Source: Rhizobiales bacterium SYSU XM002
GTDB lineage: Bacteria; Pseudomonadota; Alphaproteobacteria; Rhizobiales; Beijerinckiaceae
Direction: 5' to 3'
Assembly (NCBI GenBank): GCA_009846685.1
Contig: VWVY01000004.1
Span: 186,001 to 250,000 of the forward strand
DNA length: 64,000 nucleotides
Positions 1-64,000 of this stretch are shown here, one piece after another (positions within the stretch are counted from its first letter, which is position 1; every line of letters starts with the position of its first letter). A program made the translations under genes and the position numbers. The notes under the pieces were generated by a model. The model made no database searches. It was not told the origin of the DNA and saw only the letters and a program-made list of their open reading frames with translations.

Positions 1-26
1 CTTCCGGCGCAATCACCCAATCGACA

Positions 27-1586
27 TCAATCGATCGGCAGAGTCACGTAGCGGAGCGTCCCCTGCGGCCCGGAGGCAACGTAGAACAGAGCACGCTTCT
101 GGCCCTGCTTGCGCAATTCGTCGAGCCGCTTGCGGATATCTCCAGCCGTGCTGACCTTCTCGCGCTGCACCTCGACGATCACGTCGCCGGCCGAGACCCG
201 GCGTTCCGCCGCGATCGAATTCGGATCGACATTGAGGATCACCACGCCCTCGACACCATCCTTGACGTTGAAGCGGCGGCGGGTGTCATCGTTGAGCGGC
301 GCGACCTCGAGACCGAGCACCTTCGGCGAATTGCCCGCATTCGGCGTCTCGGCCGTTGCGGAGGCCTTCTGTGGCGCTTCATTGAGACGGCCAAGCACGA
401 CCTTGCGGACGATTTCCTTGCCCCCGCGCATGACCAGAACCTCGACCTCCTTGCCGATCGGGGTCTGCGCGACGATGCGCGGCAGATCGTTCGAGCGGCG
501 GATATCGCGGCCGTCGAACTTGACGATCACGTCCTCGCGCTCGAAGCCTGCGCTCTTGGCCGGGCCGTTGTCATCGACATTGATGACCATCGCGCCGCGC
601 GCCTTGCCGATCTTGAGCGCTTCGGCGGTGTCCTCGTCGACGTCCTGAATGGCAACGCCCAGCCAGCCGCGGCGGGTCTCGCCGAATTGCTTGAGCTGGT
701 CGATCACCGGCACGGCGATGGAGGCCGGCACCGAGAACCCGATACCGATCGAACCACCCGAGGGCGAAATGATCGCGGTATTGATGCCCACCACATCGCC
801 GTCGAGGTTGAAGAGCGGGCCGCCGGAGTTGCCCTTGTTGATCGCCGCATCGGTCTGGATGAAGCTGTCGTAGGGGCCCGAGCGGATATTGCGCTGCTTC
901 GCGGAAACAATACCAGCCGAAACCGAGCCGCCGAAGCCGAACGGGTTGCCGATGGCGACCACCCATTCGCCGATGCGAAGCTTGTCGCTGTCACCGAACT
1001 TGACGGCCTTGAGCGGCTTGTCGGACTTCACCTTGAGAACGGCGATATCGGTCTTCTCGTCCTTGCCGACGACATCGGCCTTGAGTTCGGTGCCGTCGTT
1101 GAACACGACAACGATCTCGTTCGCGTCCTTGATGACGTGGTTGTTGGTCACCACCGTGCCGCCGGCATCGATCACGAAGCCCGAGCCGAGCGAGGATGAG
1201 CGCTGCTGCGGACCGCTCGGCGGTGCGCCGTTCGGCCCCTGCCCGCGACGGTTGAAGAACTCGTTGAACAAATCCTCGAAAGGCGAGCCCGGCGGCAGGT
1301 TCGGCATCGGCACCGCACGCTGTGCGATCTTCTGCGTCGCCTTGATGTTGACCACCGCATCGATCACGCGTTCCGAGACATCGGCGATCGTCTCCGGGCC
1401 ACGCGCCTGCGCCATCGCCGGGAAAAGAACGACGAACGAGAGTGCAAGCGCACCGGTCATCCGCGTGATGGCGCCGGCAAGGCCGCGCCGGGGCACCGCA
1501 TGTTCCGGTGTGAACTGGTCATGATGGTCCCGAACGAGTTCGGCCTGGTGAGCTGACACCAACTGAGTTGACATGGGGGTCCTCAT
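27..1586 (-). CDS. degP: Periplasmic serine endoprotease, DegP/DegQ (Do/HtrA) family
   Basis: Trypsin-like protease with two PDZ domains, expected to degrade or refold damaged proteins in the periplasm. With the chosen start it has 519 residues. A hydrophobic segment ending at AMAQA before RGPE looks like an export signal. The catalytic triad is visible: His150 in NNHV, Asp180 in KTDIAVL and Ser254 in GNSGGPL. PDZ1 follows (GWLGVAIQDV onward) and a second PDZ fills the C-terminus. The ATG at 1586 is chosen because GAGGAG lies 4-5 nt upstream; the ATG at 1574 is possible, and an open frame continues upstream to 1835 but overlaps the DUF2065 gene. The long N-region before the hydrophobic core (about 40 residues) is unusual, so the mature start could be nearer Met43. 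It is last in the hflK-hflC-DUF2065-degP row, an order typical of Hyphomicrobiales. Confidence 0.95.
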   Translation of the reverse strand: MRTPMSTQLVSAHQAELVRDHHDQFTPEHAVPRRGLAGAITRMTGALALSFVVLFPAMAQARGPETIADVSERVIDAVVNIKATQKIAQRAVPMPNLPPGSPFEDLFNEFFNRRGQGPNGAPPSGPQQRSSSLGSGFVIDAGGTVVTNNHVIKDANEIVVVFNDGTELKADVVGKDEKTDIAVLKVKSDKPLKAVKFGDSDKLRIGEWVVAIGNPFGFGGSVSAGIVSAKQRNIRSGPYDSFIQTDAAINKGNSGGPLFNLDGDVVGINTAIISPSGGSIGIGFSVPASIAVPVIDQLKQFGETRRGWLGVAIQDVDEDTAEALKIGKARGAMVINVDDNGPAKSAGFEREDVIVKFDGRDIRRSNDLPRIVAQTPIGKEVEVLVMRGGKEIVRKVVLGRLNEAPQKASATAETPNAGNSPKVLGLEVAPLNDDTRRRFNVKDGVEGVVILNVDPNSIAAERRVSAGDVIVEVQREKVSTAGDIRKRLDELRKQGQKRALFYVASGPQGTLRYVTLPID

Positions 1587-1678
1587 ATCTCTCCTCATTG
1601 CATCGCCGCCCGCGATGCCGTGATAACAATGCAACAAATGCGGCACAAACACGACGAAATCTTCACCGGCTTCGGCCT

Positions 1679-1885
1679 TCACAACAGGTTGAACGCGGGA
1701 AAGCCCTTGCCGACCCAGACGAGAAAAATCCCGACGAGCGCGGACGCGAATCCGAGCGTCCTCAAAAGCTTCTCCGGTGCCTCGGCGGCATCGCGCATCG
1801 CCTTGCGCATTGCGGCGGGAAAGGCGGCGAAACAAAGCCCCTCGATCGCGAGCATGAGTGCCAGCGCCGTCAGCAATTCCCGCAT
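1679..1885 (-). CDS. DUF2065 small inner-membrane protein
   Basis: A 68-residue protein with two hydrophobic segments (about residues 2-21 and 48-63) separated by a basic/acidic loop, matching the DUF2065 family by size, topology and position between hflC and degP. The start at 1885 is preceded by AAGGGGAGG at good spacing; the longer open frame to 1954 has no such support. Function is unknown. Its fixed position beside HflKC suggests a role linked to membrane proteolysis, but that is inference from neighbourhood only. Confidence 0.85.
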   Translation of the reverse strand: MRELLTALALMLAIEGLCFAAFPAAMRKAMRDAAEAPEKLLRTLGFASALVGIFLVWVGKGFPAFNLL

Positions 1886-2005
1886 CGGCCTCCCCTTCCC
1901 GCCGGATGCGCGAACATCGAGGTCGCGCATCCGTCGCGTTTCCAGTCGGCGCACCTGCTTCTTTTCCTGCCCATGCGGCAGGCCGGCAGGGTCGTCCGGC
2001 GCCGC

Positions 2006-2887
2006 TTACTGCGGCTTGGCTGCTTTCGGCCCGGTCGGGCTGTTCAGATAGCGGAAGAAATCGCTGTCCGGCGTAATGACCAAGCGAGTGTCACCCGATT
2101 TCAGCCCCTGCTCGTAGGCCTGCATCGACCGATAGAAGGCGAAGAACTCGCCGTCGCGGTTATAGGCGTCGGCCAGGATCTTGGTCCGCTCCGCTTCGCC
2201 CTTGCCCAGCGTCTCGCGGCTGAACCGATCCGCTTCCGCCCGCGTGACGGTCACGGTGCGGTCGGCCTGCGCCTTGATCTTGTCCGAGATTTCCGTGCCC
2301 TGCGCGCGCAGTTCCGCCGCCTCGCGCTGGCGCTCGGTCTGCATCCGCCGGAAGACGGCCTGGCTGTTCTGTTCCGGCAGATCGACGCGGCGGATGCGGA
2401 TATCGACGATCTTCACGCCAAGCGCCGCCGCCTCGCTGTTGACCTGCTCGCGGATTTTCGCGGTAAGGCCGGGGCGGTCGTCTTTCACGACAAGCAGGAA
2501 GGTCGATTCGCCGAGGACGCGGCGCAGTGCCGCATCCATGAAGGTGCCGAGTTGCTGGTTGCCGCGCAGCGTCGAGCCGCCGGTCGCCTGGAAGTAGCGC
2601 AGCGCGTTCTCGATGCGATAGCGTGCGAAGGTATCGACCACGAGACGCTTCTGATCCGCCGTAATGGCTTCGACGGACGGGGTTTCAAGATCGAGCACGC
2701 GCCGGTCGAGCGAGATTACCTGCTGGACGAAGGGCAGCTTGAAGTTGAGCCCGGGCGTCGTGATCTGGCGCTTGGGCTGGCCGAACTGGGTGACGATGGC
2801 CTGTTCGGTCTGATCGACGACGAAAATCGACGAGCCGCCGACGACCACGATGGCCGCGAGGATGATGAGAAAAGCGGAGCGCAGCAT
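2006..2887 (-). CDS. hflC: FtsH protease modulator HflC (SPFH/band 7)
   Basis: Membrane-anchored SPFH-domain protein that with HflK forms the large periplasmic-facing complex around the FtsH protease. It has 293 residues: an N-terminal membrane anchor at about residues 4-24, then the band 7 domain (VDQTEQAIVTQFG onward) and a long charged helical region (RRMQTERQREAAELRAQG). The start codon overlaps the hflK stop by 1 nt, so the pair is probably translationally coupled. The end is followed by about 120 nt before the DUF2065 gene. Confidence 0.96.
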   Translation of the reverse strand: MLRSAFLIILAAIVVVGGSSIFVVDQTEQAIVTQFGQPKRQITTPGLNFKLPFVQQVISLDRRVLDLETPSVEAITADQKRLVVDTFARYRIENALRYFQATGGSTLRGNQQLGTFMDAALRRVLGESTFLLVVKDDRPGLTAKIREQVNSEAAALGVKIVDIRIRRVDLPEQNSQAVFRRMQTERQREAAELRAQGTEISDKIKAQADRTVTVTRAEADRFSRETLGKGEAERTKILADAYNRDGEFFAFYRSMQAYEQGLKSGDTRLVITPDSDFFRYLNSPTGPKAAKPQ

Positions 2888-4026
2888 CAGCGTTTCCCCT
2901 GCTCGTTGGTGCGGTTCTTGATCATCTCGTTGAGGGGCAGGAACGGCACAACGCCCGAGCCCTGCTTGCCCTGATCGAGGATGATCTTTTCCATGCCGCC
3001 ATAGATGCGTTCGATGGTTTCGAGATAAAGGCGCTGGCGGGTAACCTCAGGCGCCTTCTTGTATTCGTCGAGCACCGAATTGAAGCGCGCCGCTTCACCC
3101 CGGGCATCGGCGATCATGCGTTCGCGCTCGGCTTCCGCGCGCTGGGTAATCTTCGAGGCTTCACCACGCGCTTCCGGGATGACCCGGTTGGCGTAGGTTT
3201 GCGCCTCGTTCTGCATGCGCTCCTGGTCGGCGCGTGCCGCCTGCACGTCGCGGAAGGCGTCGATGACTTCCGACGGCGGATCGACCTTCTGCATCTGCAC
3301 CTGCTGCACGATGACGCCGGCGCCGTATTCGTTGAGCGTCTTCTGCATCAGTTCCTGCACCGCGCGCTCGATTTCGAGACGGGCGCCTGTGAGGATCGGT
3401 TGGATCTCGCGCTTGCCGATCACCTCGCGCATCGCGCTTTCGGCGACCGCCTTGATCGTGGCCTCCGGCGAACGCAAGTTGAAGACGTAATCCTGCGGGC
3501 GGCGGGCATCAACCAGCCAGAGCACCGAGAAATCGACGTCGACGATGTTCTCGTCGCCCGTCAGCATCAGGCTTTCCTCACGCACGTCGCGCGCGGACCG
3601 CCGGCCATCGGCCGAACGCAGGCCGATCTCGATCGTCTGGACGCCAATGGTCGGCTTGTTCACGCGACCGACCGGGTAAGGCCAGTTCCAGTTCAAGCCC
3701 GGCGCGGTGATCGATACGAACTTGCCGAACACACGCTCGATGCCAACCTCGTTCGGTCGGACCGTATAGAAGCCGGTGAGCATCCAGCCGATCGCGGCCA
3801 GGATGGCGAGGAATGCGATTCCAACGACGCCGAGCTTGGCGATGCCGCCGCCGTCACCGCCACCACCCGGCATTACGCGCCGGAGCTTGTCCTGGCTGCG
3901 CCGGAGAATATCCTCAAGGTCCGGAGGCTCGCGTCCGCCGCCACCACCCGATCCGGAAGGGCCACCGCCCCAGGGGTTAGGGTTGCGTGGGCCTTGCCCG
4001 CGCGGCTGCCAGGGTCCGTTGCTCAT
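2887..4026 (-). CDS. hflK: FtsH protease modulator HflK (SPFH/band 7)
   Basis: Partner of HflC in the FtsH-regulating complex. It has 379 residues: a Gly/Pro/Asn-rich cytoplasmic N-terminus (about 1-60), one membrane span (about 64-86), the SPFH domain (VRPNEVGIERVFGKF onward) and an extended coiled coil rich in Ala/Glu/Arg. The Gly-rich N-terminus and order hflK before hflC are typical of the family. It lies 65 nt downstream of folA on the same strand. Confidence 0.96.
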   Translation of the reverse strand: MSNGPWQPRGQGPRNPNPWGGGPSGSGGGGGREPPDLEDILRRSQDKLRRVMPGGGGDGGGIAKLGVVGIAFLAILAAIGWMLTGFYTVRPNEVGIERVFGKFVSITAPGLNWNWPYPVGRVNKPTIGVQTIEIGLRSADGRRSARDVREESLMLTGDENIVDVDFSVLWLVDARRPQDYVFNLRSPEATIKAVAESAMREVIGKREIQPILTGARLEIERAVQELMQKTLNEYGAGVIVQQVQMQKVDPPSEVIDAFRDVQAARADQERMQNEAQTYANRVIPEARGEASKITQRAEAERERMIADARGEAARFNSVLDEYKKAPEVTRQRLYLETIERIYGGMEKIILDQGKQGSGVVPFLPLNEMIKNRTNEQGKR

Positions 4027-4091
4027 CGTCTCTTCTGTCTCCGGCCTTCAAGGTCGTTGCGGCATCCATTTGGGTCTTTGCGCGCCGAAGG

Positions 4092-4604
4092 TCAACGCCG
4101 GACATAAGAAATGAACGCGAAAGCCGCCTCGTCATCCGCGCTTTTCGGAAAATCGTGTCTCGTTTCCTCGCGCCATCGCGTAGGACTGATTTCAGGAAAC
4201 GAGGCATCTCCTGCCGGCTCGAGATCGACCTCGGTGATCTCAAGCCGGTCCGCCAGCGGCATGAAGGCGGCATAGATTTCCCCCCCGCCTGCCACCATGA
4301 CGGCGTCGGTGCCGCTCTCGCGCGCCACCTCCTGCCCGATCGCGATCGCATCCTCGACCGACCGCGCGACCCGCACACCCTCGACAGCAAAGGCAGGGTC
4401 GCGCGTCAGCACGATCGTATGCCGCCCCGGCAGCGGCTTGCCGATTGACTCGAATGTCTTCCGCCCCATGACGAGCGCCTTGCCCATTGTCAGCGCCCGG
4501 AAATGCTTCATATCGCTCTTGAGCCGCCAGATCAGGCGGTTGTCGGCGCCGATGATGCCGTTTTTCGCGACCGCCGCGACAAGAATAACCGCCGGCTTCG
4601 CCAT
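4092..4604 (-). CDS. folA: Dihydrofolate reductase
   Basis: Reduces dihydrofolate to tetrahydrofolate with NADPH, regenerating the cofactor oxidised by ThyA. It has 170 residues, normal for bacterial DHFR. Recognisable features are the N-terminal strand VILVAAVAKNGIIG, the substrate-binding segment IWRLKSDMKHFR, the motif GKALVMGRKTFESIG and the NADPH-loop GGGEIYAAFMP. The start lies only 3 nt after the thyA stop, so the two genes form a thymidylate-synthesis unit. Confidence 0.96.
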   Translation of the reverse strand: MAKPAVILVAAVAKNGIIGADNRLIWRLKSDMKHFRALTMGKALVMGRKTFESIGKPLPGRHTIVLTRDPAFAVEGVRVARSVEDAIAIGQEVARESGTDAVMVAGGGEIYAAFMPLADRLEITEVDLEPAGDASFPEISPTRWREETRHDFPKSADDEAAFAFISYVRR

Positions 4605-4607
4605 GTG

Positions 4608-5417
4608 TCAGACCGCCACCGGCGCCTTGATCGCGGGGTGGGCCTGATAGCCCTCGATGGCGACGTCTTCGTACCGGAAAGCGAAGAGGTCGGTGACCGC
4701 CGGGTTGAGCCGCAGCTTCGGCAAGGGAAGCGGATCGCGGCTTAGTTGCAGACGCGCCTGTTCCAAATGGTTCGAATAAAGATGCACATCGCCGAAGGTA
4801 TGGACGAAATCGCCCGGCTCGAGGTCGCAGACCTGGGCGATCATGTGCGTCAGCAACGCATAGGAGGCGATATTGAACGGCACGCCGAGGAAAAGATCGG
4901 CCGAGCGCTGGTAAAGCTGGCACGAAAGCCGAGGCCTGCCGTTCCGGCCCTTGGCGACATGGAACTGGAACAGGCAATGGCAGGGCGCAAGCGCCATCTT
5001 CGGCACATCCGCCGGGTTCCACGCCGAGACGATCAGCCGGCGCGAATCGGGATTGCGGCGGATTTCGACCAGCAGTTCGGCGATCTGATCGACCGCGCCG
5101 CCATCCGGCTTCGCCCAACTCCGCCACTGCTTGCCGTAAACGGGGCCGAGATCGCCGTTCGCATCAGCCCATTCATCCCAGATCGAAACCCCGTTGTCCT
5201 TGAGGTACTTGATGTTCGTATCGCCCGCGAGAAACCAGATCAGCTCGTGGATGATGGATTTCAGATGCAGCTTCTTGGTGGTGACGAGTGGAAAACCCTC
5301 CGAGAGGTCGAAGCGCATCTGCGCCCCGAACAGCGAAAGCGTGCCGGTGCCGGTGCGGTCCTCCTTCGGAACGCCGGTTTCCAGCACCTGCTGCATCAGA
5401 TCGAGATAGGCTTTCAT
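4608..5417 (-). CDS. thyA: Thymidylate synthase (ThyA type)
   Basis: Converts dUMP and methylene-tetrahydrofolate to dTMP and dihydrofolate in the cytoplasm. The 269-residue protein begins with the usual [15 protein letters not shown] and carries the catalytic cysteine Cys146 in LAPCHC, the phosphate-binding arginine in EDRTGTGT and the C-terminal region ending IKAPVAV. No strong Shine-Dalgarno precedes the ATG at 5417. It is immediately upstream of folA, which recycles its folate product. Confidence 0.97.
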
Positions 5418-5550
5418 GGTCCGCGTGCTCGCCCCGGGGAATTCTCGTTTGGAGGGGACCGGACCCTAGCGAATCCGACCCGCCAAGAATACCGCGGGAG
5501 CACCGTTATCCAAGACCGAATGCGCATTGCTCCTGTCGGCCACACGCCTT

Positions 5551-6018
5551 TCAGCGTCCGAGCACCTTCGGCCAGTTCGCGTGGCCGGACTTGATGTAGT
5601 TTGCACGGTCGCCATTCCAGGTCTTGCGGATGTCGGCGTCGTAATTGAAGTAGAGCCTGCCATCGACGATGTCCCACTGCGTGGGATCGCCGGACGCCGT
5701 TCCGCCTTTCGCGACGGCGTAGGAGCAATACCCCCCGAACTGCGGAATGAACTTCGCAGGGGCCGCGGCAAAGGCGTCGCGGTTGGTAGCAGAGGAAAAG
5801 CGCCACTCGACGCCATCATGTCGGACGCTCAGCGCCGGATCCCCCTTAACTGCGCGCTTTTCAGTGAAATAGGCGACCGTGTCGTAACCGCCCGCGCCCA
5901 CCCCGGAAACAATGCCCGTGTAATAGGCCGGCTCCTTGGCCTGGACCGCAACGGACACGCCGGCCACGGCGGCACTGGCAATAACGGCACGAAACAGTGA
6001 ACGGCGATCGATGTTCAT
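5551..6018 (-). CDS. YHS-domain protein with a Tat-like signal
   Basis: A 155-residue exported protein. The N-terminus has the twin-arginine-like string DRRSLFRAV followed by a hydrophobic run and VQAKE, so export by the Tat pathway or an ordinary signal is likely. The rest matches a YHS-type domain (GYDTVAYFTE, then QFGGYCSYAVAKG, then DIVDGRLYFNYD), a fold often tied to metal-binding proteins. Start at 6018 is chosen because GGGAGGA lies 7 nt upstream; the open frame reaches 6087 but without ribosome-site support. Biological role is not known. Confidence 0.8.
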   Translation of the reverse strand: MNIDRRSLFRAVIASAAVAGVSVAVQAKEPAYYTGIVSGVGAGGYDTVAYFTEKRAVKGDPALSVRHDGVEWRFSSATNRDAFAAAPAKFIPQFGGYCSYAVAKGGTASGDPTQWDIVDGRLYFNYDADIRKTWNGDRANYIKSGHANWPKVLGR

Positions 6019-6120
6019 AAAAAATCCTCCCTGTCCTGCCCGGATCAAGCCACGTATGCCGATCGCGAGCAAAACAAGGAGGATCACAATTCCAGGCGGG
6101 CCGCGTGATCGGCCCGGCGC

Positions 6121-6444
6121 TCACTTCTTTGGATGGAACATCGCCAGCTGCTTGAAGTGCTCGGCGACGAGATAATAGACCGTGATGCGGCTCTTGGTCC
6201 GGTCGGCCTTCATTTTCTCGCACTGCGCCTTGACGACCGCAGTCAGATCCGCGTCGCTCTCTTTGCGGCCCAGCTTCTTCTTGCAGAAATTGTCGACGAC
6301 GCGCTTGACCTCTTCAGGGTCCGACGCGGCGACATAGCGGGTATCGGCCTTGCCCATGACGAGCGCATAGGTCTTGGCCATGCCGGCGACGGCAGCCTCG
6401 TCCACCTTGGCGGTGTATTTCTTCACGTCTGCGAGATGATCCAT
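6121..6444 (-). CDS. DUF2853 family protein
   Basis: A 107-residue, lysine-rich soluble protein beginning MDHLADVKKYTAKVDEAAV and ending FHPKK. It resembles the DUF2853 family in length and in the YTAKVDE and YYLVAEHF segments. The ATG at 6444 is preferred over ATG 6450 and 6459 because GGAGG sits 8 nt before it, whereas it abuts the ATG at 6450. Function unknown. It lies upstream of the YHS gene with about 100 nt between. Confidence 0.75.
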   Translation of the reverse strand: MDHLADVKKYTAKVDEAAVAGMAKTYALVMGKADTRYVAASDPEEVKRVVDNFCKKKLGRKESDADLTAVVKAQCEKMKADRTKSRITVYYLVAEHFKQLAMFHPKK

Positions 6445-6605
6445 ACGCATTCCCTCCAATACGAAATCGATCCTGTGCGCCGGCCTTCAGGCGGCGCGGC
6501 AAGGAAATGGATCACGATTCCGGAGAAAAGGCCACAGTTTAAGCAGGCTAAATGCCGGAAAATCTCGTGAAATTCGGCACGGAGGCCTCGTCGGCGCAGC
6601 ACCTC

Positions 6606-6634
6606 TTCAAATTCCGGTGCGACGCGCCTATATT
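6606..6634 (+). promoter_or_regulatory. Predicted promoter of ssrA
   Basis: A -35 element TTCAAA at 6606-6611 and a -10 element TATATT at 6629-6634 are separated by exactly 17 nt, placing a start near 6641, just upstream of the tmRNA acceptor piece. A short inverted repeat (GTCGCC/GGCGAC) lies at the predicted transcript start. Confidence 0.6.
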
Positions 6635-6640
6635 CACTCC

Positions 6641-6960
6641 GTCGCCCTCGTGGCGACTATGGCGATAAACGGCTGTCGTAATAAACCTATCGGACCCGGG
6701 GGCGGTACCCGGCGCCTCCACCTGATGTCAGCGTGCTGACCTGAGGCGGGGGCGAAACAGGATCGACGAAGGCGTAAAGGATGGACTTTTGCCCGGCATG
6801 ATACCGCCGTTATCGGGTCAAACCTATAGTTGCGAATGACAACTATGCTCCGGTTGCCCAGGCTGCGTAAGCAGTTTGGAATTCCGAACCTAAGTCCTTG
6901 CGGGTAGCACTGTAAGGCGGGGCCGGTGGACGCCTGGCAACAGAAGTCCACCACTTTTCC
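6641..6960 (+). ncRNA. ssrA: Transfer-messenger RNA, circularly permuted two-piece type
   Basis: Rescues stalled ribosomes and adds a degradation tag. The gene is permuted as in other Alphaproteobacteria: the acceptor piece comes first, ending with CGCCTCCACC at 6713-6722, and the coding piece begins with GGGGGCG at 6748-6754, followed by the conserved GAAACAGGATCGACG. GGGGGCG pairs with CGCCTCC over 7 bp with one G-U, rebuilding the alanyl acceptor stem. The roughly 25-nt spacer (6723-6747) holds a small hairpin, GTCAGC-GT-GCTGAC, and should be removed on processing. The tag reading frame is at 6832-6870: GCG through TAA encodes ANDNYAPVAQAA. The final A of CCA is not encoded (the sequence reads ACC then T). 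The 3' end is approximate; a GGTGGAC/GTCCACC hairpin at 6925-6952 followed by ACTTTT marks it. Confidence 0.93.
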
Positions 6961-7054
6961 ACCGGGTTGCGGGGTGTTCGGTTTTCGGCTTTTCTCGGGC
7001 GACGAATCGGTCAAGAACCAAACGGTGCCGCGAGGGAGCTGCGACGCGAAAGCC

Positions 7055-7678
7055 ATGAGCGAAACGCCAACCGAAGACCTGATCCGCTACGATGTCATGG
7101 TGCAGGAAGCCCTGCTCGGCGTCGTGCGCAAGGTCTTGCAGGATGCAGCGCGATTCGGCCTTCCCGGCGAGCATCATTTCTATGTGACGTTCCGCTCCCA
7201 GGCGCCCGGCGTGAAGATTTCTGCGCGCCTGCGCGAGAAGTATCCGGACGAGATGACGATCGTCCTCCAGCACCAGTTCTGGGATCTCGTGGTCGGCGAA
7301 GCCCACTTCGAGGTCGGCCTGTCCTTTGGCGGTGTGCCGGAGAAGCTTTCCGTGCCCTACGAGGCGCTGACCGGCTTCTACGATCCTTCCGTGCAATTCG
7401 GACTGAAGTTCACGCCCGACGAAGCGCAGGCTGACAACGATTCCGGCGACGATACGGCCGGCGATGTCAAACACGATCTCGAAACGCTCGCTGCGCGCGA
7501 AGGCAAGTCCGGGACCAAGAAGGCAAAGGAACGGAAGCGCGAGACCGACGCCGAGCCTGACGCAGCATCGGTGGAGCCCGCAGCCGCCGAGGATGCGAAA
7601 GAGGCCGAAAACCAGGGCGACAAGCCCGCCGCCGGCGCCGAGGTTGTCAGCCTCGAAGCCTTCCGCAAGAAGAAATAG
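7055..7678 (+). CDS. sspB: ClpXP adaptor SspB (alphaproteobacterial type)
   Basis: Binds the ssrA tag and hands tagged proteins to the ClpXP protease. It has 207 residues: an SspB fold in about residues 1-150 (DLIRYDVMVQEALLGVVRKVL, then HHFYVTFRS, then FWDLVVGEAHFEVGLSFGG), a long acidic, Ala/Glu/Lys-rich flexible linker, and a C-terminal VVSLEAFRKKK that fits the ClpX-binding tail. The start at 7055 matches the family N-terminus; GAGGGAG upstream is rather far (about 15 nt). It lies directly downstream of ssrA on the same strand, so the tag RNA and its adaptor are neighbours. Confidence 0.93.
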   Translation: MSETPTEDLIRYDVMVQEALLGVVRKVLQDAARFGLPGEHHFYVTFRSQAPGVKISARLREKYPDEMTIVLQHQFWDLVVGEAHFEVGLSFGGVPEKLSVPYEALTGFYDPSVQFGLKFTPDEAQADNDSGDDTAGDVKHDLETLAAREGKSGTKKAKERKRETDAEPDAASVEPAAAEDAKEAENQGDKPAAGAEVVSLEAFRKKK

Positions 7679-7758
7679 CGCGGATCCCTCGCGCAACTGC
7701 ACTCAGACCGCTCGAAAGACCGCTGGTTTCGCAACCGGAACAGCATACGGAGTGGAAC

Positions 7759-7974
7759 ATGGCTCAGACCATCGACCCGCTGGTCCGCGATCTCGTTGCC
7801 TATTGTGCCCGCGAGCCTCGCCCTCTCAGCGACATTCTCGAAAACTGGCGAACCTCCTGTCCTCGTTTGACGATCTGGGAGGACGCGATCGAGCTTGGCC
7901 TGCTGGAACGCCATTTCGGCGAGAACGGCACGGAGGTCCGGGCCACGGCAGCCGGACGCGCGATACTCCAGTGA
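7759..7974 (+). CDS. Small uncharacterised protein, possibly helix-turn-helix-like
   Basis: A 71-residue acidic protein with no family I can name with confidence. The pattern of helices (DPLVRDLVAYCA, LSDILENWR, WEDAIELGLLERHF) followed by VRATAAGRAIL resembles a small winged-helix layout, but this is only an impression. GGAGTGGA sits just upstream of the ATG at 7759 and codon use matches the neighbours, supporting a real gene. It sits 80 nt after sspB. Confidence 0.65.
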   Translation: MAQTIDPLVRDLVAYCAREPRPLSDILENWRTSCPRLTIWEDAIELGLLERHFGENGTEVRATAAGRAILQ

Positions 7975-8109
7975 ACGGCGACCCCGCTTTCCGCTTTCTG
8001 GCCGGATCGTGACCGATATTTAACTGGGCCTCTGTCGGAGGCGCGCCTATTTTCGATCCGGGGCGACGAACAGTGACAGGGCCGGCACCGCTGGTCACCG
8101 AGGTTCGTC

Positions 8110-8715
8110 ATGAATAATCCAGATACCGCCGTCGGTCCGGTCGACCGGACGATTTCGACCACCCGCGGTCTTTCCATCGGTCTCTTCCGGACCGGCGTGC
8201 TTTTCGCCGCGACGCTCCTGCTCGGCCTGATCGCTGGCTTCTTCTACACCTACGAGGTCTCGGTGATGCGCGGGTTCGCCCGGTTGTCCGACGCCGACTT
8301 CATCTCCGCGATGCAGGCCGTTAACGCGACGATCCGCAACCCGGCCTTCGGCGCGAGTTTCTTCGGCGCGGCACTCCTCTCGCTGCTGGCGGCTCTCCTA
8401 CACTGGCGCCAGTTTTCGACGGCGAAGGGCATGCTGGTTCTTCTGGGCGCGCTCACCTATCTCCTCGGTGGATTGATCCTGACGGCGACCGTCAACGTGC
8501 CGCTCAACAATTGGCTCGCCGCACAGGGGCCTGCCGCCCTGATGCCGGATGCCGGCGCTATCCGTGTCCAGTATGAGGGCGACTGGGTATTCTGGAACTT
8601 CATGCGGACCTTCGCCTCATTCGCGGCCTTTCTGATGATGCTTGCCGCGCTCTGGCTCGATGGAAGAGAAGGTCCTAACCCTTCCGTCGCGGTTGAAGCC
8701 GCCCGCCCCTCGTGA
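8110..8715 (+). CDS. DUF1772 family integral membrane protein
   Basis: A 201-residue protein with four predicted membrane spans (about residues 26-48, 81-99, 106-127 and 158-183). The segment [11 protein letters not shown], and later [10 protein letters not shown], are typical of the DUF1772 family, some members of which are called anthrone-oxygenase-like. No enzymatic role can be concluded from sequence. It precedes fumC by 46 nt on the same strand. Confidence 0.8.
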
Positions 8716-8761
8716 TAGCCAGCGCGGGAGATTTCCGCACCTGCGAAGAGAGGCAAGCGCG

Positions 8762-10147
8762 ATGACGACCCGCACCGAATCCGACACCTTCGGCCCGATT
8801 GAAGTTGACAGCGCCGCCTATTGGGGCGCGCAGGCCCAGCGCTCGCTCGGCAATTTCAAGATCGGCTGGGAAAAGCAGCCGCAGCCGATCGTCAAAGCAC
8901 TCGGCGTCGTCAAGCGTGCTGCCGCCGAAGCCAACATGGCACTCGGCAAGATGGATGCGAAACTCGGCGAGGTGATCGTCAAGGCGGCGCAGGAAGTGAT
9001 CGACGGCAAGCTCGACGCCCATTTCCCGCTCGTCGTCTGGCAGACCGGCTCGGGCACTCAGTCCAACATGAACGCCAATGAGGTGATCTCGAACCGCGCG
9101 ATCGAGATGCTGGGCGGCGAGATGGGCTCGAAGAAGCCGGTCCATCCCAATGACCATGTGAATATGTCGCAGTCGTCGAACGACACCTTCCCGACCGCGA
9201 TGCACATCGCCTGCGCGGTCGAGGTGGTGGAGCGGCTCATCCCCGCTCTCAAGCACCTTCACAAGGGGCTCGACGACAAGGCCAAGGCCTGGAAGGACAT
9301 CATCAAGATCGGCCGCACGCACACGCAGGATGCGACCCCGGTGACTCTCGGTCAGGAGTTCTCCGGCTACACCCAGCAAATCGAGAACGGCATCAAGCGC
9401 GTCGAGATGACGCTGCCGATGCTGATGGAACTCGCGCAGGGCGGCACTGCGGTCGGCACCGGCCTCGCCTCGCCGATCGGCTTCGCCGAGAAGGTCGCCG
9501 AGCGCATCGCTGCGATCACGGGTCTCAAGTTTACCTCGGCGCCGAACAAGTTCGAGGCGCTCGCCGCCCATGACGCCATGGTGATGACCCACGGCGCGAT
9601 CAACACGGTGGCGATGAGCTGTTTCAAGATCGCCAACGACATCCGCTTTCTCGGCTCGGGCCCACGTTCGGGCCTCGGCGAACTCGCGCTGCCGGAGAAC
9701 GAGCCGGGCTCCTCGATCATGCCGGGCAAGGTCAACCCCACCCAGTGCGAGGCGTTGACGCAGGTCGCCGCCCACATCCACGGCAACAACGCCGCCATCG
9801 GTTTTGCGGGCAGCCAAGGCCACTTCGAGTTGAACGTCTTCAACCCGATGATGGCCTACAACTTCCTCCAGTCGGTCCGTCTCCTGGCCGATGCGGCGGT
9901 CTCGTTCACCGACAATTGCGTGGTCGGCATCGAGCCGCGCCTCGACAACATCGAGCGCGGGCTGAAGAACTCGCTGATGCTCGTGACCCCGCTCAAGGAG
10001 AAGTATGGCTATGACCTCGCAGCCAAGGTCGCGAAATACGCGCACAAGAACGGCACCACCCTGCGGGAGGAAGCCATCGCGCTCGGGATCTCGGGCGAAG
10101 ACTTCGACAATATCGTCGATCCCTCGAAGATGATCGGGCCGGGCTGA
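8762..10147 (+). CDS. fumC: Fumarate hydratase class II
   Basis: Interconverts fumarate and L-malate in the TCA cycle; class II enzymes lack an iron-sulfur cluster and so tolerate oxygen. The 461-residue protein has the superfamily signature [11 protein letters not shown] at 316-326 (catalytic Ser318), the His188 of GRTHTQD and the substrate segment SGTQSNMN at 98-105. The frame is open upstream to 8642, but the ATG at 8762, with GAGAGG about 9 nt before it, matches the family N-terminus. A hairpin terminator follows at 10192-10211. Confidence 0.97.
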
Positions 10148-10191
10148 AGCTCGCCTGTCTTGCCTGATCATCCCGAGAATCAAGAATCGAA

Positions 10192-10222
10192 AGGGCGCTC
10201 CGCGGCGCCCTATTTCATTTTC
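10192..10222 (+). terminator. Intrinsic terminator of fumC
   Basis: AGGGCGC (10192-10198) and GCGCCCT (10205-10211) form a 7-bp stem around a 6-nt loop, followed by ATTTCATTTTC. It lies between the convergent fumC and DM13 genes. Confidence 0.75.
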
Positions 10223-10688
10223 AGCGATATTTCGCTGCCGAGATGAAAGCCTTGAAAGTCTCGCACCACACGACGACTGTCGTGTATTGCTTCACATCCA
10301 CGCTGCCCGGAACCGGCACCAAGAAGCCCGAAAAGCCTTTCACGTCGCCGATCCGGACAGCCTTGTCCTTGATCGCGAGGAAAGCCTCCTTGTCCTCGAC
10401 AAATTCCGACGCAAGGTAAACCTTGTAATCCGGCCCCGGCGCAAGCCGGCCCCTGTGGGCGATATGCGTCGGCGTCACCGTCACCTCGCCCTCGCCCCAG
10501 TGAAAGAAATCTGAACCCTTGAGGTCACGCCGGAAGGTTGCGGTCAATTTTTCCGCCGATTCCAGCACCTGCATCTCGCTCGTCGACGGCGGATCTGCGG
10601 CCGTCAGGATCGGCAGGACATAGATCCCCAACCCGAACCCGAGGACAAAAAAGAGCCCGTGGCTCAGAAAGCGAAAGAACCGCATCAT
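10221..10688 (-). CDS. DM13-domain membrane-anchored protein
   Basis: A 155-residue protein with an N-terminal membrane anchor (FLSHGLFFVLGFGLGIYVLPIL) and a DM13-type domain: GSDFFHWGEGEVTV, GPDYKVYLAS, GDVKGFSGFLVPVP and the terminal VVWCETFKAFISAAKY with its conserved cysteine. DM13 domains are proposed to act in redox or electron-transfer chemistry; nothing here shows the partner. Start 10688 is chosen because GGGAGG lies 7 nt upstream; the next codon is also ATG. Confidence 0.82.
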   Translation of the reverse strand: MMRFFRFLSHGLFFVLGFGLGIYVLPILTAADPPSTSEMQVLESAEKLTATFRRDLKGSDFFHWGEGEVTVTPTHIAHRGRLAPGPDYKVYLASEFVEDKEAFLAIKDKAVRIGDVKGFSGFLVPVPGSVDVKQYTTVVVWCETFKAFISAAKYR

Positions 10689-10777
10689 CGTGCCGCCTCC
10701 CTTGGTGCCTCGCCTCGACTTTACCCGGCGAAGGTGTAGCCTTGCCGGCAAGAGTGCAGGATTCTTACGGAACGGCA

Positions 10778-10960
10778 ATGGGCGAAGTCATCAATCTGCG
10801 TCTCGCGCGAAAGGCCAAGGCTCGCGCCGAGGCCGATCGGAAGGCGGAAGAAAACCGCACGAAGTTCGGGCAGACCAAGGCCGCCCGCAAGCTGAATACC
10901 GCCGAGAAGAAGCGCGCGGACAAGGCGCACGATGCCGGCAGGATCGACAAGGAAGAATGA
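10778..10960 (+). CDS. DUF4169 family small basic protein
   Basis: A 60-residue, highly charged protein starting MGEVINLRLARKAKARAEADRKA, matching DUF4169 in length and in the opening motif. It is probably one long helix. Its stop overlaps the start of the following ribbon-helix-helix gene by 4 nt (ATGA), so the two are almost certainly co-translated. Function is unknown. Confidence 0.8.
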   Translation: MGEVINLRLARKAKARAEADRKAEENRTKFGQTKAARKLNTAEKKRADKAHDAGRIDKEE

Positions 10961-11223
10961 CTCCGCTTTCCTCCCGCGTCGTCAAGCGCTCGCTGCGCAT
11001 CGCAGGCCATGCAACCTCGATCTCTCTCGAAGAACCGTTCTGGCAATTGCTGCGGAAAATCGCGGAGACACGGAAAATCGCGGTTTCCACTCTCGTCGAA
11101 GAAATCGACCGCGAGCGGCAGGGCGCCAATCTCTCCTCTGCGGTCCGCGTCTATGTTCTCGAATGGATGATGCGCGAAGCGACGTTGAGCCTCACGGACA
11201 ACGGTATGCCACCTAGGGCCTAG
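10957..11223 (+). CDS. Ribbon-helix-helix domain protein
   Basis: An 88-residue protein beginning MTPLSSRVVKRSLRIAGHATSISLEEPFW, with a strand-helix-helix layout (SISLEEPFWQLLRKIAETR, then AVSTLVEEIDRER) typical of small ribbon-helix-helix DNA-binding proteins. It overlaps the DUF4169 gene by 4 nt at its start and the convergent AsmA gene by 11 nt at its end. DNA target unknown. Confidence 0.8.
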   Translation: MTPLSSRVVKRSLRIAGHATSISLEEPFWQLLRKIAETRKIAVSTLVEEIDRERQGANLSSAVRVYVLEWMMREATLSLTDNGMPPRA

Positions 11224-14200
11224 GTGCCAGTTCCAGCGGCGGGGCAGTGGGCGGCGGCGGTGCAAGCGTTCCACCCGCTGGTGGTCTGGTTTCCCGGAGA
11301 CGCTCCTCTTCAAGCCGCGCCCGCGTCTTCGCCGCCAGTTCGGCAGCCTCCTTTTCGGCGCGTTCGCGCGCGAGCTGCTCTTCGAGAACCCGGATGCGCT
11401 CGCGCTCCGCCTCGAACGTCTGCCGACGCTCCAGGGCAGCCGCTTCCTGGGCGATGGCCTCCTCGACGGCCCGGACTTCCTCCTCTCGACGCCAGCGGAA
11501 GGCATCGCCGCGCTGGCGACGGTAATGCGCCTCCCTTTCGCGCAGATCAGCCTCGAACGCCTCGGCCTTTTCAAGATCGCGCTGGATCACCACGGCAAGC
11601 AGGCCGTTGACCAGCGGCGCGACCTGCAGGGTGCGGCGTGGTGAACTTTTGCCGTCGAGCTTGCCGGACAGCGTGACCGATATTTCCGGCAAACCGCCGC
11701 TCCACCCCGGTGGAAGAGCGCTGTTCCGGAATGTCAGCTTTGCCTCGACTTCCCGCCGCAGGAGATCGGCCTGGATATCCGGTGTTGCGGAAACACCTGT
11801 CGACGGCCCACCTTCATCGGCCGCGATACCGATCCGCAGGTTGCCGTTCAGCAACCCTGCGCTTCGCTCGCCGCCCGAAAGCCGAAAGCCTCCCCTGCGC
11901 AATTCCGGATCGAGCTTGCCACCAATAGAATTCTCGTTGACGGGCTCCAGCTCCTCGATCGGCCGCGCGATAAGGCGCGTCAGCCCCGCCGGGTCCGCAT
12001 TCTCGATCATCCCGCCGTCGATCGTGATCTTGCCCGCGCCGGAAAGACTGCCAATGACCTCGGCCATCGTTCCGCCACCGGCCGAAAACGGAACCTCACC
12101 GCTCCCCATGCCGCCGATCACCGGAAGCGGCAGCCGGGAAAACCGCATCAATCCGCTCGCCTCGACGCGTCGCTCCTTGCGCAGCACTGTCAATTGACCG
12201 CCAATCTGGCCATCGCCGAGACGGCTCTCGAACCCTGTAATCGCGAGCGAATCCGGCGCGAAGCGGAGGATGAACTGCGGCTCCGCCAGCCGTACCCCGC
12301 CAAGATCCAACCCTTTCGCCTCGATCCAGAGATCGCCGGCGAGCAGCGGCGGCAGCGCCGGCGAAAACGGCTCGCGCGACCAGCCATCGACACCCGAGAG
12401 AACCGTCCGCCCGGCAATCGGCTGCAACAGCGTCGAAAGCGCGATTTCTCCTGCCTTGATCTGACCGGCGACCTGCCCGCCACGCCCGAAATCGAAGGAA
12501 ATCTCGCCACCGACCGATGCTTCGCCGAAACGCGCGTCGAAGCCGGTCAGCGTCAATTTGTTGCGTTCGAAAAAGAAGCGACCCGCCGCCTGGCCGGAGA
12601 GGTTTTGCGCCAGCAGCGGCGCGCCGCCGCCGAGCGCCTCGCCGAGCAACGACAAATCGGACGAACGCAACGCAAACCGCCCGTCCGCCGGAATGGATTT
12701 GAACGGGCTGATTCGCCCCTTGAAATCGACCTCGACACCGGCCAGCACGCCGGTGAGAGCGCCTTCGAGGTCGCGGCGCGGATTGCCGCTCGCCTTGATC
12801 TTGATACGGCCCGGCAAGCGGGACGTCGCTGCCGGCGTGCCCGCAAGCTGCGCCGCAAGCCGGACGCCATCCGGATTGGACGCATCCGCGTCGAGCGTGA
12901 TGTCGAGGTTGTCGCCGCGGACGGCCGAAACGGTACGCGCATGGAGATCGGTGCCGCCGAGCTTGCCGTCGATCGCGACATCCCAGACCGCTTCGCCCGC
13001 CCGGTTGGTGATACGGAAGTTGCCGACGGCGATCGCTGGTTCGATCAGGTCAGCGCGGGCGACGAAAGCGGCGGTCAGCGGTCCCGGCAGCAGGGCCGAA
13101 GAAAGCCGGGCAATGTCGGAGACCCGCTCCGCATCGAGCTTGGCGGTCAGGTGCAAGGCTTCCCCGGACGCACCGCCGGAAAGGAAAAGCTCTTCGCCAC
13201 GCCGCCCGGCCAGACGCAGTTCGCGCAAGGTAACGGCATCGCCCTGACGGTCGAGCGTCACGCGAAGACCGCCGAGTTCCTGCCCGTCAAGCACGAGGTG
13301 GGCGACATTAAGGTTGGTCGAGAACGAAAGGCCAGGGATGGGGCGCAAGGGATCGAGTGCGGCAATGACACGCGCATCGAACCGTTCCGCTGCCAGCGTC
13401 AGCGCGAGTTTCGGCGCGCCACCGTTCGAAAGCACGCCGTTGCCCGCCAGATTTCCGGATGGACTGCGGATGTCGATCTCGCCGATGTCGATCCGTTCCG
13501 GATTGCCCTTCAGCGTCGCGCCAAGCGAGGCACGGGCCGGCAGGCCGGGCACGCCAGACATCCCCCGCAGCCAGGCGGCAAAAGCCTGAAGATCGTCGGA
13601 CTCGAGCGAAAGGCGGCCGTCGAGGAATTCAGGCCCTGCCGTCGCCGCGCGCGCAAAGCCCAGCCGGCTCGCACCGGGCAGCAACATCGACAGCCGGTCC
13701 AGATGGAACGAGGCGCCCTTGCGGGACACCGAGATGTCGAGATCACGCATCGTCCCGCCGGGAACCTGAACCGCTTCGACGGAGAGATCGAGCGTGATAT
13801 CGAGAGGGACCGCTGCGCCACCGATTGAGACGGGCCGGCCGAGATTGCCCAACGCGCCGGTCAGGTCGAGGCGGCGGGTGCCCAGTTTCCCGGAAAGATG
13901 TGGGCGCTCGGCCTTGAAATCGAGATAGAGCTGCCCGGCCAGATTGGCCGCGCCCTCGCCTTGCCCCAACGCGATGTTGACCGGATCCGCGATTGCCTGA
14001 TCGAGATGGAGCAGAAGGCGGGCCGAGCCCTGAAACGGTAGCTGAGCATTGCCCGCTCCCGCCCAGGCAGGATTTCCGGAAAACGTCACGGCGCCGTCGA
14101 AGACCGGCCGTCCTTCGACGCCCGGAACGCCGAACCAGCCGTCGAGCGAAGCGCGGGACAGGACCGCCTTGTCCTCGACGACGCCTTTCATGCGCGCCCG

Positions 14201-14770
14201 GCCACCTTCCAGTTGTCCGATCTGGAGACGCAATTCGCGGGCTCCGGTAACTTCCTTGAGATCGACCCGAAAGGGACCATTGAGGCTCGGCGCCTCGATC
14301 AGGGCATCGAAGGGCGGAAGCGCAGGGACGTCCCGGAACGCGACGCCGGCAAGTTCGAGCCGATCAAGGCCGATCTGCCCCGCGCGGAGGGCATGCGGCG
14401 CACCTTTTCCTTCCGCAACGAGCGACCGGATACCGGCTATCTCCATTTCCGGTTTCTCGATCCGCGCCCCTGATAAAACGAAGCGGCCGGTCAGAAGCGC
14501 AGTCGGCGAGAGCGAGAACGAAATCCGCCGCGCGCGCAGCAGCGGCGAGCCGGTTTCGCCAAACTCGACATTCTCGGCATCGATCGACGGCGTCGGCAGC
14601 AGGGAAACCTGAAGTGTCCCTCCGAAACGCACCTCAAGACCCGTCCGGTCCTGCACGAATGCGGCAAGACGCGGTCGCTGGGCCTCCCAGTCCACAAAAT
14701 GCGGGCCGACCATCAACGTCAGCAACGCGATGGCGACAAGCGCGGCCAGAGCGGTCAGGATATCCCGCAA
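11213..14770 (-). CDS. Very long AsmA-family envelope protein
   Basis: About 1185 residues. An N-terminal membrane anchor (about residues 4-24) is followed by the AsmA-type opening GPHFVDWEAQRPRLAAFVQDRTGLEV and a very long beta-rich region of repeated glycine/leucine segments. This is the architecture of AsmA-like proteins thought to bridge the periplasm and move lipids to the outer membrane. The C-terminus is unusual: a roughly 100-residue Glu/Arg/Ala coiled coil (REREAHYRRQRGD onward) ending in a proline-rich tail. The start is a TTG: either 14776 or, preferred, 14770, which has GAGGA about 7 nt upstream. The stop lies inside the last codons of the convergent ribbon-helix-helix gene. Confidence 0.87.
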   Translation of the reverse strand: MRDILTALAALVAIALLTLMVGPHFVDWEAQRPRLAAFVQDRTGLEVRFGGTLQVSLLPTPSIDAENVEFGETGSPLLRARRISFSLSPTALLTGRFVLSGARIEKPEMEIAGIRSLVAEGKGAPHALRAGQIGLDRLELAGVAFRDVPALPPFDALIEAPSLNGPFRVDLKEVTGARELRLQIGQLEGGRARMKGVVEDKAVLSRASLDGWFGVPGVEGRPVFDGAVTFSGNPAWAGAGNAQLPFQGSARLLLHLDQAIADPVNIALGQGEGAANLAGQLYLDFKAERPHLSGKLGTRRLDLTGALGNLGRPVSIGGAAVPLDITLDLSVEAVQVPGGTMRDLDISVSRKGASFHLDRLSMLLPGASRLGFARAATAGPEFLDGRLSLESDDLQAFAAWLRGMSGVPGLPARASLGATLKGNPERIDIGEIDIRSPSGNLAGNGVLSNGGAPKLALTLAAERFDARVIAALDPLRPIPGLSFSTNLNVAHLVLDGQELGGLRVTLDRQGDAVTLRELRLAGRRGEELFLSGGASGEALHLTAKLDAERVSDIARLSSALLPGPLTAAFVARADLIEPAIAVGNFRITNRAGEAVWDVAIDGKLGGTDLHARTVSAVRGDNLDITLDADASNPDGVRLAAQLAGTPAATSRLPGRIKIKASGNPRRDLEGALTGVLAGVEVDFKGRISPFKSIPADGRFALRSSDLSLLGEALGGGAPLLAQNLSGQAAGRFFFERNKLTLTGFDARFGEASVGGEISFDFGRGGQVAGQIKAGEIALSTLLQPIAGRTVLSGVDGWSREPFSPALPPLLAGDLWIEAKGLDLGGVRLAEPQFILRFAPDSLAITGFESRLGDGQIGGQLTVLRKERRVEASGLMRFSRLPLPVIGGMGSGEVPFSAGGGTMAEVIGSLSGAGKITIDGGMIENADPAGLTRLIARPIEELEPVNENSIGGKLDPELRRGGFRLSGGERSAGLLNGNLRIGIAADEGGPSTGVSATPDIQADLLRREVEAKLTFRNSALPPGWSGGLPEISVTLSGKLDGKSSPRRTLQVAPLVNGLLAVVIQRDLEKAEAFEADLREREAHYRRQRGDAFRWRREEEVRAVEEAIAQEAAALERRQTFEAERERIRVLEEQLARERAEKEAAELAAKTRARLEEERLRETRPPAGGTLAPPPPTAPPLELAPRP

Positions 14771-14844
14771 GCACAATTCCTCAGCCGGCCACGCCGAAGG
14801 ATTCGGCAGGCGTCAGACAATCCTAACCATATTCTGGCGGGCAA

Positions 14845-16254
14845 TCACGGCTGAAGCGTGAAAATCTTCCCCGGATTCATGATGTTGTCGGGATCGATCG
14901 CCTTCTTGATCAGACGCATGGTATCGAGGGCAGCCGTTCCAAGCTCGGGTTCGAGGTATTTCATCTTGCCCTGCCCCACGCCATGCTCGCCGGTGCAGGT
15001 GCCTTCCATGCGATGCGCGCGCTCGATCAGCCCCGAGAGCAGTGCCTTCACGTTGGCAAGTTCTTCCGGAACATTGGGGTCAGCGAGCACGGAAAGATGG
15101 AAATTACCGTCGCCGACATGGCCGACAATCGGCGCGATCAGGCCGCGGGCATCGACATCCGCCTTGGTTTCGGCAATGCAGTCCGCGAGCCGCGAGATCG
15201 GCACACAGACATCGGTCGCGAAGGGCTTGACGCCCGGCCTGAGCGACATCACCGCCCAGTAGGCGTTGTGTCGCGCTTCCCAAAGCTTAGAGCGATCCTC
15301 GGGCCGCGTCGCCCATTCGAACGGGCCGCCGCCCAACTCCTCGGCAATCTCGGCGAAACGCTGTGCCTGTTCGGCTACCCCCGCCTCCGTGCCGTGAAAT
15401 TCGAGGAACAGCACCGGCTTCTCGGGCAGCGAGAGCTTGGAATAGGCGTTGCAGGCCCTCACCTGCACTTCGTCGAGCAACTCGATACGCGCGACGGGAA
15501 GTCCGGTCTGGATCGCCATGATTGTTGCATCCGCCGCCGCCTTGATATCCGGAAACGGACACACGCCAGCGGAAATCGCTTCTGGCAACCCGTAGAGCTT
15601 CAGCGTGATCCTGGTGACGACGCCGAGCGTGCCCTCGGAACCGACCATCAGCCGGGTAAGATCGTAGCCGGCACTGGTCTTTTTCGCGCGCCGCGCGGTG
15701 GTGACGACCTCGCCGTTCGGGAGCACAGCTTCGAGCGCAAGCACGTTATCCTTCATCGTGCCGTAGCGGACGGCGTTGGTGCCCGAAGCCCGCGTCGCCA
15801 CCATGCCGCCGATCGAGGCATCCGCCCCCGGATCAATCGGGAAAAATAGGCCGTAGCTGCGCAGGTAATCGTTGAGTTCCTTGCGCGTCACGCCGGGTTC
15901 GACGACACAATCGAGATCCTCCGGATGAACCGCGATAATCTTCTTCATGTTCGAAACGTCCACCGACACACCGCCATAGGGCGCATTGAGGTGCCCTTCG
16001 AGCGAGGAACCGGTGCCAAACGGAATGATCGGCACGCGTCGCTCGCCGCACAGCTTCACGATCTCGCGGATTTCCTCGACGTCATCTGGAAAAACCACGG
16101 CATCCGGCGGCTGGTTGGCGATCCAGGTCGTCGTGTGTCCGTGCTGCTCCCGAACCGCCTGGCTCGTGACGCAGCGGTTACCGAAGCGCTTCTGCAGTTC
16201 CAGCGTAAGAGCCGAAATCACCTCGGCGGACGGGCGGGAAGTCAGCGAACCCAT
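14845..16254 (-). CDS. FAD-linked D-lactate dehydrogenase/glycolate oxidase-type oxidoreductase
   Basis: A 469-residue flavoprotein of the GlcD/D-lactate dehydrogenase (cytochrome) family. The FAD-binding domain shows IPFGTGSSLEGH and later DPGADASIGGMVATRASGTNAVRYGTM; the C-terminal FAD-oxidase domain shows PIVGHVGDGNFH and GTCTGEHGVGQGKMKYL with the expected histidines. It likely oxidises a D-2-hydroxy acid and passes electrons to the respiratory chain or cytochrome c; the exact substrate cannot be told from sequence. GAGGAG lies 7 nt before the ATG. There is no glcE/glcF-like gene nearby, which favours the single-subunit D-lactate dehydrogenase type. Confidence 0.88.
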   Translation of the reverse strand: MGSLTSRPSAEVISALTLELQKRFGNRCVTSQAVREQHGHTTTWIANQPPDAVVFPDDVEEIREIVKLCGERRVPIIPFGTGSSLEGHLNAPYGGVSVDVSNMKKIIAVHPEDLDCVVEPGVTRKELNDYLRSYGLFFPIDPGADASIGGMVATRASGTNAVRYGTMKDNVLALEAVLPNGEVVTTARRAKKTSAGYDLTRLMVGSEGTLGVVTRITLKLYGLPEAISAGVCPFPDIKAAADATIMAIQTGLPVARIELLDEVQVRACNAYSKLSLPEKPVLFLEFHGTEAGVAEQAQRFAEIAEELGGGPFEWATRPEDRSKLWEARHNAYWAVMSLRPGVKPFATDVCVPISRLADCIAETKADVDARGLIAPIVGHVGDGNFHLSVLADPNVPEELANVKALLSGLIERAHRMEGTCTGEHGVGQGKMKYLEPELGTAALDTMRLIKKAIDPDNIMNPGKIFTLQP

Positions 16255-16369
16255 GCGTTTCTCCTCAAACGGCGGGCACCCTGCAGGCGCCCGTCCGCAG
16301 ATCGATAAAAGTCAACGTAGCTGTCCCTTTTCCAAAAGGAAAGCCGAGGGAGAGCCACTCTTACCCTCT

Positions 16370-16876
16370 TCACCGGTTCAGGAAATCGCTCTTGCCGAGC
16401 TGGACACCGTTATGGCGCAGCAGCGCATAGGCCGTGGTGGCGTGGAAATAGAAATTCGGCAACACAACGGAAGCGATATAGGTCGCACCGGTCATCTCGG
16501 TTTCCGGCGCATTGCGGCCGAGGCGGATCTTGATCGTCCGGGTCTCGGCGCCGTCGAACTTCGCCTCCGGGATGCCCTTGATGAAGGCGCGCGTCTTCTC
16601 GATGCGGGCTTTGAGCGCGGCAACGGAGGTTTCATCATCCAGCCAGGCCGGAACCTCGGCACCGGAAAGCCGGGCGGCGGCGCCCTTGGCAAAATCGCAG
16701 GCGATCTGGATCTGGCGCGTGAACGGGAACATGTCGGGATAAAGCCGCGCTGAAAGAAAGATTGGCTCCTCAACCGCAGTGCGGCCGCAATGCTCGGCGA
16801 GCTTGTCGAGGATGCGGTCCAGCGCATCGAGGCTCTGCGCAAGGCTGGGGAGAATGACGTTGCAGACGGAAGACAT
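16370..16876 (-). CDS. DUF1993 family protein
   Basis: A 168-residue soluble protein beginning MSSVCNVILPSLAQSLDALDRILDKL and ending HNGVQLGKSDFLNR. Both ends and the FPFTRQIQIACDFAKGAAARL segment match the DUF1993 family, four-helix proteins related to DinB-like folds. The frame is open far upstream, but that part lies antisense to the helicase gene and is not coding. The start at 16876 has a weak purine-rich site (AAAGGGAAA). Confidence 0.83.
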   Translation of the reverse strand: MSSVCNVILPSLAQSLDALDRILDKLAEHCGRTAVEEPIFLSARLYPDMFPFTRQIQIACDFAKGAAARLSGAEVPAWLDDETSVAALKARIEKTRAFIKGIPEAKFDGAETRTIKIRLGRNAPETEMTGATYIASVVLPNFYFHATTAYALLRHNGVQLGKSDFLNR

Positions 16877-17164
16877 GGTTTCCCTTTCCCGGCGTCGCCG
16901 CGGAATGCGGATCGCGCGCCCGATGGGCACTGACATGGCACATCCGTGCACGGCGGCAAGAGGTAAGTATTCCCTGCGATTGACATTTGATGCATGAGAA
17001 CATAAAGTGAACATTCGCATGACTGAAAAGGGCCATCGCCGGCATCGTTTCAGCGAATGCGCTTTTCCACGACGAATCAGCCAGAATGGCTCGCAACATT
17101 GGCCGTGAGGGGCCATATCACCCGCGAACCGTTTCGTCGTTGCCGCCATGAGGAGCCGGGGCGT
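16877..17164. other. Divergent intergenic region, DUF1993 / uvrD
   Basis: A 288-nt region between divergent genes. It should hold promoters for both, but I found no convincing -35/-10 pair and no LexA box. The frame of uvrD is open through part of it to 17057 without a good start site. Confidence 0.5.
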
Positions 17165-19537
17165 TTGTCCGATCCGTTTTCGCTTGATGACTGGCGCGAA
17201 CCGCCCCGGCCAGCCGGTGGTGGCATCGCAGCGCGCGCCCGCGCCGCCGCCCAGCCTGCGACCTATCTCAGCGGCCTCAATCCCGAGCAGTTGCGCGCGG
17301 TCGAGGCTCTCGACGGCCCCGTGCTCGTGCTCGCCGGCGCCGGCACAGGCAAGACCAAAGTTCTCACGGCGCGCATCGCGCATCTGATCGCGACGGGCCG
17401 GGCGCGCCCTAACGAAATTCTTGCGATGACCTTCACCAACAAGGCTGCGCGCGAGATGAAGGAACGCATCGGTCATCTCGTCGGCTCGATCGCGGAGGGT
17501 ATGCCCTGGCTCGGCACTTTCCACTCGATCGGCACCAAGCTCCTGCGGCGCCACGCCGAGCTCGTCGATCTCAAGTCCGATTTCACGATCCTCGATACCG
17601 ACGACCAGATCCGGCTCCTCAAGCAGATCCTGCAGGCCGAGAACATCGACGAGAAGCGTTGGCCGGCGCGCGTTTTGGCGACCATTATCGACGGTTGGAA
17701 GAACCGCGCCCTGCCGCCGGCAAAGGTGCCGGCCGGCGAGGCGATCTCTTTCGCCGGGCGCGGCGGCGAACTTTACGGTATCTACCAGGAACGGCTGAAG
17801 ACGCTCAACGCGGTCGATTTCGGTGATCTTCTGGTCGAGACGATCCGACTGTTCCGCGACAACCCGGAACTCACCGCACAATATCAGGATCGGTTCCGCT
17901 ACATCCTCGTCGACGAGTATCAGGACACCAATACCGCGCAATATCTCTGGCTGCGACTGATCGCACAGGGGCGGCGTAACATCTGCTGCGTGGGCGATGA
18001 CGACCAGTCGATCTATGGCTGGCGCGGCGCCGAGGTCGACAACATCCTGCGCTTCGAGAAGGATTTCCCGGGCGCGGTGGTGATCCGCCTCGAACGCAAC
18101 TACCGCTCGACCGGGCATATTCTCGGTGCGGCTGCGAAACTCATCGAGCGCAACGAGGGCCGGCTCGGCAAGACCCTCTTCACCGAAGGCGAGATGGGCG
18201 AGCGTGTCGCCGTCGCCTGCGCCTGGGATTCCGAGGAGGAAGCCCGGCAAATCGCCGACGATATCGAAGCGCTCCAGCGAAAGGGCCATCGCCTCAACGA
18301 AATGGCGATCCTCGTCCGCGCCTCGTTCCAGATGCGCGAGTTCGAGGAACGCTTCATCACCAACGCGATTCCCTATCGCGTCATCGGCGGCCCGCGCTTT
18401 TATGAGCGCGCCGAAATCCGCGATGCGCTCGCCTACCTCAAGTGCATCGCCAACCCGGCGAGCGATCTCGCGTTCGAGCGCATCTTCAACATGCCCAAGC
18501 GCGGCCTCGGCGATGCTGTGCTGGCGACTCTCCATGCCTATGCCCGCGAGGCCAAGGTGCCGCTGATGCAGGCCGCGCGCGTGCTGATCGAGACCGAGGA
18601 ACTCAAGCCGAAGCAGCGCACCACCGTGCGCGAACTGATGGAGGCGTTCGGGCGCTGGTCGGGCCTCGTCGAGACGACGCCGCACCACGAACTCGCCGAA
18701 ACCGTGCTGGAGGAGAGCGGCTACACCGACATGTGGAAAAAGGACCGCTCGGCCGATGCTGCCGGACGCCTCGAAAACCTCAAGGAACTTGTCCGTTCGA
18801 TGGAGGAATTCGAGAACCTCGCCGGGTTCCTCGAACATGTCAGCCTCGTAATGGAAGCAGCTTCAGGCGAGACCGACGATCGCGTCTCGATCATGACGCT
18901 GCACGCCGCCAAGGGCCTCGAATTCGAAACGGTCTATCTCCCCGGCTGGGAAGAAGGCGTTTTCCCGCATCAGCGCGCGCTCGACGAGCAGGGCAAGGCG
19001 GGTCTCGAGGAAGAGCGTCGCCTCGCCTACGTCGGCCTCACGCGGGCGAAGCAGCGCGCCAAGCTGTTTTTCGCCACCAACCGGCGCATCCACGGCATGT
19101 GGAATGCGGCCATCCCCTCGCGCTTCATCGACGAACTCCCCGCCGATCATGTCGAGGTGATGGAGGGGCAAGGCACCTTCGGCGCCAACCAGCGGCAGGC
19201 CTACGGAGGCGCCTCGCGCTTCGACCAGATCCAGCCGTTTCAGGGTTCGAGCTACACGACGCCGGGCTGGCAGCGCGCGCAGGCCGCGCATTCGGGCGGC
19301 TTCCGGCCCTCCTCGGCGCCGCAGGATCCCGGCCGCCGTGGTTCACCAAAATTGATCGAAGGCCGCGTGCTCGCCTCCTCCACCGGCTCCTCATCGAAAT
19401 TTGGCAAGGGCGACCGCGTGTTTCACGTCAAGTTCGGCCCCGGCTCGGTTGCGGAAGTGGATGGCAACAAGCTCACGGTCGATTTCGACAAGGCCGGCCG
19501 GAAGATGGTGCTGGACAGCTTTGTGAGCGAGGGGTGA
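17165..19537 (+). CDS. uvrD: DNA helicase II, UvrD/PcrA family
   Basis: 3'-5' DNA helicase of nucleotide excision and mismatch repair. With the chosen start it has 790 residues. Visible superfamily 1 motifs include Walker A LAGAGTGKT at 56-64, LAMTFTNKAA, VDEYQDTN, the CCVGDDDQSIYGWRGA segment, ERNYRST and VSIMTLHAAKGLEF, then VGLTRAKQ. A C-terminal Tudor-like segment (GDRVFHVKFGPGSVAEVDGNKL) is as in PcrA/UvrD. The TTG at 17165 is chosen: AGGAG lies 9 nt upstream and the resulting N-terminus fits alphaproteobacterial relatives. The track frame continues to 17057. Confidence 0.95.
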   Translation: MSDPFSLDDWREPPRPAGGGIAARARAAAQPATYLSGLNPEQLRAVEALDGPVLVLAGAGTGKTKVLTARIAHLIATGRARPNEILAMTFTNKAAREMKERIGHLVGSIAEGMPWLGTFHSIGTKLLRRHAELVDLKSDFTILDTDDQIRLLKQILQAENIDEKRWPARVLATIIDGWKNRALPPAKVPAGEAISFAGRGGELYGIYQERLKTLNAVDFGDLLVETIRLFRDNPELTAQYQDRFRYILVDEYQDTNTAQYLWLRLIAQGRRNICCVGDDDQSIYGWRGAEVDNILRFEKDFPGAVVIRLERNYRSTGHILGAAAKLIERNEGRLGKTLFTEGEMGERVAVACAWDSEEEARQIADDIEALQRKGHRLNEMAILVRASFQMREFEERFITNAIPYRVIGGPRFYERAEIRDALAYLKCIANPASDLAFERIFNMPKRGLGDAVLATLHAYAREAKVPLMQAARVLIETEELKPKQRTTVRELMEAFGRWSGLVETTPHHELAETVLEESGYTDMWKKDRSADAAGRLENLKELVRSMEEFENLAGFLEHVSLVMEAASGETDDRVSIMTLHAAKGLEFETVYLPGWEEGVFPHQRALDEQGKAGLEEERRLAYVGLTRAKQRAKLFFATNRRIHGMWNAAIPSRFIDELPADHVEVMEGQGTFGANQRQAYGGASRFDQIQPFQGSSYTTPGWQRAQAAHSGGFRPSSAPQDPGRRGSPKLIEGRVLASSTGSSSKFGKGDRVFHVKFGPGSVAEVDGNKLTVDFDKAGRKMVLDSFVSEG

Positions 19538-19562
19538 AGAAAATTGCATCAGAAACTCAAAA

Positions 19563-19590
19563 TTGTTCGAATTTTGTTCTAAAATACATT
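19563..19590 (+). promoter_or_regulatory. SOS (LexA) box overlapping a promoter
   Basis: GTTC (19565-19568), seven bases, GTTC (19576-19579): the exact GTTC-N7-GTTC consensus of alphaproteobacterial LexA operators. It overlaps a plausible promoter, -35 TTGTTC at 19563-19568 and -10 TACATT at 19585-19590 with a 16-nt spacer, so bound LexA would block transcription of the 19680 ORF and prmA. The region is markedly AT-rich compared with the rest of the window. Confidence 0.72.
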
Positions 19591-19679
19591 GTGAGTAATG
19601 GGGATAATTCTTCGGTAGCTTCAATTGGAGAAAAACTCCTTTATTTGGATAGACGACCCCACGAATCAGGAGCGTCGTC

Positions 19680-19829
19680 GTGCCGCCAAAGCATTCTTCG
19701 AAATCCCCCGATCTCCCACCCTTTCTGCGCTTTCTCCGGCATGTAAGGCTTGGCCTTTGGGAAGTGCTGCTCTCCCTCAGCTTTCTGGTAGCTATCGCTG
19801 GAATATTCGGCTTTAAGCCTTGGCCATGA
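19680..19829 (+). CDS. Putative SOS-controlled 49-aa single-span membrane protein
   Basis: A short frame starting at GTG 19680 and encoding 49 residues. AGGAG lies exactly 7 nt upstream, and the stop overlaps the prmA start codon by 4 nt (ATGA), both hallmarks of a translated, coupled gene. The N-terminal half is polar and basic (HSSKSPDLPP, RFLRHVRLG); then comes one hydrophobic span of about 19 residues (LWEVLLSLSF followed by LVAIAGIFGF) and a short FKPWP tail, giving an N-inside topology. It lies about 85 nt downstream of the SOS box promoter. I do not recognise the family. By analogy with SidA of Caulobacter, a tiny SOS-induced membrane protein that blocks division, a division-inhibitor role is conceivable but unproven. 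Confidence 0.6.
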   Translation: MPPKHSSKSPDLPPFLRFLRHVRLGLWEVLLSLSFLVAIAGIFGFKPWP

Positions 19830-20827
19830 CCACCACCCTCGCCCGCCTTGTCACCGACGAGGCCACCGCCAAAGCCATCGCCGATCATCTCTCGGAGCTG
19901 TTCGAGCCGGATGAGCTGGCGGCCTCCGCCTTCGAGTTCCCGGAGGATGACGCGTTGCCGACCTCGGTGCCGCGCCCGCAGAAGAAGGATATCGAACGTC
20001 AGGATTCCCTCCGCCACGGCGCGATGGGCACGCTTCTGCCCGATGTCGAGGCGCCGTGGCTCTGCGAGCTTTACTTCGGCGAAGCACCTGATGAAGCCGC
20101 GATCCGCGCGATCATCGCCGATGTCGCGGGTGACGCAGCCGCCGCCGCCCTCTCCTTCGATGAGGTCGAAGCGCGGGACTGGATCGCTGCCTCGCTCGAA
20201 GGCCTGAACCCTGTCGATGCCGGGCGCTTCACCGTCCACGGCGCACATTCGCGCGACAGCCTGAAGCCCAACCGCTTCAACATCGAGATCGAGGCCGCGC
20301 TCGCCTTCGGCACCGGCCATCACGGCACGACGCGCGGCTGCCTGCTGCATCTCGATGCCGTGCTCAAGCGCCGCCGCCCGCGCGATGTCGTCGATATCGG
20401 CTCCGGCACCGGGGTGCTGGCTTTTGGCGCGGCAAAAGCGCTGAAGCAGTTCGTCTACGCGGGCGAACTCGACCCAGATTCGGTGCGCATCGCCCGCGGG
20501 AACGCTGCACTCAACGGCGTGGCGCCCTTCGTTCGGCCGGTGGTTGCCGCGGGCTTGCAGCACCCGGAGCTGCGCGCGAGCCGCACCTATGATCTCGTGT
20601 TCGCCAATATTCTCGCGCGGCCGCTCAAAGGCCTCGCGCCGGAAATCGCGCGGGCAACAGCGCCGGGTGGCGAGTTGATCCTCTCCGGCCTCCTGCGCCA
20701 CGATGTGCCGGGCGTGCTCGCGAAATACCGCGCCTTCGGCTTCCATCTCGTGTCACGGCAAGATCTTGAAGGTTGGGCGAGTCTCATTCTAAAGCGCGGA
20801 GGCGGCAAGCCGCGTCATTCGGTCTGA
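19826..20827 (+). CDS. prmA: Ribosomal protein L11 methyltransferase
   Basis: Methylates ribosomal protein L11 using S-adenosylmethionine. The 333-residue protein has the AdoMet motif DVVDIGSGTGVLAFGAAKAL, preceded by the PrmA-typical IEAALAFGTGHHGTT, and the catalytic-site segment VFANILARPL. The N-terminal substrate domain carries an unusual charged insert at about residues 40-76 (EDDALPTS through PDVEAP). The start overlaps the stop of the 49-aa ORF by 4 nt, so it may be expressed from the SOS-box promoter at least in part. A hairpin terminator follows. Confidence 0.93.
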   Translation: MTTTLARLVTDEATAKAIADHLSELFEPDELAASAFEFPEDDALPTSVPRPQKKDIERQDSLRHGAMGTLLPDVEAPWLCELYFGEAPDEAAIRAIIADVAGDAAAAALSFDEVEARDWIAASLEGLNPVDAGRFTVHGAHSRDSLKPNRFNIEIEAALAFGTGHHGTTRGCLLHLDAVLKRRRPRDVVDIGSGTGVLAFGAAKALKQFVYAGELDPDSVRIARGNAALNGVAPFVRPVVAAGLQHPELRASRTYDLVFANILARPLKGLAPEIARATAPGGELILSGLLRHDVPGVLAKYRAFGFHLVSRQDLEGWASLILKRGGGKPRHSV

Positions 20828-20844
20828 TTTGCCGGGCTCAAAAC

Positions 20845-20871
20845 GAAAAAACCCCGCCGAAGCGGGGTTCA
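20845..20871. terminator. Bidirectional terminator between prmA and small minus-strand genes
   Basis: AACCCCGC-CGAA-GCGGGGTT (20850-20869) forms an 8-bp stem. On the minus strand it is followed by a run of six T, an ideal terminator for the 20907-21267 genes; on the plus strand it follows prmA. Confidence 0.85.
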
Positions 20872-20906
20872 GTCTTGAAGCGGGGAGGAAATCCGCTTCG
20901 GTTCAA

Positions 20907-21026
20907 TCACTGGTAGCCCATCTGCCGCGGGTGGCGGCGATCGGCCTCATGCTGCATCTGCCGAGCCTCGGCGATGGCAGCGCTGATGGCGACAAGCGTC
21001 TCGAAAAAGCGAGCAAGGAAGGTCAT
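20907..21026 (-). CDS. 39-aa small protein
   Basis: A frame of 39 codons, ATG at 21026 to TGA at 20907, encoding a protein that begins MTFLARFFETLVAIS and ends HPRQMGYQ. An amphipathic N-terminal helix and a charged C-terminal half resemble small DUF1127-like proteins of Hyphomicrobiales, but I cannot assign it. TAAGGTAG, which contains the stop codon of the upstream 76-aa gene, can serve as ribosome site; the two genes are 10 nt apart. It ends 38 nt before a strong terminator, which supports a real transcript. Confidence 0.55.
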   Translation of the reverse strand: MTFLARFFETLVAISAAIAEARQMQHEADRRHPRQMGYQ

Positions 21027-21036
21027 CTGATCTACC

Positions 21037-21267
21037 TTAGCCGCCGAACGGCAGGTCGCGGGACTCGTCCTTCGCGGCGTTGCCACGAAAATTGAGACCG
21101 TAGATCATCTCGAGCCGCGCGATCTCGCGCTCCGCCGAACGCCGACGTGACTCGATCAGGGCATTGAGCGCACGGGCGAAAAGGCCCGGCTTGGCAGCTT
21201 CGACCTTCTCCGCCTTGTCGGTTCCGGCCAGCGGAAGAAGCGCATTGGAAAATGTCAGGGTAGCCAT
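21037..21267 (-). CDS. 76-aa small protein
   Basis: A 76-residue protein with a polar N-terminus, a central basic helix (ARALNALIESRRRSAEREIARLEMIYGL) and a C-terminus ending RDLPFGG. I do not recognise the family; the arginine-rich helix recalls small DUF1127-type proteins. AGGAGA lies 7 nt before the ATG. It appears to be transcribed with the 39-aa gene from the divergent region that holds a CtrA-type site. Confidence 0.65.
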   Translation of the reverse strand: MATLTFSNALLPLAGTDKAEKVEAAKPGLFARALNALIESRRRSAEREIARLEMIYGLNFRGNAAKDESRDLPFGG

Positions 21268-21433
21268 TGTCGTCTCCTAGATTCAGCCCCAACAGGCGTT
21301 GCCCATGCGGGTCGTCCTGAGGCTGGCGGCTGCGGATCCCGCATCCGTCGTTGGACGAAAGAATAGGATGTTTGTGCGCTGCAGCAATAGACCCTGACGC
21401 AACCTTGATATGCGTATATCGCATAGATTGTCG

Positions 21434-21449
21434 TTAAATTGTGATTAAC
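21434..21449 (+). promoter_or_regulatory. CtrA-type binding site TTAA-N7-TTAAC
   Basis: TTAA (21434-21437), seven bases, TTAAC (21445-21449) matches the full CtrA consensus. It sits in an AT-rich intergenic region between the 76-aa gene (minus) and the aminopeptidase gene (plus), so it could control either. An inverted repeat ATGCG-TATAT-CGCAT lies about 20 nt to its left. Confidence 0.55.
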
Positions 21450-21608
21450 CAATCTTAATTTGCATAGTTTTGTCACAATCTGCCCACTGCGCAACAGCGT
21501 GATCCAACCTTGTGCATGCCGCAATCGGAAAAGCGGACAACGATCTGGACACGGCTTGCAGAGGCGAACCCTCCCTCTATATGTTTGGCTGTTCCCAGAG
21601 GTTTTCCC

Positions 21609-23449
21609 TTGCATTCAGCCCGTTTCCAGCACTTCACAACGGTCTCGCGACCGGATCTGTCAGCGTCGCGCATTGCCGGGCTGCGCGCCGATCTGAAAGC
21701 GCGGAAGCTGCACGGATTGCTGCTTCCGAGAGCGGATATTTTCCAGGGCGAATACCTGCCACCGTCGGAAGATCGGCTTGCCTGGCTGACAGGGTTCAGC
21801 GGTTCGGCCGGGTTTTGCATCGTCCTGGAGAAGCGCGCCGCCCTGTTCGTCGACGGCCGTTATACTGCGCAGGCCAAGGCGGAGCTCGACCGCAAGGTGG
21901 TTCAGCCGCTCGCTCTTGCGTCCGTTGCGCCCGAGAAATGGCTTGAGGCACATGTCCGCAAGGGCGGGACCATCGGCTACGACTCTGCTCTTTTCACCGA
22001 ACGTGGACTTGCGAAATTCCGCGAGGCGGCGGAACGCAGTGGCTTCGTGCTTTCAGCTCTCGCGAGCGATCCTTTTGATGCGATCTGGCCGGATCGCCCG
22101 GCTGCACCCGCAACGTCCGTCGTGCCTCACGAGATCGGATACGCTGGTATCAGGACGGCGGAGAAGCTGAAACAGATTGAAAACAAACTCGACGAGGCTC
22201 GTCTTGATGCACTCGTCATCAGCGAATGCCCCTCGGTCAACTGGCTCTTCAACATTCGCGCCGGCGACGTGCCGCACCTGCCGATCCTGCGCGCCTTCGC
22301 GCTCATCGAACGGGGAAAAGCGCCGAGGCTCTATGCCGACAGGGCGCGCTTCACGCCTGAAGCGTTGACATCGCTCGACGGCATCGTCGAGATCGTTCAG
22401 CCGTCCTCCGCTCCGAATGACGGGCGGGTGGAAATCGGCGCCGATCTCGAACGCCTCACCAAGTCGGGGAGCCGCATCCGGCTCGATGTCGATACGGCGC
22501 CGGCCCTGTTCTCGGAAGTGATCGTGCGTGCCGGCGGCAAGCCGAGCGTCGGCGCCGACCCGATCGCCCTGCTCAAGGCGCAAAAGAATCCGGCCGAGCT
22601 CGCCGGCACCCGGGCGGCCCATACACGCGACGGCGCAGCGATGGTACGCTTCCTTGCGTGGCTCGAAAGCGCTCTGAAGAAGGGACCCGTGACGGAGATC
22701 GACGCCGTCATCGCGTTGGAGAACGAGCGGATTGCCAGCGGCGCGCTGGTCGATATTTCCTTTGCCACCATCGCCGGGGCCGGGCCGAATGCCGCCCTAC
22801 CCCATTATCGGGTCACAGAGAAGACCAATCGACCCATCTCTCCCGGCCTGTTCCTGATCGATTCCGGCGGCCAATACCGCGACGGGACGACCGACATCAC
22901 CCGCACGCTCGCGGTCGGCACGCCAACGCGCGCGATGAAGGATGCCTACACCCGCGTGCTCAAGGGCATGATCGCGATTTCGCGCTGCGTTTTCCCCGTT
23001 GGCACAAGCGGCGCGCAGATCGACGCGCTCGCCCGTCAGTTCCTGTGGAGTGCGGGCAAGGATTTCGATCACGGCACCGGACATGGCGTCGGCAGCTTCC
23101 TTTCGGTGCACGAGGGCCCGCAGCGGATCTCGAAATTCGGGACGACAGGCCTCCTCCCCGGCATGATTCTCTCGAACGAACCGGGCTATTACCGCGAGGG
23201 TAAGTTTGGCATCCGCATCGAGAATCTTGTCGCCGTCGAGCAGCACCCCGTTCGCGGCGGCGAGCGGGAGATGCTTGGTTTCCAGACGCTGACCTGGTGC
23301 CCGATCGACACGCGTCCGGTGATCCGCTCGATGCTCACGCGCGAAGAGCGCGCCTGGCTCAACCGCTATCACAGCGAGACCGAGGCCCGGCTTGCGCCGC
23401 TGCTGGAGGGCGAGCCCCTCACCTACCTCAGGAAGGCCTGTGCGCCGCT

Positions 23450-23453
<4 letters not shown>
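21609..23453 (+). CDS. Aminopeptidase P family Xaa-Pro aminopeptidase, long three-domain type
   Basis: Removes N-terminal residues that precede proline; expected to be a cytoplasmic dinuclear metal enzyme. About 614 residues, matching the long (about 600) three-domain form rather than the short PepP. Two creatinase-like N-terminal domains lead into the pita-bread catalytic domain with metal ligands in LFLIDSGGQYRDGTTDITRT, FDHGTGHGVG with the adjacent VHEGP, LSNEPGYY and IRIENL. The start is uncertain: TTG 21609 gives the usual length and has AGAGG about 8 nt upstream; the frame is open to 21510. Its stop overlaps the next gene by 4 nt. Confidence 0.9.
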
Positions 23454-26768
<3,315 letters not shown>

Positions 26769-28433
26769 TCAAGCCTCCAGCAGCCGACCAGCGGCGGCCC
26801 GTGCCTCGTCCGTGATCGCGGCGCCGGAGAGCATCCGCGCGATTTCCTCGCGCCGCGCTTCGGTATCGAGCGGTTTGACGCGCGTCGCCACCCGGTTTCC
26901 CTCGCCCGTCTCGGATTTGGAGATGTGGAAATGCGTCCGCGCCCGCGCTGCCACCTGCGGCGCATGGGTCACGGCCAGCACCTGCACGCGATCCGCAAGC
27001 CGCGCGAGACGAAGCCCGATCGCATCCGCCACTGCGCCGCCGACGCCGGTATCGATCTCGTCGAACACAAGCGTCGGCGCCGAGCCGCGATCCGCGAGCG
27101 AAACCTTGAGCGCCAGCATGAAACGCGCGAGCTCGCCGCCGGAGGCGATCTTCATCATCGGCCCCGGTCGCGTGCCGGGGTTGGTCGCGACATGAAATTC
27201 GATCCGGTCGAAGCCGGAGGCTTCAAGGCGCGCTTCATCGCGGTCGATATCGGTCATGAAGCGCGCGCGTTCGAGCTTGAGCGGAGGCAATTCCGCCGCG
27301 ATCGCCGCATCGAGCGCCTGCGCGGCATGGCGCCGCTTGTCCGAGAGCGCTCCGGCACGTGCGCGCAACACGGCTTCTGCCTCGCGCGCGATGGCCTCGA
27401 GGCGAACGAGTTGTTCCTCGCCATGATCGAGCGCGTCGAGGTCAGCAGCATAGCGCGCGGCAAGCGCCGGCAACTCCGTGACCGGCACCTGATACTTGCG
27501 CGAGGCCGCGCGCAGCGCAAAAAGACGCTCCTCGATCCGTTCAAGCGCGCGCGGGTCGAATTCCGTATCACGCAAGGCAGCGTCGAGATTATAATGCGCC
27601 TCGTCGAGCGCAGAGAGCGCGTTTTCAAGCGCGGTGATCGTGGCGAGGAGATTCCCACCCGCCCCCTCACGCCGTCGCTCGAGTCGGCGCAGCACCGAGA
27701 GCAGCACCGCCCCTGGCGCCTGATCCCCACCCATGATCTCGCTGGCATCGCGGAGATCGGCGATGGCCTTCTCGGCCTGCATCATCGCCTGCCGTTCGTC
27801 GGCGAGCCGATCCTCCTCACCTTCTTCCGGCGAGAGTGCGTCGAGTTCGCCGGCGGCATGGCGCAGATAATCGGCTTCCTTGCGTGCGGCCTCGATACGC
27901 GCGCGCGCGCCCTCCGCGGCCTGCACGGCCTTGCGCCAATCGGCATAAAGCCGAGCGAGGGCTTCGGCTTCCTCGGTGAGCCCTGCGAAACCATCCACCA
28001 GCGCGCGATGCTGCGCCGGCTCGATCATCGCCCGGTCGGCGTGCTGACCGTGAATCTCGACCAACGCCGCGCCGATCGCACGCAATGCCTGCACGCTCAC
28101 CGGCTGATCGTTGACAAAGGCGCGCGAACGACCGTCCGCGAGCTGCACTCGGCGCAGGATAAGATCGCCGTCGAGTTCAATGCCGAATTCCTCACCGGCC
28201 GCGCGGACGGGATGATCCGGTGCAAGATCGAATACGGCCGTCACCTGCCCTTGTGCAGCTCCCTCTCGAACGAGCGAGCCGTCGCCACGCGCCCCGAGAG
28301 CGAGCGAGAGCGAATCGAGCAGAATGGATTTGCCGGCGCCGGTCTCGCCCGTCAGCACCGACAGGCCGCCGGAAAAGGTCAGGTCAAGCCGGTCGATCAG
28401 GACGATGTCCCGGATCGAGAGGCCGGTCAGCAT
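26769..28433 (-). CDS. recN: DNA repair protein RecN (SMC-like ATPase)
   Basis: Takes part in double-strand break repair. 554 residues with Walker A GETGAGKS at 29-36, a central coiled coil (residues about 160-380) and the C-terminal signature ASGGELARFMLALK followed by Walker B TLVFDEIDTGVGG. It lies 5 nt after bamD and 3 nt before ligA, so it appears to be co-transcribed with envelope genes; I saw no LexA box directly in front of it. Confidence 0.96.
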   Translation of the reverse strand: MLTGLSIRDIVLIDRLDLTFSGGLSVLTGETGAGKSILLDSLSLALGARGDGSLVREGAAQGQVTAVFDLAPDHPVRAAGEEFGIELDGDLILRRVQLADGRSRAFVNDQPVSVQALRAIGAALVEIHGQHADRAMIEPAQHRALVDGFAGLTEEAEALARLYADWRKAVQAAEGARARIEAARKEADYLRHAAGELDALSPEEGEEDRLADERQAMMQAEKAIADLRDASEIMGGDQAPGAVLLSVLRRLERRREGAGGNLLATITALENALSALDEAHYNLDAALRDTEFDPRALERIEERLFALRAASRKYQVPVTELPALAARYAADLDALDHGEEQLVRLEAIAREAEAVLRARAGALSDKRRHAAQALDAAIAAELPPLKLERARFMTDIDRDEARLEASGFDRIEFHVATNPGTRPGPMMKIASGGELARFMLALKVSLADRGSAPTLVFDEIDTGVGGAVADAIGLRLARLADRVQVLAVTHAPQVAARARTHFHISKSETGEGNRVATRVKPLDTEARREEIARMLSGAAITDEARAAAGRLLEA

Positions 28434-28438
28434 GGGAA

Positions 28439-29356
28439 TTACAGACCGACGATGCGCGTGAAGCCGCGGAACTGCTTGCTGATCCAGGAGCCGCCATCTT
28501 CTCGCGGCTTCAGACCGCCACTTTCAAGAAGCGCGTAGGCATCCTTGTACCACTGGCTGTCCGGGAAGTTGTGGCCAAGCACCGCCGCCGCCGTTTGGGC
28601 CTCGTTGACGATACCGAGGCCCATGTAAGCCTCGACAAGGCGCGAAAGCGCTTCCTCGACGTGGCGCGTCGTCTGGTACTTGATGATGACTTCGCGGAAG
28701 CGGTTGATCGCGCCGGAGAAGTTGCGCTTCTGGAGATAGTAGCGGCCGACATCCATCTCCTTGCCGGCGAGCTGGTCCTTGGCGATACGGATCCGTTCGC
28801 GCGCATCCGTCGCGTATTCGGATTGCGGCCACTTGCGGACCAGATCTTCCATCGTCGCGACCGTCTTCTCGGCGCGTTCCTGATCGCGCGAGATATCGAG
28901 AATCTGCCGGAAATAGCTCATGCCCACGAGATATTGCGCGTAAGGCGTCTCGGGGCTTGCAGGATAAAGCTGGATATAGCGACGGCCGTGGTTGATCGCC
29001 TCGGCGTAATCGCCGCCCTCGTAGGAGGAGAAGGTGGCGAGCAGACCCGCGCGGCGCGACCACTGCGAATAGGGATACTGCTTGTCGAGCTCGGCGAACT
29101 TCTTGGCGGCGCCGCCGAAATCCTTGGCTTCCATGCGTGCGAGGCCGTCGTTGTAAAGCACATCGGCCTTCTCGTCCTTGCCGATGTCGCTCTTCGGCCC
29201 CTTGTCTTCAAAGGGGTTGAGCGAAGACAGGGATTCGCAACCGGCGACGGAAAGGGCCAACATCACGCCGGCGACGAGGCGCAGAAAACGGCCGCCCTTG
29301 CGGATAGTGCCCGGGGCCGCCCCAACGACTGCACCCGATTGCAACGACGAACCCAT
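28439..29356 (-). CDS. bamD: Outer membrane protein assembly factor BamD
   Basis: Lipoprotein of the BAM complex that inserts beta-barrel proteins into the outer membrane. 305 residues with the chosen start; lipobox LSVAGC just before ESLSSLNPF, then TPR-like repeats (VLYNDGLARMEAKDFGGAAKKF, YAEAINHGRRYIQLYP, FSGAINRFREVIIKY). The ATG at 29356 has GAGGA 6 nt upstream; the frame is open to 29386. The unusually long stretch of about 40 residues before the lipobox suggests the true start could be further in. Confidence 0.93.
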   Translation of the reverse strand: MGSSLQSGAVVGAAPGTIRKGGRFLRLVAGVMLALSVAGCESLSSLNPFEDKGPKSDIGKDEKADVLYNDGLARMEAKDFGGAAKKFAELDKQYPYSQWSRRAGLLATFSSYEGGDYAEAINHGRRYIQLYPASPETPYAQYLVGMSYFRQILDISRDQERAEKTVATMEDLVRKWPQSEYATDARERIRIAKDQLAGKEMDVGRYYLQKRNFSGAINRFREVIIKYQTTRHVEEALSRLVEAYMGLGIVNEAQTAAAVLGHNFPDSQWYKDAYALLESGGLKPREDGGSWISKQFRGFTRIVGL

Positions 29357-29533
29357 CACGTCCTCACGCTTCCGTCCGCCACGCACTGCGCGCGGAACCT
29401 ACATCCCCGGCTCTTTTGAAGAAATCCGGACCGCAACGCAAGGGGAGCGGGCCGAACATCGTTAATTCTCGTTAACCGGCGAGAAGGCAAGAATATGGCA
29501 GCACGCCGATCAAGGGAACCGGAAGCCGGAAAC

Positions 29534-30466
29534 TCAGTTGAGATCAGGCGCGAAAGCCGGCTGAAGCTGCGGCAGTTCGCCCATCGCGCGGACCGGGCGG
29601 CGCGCCGGCTCAACAAGCGCGAACGCGGAACGATCAGCGTAGAGCGCATCGACGATCATGGCATTGAGCTTGTGGCCGGGGCAGAAAGCGCGGTAGTGGC
29701 CCTGGATGGCATAGCCCGCGAGCGCAAGATCGCCGATCGCATCCAGCAGCTTATGGCGAACGAATTCGTTGGAGAAACGCAGGCCTTCCGGATTGACGAC
29801 CGCATCCTCACCGACGGCGATCGTGTTCTCGAGGCTGGCGCCGAGCGCGAGACCGGCCTTCCAGAGCCGTTCGACATCGCGCATGAAACCGAAGGTACGA
29901 GCTGCGGCGATCTCGCGACGGTAGGCAGTCGGATCGAGATCGAACCCATAGGCTTGACGCCCGATCACCTTCGAATCGAAGGCGATCTCGACATCAAGAC
30001 GGAAACCCTGCTCGCGCGGCAGAAGCTCGACGAAAGCGTTGCCGAGTTCGACGCGCACCGGTTTGAGGACCTTGATGACCTTGCGCGGCGCAGCAAGCGT
30101 GCGGATACCGACCTGATCGATCGCATCCACGAAGAGACGGGACGAACCGTCGAGGATCGGCATTTCCGGCCCATCCACCTCGACGAGAACATTATCGATG
30201 CCGAGCCCGGCCAATGCCGACATCAGATGCTCGATCGTCGCGATCGTCGCGCCGGTCTCATCGCCGATGACGGTGCAGAGCTGGGTATCACGAACTGAAT
30301 GATTGCGCGCCTCAATCAGGCGCTCGCGACCGTTCGGGAGATTCGTGCGGAGAAACGTGATGCCCGAACCCGATTCAGCCGGGTGGAGAACAACGCGCGC
30401 GGGCCGCCCTTGATGAACACCGATACCTTCGATGACAACCTGATCGGCCAATGTGGTTTGTTTCAC
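29534..30466 (-). CDS. lpxC: UDP-3-O-acyl-N-acetylglucosamine deacetylase
   Basis: Catalyses the committed step of lipid A synthesis, a zinc-dependent deacetylation in the cytoplasm. 310 residues. Zinc ligands His80 (IEHLMSALAG), His238 and Asp242 (VRHKLLDAIGD) and the catalytic His265 (GHKLN) sit at the same numbers as in the E. coli enzyme. The start is a GTG at 30466 preceded by AGGGGATA. It lies between ftsZ and bamD, as in many Alphaproteobacteria, and has its own AT-rich upstream region. Confidence 0.96.
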   Translation of the reverse strand: MKQTTLADQVVIEGIGVHQGRPARVVLHPAESGSGITFLRTNLPNGRERLIEARNHSVRDTQLCTVIGDETGATIATIEHLMSALAGLGIDNVLVEVDGPEMPILDGSSRLFVDAIDQVGIRTLAAPRKVIKVLKPVRVELGNAFVELLPREQGFRLDVEIAFDSKVIGRQAYGFDLDPTAYRREIAAARTFGFMRDVERLWKAGLALGASLENTIAVGEDAVVNPEGLRFSNEFVRHKLLDAIGDLALAGYAIQGHYRAFCPGHKLNAMIVDALYADRSAFALVEPARRPVRAMGELPQLQPAFAPDLN

Positions 30467-30637
30467 GTGTCTATCCCCTACGCTCGAGGTTCAGCCTCGA
30501 TGCCCGACGCTAACTCAGGGAGCCGAAGCTCCATGCCACCCACTACCAGCATCGGAGATACCCGCATCGACAGGGAAAGCAAAATCACTGTTTCTTACGT
30601 TTCGTAACACGTCGCCGCCACAAACTCGGCAGCAGGC

Positions 30638-30665
30638 AATATATTTTTTCTTATTTAAAATCAAA
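30638..30665 (-). promoter_or_regulatory. Possible lpxC promoter
   Basis: On the minus strand TTTGAT (30665-30660) and TATATT (30643-30638) are 16 nt apart in the AT-rich ftsZ-lpxC gap, which would start transcription near 30630. The 311-nt gap (30467-30777) otherwise holds a strong hairpin at 30700-30721 and no gene I can support. Confidence 0.4.
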
Positions 30666-30699
30666 GCATTGAAGAATATAATGCCTCCGAAACGACATC

Positions 30700-30727
30700 G
30701 GCCCGCCACAATGGGCGGGCCGTTTTT
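30700..30727 (+). terminator. Strong hairpin between lpxC and ftsZ
   Basis: GGCCCGCC (30700-30707) and GGCGGGCC (30714-30721) form an 8-bp GC stem with a 6-nt loop. The run of five T follows on the plus strand, so in form it is a plus-strand terminator although both flanking genes are on the minus strand. It may still attenuate or stabilise the ftsZ transcript end. Confidence 0.55.
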
Positions 30728-30777
30728 GTTAACAGAAACCTAAGCAGGCCGCGAGGCCGCGCGCGACTCGCTGCGTC

Positions 30778-32505
30778 CTACTTGGCCTGGCGGCGCAGGA
30801 AGGCCGGAATTTCAAGCTGGTCGTCCTCGAAACGCGGCGCCGGCGCGGCAGGACGGCCATGCGCGTCGAGCTGCCCCTGCGCCGGGCGATAGGCAGGCGC
30901 GGCGGGTGCCGCCGGGCGACGTGCATACATCTCATGCGTCGCGCTCGGCGCGACGGGTTGCTCGGCGACGACCGGCTGTTCCGCAGCGCGGGGCGCGGTA
31001 GCCTCGTCCTCACGGCGCCCACCGAGGCCGACGGCGGCGAGGCGCTGCATCAGCGTCATCCGCTTTTCGACCGGCGCGGGCGGAGCGGAAACCGCATCCT
31101 GACGGTTCGCCTGCAGGATGGCCTGCGCCGGGCGCGGCAGTTCGTCCATCGTCGGCATCCGGGTCGAGCGCGGCGCGGCACGCTCCGGCACCGGCGGAAT
31201 GAACGCTTCCGGCATCTTCGGTTCTTCCACCGGCGCCTTCGGCTCCTCGATCACCGGTGCGGCGAAGAAGGCGGCCGGACGGGGCGCGGCGGTCTGCACG
31301 ACGACATCGGGTGTCATGGCCACAGGCTCCGGCTGCGGCGCCGGGGTGACCGGAGCGGCGACGATGACGGGAGCCGGTTCAGGCTGGGCAGCAACCGGCA
31401 CCGGGGCAGCAGCCGGCAACGGCATCTGCGGCGTCACGGCTTGCGCGCGCTGCGCCATCTGGGCACGGAGCCGATCGGCCATCAACGCGAGGCGCTGGTC
31501 GATCGAGGCCCCCGCGTCAGGCTGGGTTTCCTGCATCATTGCCGCATCAAGGCCAGTCGCGACAACGGAAACGCGGATGATGCCGTCGAGGCTCTCGTCC
31601 TGCGTCGCACCGAAGATCACGTTCGCATCGACATCCACTTCCTCGCGGATGCGGTTGGCGGCTTCGTCAACCTCATAGATCTTCATGTCCGGGCCGCCGG
31701 TGATCGAAATCAGGAGGCCGCGCGCGCCCTTCATCGAGGTCTCGTCGAGCAGCGGATTGGCGATCGCGGCCTCGGCGGCCATGATCGCGCGGCTCTCGCC
31801 CGAGGCTTCACCCGTGCCCATCATCGCCTTGCCCATGTCGCGCATCACGGCGCGGACGTCGGCGAAGTCGAGGTTGATGAGGCCCGGCTTGACGATGAGA
31901 TCCGTGACGGAGGCAACACCCGAGAGCAGGACCTGGTCGGCCATCGCGAAGGCTTCGGCGAAGGTCGTCTTCTCGTTGGCGATGCGGAAGAGGTTCTGGT
32001 TCGGGATGACGATGAGGGTATCGACCGCCTTCTGCAGTTCGGCGATCCCGGCTTCAGCGACGCGCATGCGGCGCTGCCCCTCGAAATGGAACGGCTTGGT
32101 GACGACACCCACGGTGAGGATGCCCATCTCACGGGCGACCTTGGCGATCACGGGGGCGGCGCCCGTACCAGTACCGCCACCCATGCCGGCGGTGATGAAG
32201 GCCATGTGGACATGGGCGAGCTGGTCGCGGATTTCGTCCATCACTTCCTCGGCAGCGGAGCGGCCGACTTCCGGCTGCGAGCCGGCGCCGAGACCTTCCG
32301 TCACCTGGATGCCCATCTGGATGCGACGCTCCGCCTGGCTCAGAAGCAGCGCCTGCGCATCGGTGTTGGCGACCACGAAGTCCACCCCCGCAAGGCCGCA
32401 GCGGATCATGTTGTTGACCGCGTTGCCGCCCGCGCCACCGACACCGAACACGGTGATGCGGGGTTTCAGTTCCCGAATGTCCGGCGCTGAGATCGTGATC
32501 GTCAT
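30778..32505 (-). CDS. ftsZ: Cell division GTPase FtsZ
   Basis: Tubulin homologue that forms the division ring. 575 residues: GTPase domain with the signature [10 protein letters not shown] at 109-118 and T7-loop segment ([11 protein letters not shown]), then a very long Pro/Ala/Val-rich linker (about 330-560) and the conserved C-terminal peptide [13 protein letters not shown] that binds FtsA and other tethers. The long linker is normal for Alphaproteobacteria. The start at ATG 32505 fits the family; the frame is open to 32580 but that overlaps ftsA. GAGGCAGGA lies upstream. Confidence 0.98.
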
Positions 32506-32558
32506 GGTCCTGCCTCTTTGTCTCCGGCCCGCCCGCCGGATCTGGGGTTCGAAAAGGG

Positions 32559-33884
32559 TTAGAAACTGTCCCTGAGCCATTGCCCGACACGGGCGATGTA
32601 GCCACCGGTTCCAGTCATCGGCAGGGCGCTGCGGCGTCCGGCCTCGAAGAATTCATTGCCCGCGACCTGCGGGTAGACGAGCAACCCGACGGCGCTCGCA
32701 AAAGCGGGGCTCTTTGCCGCCTCGGGCAGCCCCTGCACACCGACGGGGCGGGCAAGCCGCACCTGCGTGCCGAAAACGCGGCGCGAAAGTTCGCTGAGCC
32801 CGCCAAGCTGGGCGGTGCCGCCGGTGAGCAGCACATGCTGCCCCTTGGCGATGCGGAACCCGGCCTTGTCGAGCCGCTCGCGCACGAAATCGACAATCTC
32901 CTCCGCCCGCGGCCGGACGATGCGCGTCAGCTGACCGAGCGGAATCGAATGGTTCTGGTCGCGGTCGTCCTCGCCGACCTGGCGGATCGAGATGATGTCG
33001 CGGCTGTCGGCCTCGGTCTCGACGCAGGAGGCGTTGCGGCACTTGATCTTCTCGGCATCCTCAAGCCGCATCGACAGCCCGCGCGCAATGTCGAGCGTGA
33101 TGTAGTTGCCGCCGACCGCGATCGCATCGACATGAACGAGATGGCCCTGATGGAACACGGCAATCGAGGTGGTCCCGCCGCCAATATCGATGACGATCGA
33201 ACCGAGTTCGGCCTCGTCTTCCAGCATCGTCGAAAGCGCGGAGGCGTAAGGCGTCGCGACCAGCGCCTCGACTGCGAGATGACCGCGCTCGACCGCGAGC
33301 ATCAGGTTATGCGCGGCCAACGGATCGCAGGAGGCAATGTGGAGATCGACCCCGAGGGACTCGCCCACCATGCCCTTGGGCTTCTGGATACCGCCCGAAC
33401 CGTCGAGCGAATAGCCGACCGGCAGCGCATGCAGGATCGAGCGCCCGGCGTCCTGCGCATGCGAGGACGCGGCTTCGATCACCCGGTGGATGTCACTGTC
33501 TTCGACATTGCGGCGATGAAGTGCAACATGACCGTGGAAATGGTGCGAGGAAATACGCCCGCCGGAAATGTTGACGAGCGCGCTCGCCACCTGCACGCCG
33601 GCCATGCGTTCGGCCGAGTCAACCGCGAGACGAATCGCTTTCTCCGCCTCGGTGAGATCAATCACCGTGCCGCCCTTGATACCGCGCGAGCGCTGGTGGC
33701 CGATGCCGAGGATGCGCATGCGGTGCGTGCGGCCGGAAAGAAGATCCGAATTCTCGATCGGATCGAGCCGCGCAATCAGGCACACGACCTTCGAGGTGCC
33801 AACGTCGAGCGCGGAGAGGATCGCAGTCTTGTTCGGAGGAATCGGGCGGATGCGCGGGGTGATGGTCGAGGGCTGACGGCTCAC
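32559..33884 (-). CDS. ftsA: Cell division protein FtsA
   Basis: Actin-like ATPase that tethers FtsZ to the membrane. 441 residues with [18 protein letters not shown] (phosphate 1), [16 protein letters not shown] (phosphate 2) and [13 protein letters not shown] (adenosine). The GTG at 33884 overlaps the ftsQ stop (GTGA) and has GGGAGGGAAGG upstream, preferred over the GTG at 33902. The C-terminal [12 protein letters not shown] is the amphipathic membrane-targeting helix. Confidence 0.96.
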
Positions 33885-34801
33885 GATGCCTTCCCTCCCC
33901 ACTTCTTCACTTTCTCCTTGATCGTCTCGGCGTGGATAGCGGCAGCCTCTTCGGTAAGGCGCACGGTCACGCGATCCGGCAAGCGGAGGTCGATCGCGAG
34001 GATGCCGCGATTGGTGAGTCCGGCATCTTTTTCGATGTCGAGGAAAGCCTTGAGTGCCTTCTCCGCACCCTCTTCGGGAAGGCGGATGTCGACGCCGTTC
34101 TGAAGCTTGATCGTCCAGCGACGACTGGAGACGAGAATACCGGCACGGATCCGGTCCTTGAGTTCCGGCACCTGCTCGATGAGTTCGGCGAATTCCTTAA
34201 CGCGCTTGTTGGCGTCCGGCCCCACGACATGGGGCAGGCGCAGGAAGCGGCGGTCATGCAGATCCTCGATCGGCGTGCCATCCTCGGCAATGATCTGGAC
34301 GCGCCCATCGAGCTGCCAGAGCGCATAGGGCACGCGCTCGCGCACGTTGATGACGAGCCGATCGGGATAGAGCTTCGTGATGGAGGCCTCCGCGATCATC
34401 GGCACTGCGGCGAGGTGTGCCTGCAATTGCTTCGGATCGAGGAAGGGAAGCGAATCGGTATCCCGCACGCCGGAAAGCTCGACGACTTCCTCCGACGTCA
34501 GCTCTGAATTGCCGGAAACCGCGATATGGCGGATGCCAAAGCCGAAGCCGCGGGCCAGCATATCGGAAAGCGAGCCCTGCTCCCGGCGCAACGTTTCGTA
34601 GTGGCCGCCCATGAAAAAGCCGGCGCCACCGCAGGCGAATACAAAGAGAATGGCAGCAGAAGAACCGATGCCGCGCGGGATCTGGAGACCGGTCTTGGCG
34701 CGGCGGTGTGCAGCCCGTTCGGCACGGAAAAGCGCAACCGCTTCGGCGATTCCGCCGAACCAGTGCGTTACCTTTTGACCGAGGCGTCCGCCACCATCCA
34801 T
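33881..34801 (-). CDS. ftsQ: Cell division protein FtsQ
   Basis: Bitopic membrane protein of the divisome. 306 residues: a cytoplasmic N-terminus of about 45 residues, one membrane span (SSAAILFVFACGGAGFFMGG), a POTRA domain (FGIRHIAVSGNSELTSEEVVELSGV) and the FtsQ beta domain (DRLVINVRERVPYALWQLDGR). It overlaps the end of ddl by 34 nt and the start of ftsA by 4 nt. Confidence 0.94.
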   Translation of the reverse strand: MDGGGRLGQKVTHWFGGIAEAVALFRAERAAHRRAKTGLQIPRGIGSSAAILFVFACGGAGFFMGGHYETLRREQGSLSDMLARGFGFGIRHIAVSGNSELTSEEVVELSGVRDTDSLPFLDPKQLQAHLAAVPMIAEASITKLYPDRLVINVRERVPYALWQLDGRVQIIAEDGTPIEDLHDRRFLRLPHVVGPDANKRVKEFAELIEQVPELKDRIRAGILVSSRRWTIKLQNGVDIRLPEEGAEKALKAFLDIEKDAGLTNRGILAIDLRLPDRVTVRLTEEAAAIHAETIKEKVKKWGGKAS

Positions 34802-35694
34802 TCCACAAGCTCGCCGAAGCTGAGGCCCGCATGGGCCGCGAGTTCGGGCACGAGTGAGGTCTCCGTCATGCCGGGTTGTGTGTTCACTTCCAGGCAGACC
34901 AGCGTGTCGGTCGCATCATCGAAACGGAAGTCCGCTCGGGAGACGCCACGACAGCCGAGCGCCTCATGCGCCCTCACTGCCATTTCTTGAATGCGCTGGT
35001 AAATATTTGGTTTAAGTTGTGCAGGCACGACGTGAATTGATCCGCCCGCAGCGTATTTTGCATCGAAATCGTAGAACTCTCCGGTAGCCGGCTTGATCTC
35101 GGTCACACCGAAAGATTTCGCCCCCTCCGGATAGCCGATCACGGCGCAGGTCAGTTCCCTTCCCGGGATGAATCGCTCGACCAGCATCTCGTCGGCCAAA
35201 GGCCAATCGGCGCGAGCCAGTTCCTCCAGCGGATGGTTGCGTCCTTCCTTGACGATATAGACGCCGAAGGACGAGCCGTCCGCCACCGGTTTGGCGACAT
35301 AGGGCACATCCATCGGGTGCTTTTTCGCGAGGTCGAAGCGCGAAAGCGTGATTCCCTCGGCGACCGGAACCCCTGCCGCCGCCATCACCACCTTGGCGCG
35401 GTCCTTGCGCATGGCGAGGGCCGACGCGAGCACACCGGAATGGGTGTAGGGAAGCCCGATGATCTCCAGCAGGCCCTGGATCGTGCCATCCTCGCCAAAG
35501 GGGCCGTGCAGCGCGTTGAACACCACATCCGGCCCAAGCTCGACGAGTTCAGCGGCGATATCGCGCCCGACATCGATCTCGCTCACGCGAAAGCCTCGGT
35601 CCCGCAACGCCGCGGCACAGGCGGCGCCAGTTTTGAGGCTCACCGGGCGCTCGGCGGCCCAGCCGCCCATCAAAACCGCAACATGCTTGCCCAT
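34768..35694 (-). CDS. ddl: D-alanine--D-alanine ligase
   Basis: ATP-grasp enzyme that makes the D-Ala-D-Ala dipeptide for peptidoglycan. 308 residues: opening VAVLMGGWAAERPVSLKTG, FNALHGPFGEDGTIQGLLE, and the C-terminal metal/substrate segment CLEVNTQPGMTETSLVPE. The start 35694 has GGGAGAG 7 nt upstream; the frame extends to 35772 without support. The final 34 nt overlap ftsQ. Confidence 0.96.
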   Translation of the reverse strand: MGKHVAVLMGGWAAERPVSLKTGAACAAALRDRGFRVSEIDVGRDIAAELVELGPDVVFNALHGPFGEDGTIQGLLEIIGLPYTHSGVLASALAMRKDRAKVVMAAAGVPVAEGITLSRFDLAKKHPMDVPYVAKPVADGSSFGVYIVKEGRNHPLEELARADWPLADEMLVERFIPGRELTCAVIGYPEGAKSFGVTEIKPATGEFYDFDAKYAAGGSIHVVPAQLKPNIYQRIQEMAVRAHEALGCRGVSRADFRFDDATDTLVCLEVNTQPGMTETSLVPELAAHAGLSFGELVEWMVADASVKR

Positions 35695-35734
35695 GCCGGA
35701 CTCTCCCACCCTCAGATTACGTCTCGTCGGCCGA

Positions 35735-36679
35735 TCAGGCCGGCACGCCGATGCGCTTGACTTCCCACTCAAGCTCGACCCCGCTCTTCGCCTTCACGAG
35801 GCTGCGGATCTCTTCGCCAAGCATCTCGATATCGTGCGCCGTCGCGCCGTCATGCGCGATCAGGAAATTCGCATGCTTCCTCGACATTTCCGCCTGCCCG
35901 ATGCGGAGGTCGAGCCCTCCGGCATCGCGGATCAGTCGCCATGAGGAATGGCCGGGCGGGTTCTTGAAGGTCGAACCCGCCGTGCGGACCTTGGTTTCCT
36001 GATCGCGCTCGCGATGCTCCTGCACCCGCGCGTTGATCGCATGGACCTCTTCCGGCGCGCGTGCAAAGCCCTGAAACACCGCTTCGGTGAAAACCAGATC
36101 GGCCGGCGCACCGCTCGACCGGTAGACAAACTTCATGTCGTCCAGGCCAAGCGTAACGATCTCGCCAGCGCGGGTCACCGCAGTCGCCTCGACGAAGCGC
36201 TCGCGCGTCTCACCCTCGATTTCCGGGTTGGTATTCGAGCGCGTGCCGGCGTTCATCCTGAGCGCACCGCCGACCGAACCGGGAATGCCGAACAGGAATT
36301 CGAGCCCGCCAATCCCCGCATCCGCCGCTGCCATCGCCACCTTGCGATCCGCCGCGAACGCCCCGGCGCGGATGCGATACCCCTCCTCGACCGTGATCTG
36401 CCCGAAGCCTCGCGGCGCGAAGCGGATCACCACGCCAGTTACGCCGCCGTCACGGATGATCATGTTGGAGGCAAGACCGAGCGGCATCACCGGAATTTCA
36501 GCCGGGAGGTTCTTCAGGAAATAGGCGAGGTCTTCCGTATCCGCCGGGGTGAAAAGAAGCTGCGCCGGCCCGCCGACGCGCAGCCAGGTCATCGGCGCGA
36601 GGCTCTGGTTCGCCAGAAGCCGCCCGCGCAATTCCGGCATCAGCGCGGCAATTTTGGCGCTTATATCAGGATGGGTCAT
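35735..36679 (-). CDS. murB: UDP-N-acetylenolpyruvoylglucosamine reductase
   Basis: FAD enzyme that reduces UDP-GlcNAc-enolpyruvate to UDP-MurNAc. 314 residues: FAD-binding segments NQSLAPMTWLRVGGPA and LGLASNMIIRDGG, LFGIPGSVGGALRMNAG, the proton-donating Ser236 in AGSTFKNP and SRKHANFLI. The family consensus has SxKH here, which is kept. The ATG at 36679 overlaps the preceding membrane-protein gene by 14 nt and has only a weak ribosome site; an ATG at 36715 is possible. Confidence 0.95.
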   Translation of the reverse strand: MTHPDISAKIAALMPELRGRLLANQSLAPMTWLRVGGPAQLLFTPADTEDLAYFLKNLPAEIPVMPLGLASNMIIRDGGVTGVVIRFAPRGFGQITVEEGYRIRAGAFAADRKVAMAAADAGIGGLEFLFGIPGSVGGALRMNAGTRSNTNPEIEGETRERFVEATAVTRAGEIVTLGLDDMKFVYRSSGAPADLVFTEAVFQGFARAPEEVHAINARVQEHRERDQETKVRTAGSTFKNPPGHSSWRLIRDAGGLDLRIGQAEMSRKHANFLIAHDGATAHDIEMLGEEIRSLVKAKSGVELEWEVKRIGVPA

Positions 36680-37205
36680 GACCGGCCTGTGGGGGATGGT
36701 GCTCGTCTTCCGCATGCGGCAGCAGCCGCAGCGCGGCGCTGATCAACACGATGGCCGCAGGAAAATAGAGAAGCGAGACGTCGAGCTTGTTGGCATCGGC
36801 CAGAATATCGGTCGCGAAATCGACGATCAGATAGACCACGATCACCTGACAGAAGGTCGCCTTCAGCGCCGGAATGCTCCGCGCGCTCATGAAACCCGGA
36901 ATACGGAATTGCGTCGCACGCTCGGAATCGAGGCAGAAACCGAAAGCGATGTTCGAAGCAAAGATGATCAGCACGATCCCGAACAGCAACTCGTCGGTCG
37001 CCTTCATGATCTGGCTCGAAATGCTCGCGGTCGCCGTCTGCCGGGCGAATTCCACAAGCCCGCTGCCGATATGGAACAGCCCCTCGCCGATCAACGTCAC
37101 GCCGCCGATCGCCATGCCCAGCGCACCTAGCGCAAGCAGGATCCGAAATCCTCCCGCAAGAGGATGTGTACGAGGACCATCCGGTGAAGTCGGGAGATCC
37201 GTCAT
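36666..37205 (-). CDS. Four-span membrane protein between murC and murB (YqhA/UPF0114-like)
   Basis: A 179-residue protein with four predicted spans (about 21-47, 73-93, 113-135 and 142-161) and a conserved-looking soluble stretch [22 protein letters not shown] between spans 2 and 3. Size, topology and the second-span segment resemble the YqhA/UPF0114 family, but the match is by eye. It is tightly built into the operon: the ATG overlaps the murC stop by 4 nt and its own end overlaps murB by 14 nt. Its role in wall synthesis, if any, is unknown. Confidence 0.65.
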
Positions 37206-38605
37206 GTGCCGCCCGCCAATTCACCCGGCAGGGCGTAGGCCCATTGCGTGATGTTGCCCGCGCCAAGCAGCACCACGTAATCCCCGGACTTCGCTATGCT
37301 CGCGATGTGTTTAGCGAGCGTTTCCGGTCCTTCGAGCGGGATGACGTGCCGATGCCCGTGCGCTTTGATGCCGGCGACGAGCGCATCGCGATCTGCGCCT
37401 TCGAGCGGCGTTTCGCCGGCCGCGTAGGTATCGGCGACGATCACGGTATCGGCGTCGTTGAAGCAGGTCGAGAAATCGGAAAACAGCGATTTGAGGCGCG
37501 TATAGCGATGCGGCTGGACCACCGCGATCACCTGCCCCTTGGTCGAGGCGCGTGCCGCGCGCAGCACGGCGGCGATCTCGACCGGGTGATGGCCGTAATC
37601 GTCGAAGATCGTCACGCCGTTCCACTCGCCGGTTTTCGTGAAGCGGCGCTTGACCCCGCCAAAGCCCGCGAGCCCCGCTCGGATCACGTCCACCGGGACA
37701 CCGAGTTCGTAGGCGACCGTGATCGCGGCCGTTGCGTTGAGCGCATTGTGATGCCCGGGCATCGGCAACACCATATCCGGCAGTTCGGTCGTTGCGCCGG
37801 TCTTGCGATCCCGGATCAGCACCGAGAAGCGGCACTCGCCCCCTTCGAGGTTGACGTTCATCAGCCGCACGTCGGCCTGCACGTTCTCGCCATAGGTGAT
37901 GACGCGGCGGTCCTCGATCTGGCCGACGAGTTCCTGCACGGTCGGGTGGTCGATGCACATCACCGAGAAGCCGTAGAACGGCAGATTCTCGACCAGCGCA
38001 CGGAACGCCTTCTTGATGGCATCGAAGGTGCCGAAATGGTCGAGATGTTCGGGATCGATGTTGGTGACGATTGCGACATCGGCGGGCAGCTTGAGGAAGG
38101 TGCCGTCGCTCTCGTCGGCCTCGACCACCATCCAGTCGCCGCCGCCGAGGCGCGCGTTGGTGCCATAGGCGTTGATGATGCCGCCGTTGATGACCGTGGG
38201 GTCGAGCCCGCCCTTGTCGAGCAGGGTCGCGACCAGCGAGGTGGTTGTCGTCTTGCCGTGCGTGCCGGCGATGGCGACGCAGCTCTTGAGGCGCATCAGC
38301 TCCGCGAGCATCTCGGCGCGGCGCACCACCGGAATGCGGGCCTCGCGCGCGGCCATCAGTTCGGGGTTATCGCGCCGGATCGCGGTCGAGACCACCACCA
38401 CGGCAGCATTGGCGACATTCTCGGCCTTATGCCCGACGAAACAGGTCACGCCCTTCTCGCGCAGACGCTTGACGTTGGCGTTATCCGAAGCGTCCGAGCC
38501 CTGCACCGTGTAGCCGAGATTCGCCAGCACCTCGGCAATGCCGGACATGCCGATACCCCCGATGCCGATAAAATGGATGGGGCCGGTCTCGCGCGGTATC
38601 TTCAT
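37202..38605 (-). CDS. murC: UDP-N-acetylmuramate--L-alanine ligase
   Basis: Adds the first amino acid of the peptidoglycan stem peptide. 467 residues: [18 protein letters not shown] at the N-terminus, ATP-binding GTHGKT at 114-119, central [20 protein letters not shown] and the C-terminal [11 protein letters not shown]. It overlaps the following membrane-protein gene by 4 nt and is separated from murG by 91 nt. Confidence 0.97.
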
Positions 38606-38696
38606 GGCTCAGCTTCGGTTCGCAAAACGGGAACAGATCCTTTCCGGCTTCCCATGCGGGTGATTCGTGGCCGGAAACAGGCGTTCGGATGGCCTA

Positions 38697-39791
38697 TCAG
38701 GCCTTGCCGATCAAGGAAAGGACCTCGCTGGCGAGGCGCGAAGCCGCATCGGCGATCCCGACCTTCTTCGCGGCAGCGGCCATGCGCGGCAGGCGTTCGG
38801 GGTCTTCTGCAAGGCGCTGGATCACCTCGGCAAGCGAGATCGGCGTCAGCGCGCTCTGGGGAATCGCAATCGCACCGCCTGCGTTTGCCAGCACCTCCGC
38901 GTTCGCAGCCTGATCCTGATCGAGCGCGCCGGGCAGCGGCACGAGGATACCTGGCCGCCCGATGACGGCAAGCTCAGAGACCGTCGAGGCGCCGGCCCGT
39001 GCGATGACGAGATGCGCGCCGGCCATGCGCGCCGGAAGATCCGTGAAGAAATGCTGGACGAGATGTTTCATCCCCAGCTTTTCATAGGCCTTGTTGACCC
39101 GAAGCACGTCCTCATCGCGCGCCTGCTGGATAATCTGGATGCGTGCCCGCAACGCCTCGGGCACGTGTTGGAACGCATTCGGGACTACATCGCTCATCAC
39201 GCGCGCGCCCTGGCTGCCGCCGAAGACGAGAATGCGCAGCGGGCCTTCCATCGAGTACGGCGGGAAAGGTGTCTCGGCGGCGTGGATCACCGGTCGGCGG
39301 ACAGGATTTCCGGTCTCGAAAGTCTTGTCCGGAAAGAGGTTATCCTTGAGGGGAAAGCCGGTAGCGATCCGGCTCGCGCGCGGCGCGAGAAAACGGTTGG
39401 CGCGCCCCATCACCGCATTGCCTTCATGGATCAGCGTCGGAATGCCGGCGAAATGTGCTGCAAGGATCGGCGGAACGGTCGGGTAGCCGCCGAAGCCGAC
39501 CACCGCTGCCGGCCTGATCTTTGCGATCAGCTTGCGTGCCTGCATGAACCCCTTGAACAACCGCCAGGCGCCGCGGATTTTCGAAGCCAGCCCGCTCCCC
39601 GTCACCGTGCCTGCAATGATGGTGTGGACATCGCCTGGAAAGCGCTCGACCCACGCGTCGACGCGGGTGTCGGTCACCAGTTCGACCTGCCGTCCGCGCT
39701 GCGTCAGTGCCTCGGCCAGCGCCTCGGCGGGGAAGAGATGACCGCCGGTTCCCCCGGCGGCGAGAAGGATCGGGCGTTTCGTGTCAGGCAT
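38697..39791 (-). CDS. murG: Lipid II glycosyltransferase MurG
   Basis: Transfers GlcNAc to lipid I on the cytoplasmic face of the membrane. 364 residues in two Rossmann domains: the glycine-rich loop ILLAAGGTGGHLFPAEALAEAL and the UDP-binding LVIARAGASTVSELAVIGRPGILVPLP in the C-terminal half. The start overlaps the end of ftsW by 8 nt. Confidence 0.97.
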   Translation of the reverse strand: MPDTKRPILLAAGGTGGHLFPAEALAEALTQRGRQVELVTDTRVDAWVERFPGDVHTIIAGTVTGSGLASKIRGAWRLFKGFMQARKLIAKIRPAAVVGFGGYPTVPPILAAHFAGIPTLIHEGNAVMGRANRFLAPRASRIATGFPLKDNLFPDKTFETGNPVRRPVIHAAETPFPPYSMEGPLRILVFGGSQGARVMSDVVPNAFQHVPEALRARIQIIQQARDEDVLRVNKAYEKLGMKHLVQHFFTDLPARMAGAHLVIARAGASTVSELAVIGRPGILVPLPGALDQDQAANAEVLANAGGAIAIPQSALTPISLAEVIQRLAEDPERLPRMAAAAKKVGIADAASRLASEVLSLIGKA

Positions 39792-40959
39792 GGCTCAATC
39801 GTCCCGTGCCGGGTGGGTAAGGCGTCTCGGCGATGTTCATCCGCTCCATAATCGCAGCTTTGGGGCGTTTTCGCGTCACGGCCAGCAGGAGGCCCGTGGT
39901 AATCGCGATCGAAAGCAGTGACGAACCGCCGTAGGAGAGGAACGGCAAGGTCATGCCTTTCGGCGGAATGAGATTGAGGTTCACCGCCATGTTGATGAAG
40001 CTCTGGAGGCCGAACAGCATCACCAGCGCGGCACCGGTCATGCGGCAGAACGGATCGGAATTCGCCCGCGCTGAAATCATCCCGCGCACGACGATGAAGG
40101 CGAAAACCGTCACAACGAGGATGCAGGTGATCGCGCCGAACTCCTCGCCGATGACGGAGAACAGGAAGTCGGTGTGGCTGTCGGGCAGCGAGCGTTTAAC
40201 GACGCCCTCGCCCGGTCCGCGCCCGAACCATCCACCGGAGACGAAACTGTCGAGCGCCATATCGGTCTGGAACGTGTCGCCGTTGCCCTTGTTGAGGAAG
40301 CGGTCGATGCGATCCGTCACGTGCGGGAGGAAACGATAGGCCGCAAACAGCCCGACGACCCCACCTCCGGCGAGACCGACCACCCAGAGAAAATGCAGGC
40401 CCGCGAGAAAGAACAGCCCGCACCAGACAGTGGCAACAAGGATGGTTTGCCCCAGGTCAGGCTGGCGGATCAGCGGCACCACCACGAGCGGCAGGAGTAG
40501 GAATGCGACGGCGAGCGAAGGCATGTCCTTCCGCGTCTGCCGTTCCGAGAAGGCCCACGCGGCCAGAACAGCAAAGGCGGGTTTGACGAGTTCCGACGGC
40601 TGAAGCGAGAAGCCCGGCAGGTTGATCCAGCGCCGGGCGCCCTTGACCTCGGCACCGAAGAACAGCGTGAAGACGACAAGCGTCATCCCGACCATGAACA
40701 GCAGCAACGCGAAGCGTCGCACCTGCCGCGGATCGAGGAACGACAAAGTCACCATCAGCGCGCCGCAAACGACGAGAAAGAACGCCTGCTTGTTGACGAA
40801 ATGGAAGGTGGGCAAGCCCAGCTTGTTGGCCACCGGCGGATAGGCGGCAAGGCCGAACAGGAAGCCGGACACCATCAGGGCGACGAAGGAAAACAGCAGC
40901 CACCGGTCGATGGTCCACCACCATTCCCCGAAGGTCGTGCGTTCTGCGCGCGTCACCAT
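39784..40959 (-). CDS. ftsW: SEDS-family septal peptidoglycan polymerase FtsW
   Basis: Integral membrane glycosyltransferase that works with FtsI. 391 residues and about ten spans; typical segments are GARRWINLPGFSLQPSELVKPAF, RQPDLGQTILVATVW, SHTDFLFSVIGEEFG and the PPKGMTLPFLSYGGSSL motif. The start is ATG 40959 (GAGGG 3 nt away) or GTG 40956, which is better spaced. It lies 27 nt after murD and overlaps murG by 8 nt. Confidence 0.96.
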   Translation of the reverse strand: MVTRAERTTFGEWWWTIDRWLLFSFVALMVSGFLFGLAAYPPVANKLGLPTFHFVNKQAFFLVVCGALMVTLSFLDPRQVRRFALLLFMVGMTLVVFTLFFGAEVKGARRWINLPGFSLQPSELVKPAFAVLAAWAFSERQTRKDMPSLAVAFLLLPLVVVPLIRQPDLGQTILVATVWCGLFFLAGLHFLWVVGLAGGGVVGLFAAYRFLPHVTDRIDRFLNKGNGDTFQTDMALDSFVSGGWFGRGPGEGVVKRSLPDSHTDFLFSVIGEEFGAITCILVVTVFAFIVVRGMISARANSDPFCRMTGAALVMLFGLQSFINMAVNLNLIPPKGMTLPFLSYGGSSLLSIAITTGLLLAVTRKRPKAAIMERMNIAETPYPPGTGRLSHA

Positions 40960-40986
40960 AGGCCCTCACAGCGGGGCTGCGGCCCC

Positions 40987-42378
40987 TCAGCTCGCGGGCT
41001 TGAAGCCCTTCAGTCCGCTCGCGAGTTCGCGGAAGGTATCGCCGCGCACCTCGAAATTCGGAAACTGATCAAAGGAGGCGCAAGAAGGTGAAAGAAGGAT
41101 TACCGGCTCGTCAAAATCCGCATTCGCCGCATCCGAAGCAGCTGATTCGAGGGCCTTTTGCAGGGTGCCCGATTGCACGTGAGGAACCTTACCGGCGAGC
41201 GTCAGCGCAAAGGCCGGCGCGGCCTCGCCGATGAGGTAGGCCTTGGCGATCCGCGGGAAATAGGGTTCGAGCGCGCTGATGCCGCCTTCTTTCGGCTTGC
41301 CGCCGAGAATCCAGAAAATTCCCTTCTCGAACGAGAGCAGCGCCTTCTCGGTCGAATCGGCGTTCGTCGCCTTCGAATCGTTGACAAGGATCGCCTTGCC
41401 GACCCGACCGACCTGCTCCATGCGATGCGCGAGGCCGGGAAAGGACGATAGCCCCTTCTGGATCGTCGCCTCGTCGAGCCCGAGGCTCATACAGGCCGCG
41501 ACCGCCGCCGCCGCATTCTGCGCGTTGTGGTCGCCGCGCAGCGACCCGATACCACTAAGGTCCGCCAGCTTCCGCCCGTGCCCGCGCCAGGCGAAGATCT
41601 CGCGTCCCCGCACATGGATGCCGGCACCGAGCGTTTCCTTCAGCGAAACCCTGACGATCGGCTTGCCGGAATGATCGCCCCGCACCGCGATGGCCTCGCA
41701 GAAATCGTCGTCGACGCCGATGATCGCGCGGTCCGCGAACTTAACGAGCCTCGCCTTGACGCCCGCGTAATTCTCCATCGTCCCGTGCCGGTCGATATGG
41801 TCGGGCGAGAGGTTGAGCAGGATGCCGATCGAGGGCTGGAGCAAGGGCGTCAGGTCGATCTGGTAGGACGACATCTCGATCACATGGATGCGCCCCGCCG
41901 CCGGCGGATCGAGCGCGAGGATCGGCGTGCCGATATTGCCGCCCATCTGTACGTCCTTACCGGCCTGCTTGAGGATATGCGCAATCAGCGCCGTGGTGGT
42001 GGATTTGCCGTTGGTCCCGGTGATCGCGACGAAGGGTGCGTCCGGCGCGAGGCGTTGGCGTTCACGCGCGAAAATCTCGATATCGCCGATGATCTCGACG
42101 CCGGCTTTCTGCGCGAGCTTCACACTCCAATGCGGTTCGGGATGGGTCAGCGGCACGCCGGGCGCGAGCACGAGCGCCGCGACACCGGACCAGTCGAGCT
42201 GCCGGAGATCGATCGCCTCGAACCCGGCATCCTTTGCCTTGGCGATGGCCTTCTCGGCATCGTCCCAGACGATGACCTCCGCCCCGCCCGCCTTCAGCGA
42301 AGCCGCGGTCGCCATGCCGGAGCCGCCAAGACCGAACAGCGCGACCCGCTTGCCGCGAAAGGTTTCGGCTGGTGTCAT
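40987..42378 (-). CDS. murD: UDP-N-acetylmuramoylalanine--D-glutamate ligase
   Basis: Adds D-glutamate to the stem peptide. 463 residues: Rossmann start [20 protein letters not shown] loop GTNGKST at 121-127, [21 protein letters not shown], and C-terminal [21 protein letters not shown], a MurD hallmark. ATG 42378 has GGAGGAG about 6 nt upstream. The gap to mraY is 73 nt. Confidence 0.97.
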
Positions 42379-42451
42379 GGCGTCTCCTCCCGACCGTGGC
42401 GATCGTCCCCGGTTCCGGGGCTCACCCGTCACGACTTACATCAATCGGCGC

Positions 42452-43534
42452 TCAACGCAATTTCAGCGTCGCAAGCCCGATGAGTGCGAGGATCACGGCG
42501 ATGATCCAGAAACGGATCACGACCTGCGGCTCCTTCCACCCCTTCTTCTCGTAGTGGTGGTGGATAGGCGCCATGCGGAAGACGCGCTTACCCGTGAGCT
42601 TGAACGACGCAACCTGGATGATGACACTCGCCGCCTCCAGCACGAAGAGACCGCCGACGATCGCGAAAACGATCTCGTGCTTGGTCGCAACCGCGACTGT
42701 GCCGAGCAAGCCACCGAGCGCGAGGCTGCCGGTATCGCCCATGAAGATCTGCGCCGGCGGCGCGTTGAACCAGAGGAAGCCGAGCCCCGCGCCGATCACC
42801 GCGCCGAGGATAACCGCGATCTCACCTGTGCGAGGGATGAAGTGGATCTGGAGATAGCTCGAGAACACCGCGTTACCGGAAAGATAGGCGATGAACCCGA
42901 AGGTTCCCGCCGCGATCATCACCGGTACGATGGCGAGCCCATCGAGGCCGTCGGTGAGGTTCACCGCATTGCCGGCCGCCACGACGACGAAGACGGCGAA
43001 GACGATGAAGAACATCCCGAGGTTGATCAGCACGTCCTTGAAGATCGGCAGCGCGACCGTGCCAGCCAGCGCCGGCGGAAAATTGCGGGTGATGAAGTAG
43101 CACGCGACCGCGGCGATAACCGCCTCGAGCGCAAGCCGCGCCTTCGAGGAAAACCCCTTGTGCGATTGCTTCGTCACCTTGAGGAAATCGTCATAAAAAC
43201 CGATGGCGCCGAAGCCGAGCGTTACGCCCAGCACGGCCCAGACGAACGGGTTCGTGAGGTTGGCCCAGAGCAGCGTCGACACAACGATGCCGGAGAGAAT
43301 CATCAGCCCCCCCATCGTCGGCGTGCCACGCTTCATAAGGTGCGATTCCGGCCCGTCCTCGCGGATCGGTTGGCCCTTCCCCTGCTTGACCCGCAGGGTA
43401 TCGATGATCGCCGGCCCGAACATCATCACGAAGAACAGCGCTGTGATCGTCGCCGCGCCGGCCCGGAAGGTGATGTAGCGGAAGATGTTGAGCGGACCGA
43501 AGGTACTCGCGAAATCCGAGAGCCAGAAAAACAT
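42452..43534 (-). CDS. mraY: Phospho-N-acetylmuramoyl-pentapeptide transferase
   Basis: Makes lipid I from UDP-MurNAc-pentapeptide and undecaprenyl phosphate. 360 residues and ten membrane spans. Family motifs: [21 protein letters not shown] (Asp-Asp pair), [26 protein letters not shown] and the substrate-binding [18 protein letters not shown] 43534 has GGAAGGA upstream. It follows murE-murF by 26 nt. Confidence 0.97.
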
Positions 43535-43560
43535 GCCGTTCCTTCCCAATCCACCAGCGG

Positions 43561-46536
43561 CTATTCGTCCGCCGGCGCCGCGCCCTTAACCGCGAAGCGC
43601 GATTTCAGTTCCGTGACCACCTTGGCCATTTTCGAGCCGAGCGAGCCTTTGACCATCACGACATCACCGGGCTGAACCGCCGCAGCGACGAGCGGCGCGA
43701 GCTTGTCCGACGCCTCCGCATACGCTCCCCGCCGGTTCGCAGGCAAGGCCGAATAGAGTTCGCGCATCAACGGACCGCAGGCAAAAACGAGATCGATGTC
43801 GTTTTCCACAACCGGGCCGGCAAGCCCGGCATGGAGCGCGCCGGCTTCGGCCCCGAGTTCGAGCATGTCGCCCATCACCGCAATCCGCCTTCCGCGCGAG
43901 CCGACCGGTGTGCCGCCGGCCACCGCGAGCGCCGCGCGCATCGAGGTCGGGTTCGCATTGTAGCTCTCGTCGATCAGCGAGAAGGTCTTCTTGCCAACAT
44001 GGAGTGAGAGGCGCTTGCCCCGCCCTTCCACCGAGCCGAAGTCCTGCATCGCGAGAGCGGTCAGCGCGAGATCCGCGCCGACGATATGCGCCGCGCCAAG
44101 CACGGCCAGCGAATTCATGATGAAATGCCGCCCCGGCGCACCGATGCGATAATTGACCGGCACGCCGAACACTTCCGCCGAAACGAGGCTGAAATCCGCG
44201 TCGAGATGCGTGTCGCGCAGGCGGATGTCGGCATCATCCCCCGTGCCGAACCGCACGATGCGCCCGGCCCGACTGGCCGCTGCATGCGCGGCAAGACGCG
44301 CGGCATGCGGATTGTCCGCGTTGATGATCGCCACGCCGCCGTGTTCGAGACCCGAAAAGACCTCGCCCTTGGCGTCCGCGATGCCTTCAATGGCGTGGAA
44401 TTGCGCGAGATGTACCGGCTCGACCGTGGTAACGATCGCTACATGCGGTCGAACCATCGCCGTCAAGGGCAAGATCTCGAACGGGTTCGACATGCCGATC
44501 TCGAACACGCCGAACTCGGTGTCCGCCGGCATCCGCGCCAGCGTCAGCGGCACGCCCCAATGGTTGTTGTAGGAGGCGACCGAGGCATGGACGCTGCCCG
44601 CGCGGGATAGCGCGATGCGCAGCATTTCCTTGGTCGAGGTCTTGCCGACCGAGCCGGTGACAGCGACGACCGGGCCGTTCATCCGGGTGCGCGAAGCGAC
44701 ACCGAGACGTTCCATCGACCGCAGTACGTCATCGACGACAACCAGCGGCGCGCCGGGGTCGAATTCCGCAGCGTGCGCCTCATCCACCACCGCGACAGAA
44801 GCACCTTTCTCGATGGCGGCGGCGACGAAGCGATGCCCGTCATGCACATCGCCTTTGATCGCGAAGAACAGCGCGCCGGGTTCGAGCGTGCGCGTATCGA
44901 TCGAGATCGACATCACGTCGTTCGCGAGGGTTCCTCCAGCCCGTCCATCGAGCAGGGCCGGCAGGTCCGCCACTCGCCAGAGCGGCGCGGGCATCTTGGC
45001 GCGGGCTTCGATCGACCTCATGCGCTTCGGCTCCTGGTTCTGGCCGCCGCCGAGCGCGGCAATCGCCTCGCGCGCAACCTCGTGATCGGAGAACGGATGG
45101 ACCGTCGTCCCGATGATCTGCCCCGGTTCGTGGCCTTTGCCGGCGATCACCAGCGCATCGCCCGGCTCCAATCGCTGTATGCCCTCGCGGATCGCCTCGG
45201 CTCGATCGCCGATCTCGATGCCGCCGGGACAAGCCGCCATGACCTGCGCCCGGATCGAGGCAGGGTCCTCTGTGCGCGGGTTGTCGTCCGTTACGATGAC
45301 GACATCGGCCTTGTCTGCCGCAATCCTGCCCATGATCGGCCGCTTGCCGGCATCGCGGTCCCCGCCGCAGCCGAACACGACGATCAGCTTGCCGGAGACG
45401 AAGGGCCGCAGCGCGGAAAGGGCGTAGGAAAGCGCTTCCGGCTTGTGCGCGTAATCGACGAAGACCGGCGCCGCGTTGAACACACCGACGCGCTCCAGCC
45501 GCCCCGGCACACCGGCGAGCGCGCCGAGCGCCTTGAAAACATCCTTCGGCTTCTCGCCGGTCGCCAGTGCAAGCCCAGCCGCGACGGCGACATTCTCGAT
45601 CTGGAAGGTACCGATCAGCGGCACGTGCACCGGATATTTCCGCGTGCGGTAGCGGAAAGTCACATTCTGCCCGAACCCATCCGCCTCGACCTGCGAGACG
45701 GCGATATCCTCGCCACGCCGACCCACCGTCCAGGCATGGCGACCGGCAATCGCCGCCGCGACCGCCGCTTCCGCGCCGCGATCCCCGTCGAGATTGATGA
45801 TCGCGGGCAGGCCCTCCGGCAGCAGGCGTTCGAAGAGCTTCAGCTTGGCCGAAAAATAGTCCTCGATCGTAGAGTGATAGTCGAGATGGTCGCGCCCGAG
45901 ATTGGTGAAGGCGGCGGCAGACAGCCGTACCCCGTCGAGTCGTGCCTGATCGAGCCCGTGGCTCGAGGCTTCCATCGCAAGATGCGTAACGCCCTCGCGC
46001 GCAAGATGGTCGAGCGTGCGATGAAGCGTGATCGGGTCCGGCGTCGTCAGCGAACCATAGCCGGCGCCATCCGGCCCGATGAGGCCGAGAGTGCCGAGCG
46101 AGGCCGCCTTGCGGCCGCAGGCTGCGAGAATCTGCCGTGTGAACTCTGCAACCGAGGTTTTACCCGCCGTGCCGGTGACGGCGACGATGGTCTTCGGCTG
46201 GAGCGGGAAGAGGTAGGCAGCGCCGCGTGAAAGCGCGCGGCGCATGTCGCGTGCCCGCAGATACAGCACCACCCGGTCGAGGTCTGCCGGGCGCGGCCCG
46301 GCGCCGACGATGGCGATCGCCCCTGCCGCGACAGCCGCAGGAATGAACTGCGCCCCGTCGATCTTCGTGCCCGGCATGGCGAAGAACACGAAACCCGGCT
46401 CGACCGCGCGGCTGTCGGACGCGATCCCCGCGACCGGGACATCGCGGTAATGCCCCGCGTCCAAATCGAAGGAAGCGGCAAGACCACCGAGCGTCGGGCG
46501 GTGATCGGCGAGGGAAGTCGTCTCGTATTCCGGCAT
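43561..46536 (-). CDS. murE-murF: Bifunctional MurE-MurF fusion ligase
   Basis: One continuous frame of 991 codons carries two complete Mur ligases. Residues 1 to about 495 are MurE, which adds meso-diaminopimelate: ATP loop GTAGKTS at 122-128, [13 protein letters not shown] and the DAP-recognising DNPR at 418-421. Residues about 515-991 are MurF, which adds D-Ala-D-Ala: ATP loop GSVGKTS at 628-634, [13 protein letters not shown] and [16 protein letters not shown]. The joining stretch (about 496-518) is polar and includes Met506, which still has AGGAG 9 nt upstream, so MurF could also be made alone. Both genes are normally separate in this order. The start is ATG 46536 (TTG at 46542 is the alternative). 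MurE-MurF fusions are known in Bordetella. Confidence 0.93.
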
Positions 46537-46563
46537 CGGCAATCCGTTCCGCGTCTGGCCGGC

Positions 46564-48354
46564 TTATTGCCGGACCGGAATCGCTCCGGTCCGCGCAATC
46601 AGCGGGAAGGGCTGACGCGGCAGTTCGAAATTCGTTTCAAGTCCCAGCATCGGCCCGATACGCTCGACAATGCGGCCCGTCGTGGGAGCGGCGTTCCAGC
46701 CGGAGGTGGCATAGCCGTGAGTCTCCGGCAAGCCCTTGGGTTCGTCCAGAATTGTGAGCAAAATATAGCGGGGCTTGTCCGCCGGCATCACGGCCATGAA
46801 GGCATTGAACAGGCGGTTCTTGGAATAGCGCCCGCCGATCACCTTTTCGGAGGTGCCGGTCTTGCCGCCGAGATAGTAGCCGGGGATATCCGCACGCGTG
46901 GCCGACCCCTTCTCGGCGTTGAGGCGCATCACGTAGCGCATCATCTCCGACGTCTCGGGTTTGAGAACACGTGTCGCCAGTGCTTCGGCCTCCTCGCGCG
47001 ACCGCTTGAGGTAGGTTGGCGGGATCATCTTGCCGCCGTTGACCAACGCCGCTGTCGCAGCCGCAGCTTGCAACGGCGCCACCGCGAGACCATGCCCGAA
47101 CGAGATCGTCACCGTGTTAAGTTCGCCCCAATTTGCCGGCTTGATCGGTTCGGAACTTTCCGGAAGCTCGGTGCGCATGCGGTCGAGCTGGCCCATCTTC
47201 TTCAGGAACGCCTTGTGCCCATCGACGCCCACCGTCAGCGCCATGCGCGCGGTGCCGATGTTCGAGGAGTAGATGAAGATCTCCGGCACCGAGAGCGGTC
47301 GCCCCTTACCGTGGTAATCACCGATCTTGAACCGCCCGTACCGCAGGGGCCGCGAGGCATCGAACACGGAGGTGATCTTCACCTTGCCCGAATCGAGCGC
47401 CATCGCGGTCGTCAGCGCCTTGAAGGTCGAGCCCATCTCGTAGACACCGACCTGAAGCCGGTTGATATTGTCGGGCTTGAGCGCATCCGCAGGGTTGTTC
47501 GGATCGTAGTCTGGCAGGCTGACGTGGCTGATGATCTCGCCCGTGTCGACATCGAGCACCAGTGCCGCACCGGCCTTGGCCTTGTATTTTTCCACCCCGT
47601 AAGCAAGCTCTTCACGCACGGCATGTGTGACGCGCACGTCGAGCGCGAGTTCAACCGGCTTCATGTCGCCGGTTACCTGCACAAGCCCTGCTCCCTTGAG
47701 GTCATTCAGGCCCTGCCCGTCGATATATTTCTCGATACCGGCGATGCCGTTGTTGTCGATATTGGCGAAACCGAGCACATGCGCCCCGAGCTTGCCGTTG
47801 GGATAGACGCGCTTGTTCTCCGGCAGGAAGCCGATACCGGGAATGCCAAGTCGGAAGATATCCGCCTGCTGCTTCGGCGTGACCTCGCGCTTGATCCAGA
47901 CGAAGCCATTCTTCTTGCCGAGCTTCTCGCGCAATTCGCGCCCGTCGAGATCCGGGAACACGGCATTGATGAGTTCGGCAGCCTCATCCTTGTCGATCAC
48001 CTTTCGCGGATCAGCGAAAACCGAGGTAGTCTTCACATCCGTCGCCATCGTGATGCCGGTCCGATCGACGATGGTGGGGCGGGCGGTAGAAATCGAGCCC
48101 TGCGTCAGCCGACCGATGGTCGACGGCTCTTCATTGCGGACATTGAGCAGCACCAGTCGCCCTGCGAGCAGCGAGAACATGCCGCCGAACGCGAGCGCGA
48201 CAAGGATCATGCGTGCCGGCAGCTTTTCCGATCGTACCGTGAACAGCGCCCGCAGGATGCCGCGGGGGCTCGGCAGGGAGAGACGCGGCGCGGCGGGTCG
48301 CGACATCGTGAAGCGCGGCAGCGACAGTCGGAGCGGCGGAAGGGAAAGGCGCAT
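46564..48354 (-). CDS. ftsI: Septal peptidoglycan transpeptidase FtsI (PBP3)
   Basis: Class B penicillin-binding protein that crosslinks septal peptidoglycan with FtsW. 596 residues: a basic, proline-rich cytoplasmic N-terminus of about 45 residues, one membrane span (MILVALAFGGMFSLLAGRLVLL), a dimerisation/pedestal region (RPTIVDRTGITMATDV) and the transpeptidase domain with SxxK as Ser309-Thr-Phe-Lys312, SSN and KTGTS. ATG 48354 has GAGGA 6 nt upstream; the frame extends to a TTG at 48360. It starts 9 nt after ftsL. Confidence 0.96.
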   Translation of the reverse strand: MRLSLPPLRLSLPRFTMSRPAAPRLSLPSPRGILRALFTVRSEKLPARMILVALAFGGMFSLLAGRLVLLNVRNEEPSTIGRLTQGSISTARPTIVDRTGITMATDVKTTSVFADPRKVIDKDEAAELINAVFPDLDGRELREKLGKKNGFVWIKREVTPKQQADIFRLGIPGIGFLPENKRVYPNGKLGAHVLGFANIDNNGIAGIEKYIDGQGLNDLKGAGLVQVTGDMKPVELALDVRVTHAVREELAYGVEKYKAKAGAALVLDVDTGEIISHVSLPDYDPNNPADALKPDNINRLQVGVYEMGSTFKALTTAMALDSGKVKITSVFDASRPLRYGRFKIGDYHGKGRPLSVPEIFIYSSNIGTARMALTVGVDGHKAFLKKMGQLDRMRTELPESSEPIKPANWGELNTVTISFGHGLAVAPLQAAAATAALVNGGKMIPPTYLKRSREEAEALATRVLKPETSEMMRYVMRLNAEKGSATRADIPGYYLGGKTGTSEKVIGGRYSKNRLFNAFMAVMPADKPRYILLTILDEPKGLPETHGYATSGWNAAPTTGRIVERIGPMLGLETNFELPRQPFPLIARTGAIPVRQ

Positions 48355-48363
48355 CGGCAATCC

Positions 48364-48969
48364 TCAGCGGATCAATTTCTTCAGGAAGCCGGTCAAGCCG
48401 CCACCCTCACTGCGTGGAGCGGGCGGTGGTGCGGTGTTGCCGACGGGCGCAGGCGGCATCAGCCGGGCTGGCGCGCTCGTGGCCACCTTGGAGGGCGTCT
48501 TGGTTTTCTCCGGCGTCTTCTTCGCTTGCCCCGGCTTGGCGGCAGGCGTTGTCGTCACCGGCTTCGGGCGCGCGGTGCCGGTCGGCAATACGCTGGCGGT
48601 GGTGGTGCCCTTGGCGGATTTCGTCGCCTTCGACGCACTGTCGGGTGTCGGGATCGAGCCAGTCAGGAGATCATCGATCTTGTCGGTTTTCACCGGAGCG
48701 ACCGGAACATCCTTCGCCTCCACAACCTGCCGCGCGGAGAGGGCCTGCATCCCCGCCTCGGGTTTGGCGAGAAGCTGGAGCCGCTCGGGCCGGTTGAGCA
48801 GATGCCATTCTGCCTTGAGGATGGCGATGGCATCGCGCTCGCGCTGAAGTTCCGCTTCGCGTTTGCGAAGCTTTTCAGCGACGAGGATCGTCTCGTACTT
48901 CACGGAATAGGCCCATGTCGCGGAGCCGATCAGCGCCGCCAGCGCCAGAACATTGAGGAAGCGGATCAC
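48364..48969 (-). CDS. ftsL: Cell division protein FtsL with a long C-terminal tail
   Basis: Bitopic divisome protein. 201 residues: membrane span at about 4-22, a coiled coil ([25 protein letters not shown]) and the [12 protein letters not shown] segment typical of alphaproteobacterial FtsL. After about residue 105 comes a Thr/Pro/Ala/Lys-rich, probably disordered periplasmic tail ending [13 protein letters not shown], which makes the protein longer than most FtsL. The GTG at 48969 overlaps the rsmH stop (GTGA) and has GGGAGG about 7 nt upstream. Confidence 0.88.
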
Positions 48970-50051
48970 CGGCGGCCTCCCTTGTGGCGTGACCAGCCCT
49001 TCTCGTCCGGAAGGCGGGTGAGCGCGAAAATCGCGTCCTCTTCGGACTGCACAGGTGCATCGGTTCGGATTGCACACCGCAGCTTGGCGGAACGGGCGCG
49101 CGGATTGCGCTTCAGTTCATTATCGCCCGCCGTCACCGGCCATTTGCCCTCGATACGGAAGGTCGAAACCGTGCTCGCCTGCACCGGCGCATAACGCGAG
49201 CCGCCGCCCCGGCCGGAACGTGCAGCGAAGAACTGTTTCACGATCCGGTCCTCAAGGCTGTGAAAGCTGACAACCGCCAGACGACCGCCGGGCTTCAGCA
49301 ATCGCTCCGCCGCGTGAAGTGCCCGCGCGAGCTCGCCAAGTTCATCGTTCACCGCGATGCGCAGGGCCTGGAAGCTGCGCGTCGCCGGGTGAATGTCACC
49401 AGGACGGGTCCGGATGACGCGCGCAATCATGTCGGCCAACTGGCGCGTGGTCTTGAACGGTGCCGTTTTCCGATCAGTCACGATCGCGCGGGCAATAACG
49501 CGGCTGAGGCGCTCTTCGCCATAGTGATAGAAGATATCCGCCAGCCGCGTTTCCGAGGCGTGGTTGACAATGTCCGCCGCACTTTCCCCCTGCCCGCTCA
49601 TCCGCATGTCGAGCGGGCCGTCATTGCGGAAGGAGAAGCCACGGAGCGCTTGATCGAGCTGCATCGAGGAGACGCCGATATCGAGAACGATGCCGTCGAA
49701 CAGGCCGAGGCCAGCCGCCTCCGCTGCCTCTTCCATCCCGGAGAATTCGGTTTCGCGGAGGATGAGCCGCCCGCCCGACGCCGCGACGAGCCCCTGCCCT
49801 CCGGCGATCGCGGTGGGGTCCCGGTCAAGCGCGAGCACCCGATTAGCCGGATTGGCATCGAGAAGCGCGCGCGTGTAGCCGCCGGCGCCGAACGTGCCGT
49901 CGAGATAAACGCCGGGCTCGCCCGCCTTGAGCGCAGCGAGCACCTCGTCGAGCAGAACGGGGATGTGTGGCGCTTCGGCTGATTGAGGGAGGGAGACATG
50001 CCGGGCCGGTCCGCCGTCGGCCCCTCCTGAAGAAGCGCCGTGACCCGTCAT
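48966..50051 (-). CDS. rsmH: 16S rRNA (cytosine1402-N4)-methyltransferase RsmH
   Basis: Formerly MraW; methylates C1402 of 16S rRNA. 361 residues with AdoMet motif [10 protein letters not shown] at 51-60, the [14 protein letters not shown]-terminal hallmark, [18 protein letters not shown] and [18 protein letters not shown] near the C-terminus. The ATG at 50051 overlaps the mraZ stop by 4 nt; the open frame continues through mraZ in another phase and is not coding there. Confidence 0.96.
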
Positions 50052-50545
50052 GTCTCCCGTTCCCCGTTTCCAGAACCTCCGCCCCCTGTGGGCCGCAGCG
50101 GCCCACGCCCCGAGAGGTCGGCTCTGAGTTCGCGCAGGCTCGCCTTTGCCTCGGCGAGATGCGCGGAAAATCGGTTCGGTTCCCAGATCCGGAACTTGTC
50201 CCCCAGCCCCACGAACACCACGTCCGACGTGATCCCCGCATAGGCCTTGAAGCGTTCCGGCAGCATGACGCGGCCTTCGGGATCGGGTTTCAGCGTTTCC
50301 GCACCGCCAAGCAGCGCGGTCGCGATCAGGTCGCGCGCCTCCGAGTAGGCCGGGTAGCGCTCGATCAGCCCGTCGATTTCCCGAAGCAGCCGGTTGCCGC
50401 CCGCCTCCAGCGCCGGAAGCTCCAGCGCCTGATGGACGAAAAGACCCGGATACTGATCGGCCTCGAGAACGGCGCGGAACGGTGCCGGGATCGACACTCG
50501 CCCCTTCCCGTCCAGACGGCCCGGAATGGTCGACAAAAAACGCAT
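50048..50545 (-). CDS. mraZ: Transcriptional regulator MraZ
   Basis: First gene of the dcw cluster; DNA-binding protein that represses this operon in other bacteria. 165 residues with two AbrB-like halves: [25 protein letters not shown] and [21 protein letters not shown] 50545 matches the family start but has no clear Shine-Dalgarno. It ends by a 4-nt overlap with rsmH. Four TGGG repeats about 95 nt upstream are its probable operator. Confidence 0.93.
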
Positions 50546-50639
50546 TACGCAACAACGCCTTGGCCAGAAGCCCGCCGGATATCCGGGCACATGGCATCAC
50601 GAAGGCGGGTTGTGCCCCGCCATGATCGCCATCAATTCT

Positions 50640-50679
50640 TGGGCATTCATGGGCTAACATGGGAATTCATGGGCGTCAA
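50640..50679 (-). promoter_or_regulatory. MraZ operator with overlapping promoter
   Basis: On the plus strand TGGG occurs at 50640, 50650, 50660 and 50670, exactly 10 bp apart. MraZ is known to bind tandem TGGG repeats with this spacing. On the minus strand a -35-like TTGACG at 50679-50674 precedes this array, so the promoter of the dcw cluster seems to overlap the operator; the -10 (around TTAGCC) is weak. Confidence 0.75.
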
Positions 50680-51034
50680 CGCGAAACGATGCGCACGCAA
50701 CGCCGGGGACGCGCGCATCGGCGATCCCACCATGAAAGACTTAAGAAAGGGTTTGGTAGGGTTAAGGAGGTGTTTGGAGCATGGCTGATCACTGCCCGTC
50801 AGCTGGCGGCAAAAATCGGCGCGGACACCGGGCGTCGCGATCGGAAGGCGCGAACGCCGGAGAGCATGGAAAAAACGGACCCCAGCCGTTAGGGATCGAC
50901 CGCAACGGCCCAGTGGACCAGATTCCACGAAAACGGACGGATTGATCTGTGCCTCGTCGCACATCTGCCGAGGAAAATACCGGGCATCGTCACCCCTGGC
51001 TCCGGGCAGGAGCATCAAAAGGGTGGAGATGGAT
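50680..51034. other. Divergent intergenic region, mraZ / glycine-rich protein
   Basis: 355 nt left of the glycine-rich gene. Apart from the MraZ operator at its left edge I see no gene, repeat or clear promoter. A TTAA pair here (around 50738 and 50763) is spaced too far for a CtrA site. Confidence 0.5.
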
Positions 51035-51700
51035 ATGACCAGCATCGGATGTTTCATGAAAACGGGCAGGCTCCTTGGCGCCTCCCTCGTTCTCGTTGTT
51101 GCTGCCTCGGCCGCTGAGGCACGCGGCGGTCGCGGAGGCGGGCATGGTCCAGGCGGCATCGGGGGCGGACACAGTGCGGTTGGCATCGGTGGACCTGGCC
51201 TCGGAGGATCAGGCGGCATCGGCGCGGGCGGTCGCACCGGCGGCACGATGAATGCTGGGCCCACCTCAGGCAGCGGCATCGCCGGCGCGCCATCCGGCAT
51301 CGGCGGGCGTGGCGTGGCCGCCATTGGACGGGATCTTGCGCGTGCTGAAGTGGTCTCCGGCGGCGGTCGCGGCCCCGGCTATTCGGGCATCCCGACGCGC
51401 GGCGTTCATGGTCCCGACACATCCGGCACAGGCAATACCAGCGCCGGGAACAGCGGCGTCGTCGGGGCCCCGGCAGGCATCGGCGGGCGCGGCCGCGATG
51501 CGATCGCCAACGGGCTGAACGGTGGCAAGCCTACCTCTGGCGGACATCATGGCGGCCCGGCACCGGGTTGGCCGAACGACAACCCCGGTCATTGGCGGCC
51601 GGTTTCGGAGCTGATTGCCGCGAAAGCGCCGGAATGCACTTACGAATACCGTCGGCGTGGCGGGCGCCCCGTACGGGTCAAGGTCTGCCTCGCGGACTGA
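51035..51700 (+). CDS. Glycine-rich secreted protein of unknown function
   Basis: 221 residues with an apparent signal peptide (KTGRLLGASLVLVVAASAAEA) followed by a glycine-rich, low-complexity body. A unit reading GAPSGIGGRGVAAIGRDL recurs about 60 residues later as GAPAGIGGRGRDAIANGL, so part of the protein arose by duplication. The C-terminal 25 residues are not glycine-rich and hold two cysteines (PECTYEYRRRGGRPVRVKVCLAD), perhaps a disulfide. ATG 51035 has GGAG 6 nt upstream; ATG 51056 would also leave a full signal peptide. No family recognised. Confidence 0.7.
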   Translation: MTSIGCFMKTGRLLGASLVLVVAASAAEARGGRGGGHGPGGIGGGHSAVGIGGPGLGGSGGIGAGGRTGGTMNAGPTSGSGIAGAPSGIGGRGVAAIGRDLARAEVVSGGGRGPGYSGIPTRGVHGPDTSGTGNTSAGNSGVVGAPAGIGGRGRDAIANGLNGGKPTSGGHHGGPAPGWPNDNPGHWRPVSELIAAKAPECTYEYRRRGGRPVRVKVCLAD

Positions 51701-51739
51701 GATGCCGTTGCCCTGCGCCTCGCCGGCGCTGTGAAATCA

Positions 51740-51757
51740 CGCGAGCACCCCCTCGCG
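51740..51757 (-). terminator. Hairpin between glycine-rich gene and rnpB
   Basis: CGCGAG (51740-51745) and CTCGCG (51752-51757) pair around a 6-nt loop in the 75-nt gap between the convergent glycine-rich gene and rnpB. The T-run on the minus strand is weak, so this is a tentative terminator for either side. Confidence 0.45.
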
Positions 51758-51775
51758 AGGTTATCATGAGAAATA

Positions 51776-52157
51776 TCCAGTCGGCCTGTAAGCCGGGTTC
51801 TGTATGGCCCCGCCTCGCGGCGGAACGTGGCGGCCATTCATCTGGGACCCGGCTTGCGCCGAGCCTCCTGCAACCAACCCGGACGGCTGGAGCGGAGCCT
51901 CCTGCGCCTTGCGGCGCGCGCCATCCCTATTCGGTCTTGCTCCCGGCGGGGTTTGCCCTGCCATCACTGTTGCCAGCGACGCGGTGCGCTCTTGCCGCAC
52001 CTTTTCACCCTTACCGGGCGATGCCCGGCGGTATCTTTTCTGTGGCACTTTCCCTGGGGTCGCCCCCGGCGGCCGTTAGCCGCCACCGTCTCTCCATGGA
52101 GCCCGGACTTTCCTCGAAGCCTTGAAAAAGCCTCGCGGCCGCCCGGCCGACTGGATG
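51776..52157 (-). ncRNA. rnpB: RNase P RNA
   Basis: Catalytic RNA that matures tRNA 5' ends. On the minus strand the sequence contains the universal blocks GAGGAAAGTCCGGGCTCC near the 5' end, ACAGAAAAGATACCGCC in the middle and ACAGAACCCGGCTTACAGGCC at the 3' end. The ends pair (CAGTCGGCC with GGCCGACTG) as helix P1. About 380 nt, bacterial type A. A TTGACC about 30 nt upstream could be the -35 box, but no good -10 is visible. Confidence 0.95.
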
Positions 52158-52244
52158 GTTTTCGCTTGGGGTAAAACCGGCGTCAGGTCAATGCGCGATT
52201 TTTTTGACACGCTATCGTCATTTTTCGGAACCAGTCTCGCCATT

Positions 52245-52258
52245 GTGCGTTAACGCAC
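52245..52258. repeat. 14-bp perfect palindrome
   Basis: GTGCGTTAACGCAC is a perfect palindrome in the 167-nt gap between rnpB (minus) and the lipoprotein gene (plus). It may be an operator for one of the divergent promoters. Confidence 0.5.
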
Positions 52259-52324
52259 TTGAGGTTGCGAAACGGGCATGGAAAGGTTCCAAGGTCTGAA
52301 TCCGCTTTTTCCAGGGAGAGCATC

Positions 52325-52615
52325 ATGCGAAAGATTTTGTCGGTTGCCGCGATTGCGGTTGTGGCGGCGAGCCTCGGTGCCTGCACGGCGCGTGAAGAAC
52401 GTGCGGCTTCGGGCGCAGCGGTTGGCGCCGTTGCCGGCGGCCTGATCGGCGCGGCCGTGACCGGTCGTGGCGGCGGCGCGCTGGCCGGTGCGGCAATCGG
52501 CGCGGCGAGCGGTGCGATCATCGCCGATGCGACCCGCCCGCGCCGCGAATGCGTCCGCGTTCGCTACGACGCCTACGGCAACGCCTACTGCACGCGCTAT
52601 CGCCGCGTTTATTGA
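52325..52615 (+). CDS. Glycine-zipper lipoprotein
   Basis: 96 residues. Lipoprotein signal with lipobox SLGAC (MRKILSVAAIAVVAASLGAC), then a glycine-zipper region (GAAVGAVAGGLIGAAVTG and GALAGAAIGAASGAIIA) typical of small outer-membrane lipoproteins, and a basic, aromatic C-terminus with two cysteines (RECVRVRYDAYGNAYCTRYRRVY). GGGAGA lies about 6 nt before the ATG. Probably sits in the outer membrane; no further function can be given. Confidence 0.8.
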   Translation: MRKILSVAAIAVVAASLGACTAREERAASGAAVGAVAGGLIGAAVTGRGGGALAGAAIGAASGAIIADATRPRRECVRVRYDAYGNAYCTRYRRVY

Positions 52616-52637
52616 TCGCCGAACAGCGTTTGAAACG

Positions 52638-52669
52638 AGGCATGGCGGGATTAATCTCCCGCCATGCCT
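52638..52669 (+). promoter_or_regulatory. Perfect 13-bp hairpin covering the amidase start codon
   Basis: AGGCATGGCGGGA (52638-52650), 6-nt loop, TCCCGCCATGCCT (52657-52669). The ATG of the amidase gene is at 52664-52666, inside the right arm. It may terminate the lipoprotein transcript, although no T-run follows, or hide the start codon in the RNA. Confidence 0.7.
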
Positions 52670-53470
52670 GATTCTGGCCCCCAGCAAGAGCCGAAGCCGG
52701 ATTCGCCCTGCGCGGATCGTATCTACCCCTCGCCCAATCACGGCGAGCGGCGCGGTGTGGGGCATCCGGACAGCATCATCCTCCATTACACCGGCATGCC
52801 GAGCGCCTCCGAGGCGCTGCTCTGGCTCGCGAACCCGCTCTCGGAAGTATCCTGCCACTACTTCGTGTTCGAGGACGGGCGCATCTGGCAGATGGTGCCC
52901 GAAAGCCGCCGCGCCTGGCACGCGGGCAAGTCATCGTGGCATGGCGAGACGGACATGAATTCGCGCTCGATCGGCATCGAGATCGCGAATGCGGGACACG
53001 ACTTGTCAAAAATGCCGCCGGAGCCAAGCGAATACCCCGATTTCCCGGAGGCGCAGATCGACGCCGTTATCCGCCTCGTCGCGGATATCAAGGCGCGCTG
53101 GTCGATCCCGGATGCGCGCATTCTTGCCCATTCCGACATCGCGCCGGGCCGCAAGGTCGATCCCGGCGAGCGATTCCCGTGGGAGAGGCTGGCAGCGGCG
53201 GGTGTGGGGTTATGGCCGAAAACGGTTCCGCAAAACCCGACCACCCTTGCCGCATATCGCGCGGGCGACGAGGGCATGCCCGTCGCCGCCCTGCAATCCA
53301 TGCTCGCGAAATTCGGCTATGGCATCGAGATCACGGGCGTCTACGATCAGCGCACGGTCGATGTCGTCACCGCCTTCCAGCGCCACTGGCAGCAGGGACG
53401 CGTGGATGGTGTGGCGGATGGGGAGACGTTGGGGGTGTTGCGGCAGGTTCACTCCGCCGCCACCACATAG
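52664..53470 (+). CDS. N-acetylmuramoyl-L-alanine amidase, AmpD/AmiD type with peptidoglycan-binding domain
   Basis: Cleaves the bond between MurNAc and the stem peptide. 268 residues: amidase_2 domain with zinc ligands His41 (ILHYTGM), His156 (LAHSDIAP) and Asp166 ([10 protein letters not shown]), followed by a peptidoglycan-binding domain (about 198-262: [23 protein letters not shown]). No signal peptide is seen, so it may be cytoplasmic and act in wall recycling. The ATG is the first after an in-frame stop, has no Shine-Dalgarno and sits inside a hairpin. The last 22 nt overlap the convergent metH end. Confidence 0.88.
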
Positions 53471-56400
53471 CTGGCAGGGTCATAATTGAGGATCGGCGAG
53501 AGCCAACGCTCCACCTCGCGGATATCCATGCCCTTGCGCGTGGCGTAATCCTCGACCTGATCGCGCTCGACCTTGGCGACGCCGAAATAATGGCTCTCCG
53601 GGTGCGAGAAATAGAGCCCTGAAACCGAAGCGCCCGGCCACATCGCGTAGCTCTCGGTGAGTTTGACGCCGATGCGCCGCTCCGCCGCGAGCAGATCGAA
53701 AAGCTGGCGCTTTTCCGTGTGGTCCGGCTGCGCGGGATAACCCGGCGCGGGGCGGATACCGTCATAAGGCTCGGTGATGAGATCCTCGGGCGTGAAGGTC
53801 TCATCCGCGCCATAGCTCCAGAATTCCTTGCGCACGCGCTCGTGCATCCGTTCCGCGAAAGCCTCCGCGAGGCGATCCGCCAGCGCTTTCGCCATGATCG
53901 AGGAATAATCGTCGTTCTTGCCCTTGAGCTTGTCGGCGATGCGATCCTCGCCGATACCCGCCGTGACGACGAACGCGCCAAGGTAATCCGGCTTCGTCCC
54001 GTGTGGGGCGATGAAATCGGCAAGGCACATGTTGGGTCTGCCGTCGCGCTTCGAAAGCTGCTGGCGGAGGCCGTGGAAGGTGGTGAGCACTTCCGAACGG
54101 CTCTCGCCGGTATAGAGATGGATGTCATCGCCAACCGCGTTCGCCGGCCAGAATCCGATGACCGCCTTCGCCTGGAACCAGCGCTCATCAATGATGCGCC
54201 GGAGCATCGCCTGCGCATCCTCCCAGAGCGAACGCGCGGCCTCGCCCTGCTTTTCGTCCTCAAGGATCGCCGGGAAGCGGCCCTTGAGTTCCCAGGTCTG
54301 GAAGAACGGCGTCCAGTCGATGTATTTCGCGAGTTCGCCGAGATCGTAGGTCTGGAAGATGCGGGTGCCGGTGAAGGTCGGCTTGGGCGGCGTGTAGGCT
54401 GCCCAGTCAAGCTTCATCGCGTTCTCGCGCGCCTTCTCGATCGGCAGGCGCAGCTTGTCGGCCTCGGCGCGGGCATGGGCGGCTGCTACCTTCTCGTATT
54501 CGGCCTTGATGCCGGCGGTGTAATTGTCGTTGCTCTCCGGTGAGAGAAGCGTCGAGACGACGCCGACCGCGCGGGAGGCATCCGTCACATAAACCGCCTG
54601 CCCCGCCTTGTAGGCCGGGTGGATTTTCACCGCCGTATGCACGCGGCTGGTCGTCGCACCACCGATGAGCAGCGGAATCCTGAACCCCTCGCGCTCCATT
54701 TCCGAAGCGACATGCACCATCTCGTCGAGCGAGGGCGTGATAAGCCCGGAAAGCCCGATGATATCGGCCTTCTCGCGCCGCGCGGCTTCGAGAATGGTCT
54801 GCGACGGCACCATCACGCCGAGGTCGATCACCTCGTAGTTGTTGCACTGGAGCACGACGCCGACGATGTTCTTGCCGATATCGTGCACGTCGCCCTTCAC
54901 CGTCGCCATGATGATCTTGCCGGCGGCGGGCATCTCGGTAAGGCCGGAGGCGCGCTTCTCTTCCTCCAGATACGGCTGGAGATAGGCGACCGCCGCCTTC
55001 ATCACGCGCGCGGATTTCACCACCTGCGGCAGGAACATCTTGCCCGCGCCGAAGAGATCGCCGACGACGTTCATGCCCGCCATCAGCGGCCCCTCGATCA
55101 CCTCGAGCGGCTTCGTGGCGAGCTGGCGCGCCGCCTCGGTATCTTCCTCGATGAAGGCCGTGATGCCGTTGACGAGCGCGTGTTCGAGCCGCTTCGTCAC
55201 CGGGAGTTCGCGCCAGGCGAGATCGGCGGCCTTCACCTCGGCCTTGCCGTCGCCCTTGAAGCGCGGCGCGGCTTCGAGCAGGCGTTCGGTCGCATCCCGA
55301 CGGCGGTTGAGAACGACATCCTCGCAGAGGTCACGCAATTCCGGATCGAGGTTGTCGTAAACCGCGAGCTGCCCCGCGTTGACGATACCCATGTCCATGC
55401 CGAGCTTGATCGCATGGTAGAGGAACACGCAGTGCATTGCCTCGCGAACCGGCTCGTTGCCGCGGAACGAGAACGACAGGTTCGAGATGCCGCCCGAAAT
55501 ATGCGCGTGCGGCAGGTTTTCCTTGATGAACTTCGTCGCGTCGAGAAAATCGACGCCGTAATTGTCGTGTTCCTCGATGCCGGTCGCGACCGCGAAAACG
55601 TTCGGATCAAAGATGATGTCCTCGGGCGGAAAGCCGACCTCTTTGGTCAGGATGTCATATGCCCGCCGGCAGATCTCGGCCTTGCGCGCATAGGTATCCG
55701 CCTGCCCCCTCTCGTCGAAGGCCATGACAACGACCGCCGCGCCGTATGCGCGCACCTTCCGCGCTTCCGCGATGAACTTCTCGACCCCCTCCTTCATTGA
55801 GATCGAATTGACGATGCCCTTGCCCTGAATGCACTTCAGGCCCGCCTCGATGACGTTGAATTTCGAGGAATCCACCATCACCGGCACGCGGGCAATATCC
55901 GGCTCGGCGGCGACGAGGTTGAGGAACTCGACCATCGCCTTCTCGCTGTCGAGCAGGCCTTCATCCATGTTCACGTCGATGACCTGCGCGCCGTTCGCGA
56001 CCTGATCGCGCGCGACGTCGAGCGCCTCGGCGAGCCGCCCTTCTTTGATGAGCTTGCGGAACTTCGCCGAGCCGGTGACGTTGGTGCGCTCGCCGACGTT
56101 CACGAAGGGAATGGTCTCGTCGAGGATGAAAGGTTCGAGGCCCGATAGCCGCAACAGCGGCTTGATGTCGGGGATCGCGCGCGGCGCCTTGTCCTTCACC
56201 GCTTCGGCGATGGCGTGAATATGCGCCGGTGTCGTGCCGCAACAGCCACCGACAATGTTCACGAGGCCGCTCTCCGCGAACTCGCCGATCAGAGCCGCTG
56301 TCGCCTCCGGGCTCTCGTCATAAAGGCCGAATTCGTTCGGCAGGCCCGCGTTCGGATAGGCACAGATGAGGGTATCAGCGACGCGCGAAATCTCGGCGAT

Positions 56401-57186
56401 ATGCGCCCGCATCTCGCGCGCGCCGAGCGCGCAGTTGAGGCCGATGGAGAACGGCTCGGCATGGCGCAGCGAATGCCAGAACGCGGTCGGCGTCTGACCG
56501 GAGAGCGTACGTCCGGAAAGGTCGGTGATCGTGCCGGAAATCATCACGGGGAGCGGATTGCCGGTCTTCTCGAACACGGTATTCGCCGCGAACACCGCCG
56601 CCTTGGCGTTGAGCGTATCGAAGATTGTCTCGATCAGGATGAGTTCCGCCCCGCCATCGACCAGGCCCTGGATCTGCTCGCCATAAGCGGCTGCAAGATC
56701 ATCGAAGGAAACGGCGCGGAAGCCCGGATTGTTCACATCCGGCGAGATCGACGCGGTGCGGTTTGTCGGCCCCACCGCACCAGCGACGAAGCGCCGGCGA
56801 CCGTCCTGCTCTTCGGCCAGCACGGCTGCCTCGCGCGCGAGTCGCGCGCCCTCGCGGTTCAGCTCATAGGCAAGCGCTTCCATGCCGTAATCGGCCTGCG
56901 CGATGGTGGTGGAGGAGAAGGTGTTGGTCTCGACGATATCCGCCCCCGCAAGGAAATACTCGAGGTGGATATCGCGGATCGTGTCCGGCTGCGTGAGGAT
57001 CAGCAGATCATTGTTGCCCTTGAGCGGGTGATTCCATTGCGCGAAGCGCGGGCCTCGGAAGTCGTCCTCCGAGAACCGACGGTTCTGGATTTCAGTACCC
57101 ATCGCGCCGTCGAGCACGAGGATGCGCGTCCGGGCGGCTGCGGCGAGAGCGGCGCGGATTTCCGCGCCATCGGCTTTGAACGTCAT
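53449..57186 (-). CDS. metH: Cobalamin-dependent methionine synthase
   Basis: Transfers a methyl group from methyl-tetrahydrofolate to homocysteine via cobalamin. 1245 residues with all four modules: homocysteine domain ([13 protein letters not shown]; zinc cysteines in GGCCGTTP), pterin-binding domain ([16 protein letters not shown]), cobalamin domain (cap, then [15 protein letters not shown] with the B12-ligating His) and the C-terminal activation domain ([15 protein letters not shown]). It starts 15 nt after metF, which makes its methyl donor. No B12 riboswitch was seen. Confidence 0.97.
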
Positions 57187-57201
57187 GGCAGATTTCCGGC
57201 C

Positions 57202-58107
57202 TCAGGCGGCAATTCTCGAAGGTTCCGGGCGAAGGCCCAGCATGTGGCAGATCGCGAAGACGAGATCCGCCTTGTTCATCGTGTAGAAATGGAACTCGCC
57301 CACGCCCCGGTCGAGCAGGTCGAACACCTGTTCGACCGCCACCGCGGCCGCAACGAGGCGGCGCGTCTCGGCATCGTCGTCAAGACCTTCAAACCGCGCG
57401 GCGAGCCAGTCCGGCACATCCGCGCCGGTCCGACGCGCAAAACTGGCGGCAGATTTGAAGTTCTGAACCGGCAGGATGCCCGGCACGATCTCGATGTCGA
57501 TTCCCTTGGCACGCACCTTGTCGAGGTAGCGGAAATAATGGTCGTTATCGAAAAAGAACTGCGTGATCGCCCGTGTCGCGCCGGCATCGACCTTGCGCTT
57601 GAGCAGGTCCAGTTCAACTTCCAGCGAAGGACTGTCGGGATGCTTCTCCGGGTAGGCCGAGACCGCGACCTCGAAATCGCCGATCGCCTTGATCCCGGCG
57701 ACAAGATCGACCGAGGATTGGTAACCCTCCGGATGCGCCTCGAACGGCGTACCGAGCCCGGTTACGGGGTCACCGCGCAGCGCCACGATGTGCCGCACGC
57801 CCGTATCCCAATAGGTGCGGACGATTTCGTCCGTCTCTGCTTTTGTGGCAGCGACGCAGGTGAGGTGCGCGGCCGGCTTGAGGCCGGTCTCATCGAGAAT
57901 GCGCTTCACGGTCTGATGCGTGCGTTCCCGTGTCGAGCCGCCCGCGCCATAGGTGACCGACACAAAGCGTGGACCGAGCGGCGCAAGCCGCTGAACCGAG
58001 GCCCAGAGGCTCTCCGCCATTGCCTCGTTCTTCGGTGGGAAGAACTCGAAGGAAATGCCGAGCGGCGATGCCTGCGGCTGGCGGGAGCGGGGATTGTACG
58101 CGCTCAT
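57202..58107 (-). CDS. metF: Methylenetetrahydrofolate reductase
   Basis: Reduces methylene- to methyl-tetrahydrofolate with FAD. 301 residues, TIM barrel: ISFEFFPPKNEAM, FVSVTYGAGGSTRERTH, HIVALRGDPV and ITQFFFDNDHYFRY. The start codon directly follows the stop of the ArsR-methyltransferase gene (TAGATG), and metH follows 15 nt later, giving a three-gene methionine operon. Confidence 0.97.
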   Translation of the reverse strand: MSAYNPRSRQPQASPLGISFEFFPPKNEAMAESLWASVQRLAPLGPRFVSVTYGAGGSTRERTHQTVKRILDETGLKPAAHLTCVAATKAETDEIVRTYWDTGVRHIVALRGDPVTGLGTPFEAHPEGYQSSVDLVAGIKAIGDFEVAVSAYPEKHPDSPSLEVELDLLKRKVDAGATRAITQFFFDNDHYFRYLDKVRAKGIDIEIVPGILPVQNFKSAASFARRTGADVPDWLAARFEGLDDDAETRRLVAAAVAVEQVFDLLDRGVGEFHFYTMNKADLVFAICHMLGLRPEPSRIAA

Positions 58108-59151
58108 CTACGCGACCTCACGTTGGGAACCGGAAACAGAACGGGCAGGAAAATCACCTTGAAGGCGCGTATCCGCGCCAAGCCAGAGCGATACGGCGAG
58201 CTTGGCCGCATCGCCGGGCGCGGGCGCGAGCAGTTGACTGCCGACCGCGCGCAGCCCGGCATCGGCGAGATAGGCGTTGACCTCACCTTCCGCGAAACCG
58301 AGGCGACGATGGGCATGCTGGCTCCGGAGGCTCTCCTCGCCATGCGGCGCGAAATCGACCACCAGCAGCCGCCCGCCGGGCCGCAGCGCCCGCGCGGCCT
58401 CGCGCACGGCGCGCGCCGGATCGTCAAGGTAATGCAGCACCTGATGCAGGATCACGAGATCGAAACCCGATAGATCGGATGGCAGCGCATAGGCATCGCC
58501 CTGCCGGAGCTGCACCTGCCGCAGCCCTGCGGAATCGAGATTGACACGCGCGATGCCGAGCATCGCCGGTGATACGTCGAGCCCCACGGCGCGCTGGGTT
58601 TTCGGCGCCAGCATTTCGAGCATCCGGCCAGTGCCGGTGCCGAGATCGAGCACACTGTCGAACCGCTTGTCACCGAGCATCGCCAGCACGGCTGCTTCGA
58701 CCCGCGCCTCCGGCACGTGCAGCGCGCGGATGCGGTTCCATTCCGAGGCGTGCTGCGCAAAATAGGCCGAGGCCTGCTCGCGACGCTCCGCCCGCACGGC
58801 ATCAAGTCGTCGGCGATCGCCCGCGAGTTGGGCGTCACCCGTATCGAGCCGCGCGACCACCCCGTCGCGGATCGCAAGCGCGATCGCGCTGTCGGCGATG
58901 CGGAAAAACGCCCAGGCGCCCTCGCGGTGCCGATCCACCAGCCCGGCCTCGACCAGGAGCTTGAGGTGTCGCGAAACGCGCGGCTGGCTCTGGCCGAGAA
59001 TGGTCATGAATTCGGTGACGGTGAGTTCGCTCTCGCTGAGGAGCGCGAGAATGCGCAAGCGCGTCGCCTCGCCCGCCGCCTCAAGGGCCGCGAGAAGCGC
59101 GGAGAACGGAAAGCCCTTCTGGCTTTCGGGCAGGGAGAACACGTCGGCCAA
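58108..59151 (-). CDS. ArsR-family regulator fused to an AdoMet-dependent methyltransferase domain
   Basis: 347 residues. The first 100 form an ArsR-type winged helix (EATRLRILALLSESELTVTEFMTILGQSQPRVSRHLKLLVEAGLV); residues about 130-330 are a class I methyltransferase fold with VLDLGTGTGRMLEML and LALRPGGRLLVVDF. Such a protein can sense AdoMet or AdoHcy directly, which fits its place as first gene before metF and metH. It resembles the SahR-type regulators of methionine genes. The start is TTG 59151 with GAGG about 7 nt upstream. A near-perfect palindrome lies 50 nt upstream and is its likely operator. Confidence 0.85.
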   Translation of the reverse strand: MADVFSLPESQKGFPFSALLAALEAAGEATRLRILALLSESELTVTEFMTILGQSQPRVSRHLKLLVEAGLVDRHREGAWAFFRIADSAIALAIRDGVVARLDTGDAQLAGDRRRLDAVRAERREQASAYFAQHASEWNRIRALHVPEARVEAAVLAMLGDKRFDSVLDLGTGTGRMLEMLAPKTQRAVGLDVSPAMLGIARVNLDSAGLRQVQLRQGDAYALPSDLSGFDLVILHQVLHYLDDPARAVREAARALRPGGRLLVVDFAPHGEESLRSQHAHRRLGFAEGEVNAYLADAGLRAVGSQLLAPAPGDAAKLAVSLWLGADTRLQGDFPARSVSGSQREVA

Positions 59152-59201
59152 GGCCAGCCCTCACGAAAAGCGGACGTGCCAACACACATCCGCAAAACGA
59201 T

Positions 59202-59217
59202 ATAAAGATATGTTTAT
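59202..59217 (-). promoter_or_regulatory. Palindromic operator upstream of the methionine operon
   Basis: ATAAAGATATGTTTAT is palindromic except at two positions (ATAAA and TTTAT arms around ATAT). It lies in an AT-rich stretch 50 nt before the ArsR-methyltransferase start, as expected for autoregulation of that regulator with metF and metH. Confidence 0.6.
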
Positions 59218-59255
59218 GTGATTTTCAAGGATGATGCAAGAGCCGCCAAACGAAA

Positions 59256-59277
59256 ATGCCCGGCCGGAGCCGGGCAT
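59256..59277 (-). terminator. Intrinsic terminator of ettA
   Basis: ATGCCCGGC (59256-59264) and GCCGGGCAT (59269-59277) form a 9-bp stem with a CGGA loop; on the minus strand it is followed by TTTTCGTTT. It separates ettA from the downstream methionine operon. Confidence 0.8.
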
Positions 59278-59305
59278 CAAGACCTCTGAAAAGACAATTC
59301 GATGC

Positions 59306-60958
59306 TTATCGCGTGAATTTGCGATACTTGATGCGCTTCGGCTCGGCGGCATCCGCGCCAAGGCGCCGCTTCTTGTCCTCGATATAGTCCGAGAACGAGC
59401 CCTCGAACCACTCGACATGGCTGTCACCCTCGAAGGCGAGGATATGCGTCGCGATACGGTCGAGGAACCAGCGGTCATGGCTGATGATCACCGCGCAGCC
59501 CGCGTAATCCTCCAGCGCCTCTTCCAGCGCACGGAGCGTATCGACGTCGAGATCGTTGGTCGGCTCGTCGAGCAGCAGCACGTTCGCGCCGGATTTCAGC
59601 ATCTTGGCGAGGTGAACGCGGTTGCGCTCGCCGCCCGAGAGCATACCCACCTTCTTCTCCTGATCGCCGCCCTTGAAGTTGAACGAGCCGCAATAGGCGC
59701 GCGAATGCATCTGCTTCTTGCCGAGGTAGATCACCTCCGCTCCGCCGGAGATTTCCTCCCACACGGTCTTCTTGTCATCGAGCGCATCGCGCGACTGATC
59801 GACATAGCCGAGCTTGACGCTCTCGCCGACGGTGATGGTGCCGCCATCGGGCTGCTCGACGCCGGTGATCATGCGGAACAGCGTCGTCTTGCCGGCGCCG
59901 TTCGGGCCGATGACACCAACAATGCCGCCCGGCGGCAGCTTGAACGAGAGATCCTCGATCAAGAGCTTGTCCTGAAACCCCTTGTTGAGGTGCTCGAAGT
60001 CAATGACGTTGCCGCCGAGCCGCTCGGCGATGGGAATGATGATCTGCGCGGTATCCGGCGCCTTCTCCGAGGCCTTGGCGACAAGCTCCTCGTAGCGCGT
60101 GATGCGGGCCTTGTTCTTGGCCTGCCGCGCCTTGGGGGAGGAGGCGACCCATTCCTGCTCGCGCGACATGGTGCGCTGGCGGGCGGCGTCCTCGCGGCCC
60201 TCCTGCTCAAGCCGCTTCTGCTTCTGCTGGAGCCAGGAGGTATAGTTGCCCTCGTAGGGGATGCCCTTGCCGCGATCGAGTTCGAGAATCCACCCCGTCA
60301 CGTTGTCGAGGAAGTAGCGGTCATGGGTGACGATCAGGATCGCACCGGGGTAGGCCCGGAGATGCGCTTCGAGCCAGTTGACGGTCTCGGCGTCGAGATG
60401 GTTGGTCGGCTCGTCCAGCAGCAGGAGTTCGGGCGCCTCCAGCAGCAGCTTGCACAGCGCAACCCGGCGCTTCTCGCCACCAGAGAGCTTGTCCACCGCC
60501 CAGTCGTCCGGCGGGCAGCGCAGCGCGTCCATCGCCTGATCGACCTGTGAATCGAGATCCCAGAGGTTCTGGCTGTCGATCTGGTCCTGGAGTTTGGCGC
60601 TCTCCTCGGCGGTCTCGTCCGAGTAGTTCATCATGAGTTCGTTGTAACGGTCGAGGATCGCCTGCTTGGCCGCGACACCGAGCTTCACGTTCTCGCGCAC
60701 GGTGAGGCTGTCATCGAGCTGCGGCTCCTGCGGCAGATAGCCGACACGCGCGCCTTCCGCGACCCAGCCGTCGCCGGTCCATTCCTTGTCGATGCCGGCC
60801 ATGATGCGCAGCAGCGTCGATTTACCGGCGCCGTTGACGCCGAGCACGCCGATCTTCGCATCGGGGTAGAACGAGAGGTGGATGTTCTCCAGCACCTTCT
60901 TGCCGCCGGGATGGACCTTTGTGAGGCCGCGCATGTGATAGATGAACTGACGGGACAT
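59306..60958 (-). CDS. ettA: Energy-dependent translational throttle protein EttA (ABC-F)
   Basis: ABC-F ATPase that binds the ribosomal E site and gates elongation according to ATP level. 550 residues: two ABC domains with Walker A GVNGAGKS at 40-47 and a second [11 protein letters not shown], signatures [11 protein letters not shown] and [11 protein letters not shown], and the charged linker ([18 protein letters not shown]) between them. The opening [18 protein letters not shown] is diagnostic for EttA. The start is ATG 60958; the frame to 61093 is not supported. Confidence 0.95.
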
Positions 60959-61150
60959 CGGGCTGAGTCTTCTCGTTTCATGAAAGCCGTCGCGGAAGCC
61001 TTGCCCCACGAACTCGCGCGGAGAGGTAGCAACCGGGCTATCCCGTTTCAAGGCCAAATGATTTTGCCGGGTTTTTCGGCGCGCAATAACCAAGCATAAA
61101 AGGCTTGTGCGGCATGATGGACGGGAATCGTCGCTTCGGAGTCACCGTCC

Positions 61151-62653
61151 ATGCCTTCCGCCCTCGCCTCCATCGCGGGAAAAGCGCAGGAAATCCGTGC
61201 CCAGTCGCTCTCGACGCTGATGGCAACGCTTGATGCCGTGAAACCCGTGGCGGCGGTGAGCGGCGCACTGGCCGACGGTGTCCAAAGCTCGATGCAATCG
61301 GCCGAGGCCGCGATCCGCGCCGTGCTGATCGAGGCGCAGCCGAACGGCAAGGCACTGATGCAGATCGCGGGAATGACCGTCGAGGCTGATCTCCCACCCG
61401 ATCTTCTCCGCGCAGCAGCAAACAATCCCGGCCTTTTGCGACCCGGGACTTCGCTCCTCCTCCCCGCCAACACGCTGGTTCGCCCTGCGGCAGAACCGGC
61501 GACGCTTGTCCAACTATCGCAGACAGGCACGGCCGGGCCGAGCGTCGGCACGCCACCGCCACTTGCCAACCCCTTCCCGCCCGGCTCGCTTGGCGCCGCA
61601 ATCGCCAGGATCGCAGGCCTCGCCTTTCCCATCGCGGAACCAGCCTTGACCGTTGCAACGCCCACGCAACCGACGGGCTCTTCACCTGTTCGCGTAACGT
61701 CGCTCGCCCAGCCTCTTCCGGTGGAACTTGCCGCGCCGATCCTTCAGGCAGCCGCCCGGCAGGTTCCGATTGCAGCGGCTCTGTCCCAAATGCTCGCCAC
61801 TCCGGCCTCGGACATGCCAGAAGTGGTCCGACAGGCTCTGACGCAGCTGGCAGGCCTGCGCGCGACCCCGGAGGCGCTGCGCACGCCCGAGGGATTGCGC
61901 GACGCCGTCACGAAATCCGGCGCATTCCTTGAAGCTAATCTTGCCGCCGGCGCTGTAGGAACGCCCCTGCCTCCGGCCGATCTCAAGGCCGCATTATTGG
62001 CCCTGCGCGCCTTGCTGGCCGGCAGCGGTCCGGAGGACATGTCCGCTGGCAAGGGCAGTGAACGCACCTCGACAGACCTCGCCCCGCCACGCGCCACCGC
62101 GCCCGGCACGGAACAGGCACCGCGTTCTGCCGATCTCGCACGCCTCGCTGAAGGCGCGGTCGAACGCATCAAGCTCTCGCAGCTCGCGTCGCTCCCCAAT
62201 CACCCGGAGATGCGCGTCACCGATGATCGCGCGCAGGGCATGCGGCTCGCCGTGTCGATCCCCCTCGCGACGCAAGGCCCGGACAAACCCCCGACCGCGA
62301 TGATGGGGCTTGTGATCGAGCATCAACCGCCTGCGCCGCAGCAAGCCGCGATGCTCGAACCCGAACGCGAGGCAAACGGCGAGACCGAACCTTTCCCGTG
62401 GAAGGTGCGTATCGCGCTCGATCTTGAGGAAACCGGCCCGATTCAGGCCGAGGTCGCGCTACGCGGTCAGGCCGTCGCGGTGACGCTCTGGGCGGAACGG
62501 CAGACGATCGCGCAGACCGCCCGCCAGACCATCGGCGACCTCCACGACGCCCTTACGGGCGCGGCTTTCGACGTCCTCAAGCTGGAAATCCGCGACGGGC
62601 GCCCGCAACCCGCGCCAACCCGCGCCGGCCCGATTCTGGACCGGCTGACATGA
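61151..62653 (+). CDS. FliK-like protein (flagellar hook-length control C-terminal domain)
   Basis: 500 residues. The first 400 are Ala/Pro/Leu-rich and of low complexity. The C-terminal part (about 415-490: FPWKVRIALDLEETGPIQAEVALRGQAVAVTLWAER and the following helix) matches the FliK C-terminal domain. FliK normally measures hook length and switches the flagellar export gate, but no flagellar gene lies in this window. GGAG is 9 nt before the ATG. It overlaps the following FlhB-C-like gene by 4 nt, a pairing seen in other genomes far from flagellar clusters. Confidence 0.8.
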   Translation: MPSALASIAGKAQEIRAQSLSTLMATLDAVKPVAAVSGALADGVQSSMQSAEAAIRAVLIEAQPNGKALMQIAGMTVEADLPPDLLRAAANNPGLLRPGTSLLLPANTLVRPAAEPATLVQLSQTGTAGPSVGTPPPLANPFPPGSLGAAIARIAGLAFPIAEPALTVATPTQPTGSSPVRVTSLAQPLPVELAAPILQAAARQVPIAAALSQMLATPASDMPEVVRQALTQLAGLRATPEALRTPEGLRDAVTKSGAFLEANLAAGAVGTPLPPADLKAALLALRALLAGSGPEDMSAGKGSERTSTDLAPPRATAPGTEQAPRSADLARLAEGAVERIKLSQLASLPNHPEMRVTDDRAQGMRLAVSIPLATQGPDKPPTAMMGLVIEHQPPAPQQAAMLEPEREANGETEPFPWKVRIALDLEETGPIQAEVALRGQAVAVTLWAERQTIAQTARQTIGDLHDALTGAAFDVLKLEIRDGRPQPAPTRAGPILDRLT

Positions 62654-62934
62654 CCGAGCACGCGCCTTCCGAAAAGATCGCCGTCGCGCTGAAATATGAT
62701 TTCGGCGACGGAGCGCCCATCGTCACCGCGAAGGGCAAGGGCAAGATCGCCGAGAAAATCCTTGAGACGGCAGCCGAACACAACGTTGCCATCGAAGAGA
62801 ACCCAGTTCTCGCCGAGGCGCTCTCGCAGATCGAGCTTGAATCGGAGATCCCGGTGCCGCTCTACAAGGCCGTCGCCGAGGTCATCGGCTTCGTGATGCA
62901 GACCGGCCGCCTCACACGCCCGGATCGGCGGTAA
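62650..62934 (+). CDS. FlhB C-terminal domain-like export switch protein
   Basis: 94 residues corresponding only to the cytoplasmic end of FlhB/YscU proteins: KIAVALKYDFGDGAPIVTAKGKG, HNVAIEENPVLAEAL, IPVPLYKAVAEVIGFVMQ. The membrane part and the self-cleaving NPTH motif are absent. It starts by a 4-nt overlap with the FliK-like gene and its end overlaps the convergent GlcG-like gene by 23 nt. Likely partner of the FliK-like protein; what it regulates is unknown. Confidence 0.83.
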   Translation: MTEHAPSEKIAVALKYDFGDGAPIVTAKGKGKIAEKILETAAEHNVAIEENPVLAEALSQIELESEIPVPLYKAVAEVIGFVMQTGRLTRPDRR

Positions 62935-63337
62935 GCCCGGCAGCCTCGATGCCGGCAATCGCAGCAGCTTCGTCGTTATCCGAGGTATCGCCGGAAATCC
63001 CGACGGCGCCGATCACCTCGCCGCCCGCACGGATGAGCACACCGCCAGGCACCGGCACAAGATTTCCGTCCGCGACGTGCATCGCCGCCGCGACGAAATG
63101 CGGGCGGTCATTTGCCATCGTCATCAGCGTCCGGCTGCCCGAACCCATCGAAAGCGCCCCGTAGGCCTTGGCAAAGGCAACTTCGGCGCGCTTGAGCGAA
63201 GTCGAGTCTTCGGTCAGCACCACTTTCCGGGCACCTCGCGCATCCAGTACGACGACCGAAAGCGGCCGGAAGCTCTTCTGGCGGGCAAGATCGAGCGCGG
63301 TGTCAGCGATGATACGGGCTTGGCTCAGCGTAAGCAT
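62912..63337 (-). CDS. GlcG/HbpS family heme-binding-like protein
   Basis: 141 residues: MLTLSQARIIADTALDLA, PLSVVVLDARGARKVV and PGGVLIRAGGEVIGAVGISG are typical of the GlcG/HbpS family (DUF336), some of which bind heme or corrinoids. There is no signal peptide with this start (ATG 63337, AAAGGA about 7 nt upstream). It is divergent from a cytochrome b gene, which makes a redox or heme connection plausible but not shown. Confidence 0.85.
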   Translation of the reverse strand: MLTLSQARIIADTALDLARQKSFRPLSVVVLDARGARKVVLTEDSTSLKRAEVAFAKAYGALSMGSGSRTLMTMANDRPHFVAAAMHVADGNLVPVPGGVLIRAGGEVIGAVGISGDTSDNDEAAAIAGIEAAGLTADPGV

Positions 63338-63412
63338 GATGATTCCTTTCGTCGCCAAGAACCTATCGCATTCCCGATGGCTGTCATCAGGGCAAATGCG
63401 ACACAATCTCTG

Positions 63413-63427
63413 GTAGAAGAATTCTAC
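63413..63427. promoter_or_regulatory. Inverted repeat in the GlcG / cytochrome b divergent region
   Basis: GTAGAA (63413-63418), three bases, TTCTAC (63422-63427). It lies in the 246-nt AT-rich gap between the divergent genes and could be an operator for one or both. Confidence 0.4.
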
Positions 63428-63583
63428 ACTATAGGAAAGGACAGAAACGTTTTTAGACAGAAGGCGTTGCGCCTCAAACGATTGCCACCAGTGCAGATTT
63501 TACCGAATTGTTTACTGGAATTGAATCTCCTCCGGTATCAACTGCTTTCAACACGGGATTCAACTTTTACGAAGGTCTTCGCG

Positions 63584-64000
63584 ATGGCAGCTTCGGACGA
63601 AAATATCACTTCACAACGCCCTCCGGTACGAGCAGTTGGCGCCGACAAGCGCCCCGGATGGCTGCGAACCGACACCGGAACCTTCATCCTGCATTGGACG
63701 ATGGCCATCGCGATGATTCTCGCGATGCTGACCGGTTTTCGGCTCTCGTGGGATGCCGAAACGGCCGTTTTTTCGCGCTGGATCGCGCCGATCCTGTTGC
63801 AAGGTGATGTCTGGACGATCCACTTCATTGTGGCCTGCGTGATGTTCGCCTCGGCGAGCGCCTATGTCCTCTATGTCGTTCGTGGCGCGCTCACGAGCCG
63901 CAATGCGCCCGCGCGGATGCGCCTGATGATTCTCGATGCGCCCGCCCGCCTCAAATGGCAGGGATTCAACGTTTCGCTGCACTGGGGCTTCTACGCCCTG
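63584..64000 (+). CDS. Cytochrome b/b6 or b561-like membrane protein, cut by the window end
   Basis: 139 codons are visible before the window ends. A polar N-terminus (RPGWLRTDTGTF) leads into ILHWTMAIAMILAMLTGFRLSW, a first span with a heme-ligand-type histidine, then WTIHFIVACVMFASASAYVLYVV with a second histidine, and the start of another span (NVSLHWGFYAL). This spacing of histidines resembles cytochrome b561/b6-domain proteins that pass electrons to or from quinone. ATG 63584 has GAAGG about 8 nt upstream. The partner protein must lie beyond the window. Confidence 0.75.
   Translation, partial: MAASDENITSQRPPVRAVGADKRPGWLRTDTGTFILHWTMAIAMILAMLTGFRLSWDAETAVFSRWIAPILLQGDVWTIHFIVACVMFASASAYVLYVVRGALTSRNAPARMRLMILDAPARLKWQGFNVSLHWGFYAL

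Follow-up and report, generated by a model that had tools for sequence, protein, structure and literature searches.

A small genus-specific gene in an exchangeable slot before prmA, preceded in one genome by a LexA-type box

A reading frame of 49 codons directly upstream of prmA is a real gene, specific to one genus, and the slot that it fills is held in sister genomes by hicAB toxin-antitoxin genes behind a matching leader. In the genome analysed here, and in no other of its genus in which prmA was located, the gene is also preceded by a box that is probably a LexA site. We tentatively read its product as a single-span peptide restricted to the genus, encoded in a slot of toxin-like character. 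On this reading its translation is gated, its gene overlaps the next one, and in this lineage it may be controlled by LexA in the style of TisB and DinQ.

Layout of the locus

Coordinates refer to the window, the whole stretch of 64,000 nucleotides that was analysed. Its genome is G000, and the comparison set comprised 17 genomes of the genus, G000 included. The features are as follows.

16998..17012, minus strand: LexA-type box that precedes the uvrD-type gene, a pattern match; the uvrD frames of G005 and G008 are also preceded by boxes
17057..19537, plus strand: uvrD/pcrA-type helicase gene, the upstream neighbour (Pfam UvrD-helicase 1.3e-91, UvrD_C 1e-67; start codon uncertain)
19565..19579, plus strand: LexA-type box GTTCGAATTTTGTTC, 100 nt upstream of the small ORF, in this genome only
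19652..19679, plus strand: predicted leader hairpin GACGAC...GTCGTC, from folds and leader comparison, containing the partly paired Shine-Dalgarno AGGAG
19680..19829, plus strand: small protein of 49 aa with a single predicted helix and a GTG start (no Pfam family at E 0.1)
19826..20827, plus strand: prmA, ribosomal protein L11 methyltransferase (Pfam PrmA 3.5e-51), its start overlapping the stop of the small ORF (ATGA)

In the window, 142 bases separate the end of the uvrD-type gene from the 49-codon ORF. The original prediction had described a GTG-started ORF of 49 codons, a Shine-Dalgarno AGGAG, an overlap of 4 nt with prmA and a GTTC-N7-GTTC box, and each was found: the ORF at 19680-19829, AGGAG at 19668-19672, spaced 7 nt from the GTG, the TGA of the ORF inside an ATGA that also holds the ATG of prmA, and the box at 19565-19579. 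A promoter overlapping the box had been proposed as well, and this was not recovered by a consensus scan, which covered sigma-70-type sites only and returned 0.

The small ORF is a conserved gene with a predicted membrane helix

Homologues of the small ORF were present in six of the 17 genus genomes (G000, G005, G006, G007, G008 and G014). In a profile search of 248 family genomes, a sample that includes the genus, no hit from another genus fell below E 0.001; the best, at E 0.0019, lay within a frame of 471 residues. A scan of the contig collection confirmed four loci from 44 pattern matches, all of them from four of the same genus genomes. The protein alignment has twelve invariant columns. 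In 14 of 15 pairs dN/dS was 0.15-0.65, with the fifteenth pair saturated at synonymous sites and others near saturation, and differences per codon position were 0.38, 0.29 and 0.57. The check on conservation thus came out in favour of the ORF, which is under purifying selection in these six genomes and changes most at third positions; it is a real gene, and a genus-specific one.

The single membrane span ascribed to the protein agrees with the predictions made here. The best 19-residue Kyte-Doolittle mean was 2.09, and AlphaFold2 gave one helix over residues 14-44, with a mean pLDDT of 91-92 over residues 21-40 (overall mean 76.5, pTM 0.38). The protein has one predicted long helix and a cationic N-terminal half, and its place is most likely the inner membrane. 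It had no family in Pfam (E 0.1) or PHROGs and no match in the PDB. An NCBIfam match at E 0.037 was taken as chance, its 13 bits being far short of the cut-off (300). Phage or plasmid origin was considered and set aside, as none of 16 viral-contig pattern matches was confirmed and no PHROGs family was hit; no plasmid DNA matching 19500-20200 was found. The small protein did not match the HicA profile (PF07927), and G000 was without any HicA match.

The slot before prmA is exchangeable

We located prmA in 16 of the 17 genus genomes (it was absent from G010, which is 78% complete), and the content of the slot before it varied. The ORF stood alone in five genomes (G000, G005, G006, G008 and G014), hicAB stood instead in seven, both were present in one and neither in three. 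Six of the seven had hicAB only (G002, G003, G009, G011, G012 and G013), and in G016 a remnant of the ORF, its last 13 codons, lay behind hicAB. The genome with both, G007, had the order ORF, hicA, hicB. Just a short gap was left in two genomes (G004 and G015), and in G001 (locus L042) an intact-looking Mrr-type restriction endonuclease gene replaced the ORF and hicAB (Pfam Mrr_cat 1.2e-28). All eight hicA genes in the slot were above the Pfam cut-off, and all eight genes that follow them matched the HicB-like antitoxin family. Across the 17 genomes there were nine HicA genes, eight of them in this slot. The G016 tail, LAFAALFGLKALA, resembles the C-terminus of the ORF to a degree reached by only 0 to 17 of 5000 shuffles in six comparisons. 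The end of uvrD was found upstream of the slot in 13 of 16 genomes, and was not seen in the stretch for G002, G014 and G016.

By the prmA tree, each of the two main clades of the genus (support 100/99 and 98/96) includes genomes with the ORF, which is therefore probably older than their split; the box occurs in one genome. Only these two clades were used, because several of the rows extend into the sequence ahead of prmA and the tree has several open forks. The hicA sequences differ, as judged by eye, and the gene orders in G007 and G016 are opposite, which suggests that hicAB entered the slot more than once.

We do not claim that the ORF is derived from the 5′ end of hicA, or that the two share ancestry past the first codons. 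In local alignments of the first 90 nt, controlled by 100 gene-start-like ORFs from the window, four of the 42 ORF-hicA pairs beat all 100 controls (G006 with G002, G003 and G013; G007 with G002), two more were equalled by just 3 of 100, and the remainder were for the most part ordinary. Ungapped identity over the first 45 nt exceeded the control mean in most pairs, and G006 (ORF) and G003 (hicA) have the leader and the first 13 coding bases in common.

Outside the genus, a brief look at the context of prmA at 14 loci showed a short LTRA motif in two of them (L058, L060) and, in L056, a uvrD C-terminus recognised by its motif.

A common leader hairpin is predicted to cover part of the Shine-Dalgarno

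In occupied slots a short leader precedes the ORF or hicA and ends at its start codon. The exact core of this leader, GAATCAGGAGCGTC, was counted a single time in each of six of the 17 genomes, always in the slot before prmA (reversed control, 0), and the other leaders have variants of it. Folded alone, 12 of 13 leaders were predicted to form a hairpin, with the 3′ arm between the Shine-Dalgarno and the start and the Shine-Dalgarno partly paired. The Shine-Dalgarno (AGGAG, 7 nt) had been called ideal, but it may not be freely exposed, since the predicted hairpin pairs part of it.

Hairpin z-scores across the 12 leaders ranged from −1.06 to −4.3; the exception, G013, formed no hairpin (z 0.43). 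At most 5% of shuffles were as stable in nine of the 13 leaders and more than 5% in the other four, with 13% for G011 and G012; the leader of the window's genome (z −1.55, 7.7% of shuffles equally stable) is not significant alone. The five outer stem pairs formed in all 12 hairpins, each with two or three pair types, although the arms were entered as the individual folds placed them, a choice biased towards pairing. The clearest comparison is that of G006 (ORF) with G003 (hicA), which agree at 41 of their first 45 bases; of the four that differ, two together turn a G-C stem pair into an A-U pair.

Further candidate structures lie ahead of the leader hairpin. A second stem (GGAG...CTCC region) was predicted in the 5′ untranslated region at 19590-19650, and a second inverted repeat, TTGATTGC...GCAATCAA, was noted by eye in G008 (L037) and in shorter form in G012 (L041). 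An Rfam search over 19500-20900 gave three matches, all below their gathering scores and all downstream of prmA.

The ORF overlaps the start of the next gene

In all six genomes that carry the ORF, its stop overlaps with the start of whichever gene follows. Four have the ATGA overlap with prmA (G000, G005, G008 and G014), in G006 the ORF overlaps a GTG start of prmA by 13 nt, and in G007 the next gene is hicA and the overlap is TGATG. A strong Shine-Dalgarno before prmA was missing in the four ORF-before-prmA genomes tested. We rejected this as proof of coupling, because one was missing in 12 of 15 tested genomes whether or not the ORF was present (G006 and G010 were outside the test).

The box fits the organism's own LexA-type motif

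Within the window the loose pattern GTTCN7GTTC was at chance level (3 occurrences v 1.94 expected; at least 3 in 24 of 100 shuffles). Over the whole genome it occurred 126 times, v 66 for the reversed pattern. An AT-rich form, GTTCNNNYTWTGTTC, had nine sites in this genome v one for the reversed-pattern control. That form was picked after the list of loose-pattern sites had been viewed, which makes the figure for this genome partly circular. The other 16 genus genomes are the fairer check; summed over these, there were 96 sites v 18 for the reversed control. The nine sites precede uvrA, a dnaE-like PHP-domain gene, recA, rmuC (with def on the opposite side), a radical-SAM gene, uvrD, the small ORF before prmA and two ORFs without a Pfam match. 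The box near the start of lexA, GTTCGGCAAGTGTTC, falls outside the AT-rich pattern.

We scored GTTCGAATTTTGTTC with a matrix built from 25 listed sites (24 distinct), from which it was left out. It reached 25.3 bits, and the listed sites themselves span 21.8-28.6. In dinucleotide shuffles of the gap (128 bases, 19538-19665; n = 3000), four reached 21.8 bits and one reached 25.3. The distance from box to start codon, 100 nt, compares with 13-158 nt for other measured sites. The proposed LexA-type site before the small ORF thus matches the motif of its own organism (25.3 bits; nine sites v one control), and GTTCGAATTTTGTTC is probably a LexA site.

Its conservation in relatives, which the original prediction offered for checking, was not found: none of the other 15 genus genomes with prmA had a comparable box within 1.5 kb upstream of the gene. 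The best score elsewhere was 12.4 bits (G016), attained by 95 of 3000 shuffles of the gap, and the remaining genomes had at most 7.7 bits. In G002 and G016 the 1.5 kb scanned does not extend to any recognised uvrD end, so a box farther upstream is possible there; in G014 about 4.4 kb were scanned and no box was found. The uvrD frames of G005 and G008 do have full-strength boxes in front, as in the window's genome. SOS control of the small ORF is consistent with the motif in this genome. It is not a family-wide trait, since the other 15 genomes show no comparable box in the 1.5 kb upstream of prmA. A link between DNA damage and PrmA is possible for this genome only.

A toxin-like peptide and its rivals

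On the tentative reading given at the outset, the ORF would be the first cistron of an exchangeable slot preceding prmA, and the leader hairpin, by pairing part of the Shine-Dalgarno, would probably keep translation low in a way that can be opened. The slot may be a site for dosage-sensitive, toxin-like products, because a matching leader precedes the gene of the HicA mRNA-interferase toxin in sister genomes. DNA damage should turn the small ORF on in this lineage, since a LexA-type box stands ahead of it; the released peptide would then have its effect at the inner membrane, slowing growth in the manner of TisB and DinQ of E. coli, and coupling would bring some ribosomes onto prmA. The argument for toxicity draws only on the slot and on the peptide's shape. 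In the five ORF-only genomes we saw no antitoxin partner; for antisense RNA, Rfam was searched over 19500-20900 of the window. A more far-reaching version is rather unlikely in our estimation: that the slot, marked by one hairpin gating the Shine-Dalgarno, swaps toxin genes by recombination, HicA ribonucleases for an unrelated membrane toxin, and has been newly wired to LexA in one species, making a growth inhibitor and a ribosomal-protein methyltransferase jointly responsive to damage.

The closest parallels are TisB (PMC7708055) and DinQ (PMC3567139) of E. coli, SOS-induced single-span membrane toxins with the ribosome-binding site in RNA structure. Judged by their descriptions, the small ORF is similar in its small hydrophobic peptide and its SOS-type promoter element. 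A structured ribosome-binding site may be a further likeness, the hairpin being predicted for 12 of 13 leaders, though with a z of −1.55 for the one in this genome. Unlike them, it overlaps prmA, it shares its leader with hicA genes in sister genomes, and no antisense RNA was found for it (Rfam, 19500-20900 only). It is like the type II system HicAB in its slot before prmA and in the matching hairpin leader of sister genomes, and differs in having no HicA profile match and a predicted membrane helix. The higBA-higX locus of Caulobacter is described as an SOS-induced toxin-antitoxin module beside a membrane-associated protein, with the module in few genomes and HigX a transcription factor (PMC13384398). 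By that description it offers a precedent for a single locus that combines SOS control with a toxin-antitoxin module and a membrane protein; here, by contrast, the overlap with prmA is made by a 49-aa peptide, and the genome that has the SOS box lacks the module. Among the matches listed, titles and abstract openings describe no link between prmA and the SOS response, and none between hicA and LexA in alphaproteobacteria, which is no proof that either is absent from print.

An unlikely but by no means negligible alternative is that hairpin and ORF act mainly as a regulatory leader cistron, metering the next gene by coupling (prmA in five genomes, hicA in G007), so that the peptide matters less and LexA tunes prmA here. 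The six stop-start overlaps out of six (ATGA in four, TGATG in G007, 13 nt in G006) speak for it, as does the lack of a strong Shine-Dalgarno before prmA in the four genomes tested. However, such a Shine-Dalgarno is also lacking where no ORF precedes prmA (12 of 15 genomes tested, with and without the ORF, lack one), and the peptide itself is under purifying selection, with the third-position bias noted above. We give a similarly low weight to the reading that the box is accidental, only the conserved ORF and leader are real and the gene is not under SOS control. The box is missing from the other 15 genus genomes with prmA, the AT-rich form was chosen after the fact, and the reversed control implies a background of about 18% (19 v 105 sites over 17 genomes). 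Against accident, just 4 of 3000 gap shuffles reach 21.8 bits and the 100 nt to the start codon lie inside the range of other measured sites.

The peptide might also have been a third member of the toxin-antitoxin operon that survived alone after loss of hicAB, which we regard as improbable. The leader-ORF-hicA-hicB order of G007 with its TGATG overlap would fit this, as would the leader common to hicAB and the ORF, but the order in G016 is opposite, with the ORF tail behind hicB, and six other genomes have hicAB without the ORF. The least probable of the alternatives, to our mind very doubtful, is a division inhibitor like SidA of Caulobacter, which would bind late divisome proteins such as FtsW and delay septation after DNA damage. 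SidA, 29 aa long, is described as an inner-membrane protein and an interaction partner of FtsW (PMC4211646). The parallel is that here, too, an alphaproteobacterium has a LexA-type box with a small protein for which one helix and one membrane span are predicted; the differences are a length of 49 aa and a box that is not conserved in the small-protein family, being absent from five of the six genomes with the ORF. SidA is the weaker parallel because nothing here connects the small protein to division, and FtsW or FtsI as its target, suggested in the original prediction, is unsupported. We favour the toxin-like or regulatory reading over it because this slot is filled by HicA toxin genes in sister genomes, where the hairpin leader matches too.

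If the toxin-like reading is true, an orphan peptide replaces the toxin of a toxin-antitoxin system behind a common translational switch, and fresh SOS wiring has been caught in one species (the box is known from one strain). With 16 slots that have the ORF, lack it, mix it with hicAB or retain a remnant, the origin of SOS-controlled small membrane proteins would become testable by comparison.

Other sites of the motif

The two ORFs without a Pfam match, L105:940-1284 (G000:C8) and L107:1262-1696 (G000:C13), begin 27 and 18 nt after AT-rich LexA-type boxes and are candidates for new SOS genes. The divergent genes rmuC and def in L103 (G000:C3) have a LexA-type box between them, near 1883, through which peptide deformylase (def) may share SOS control.
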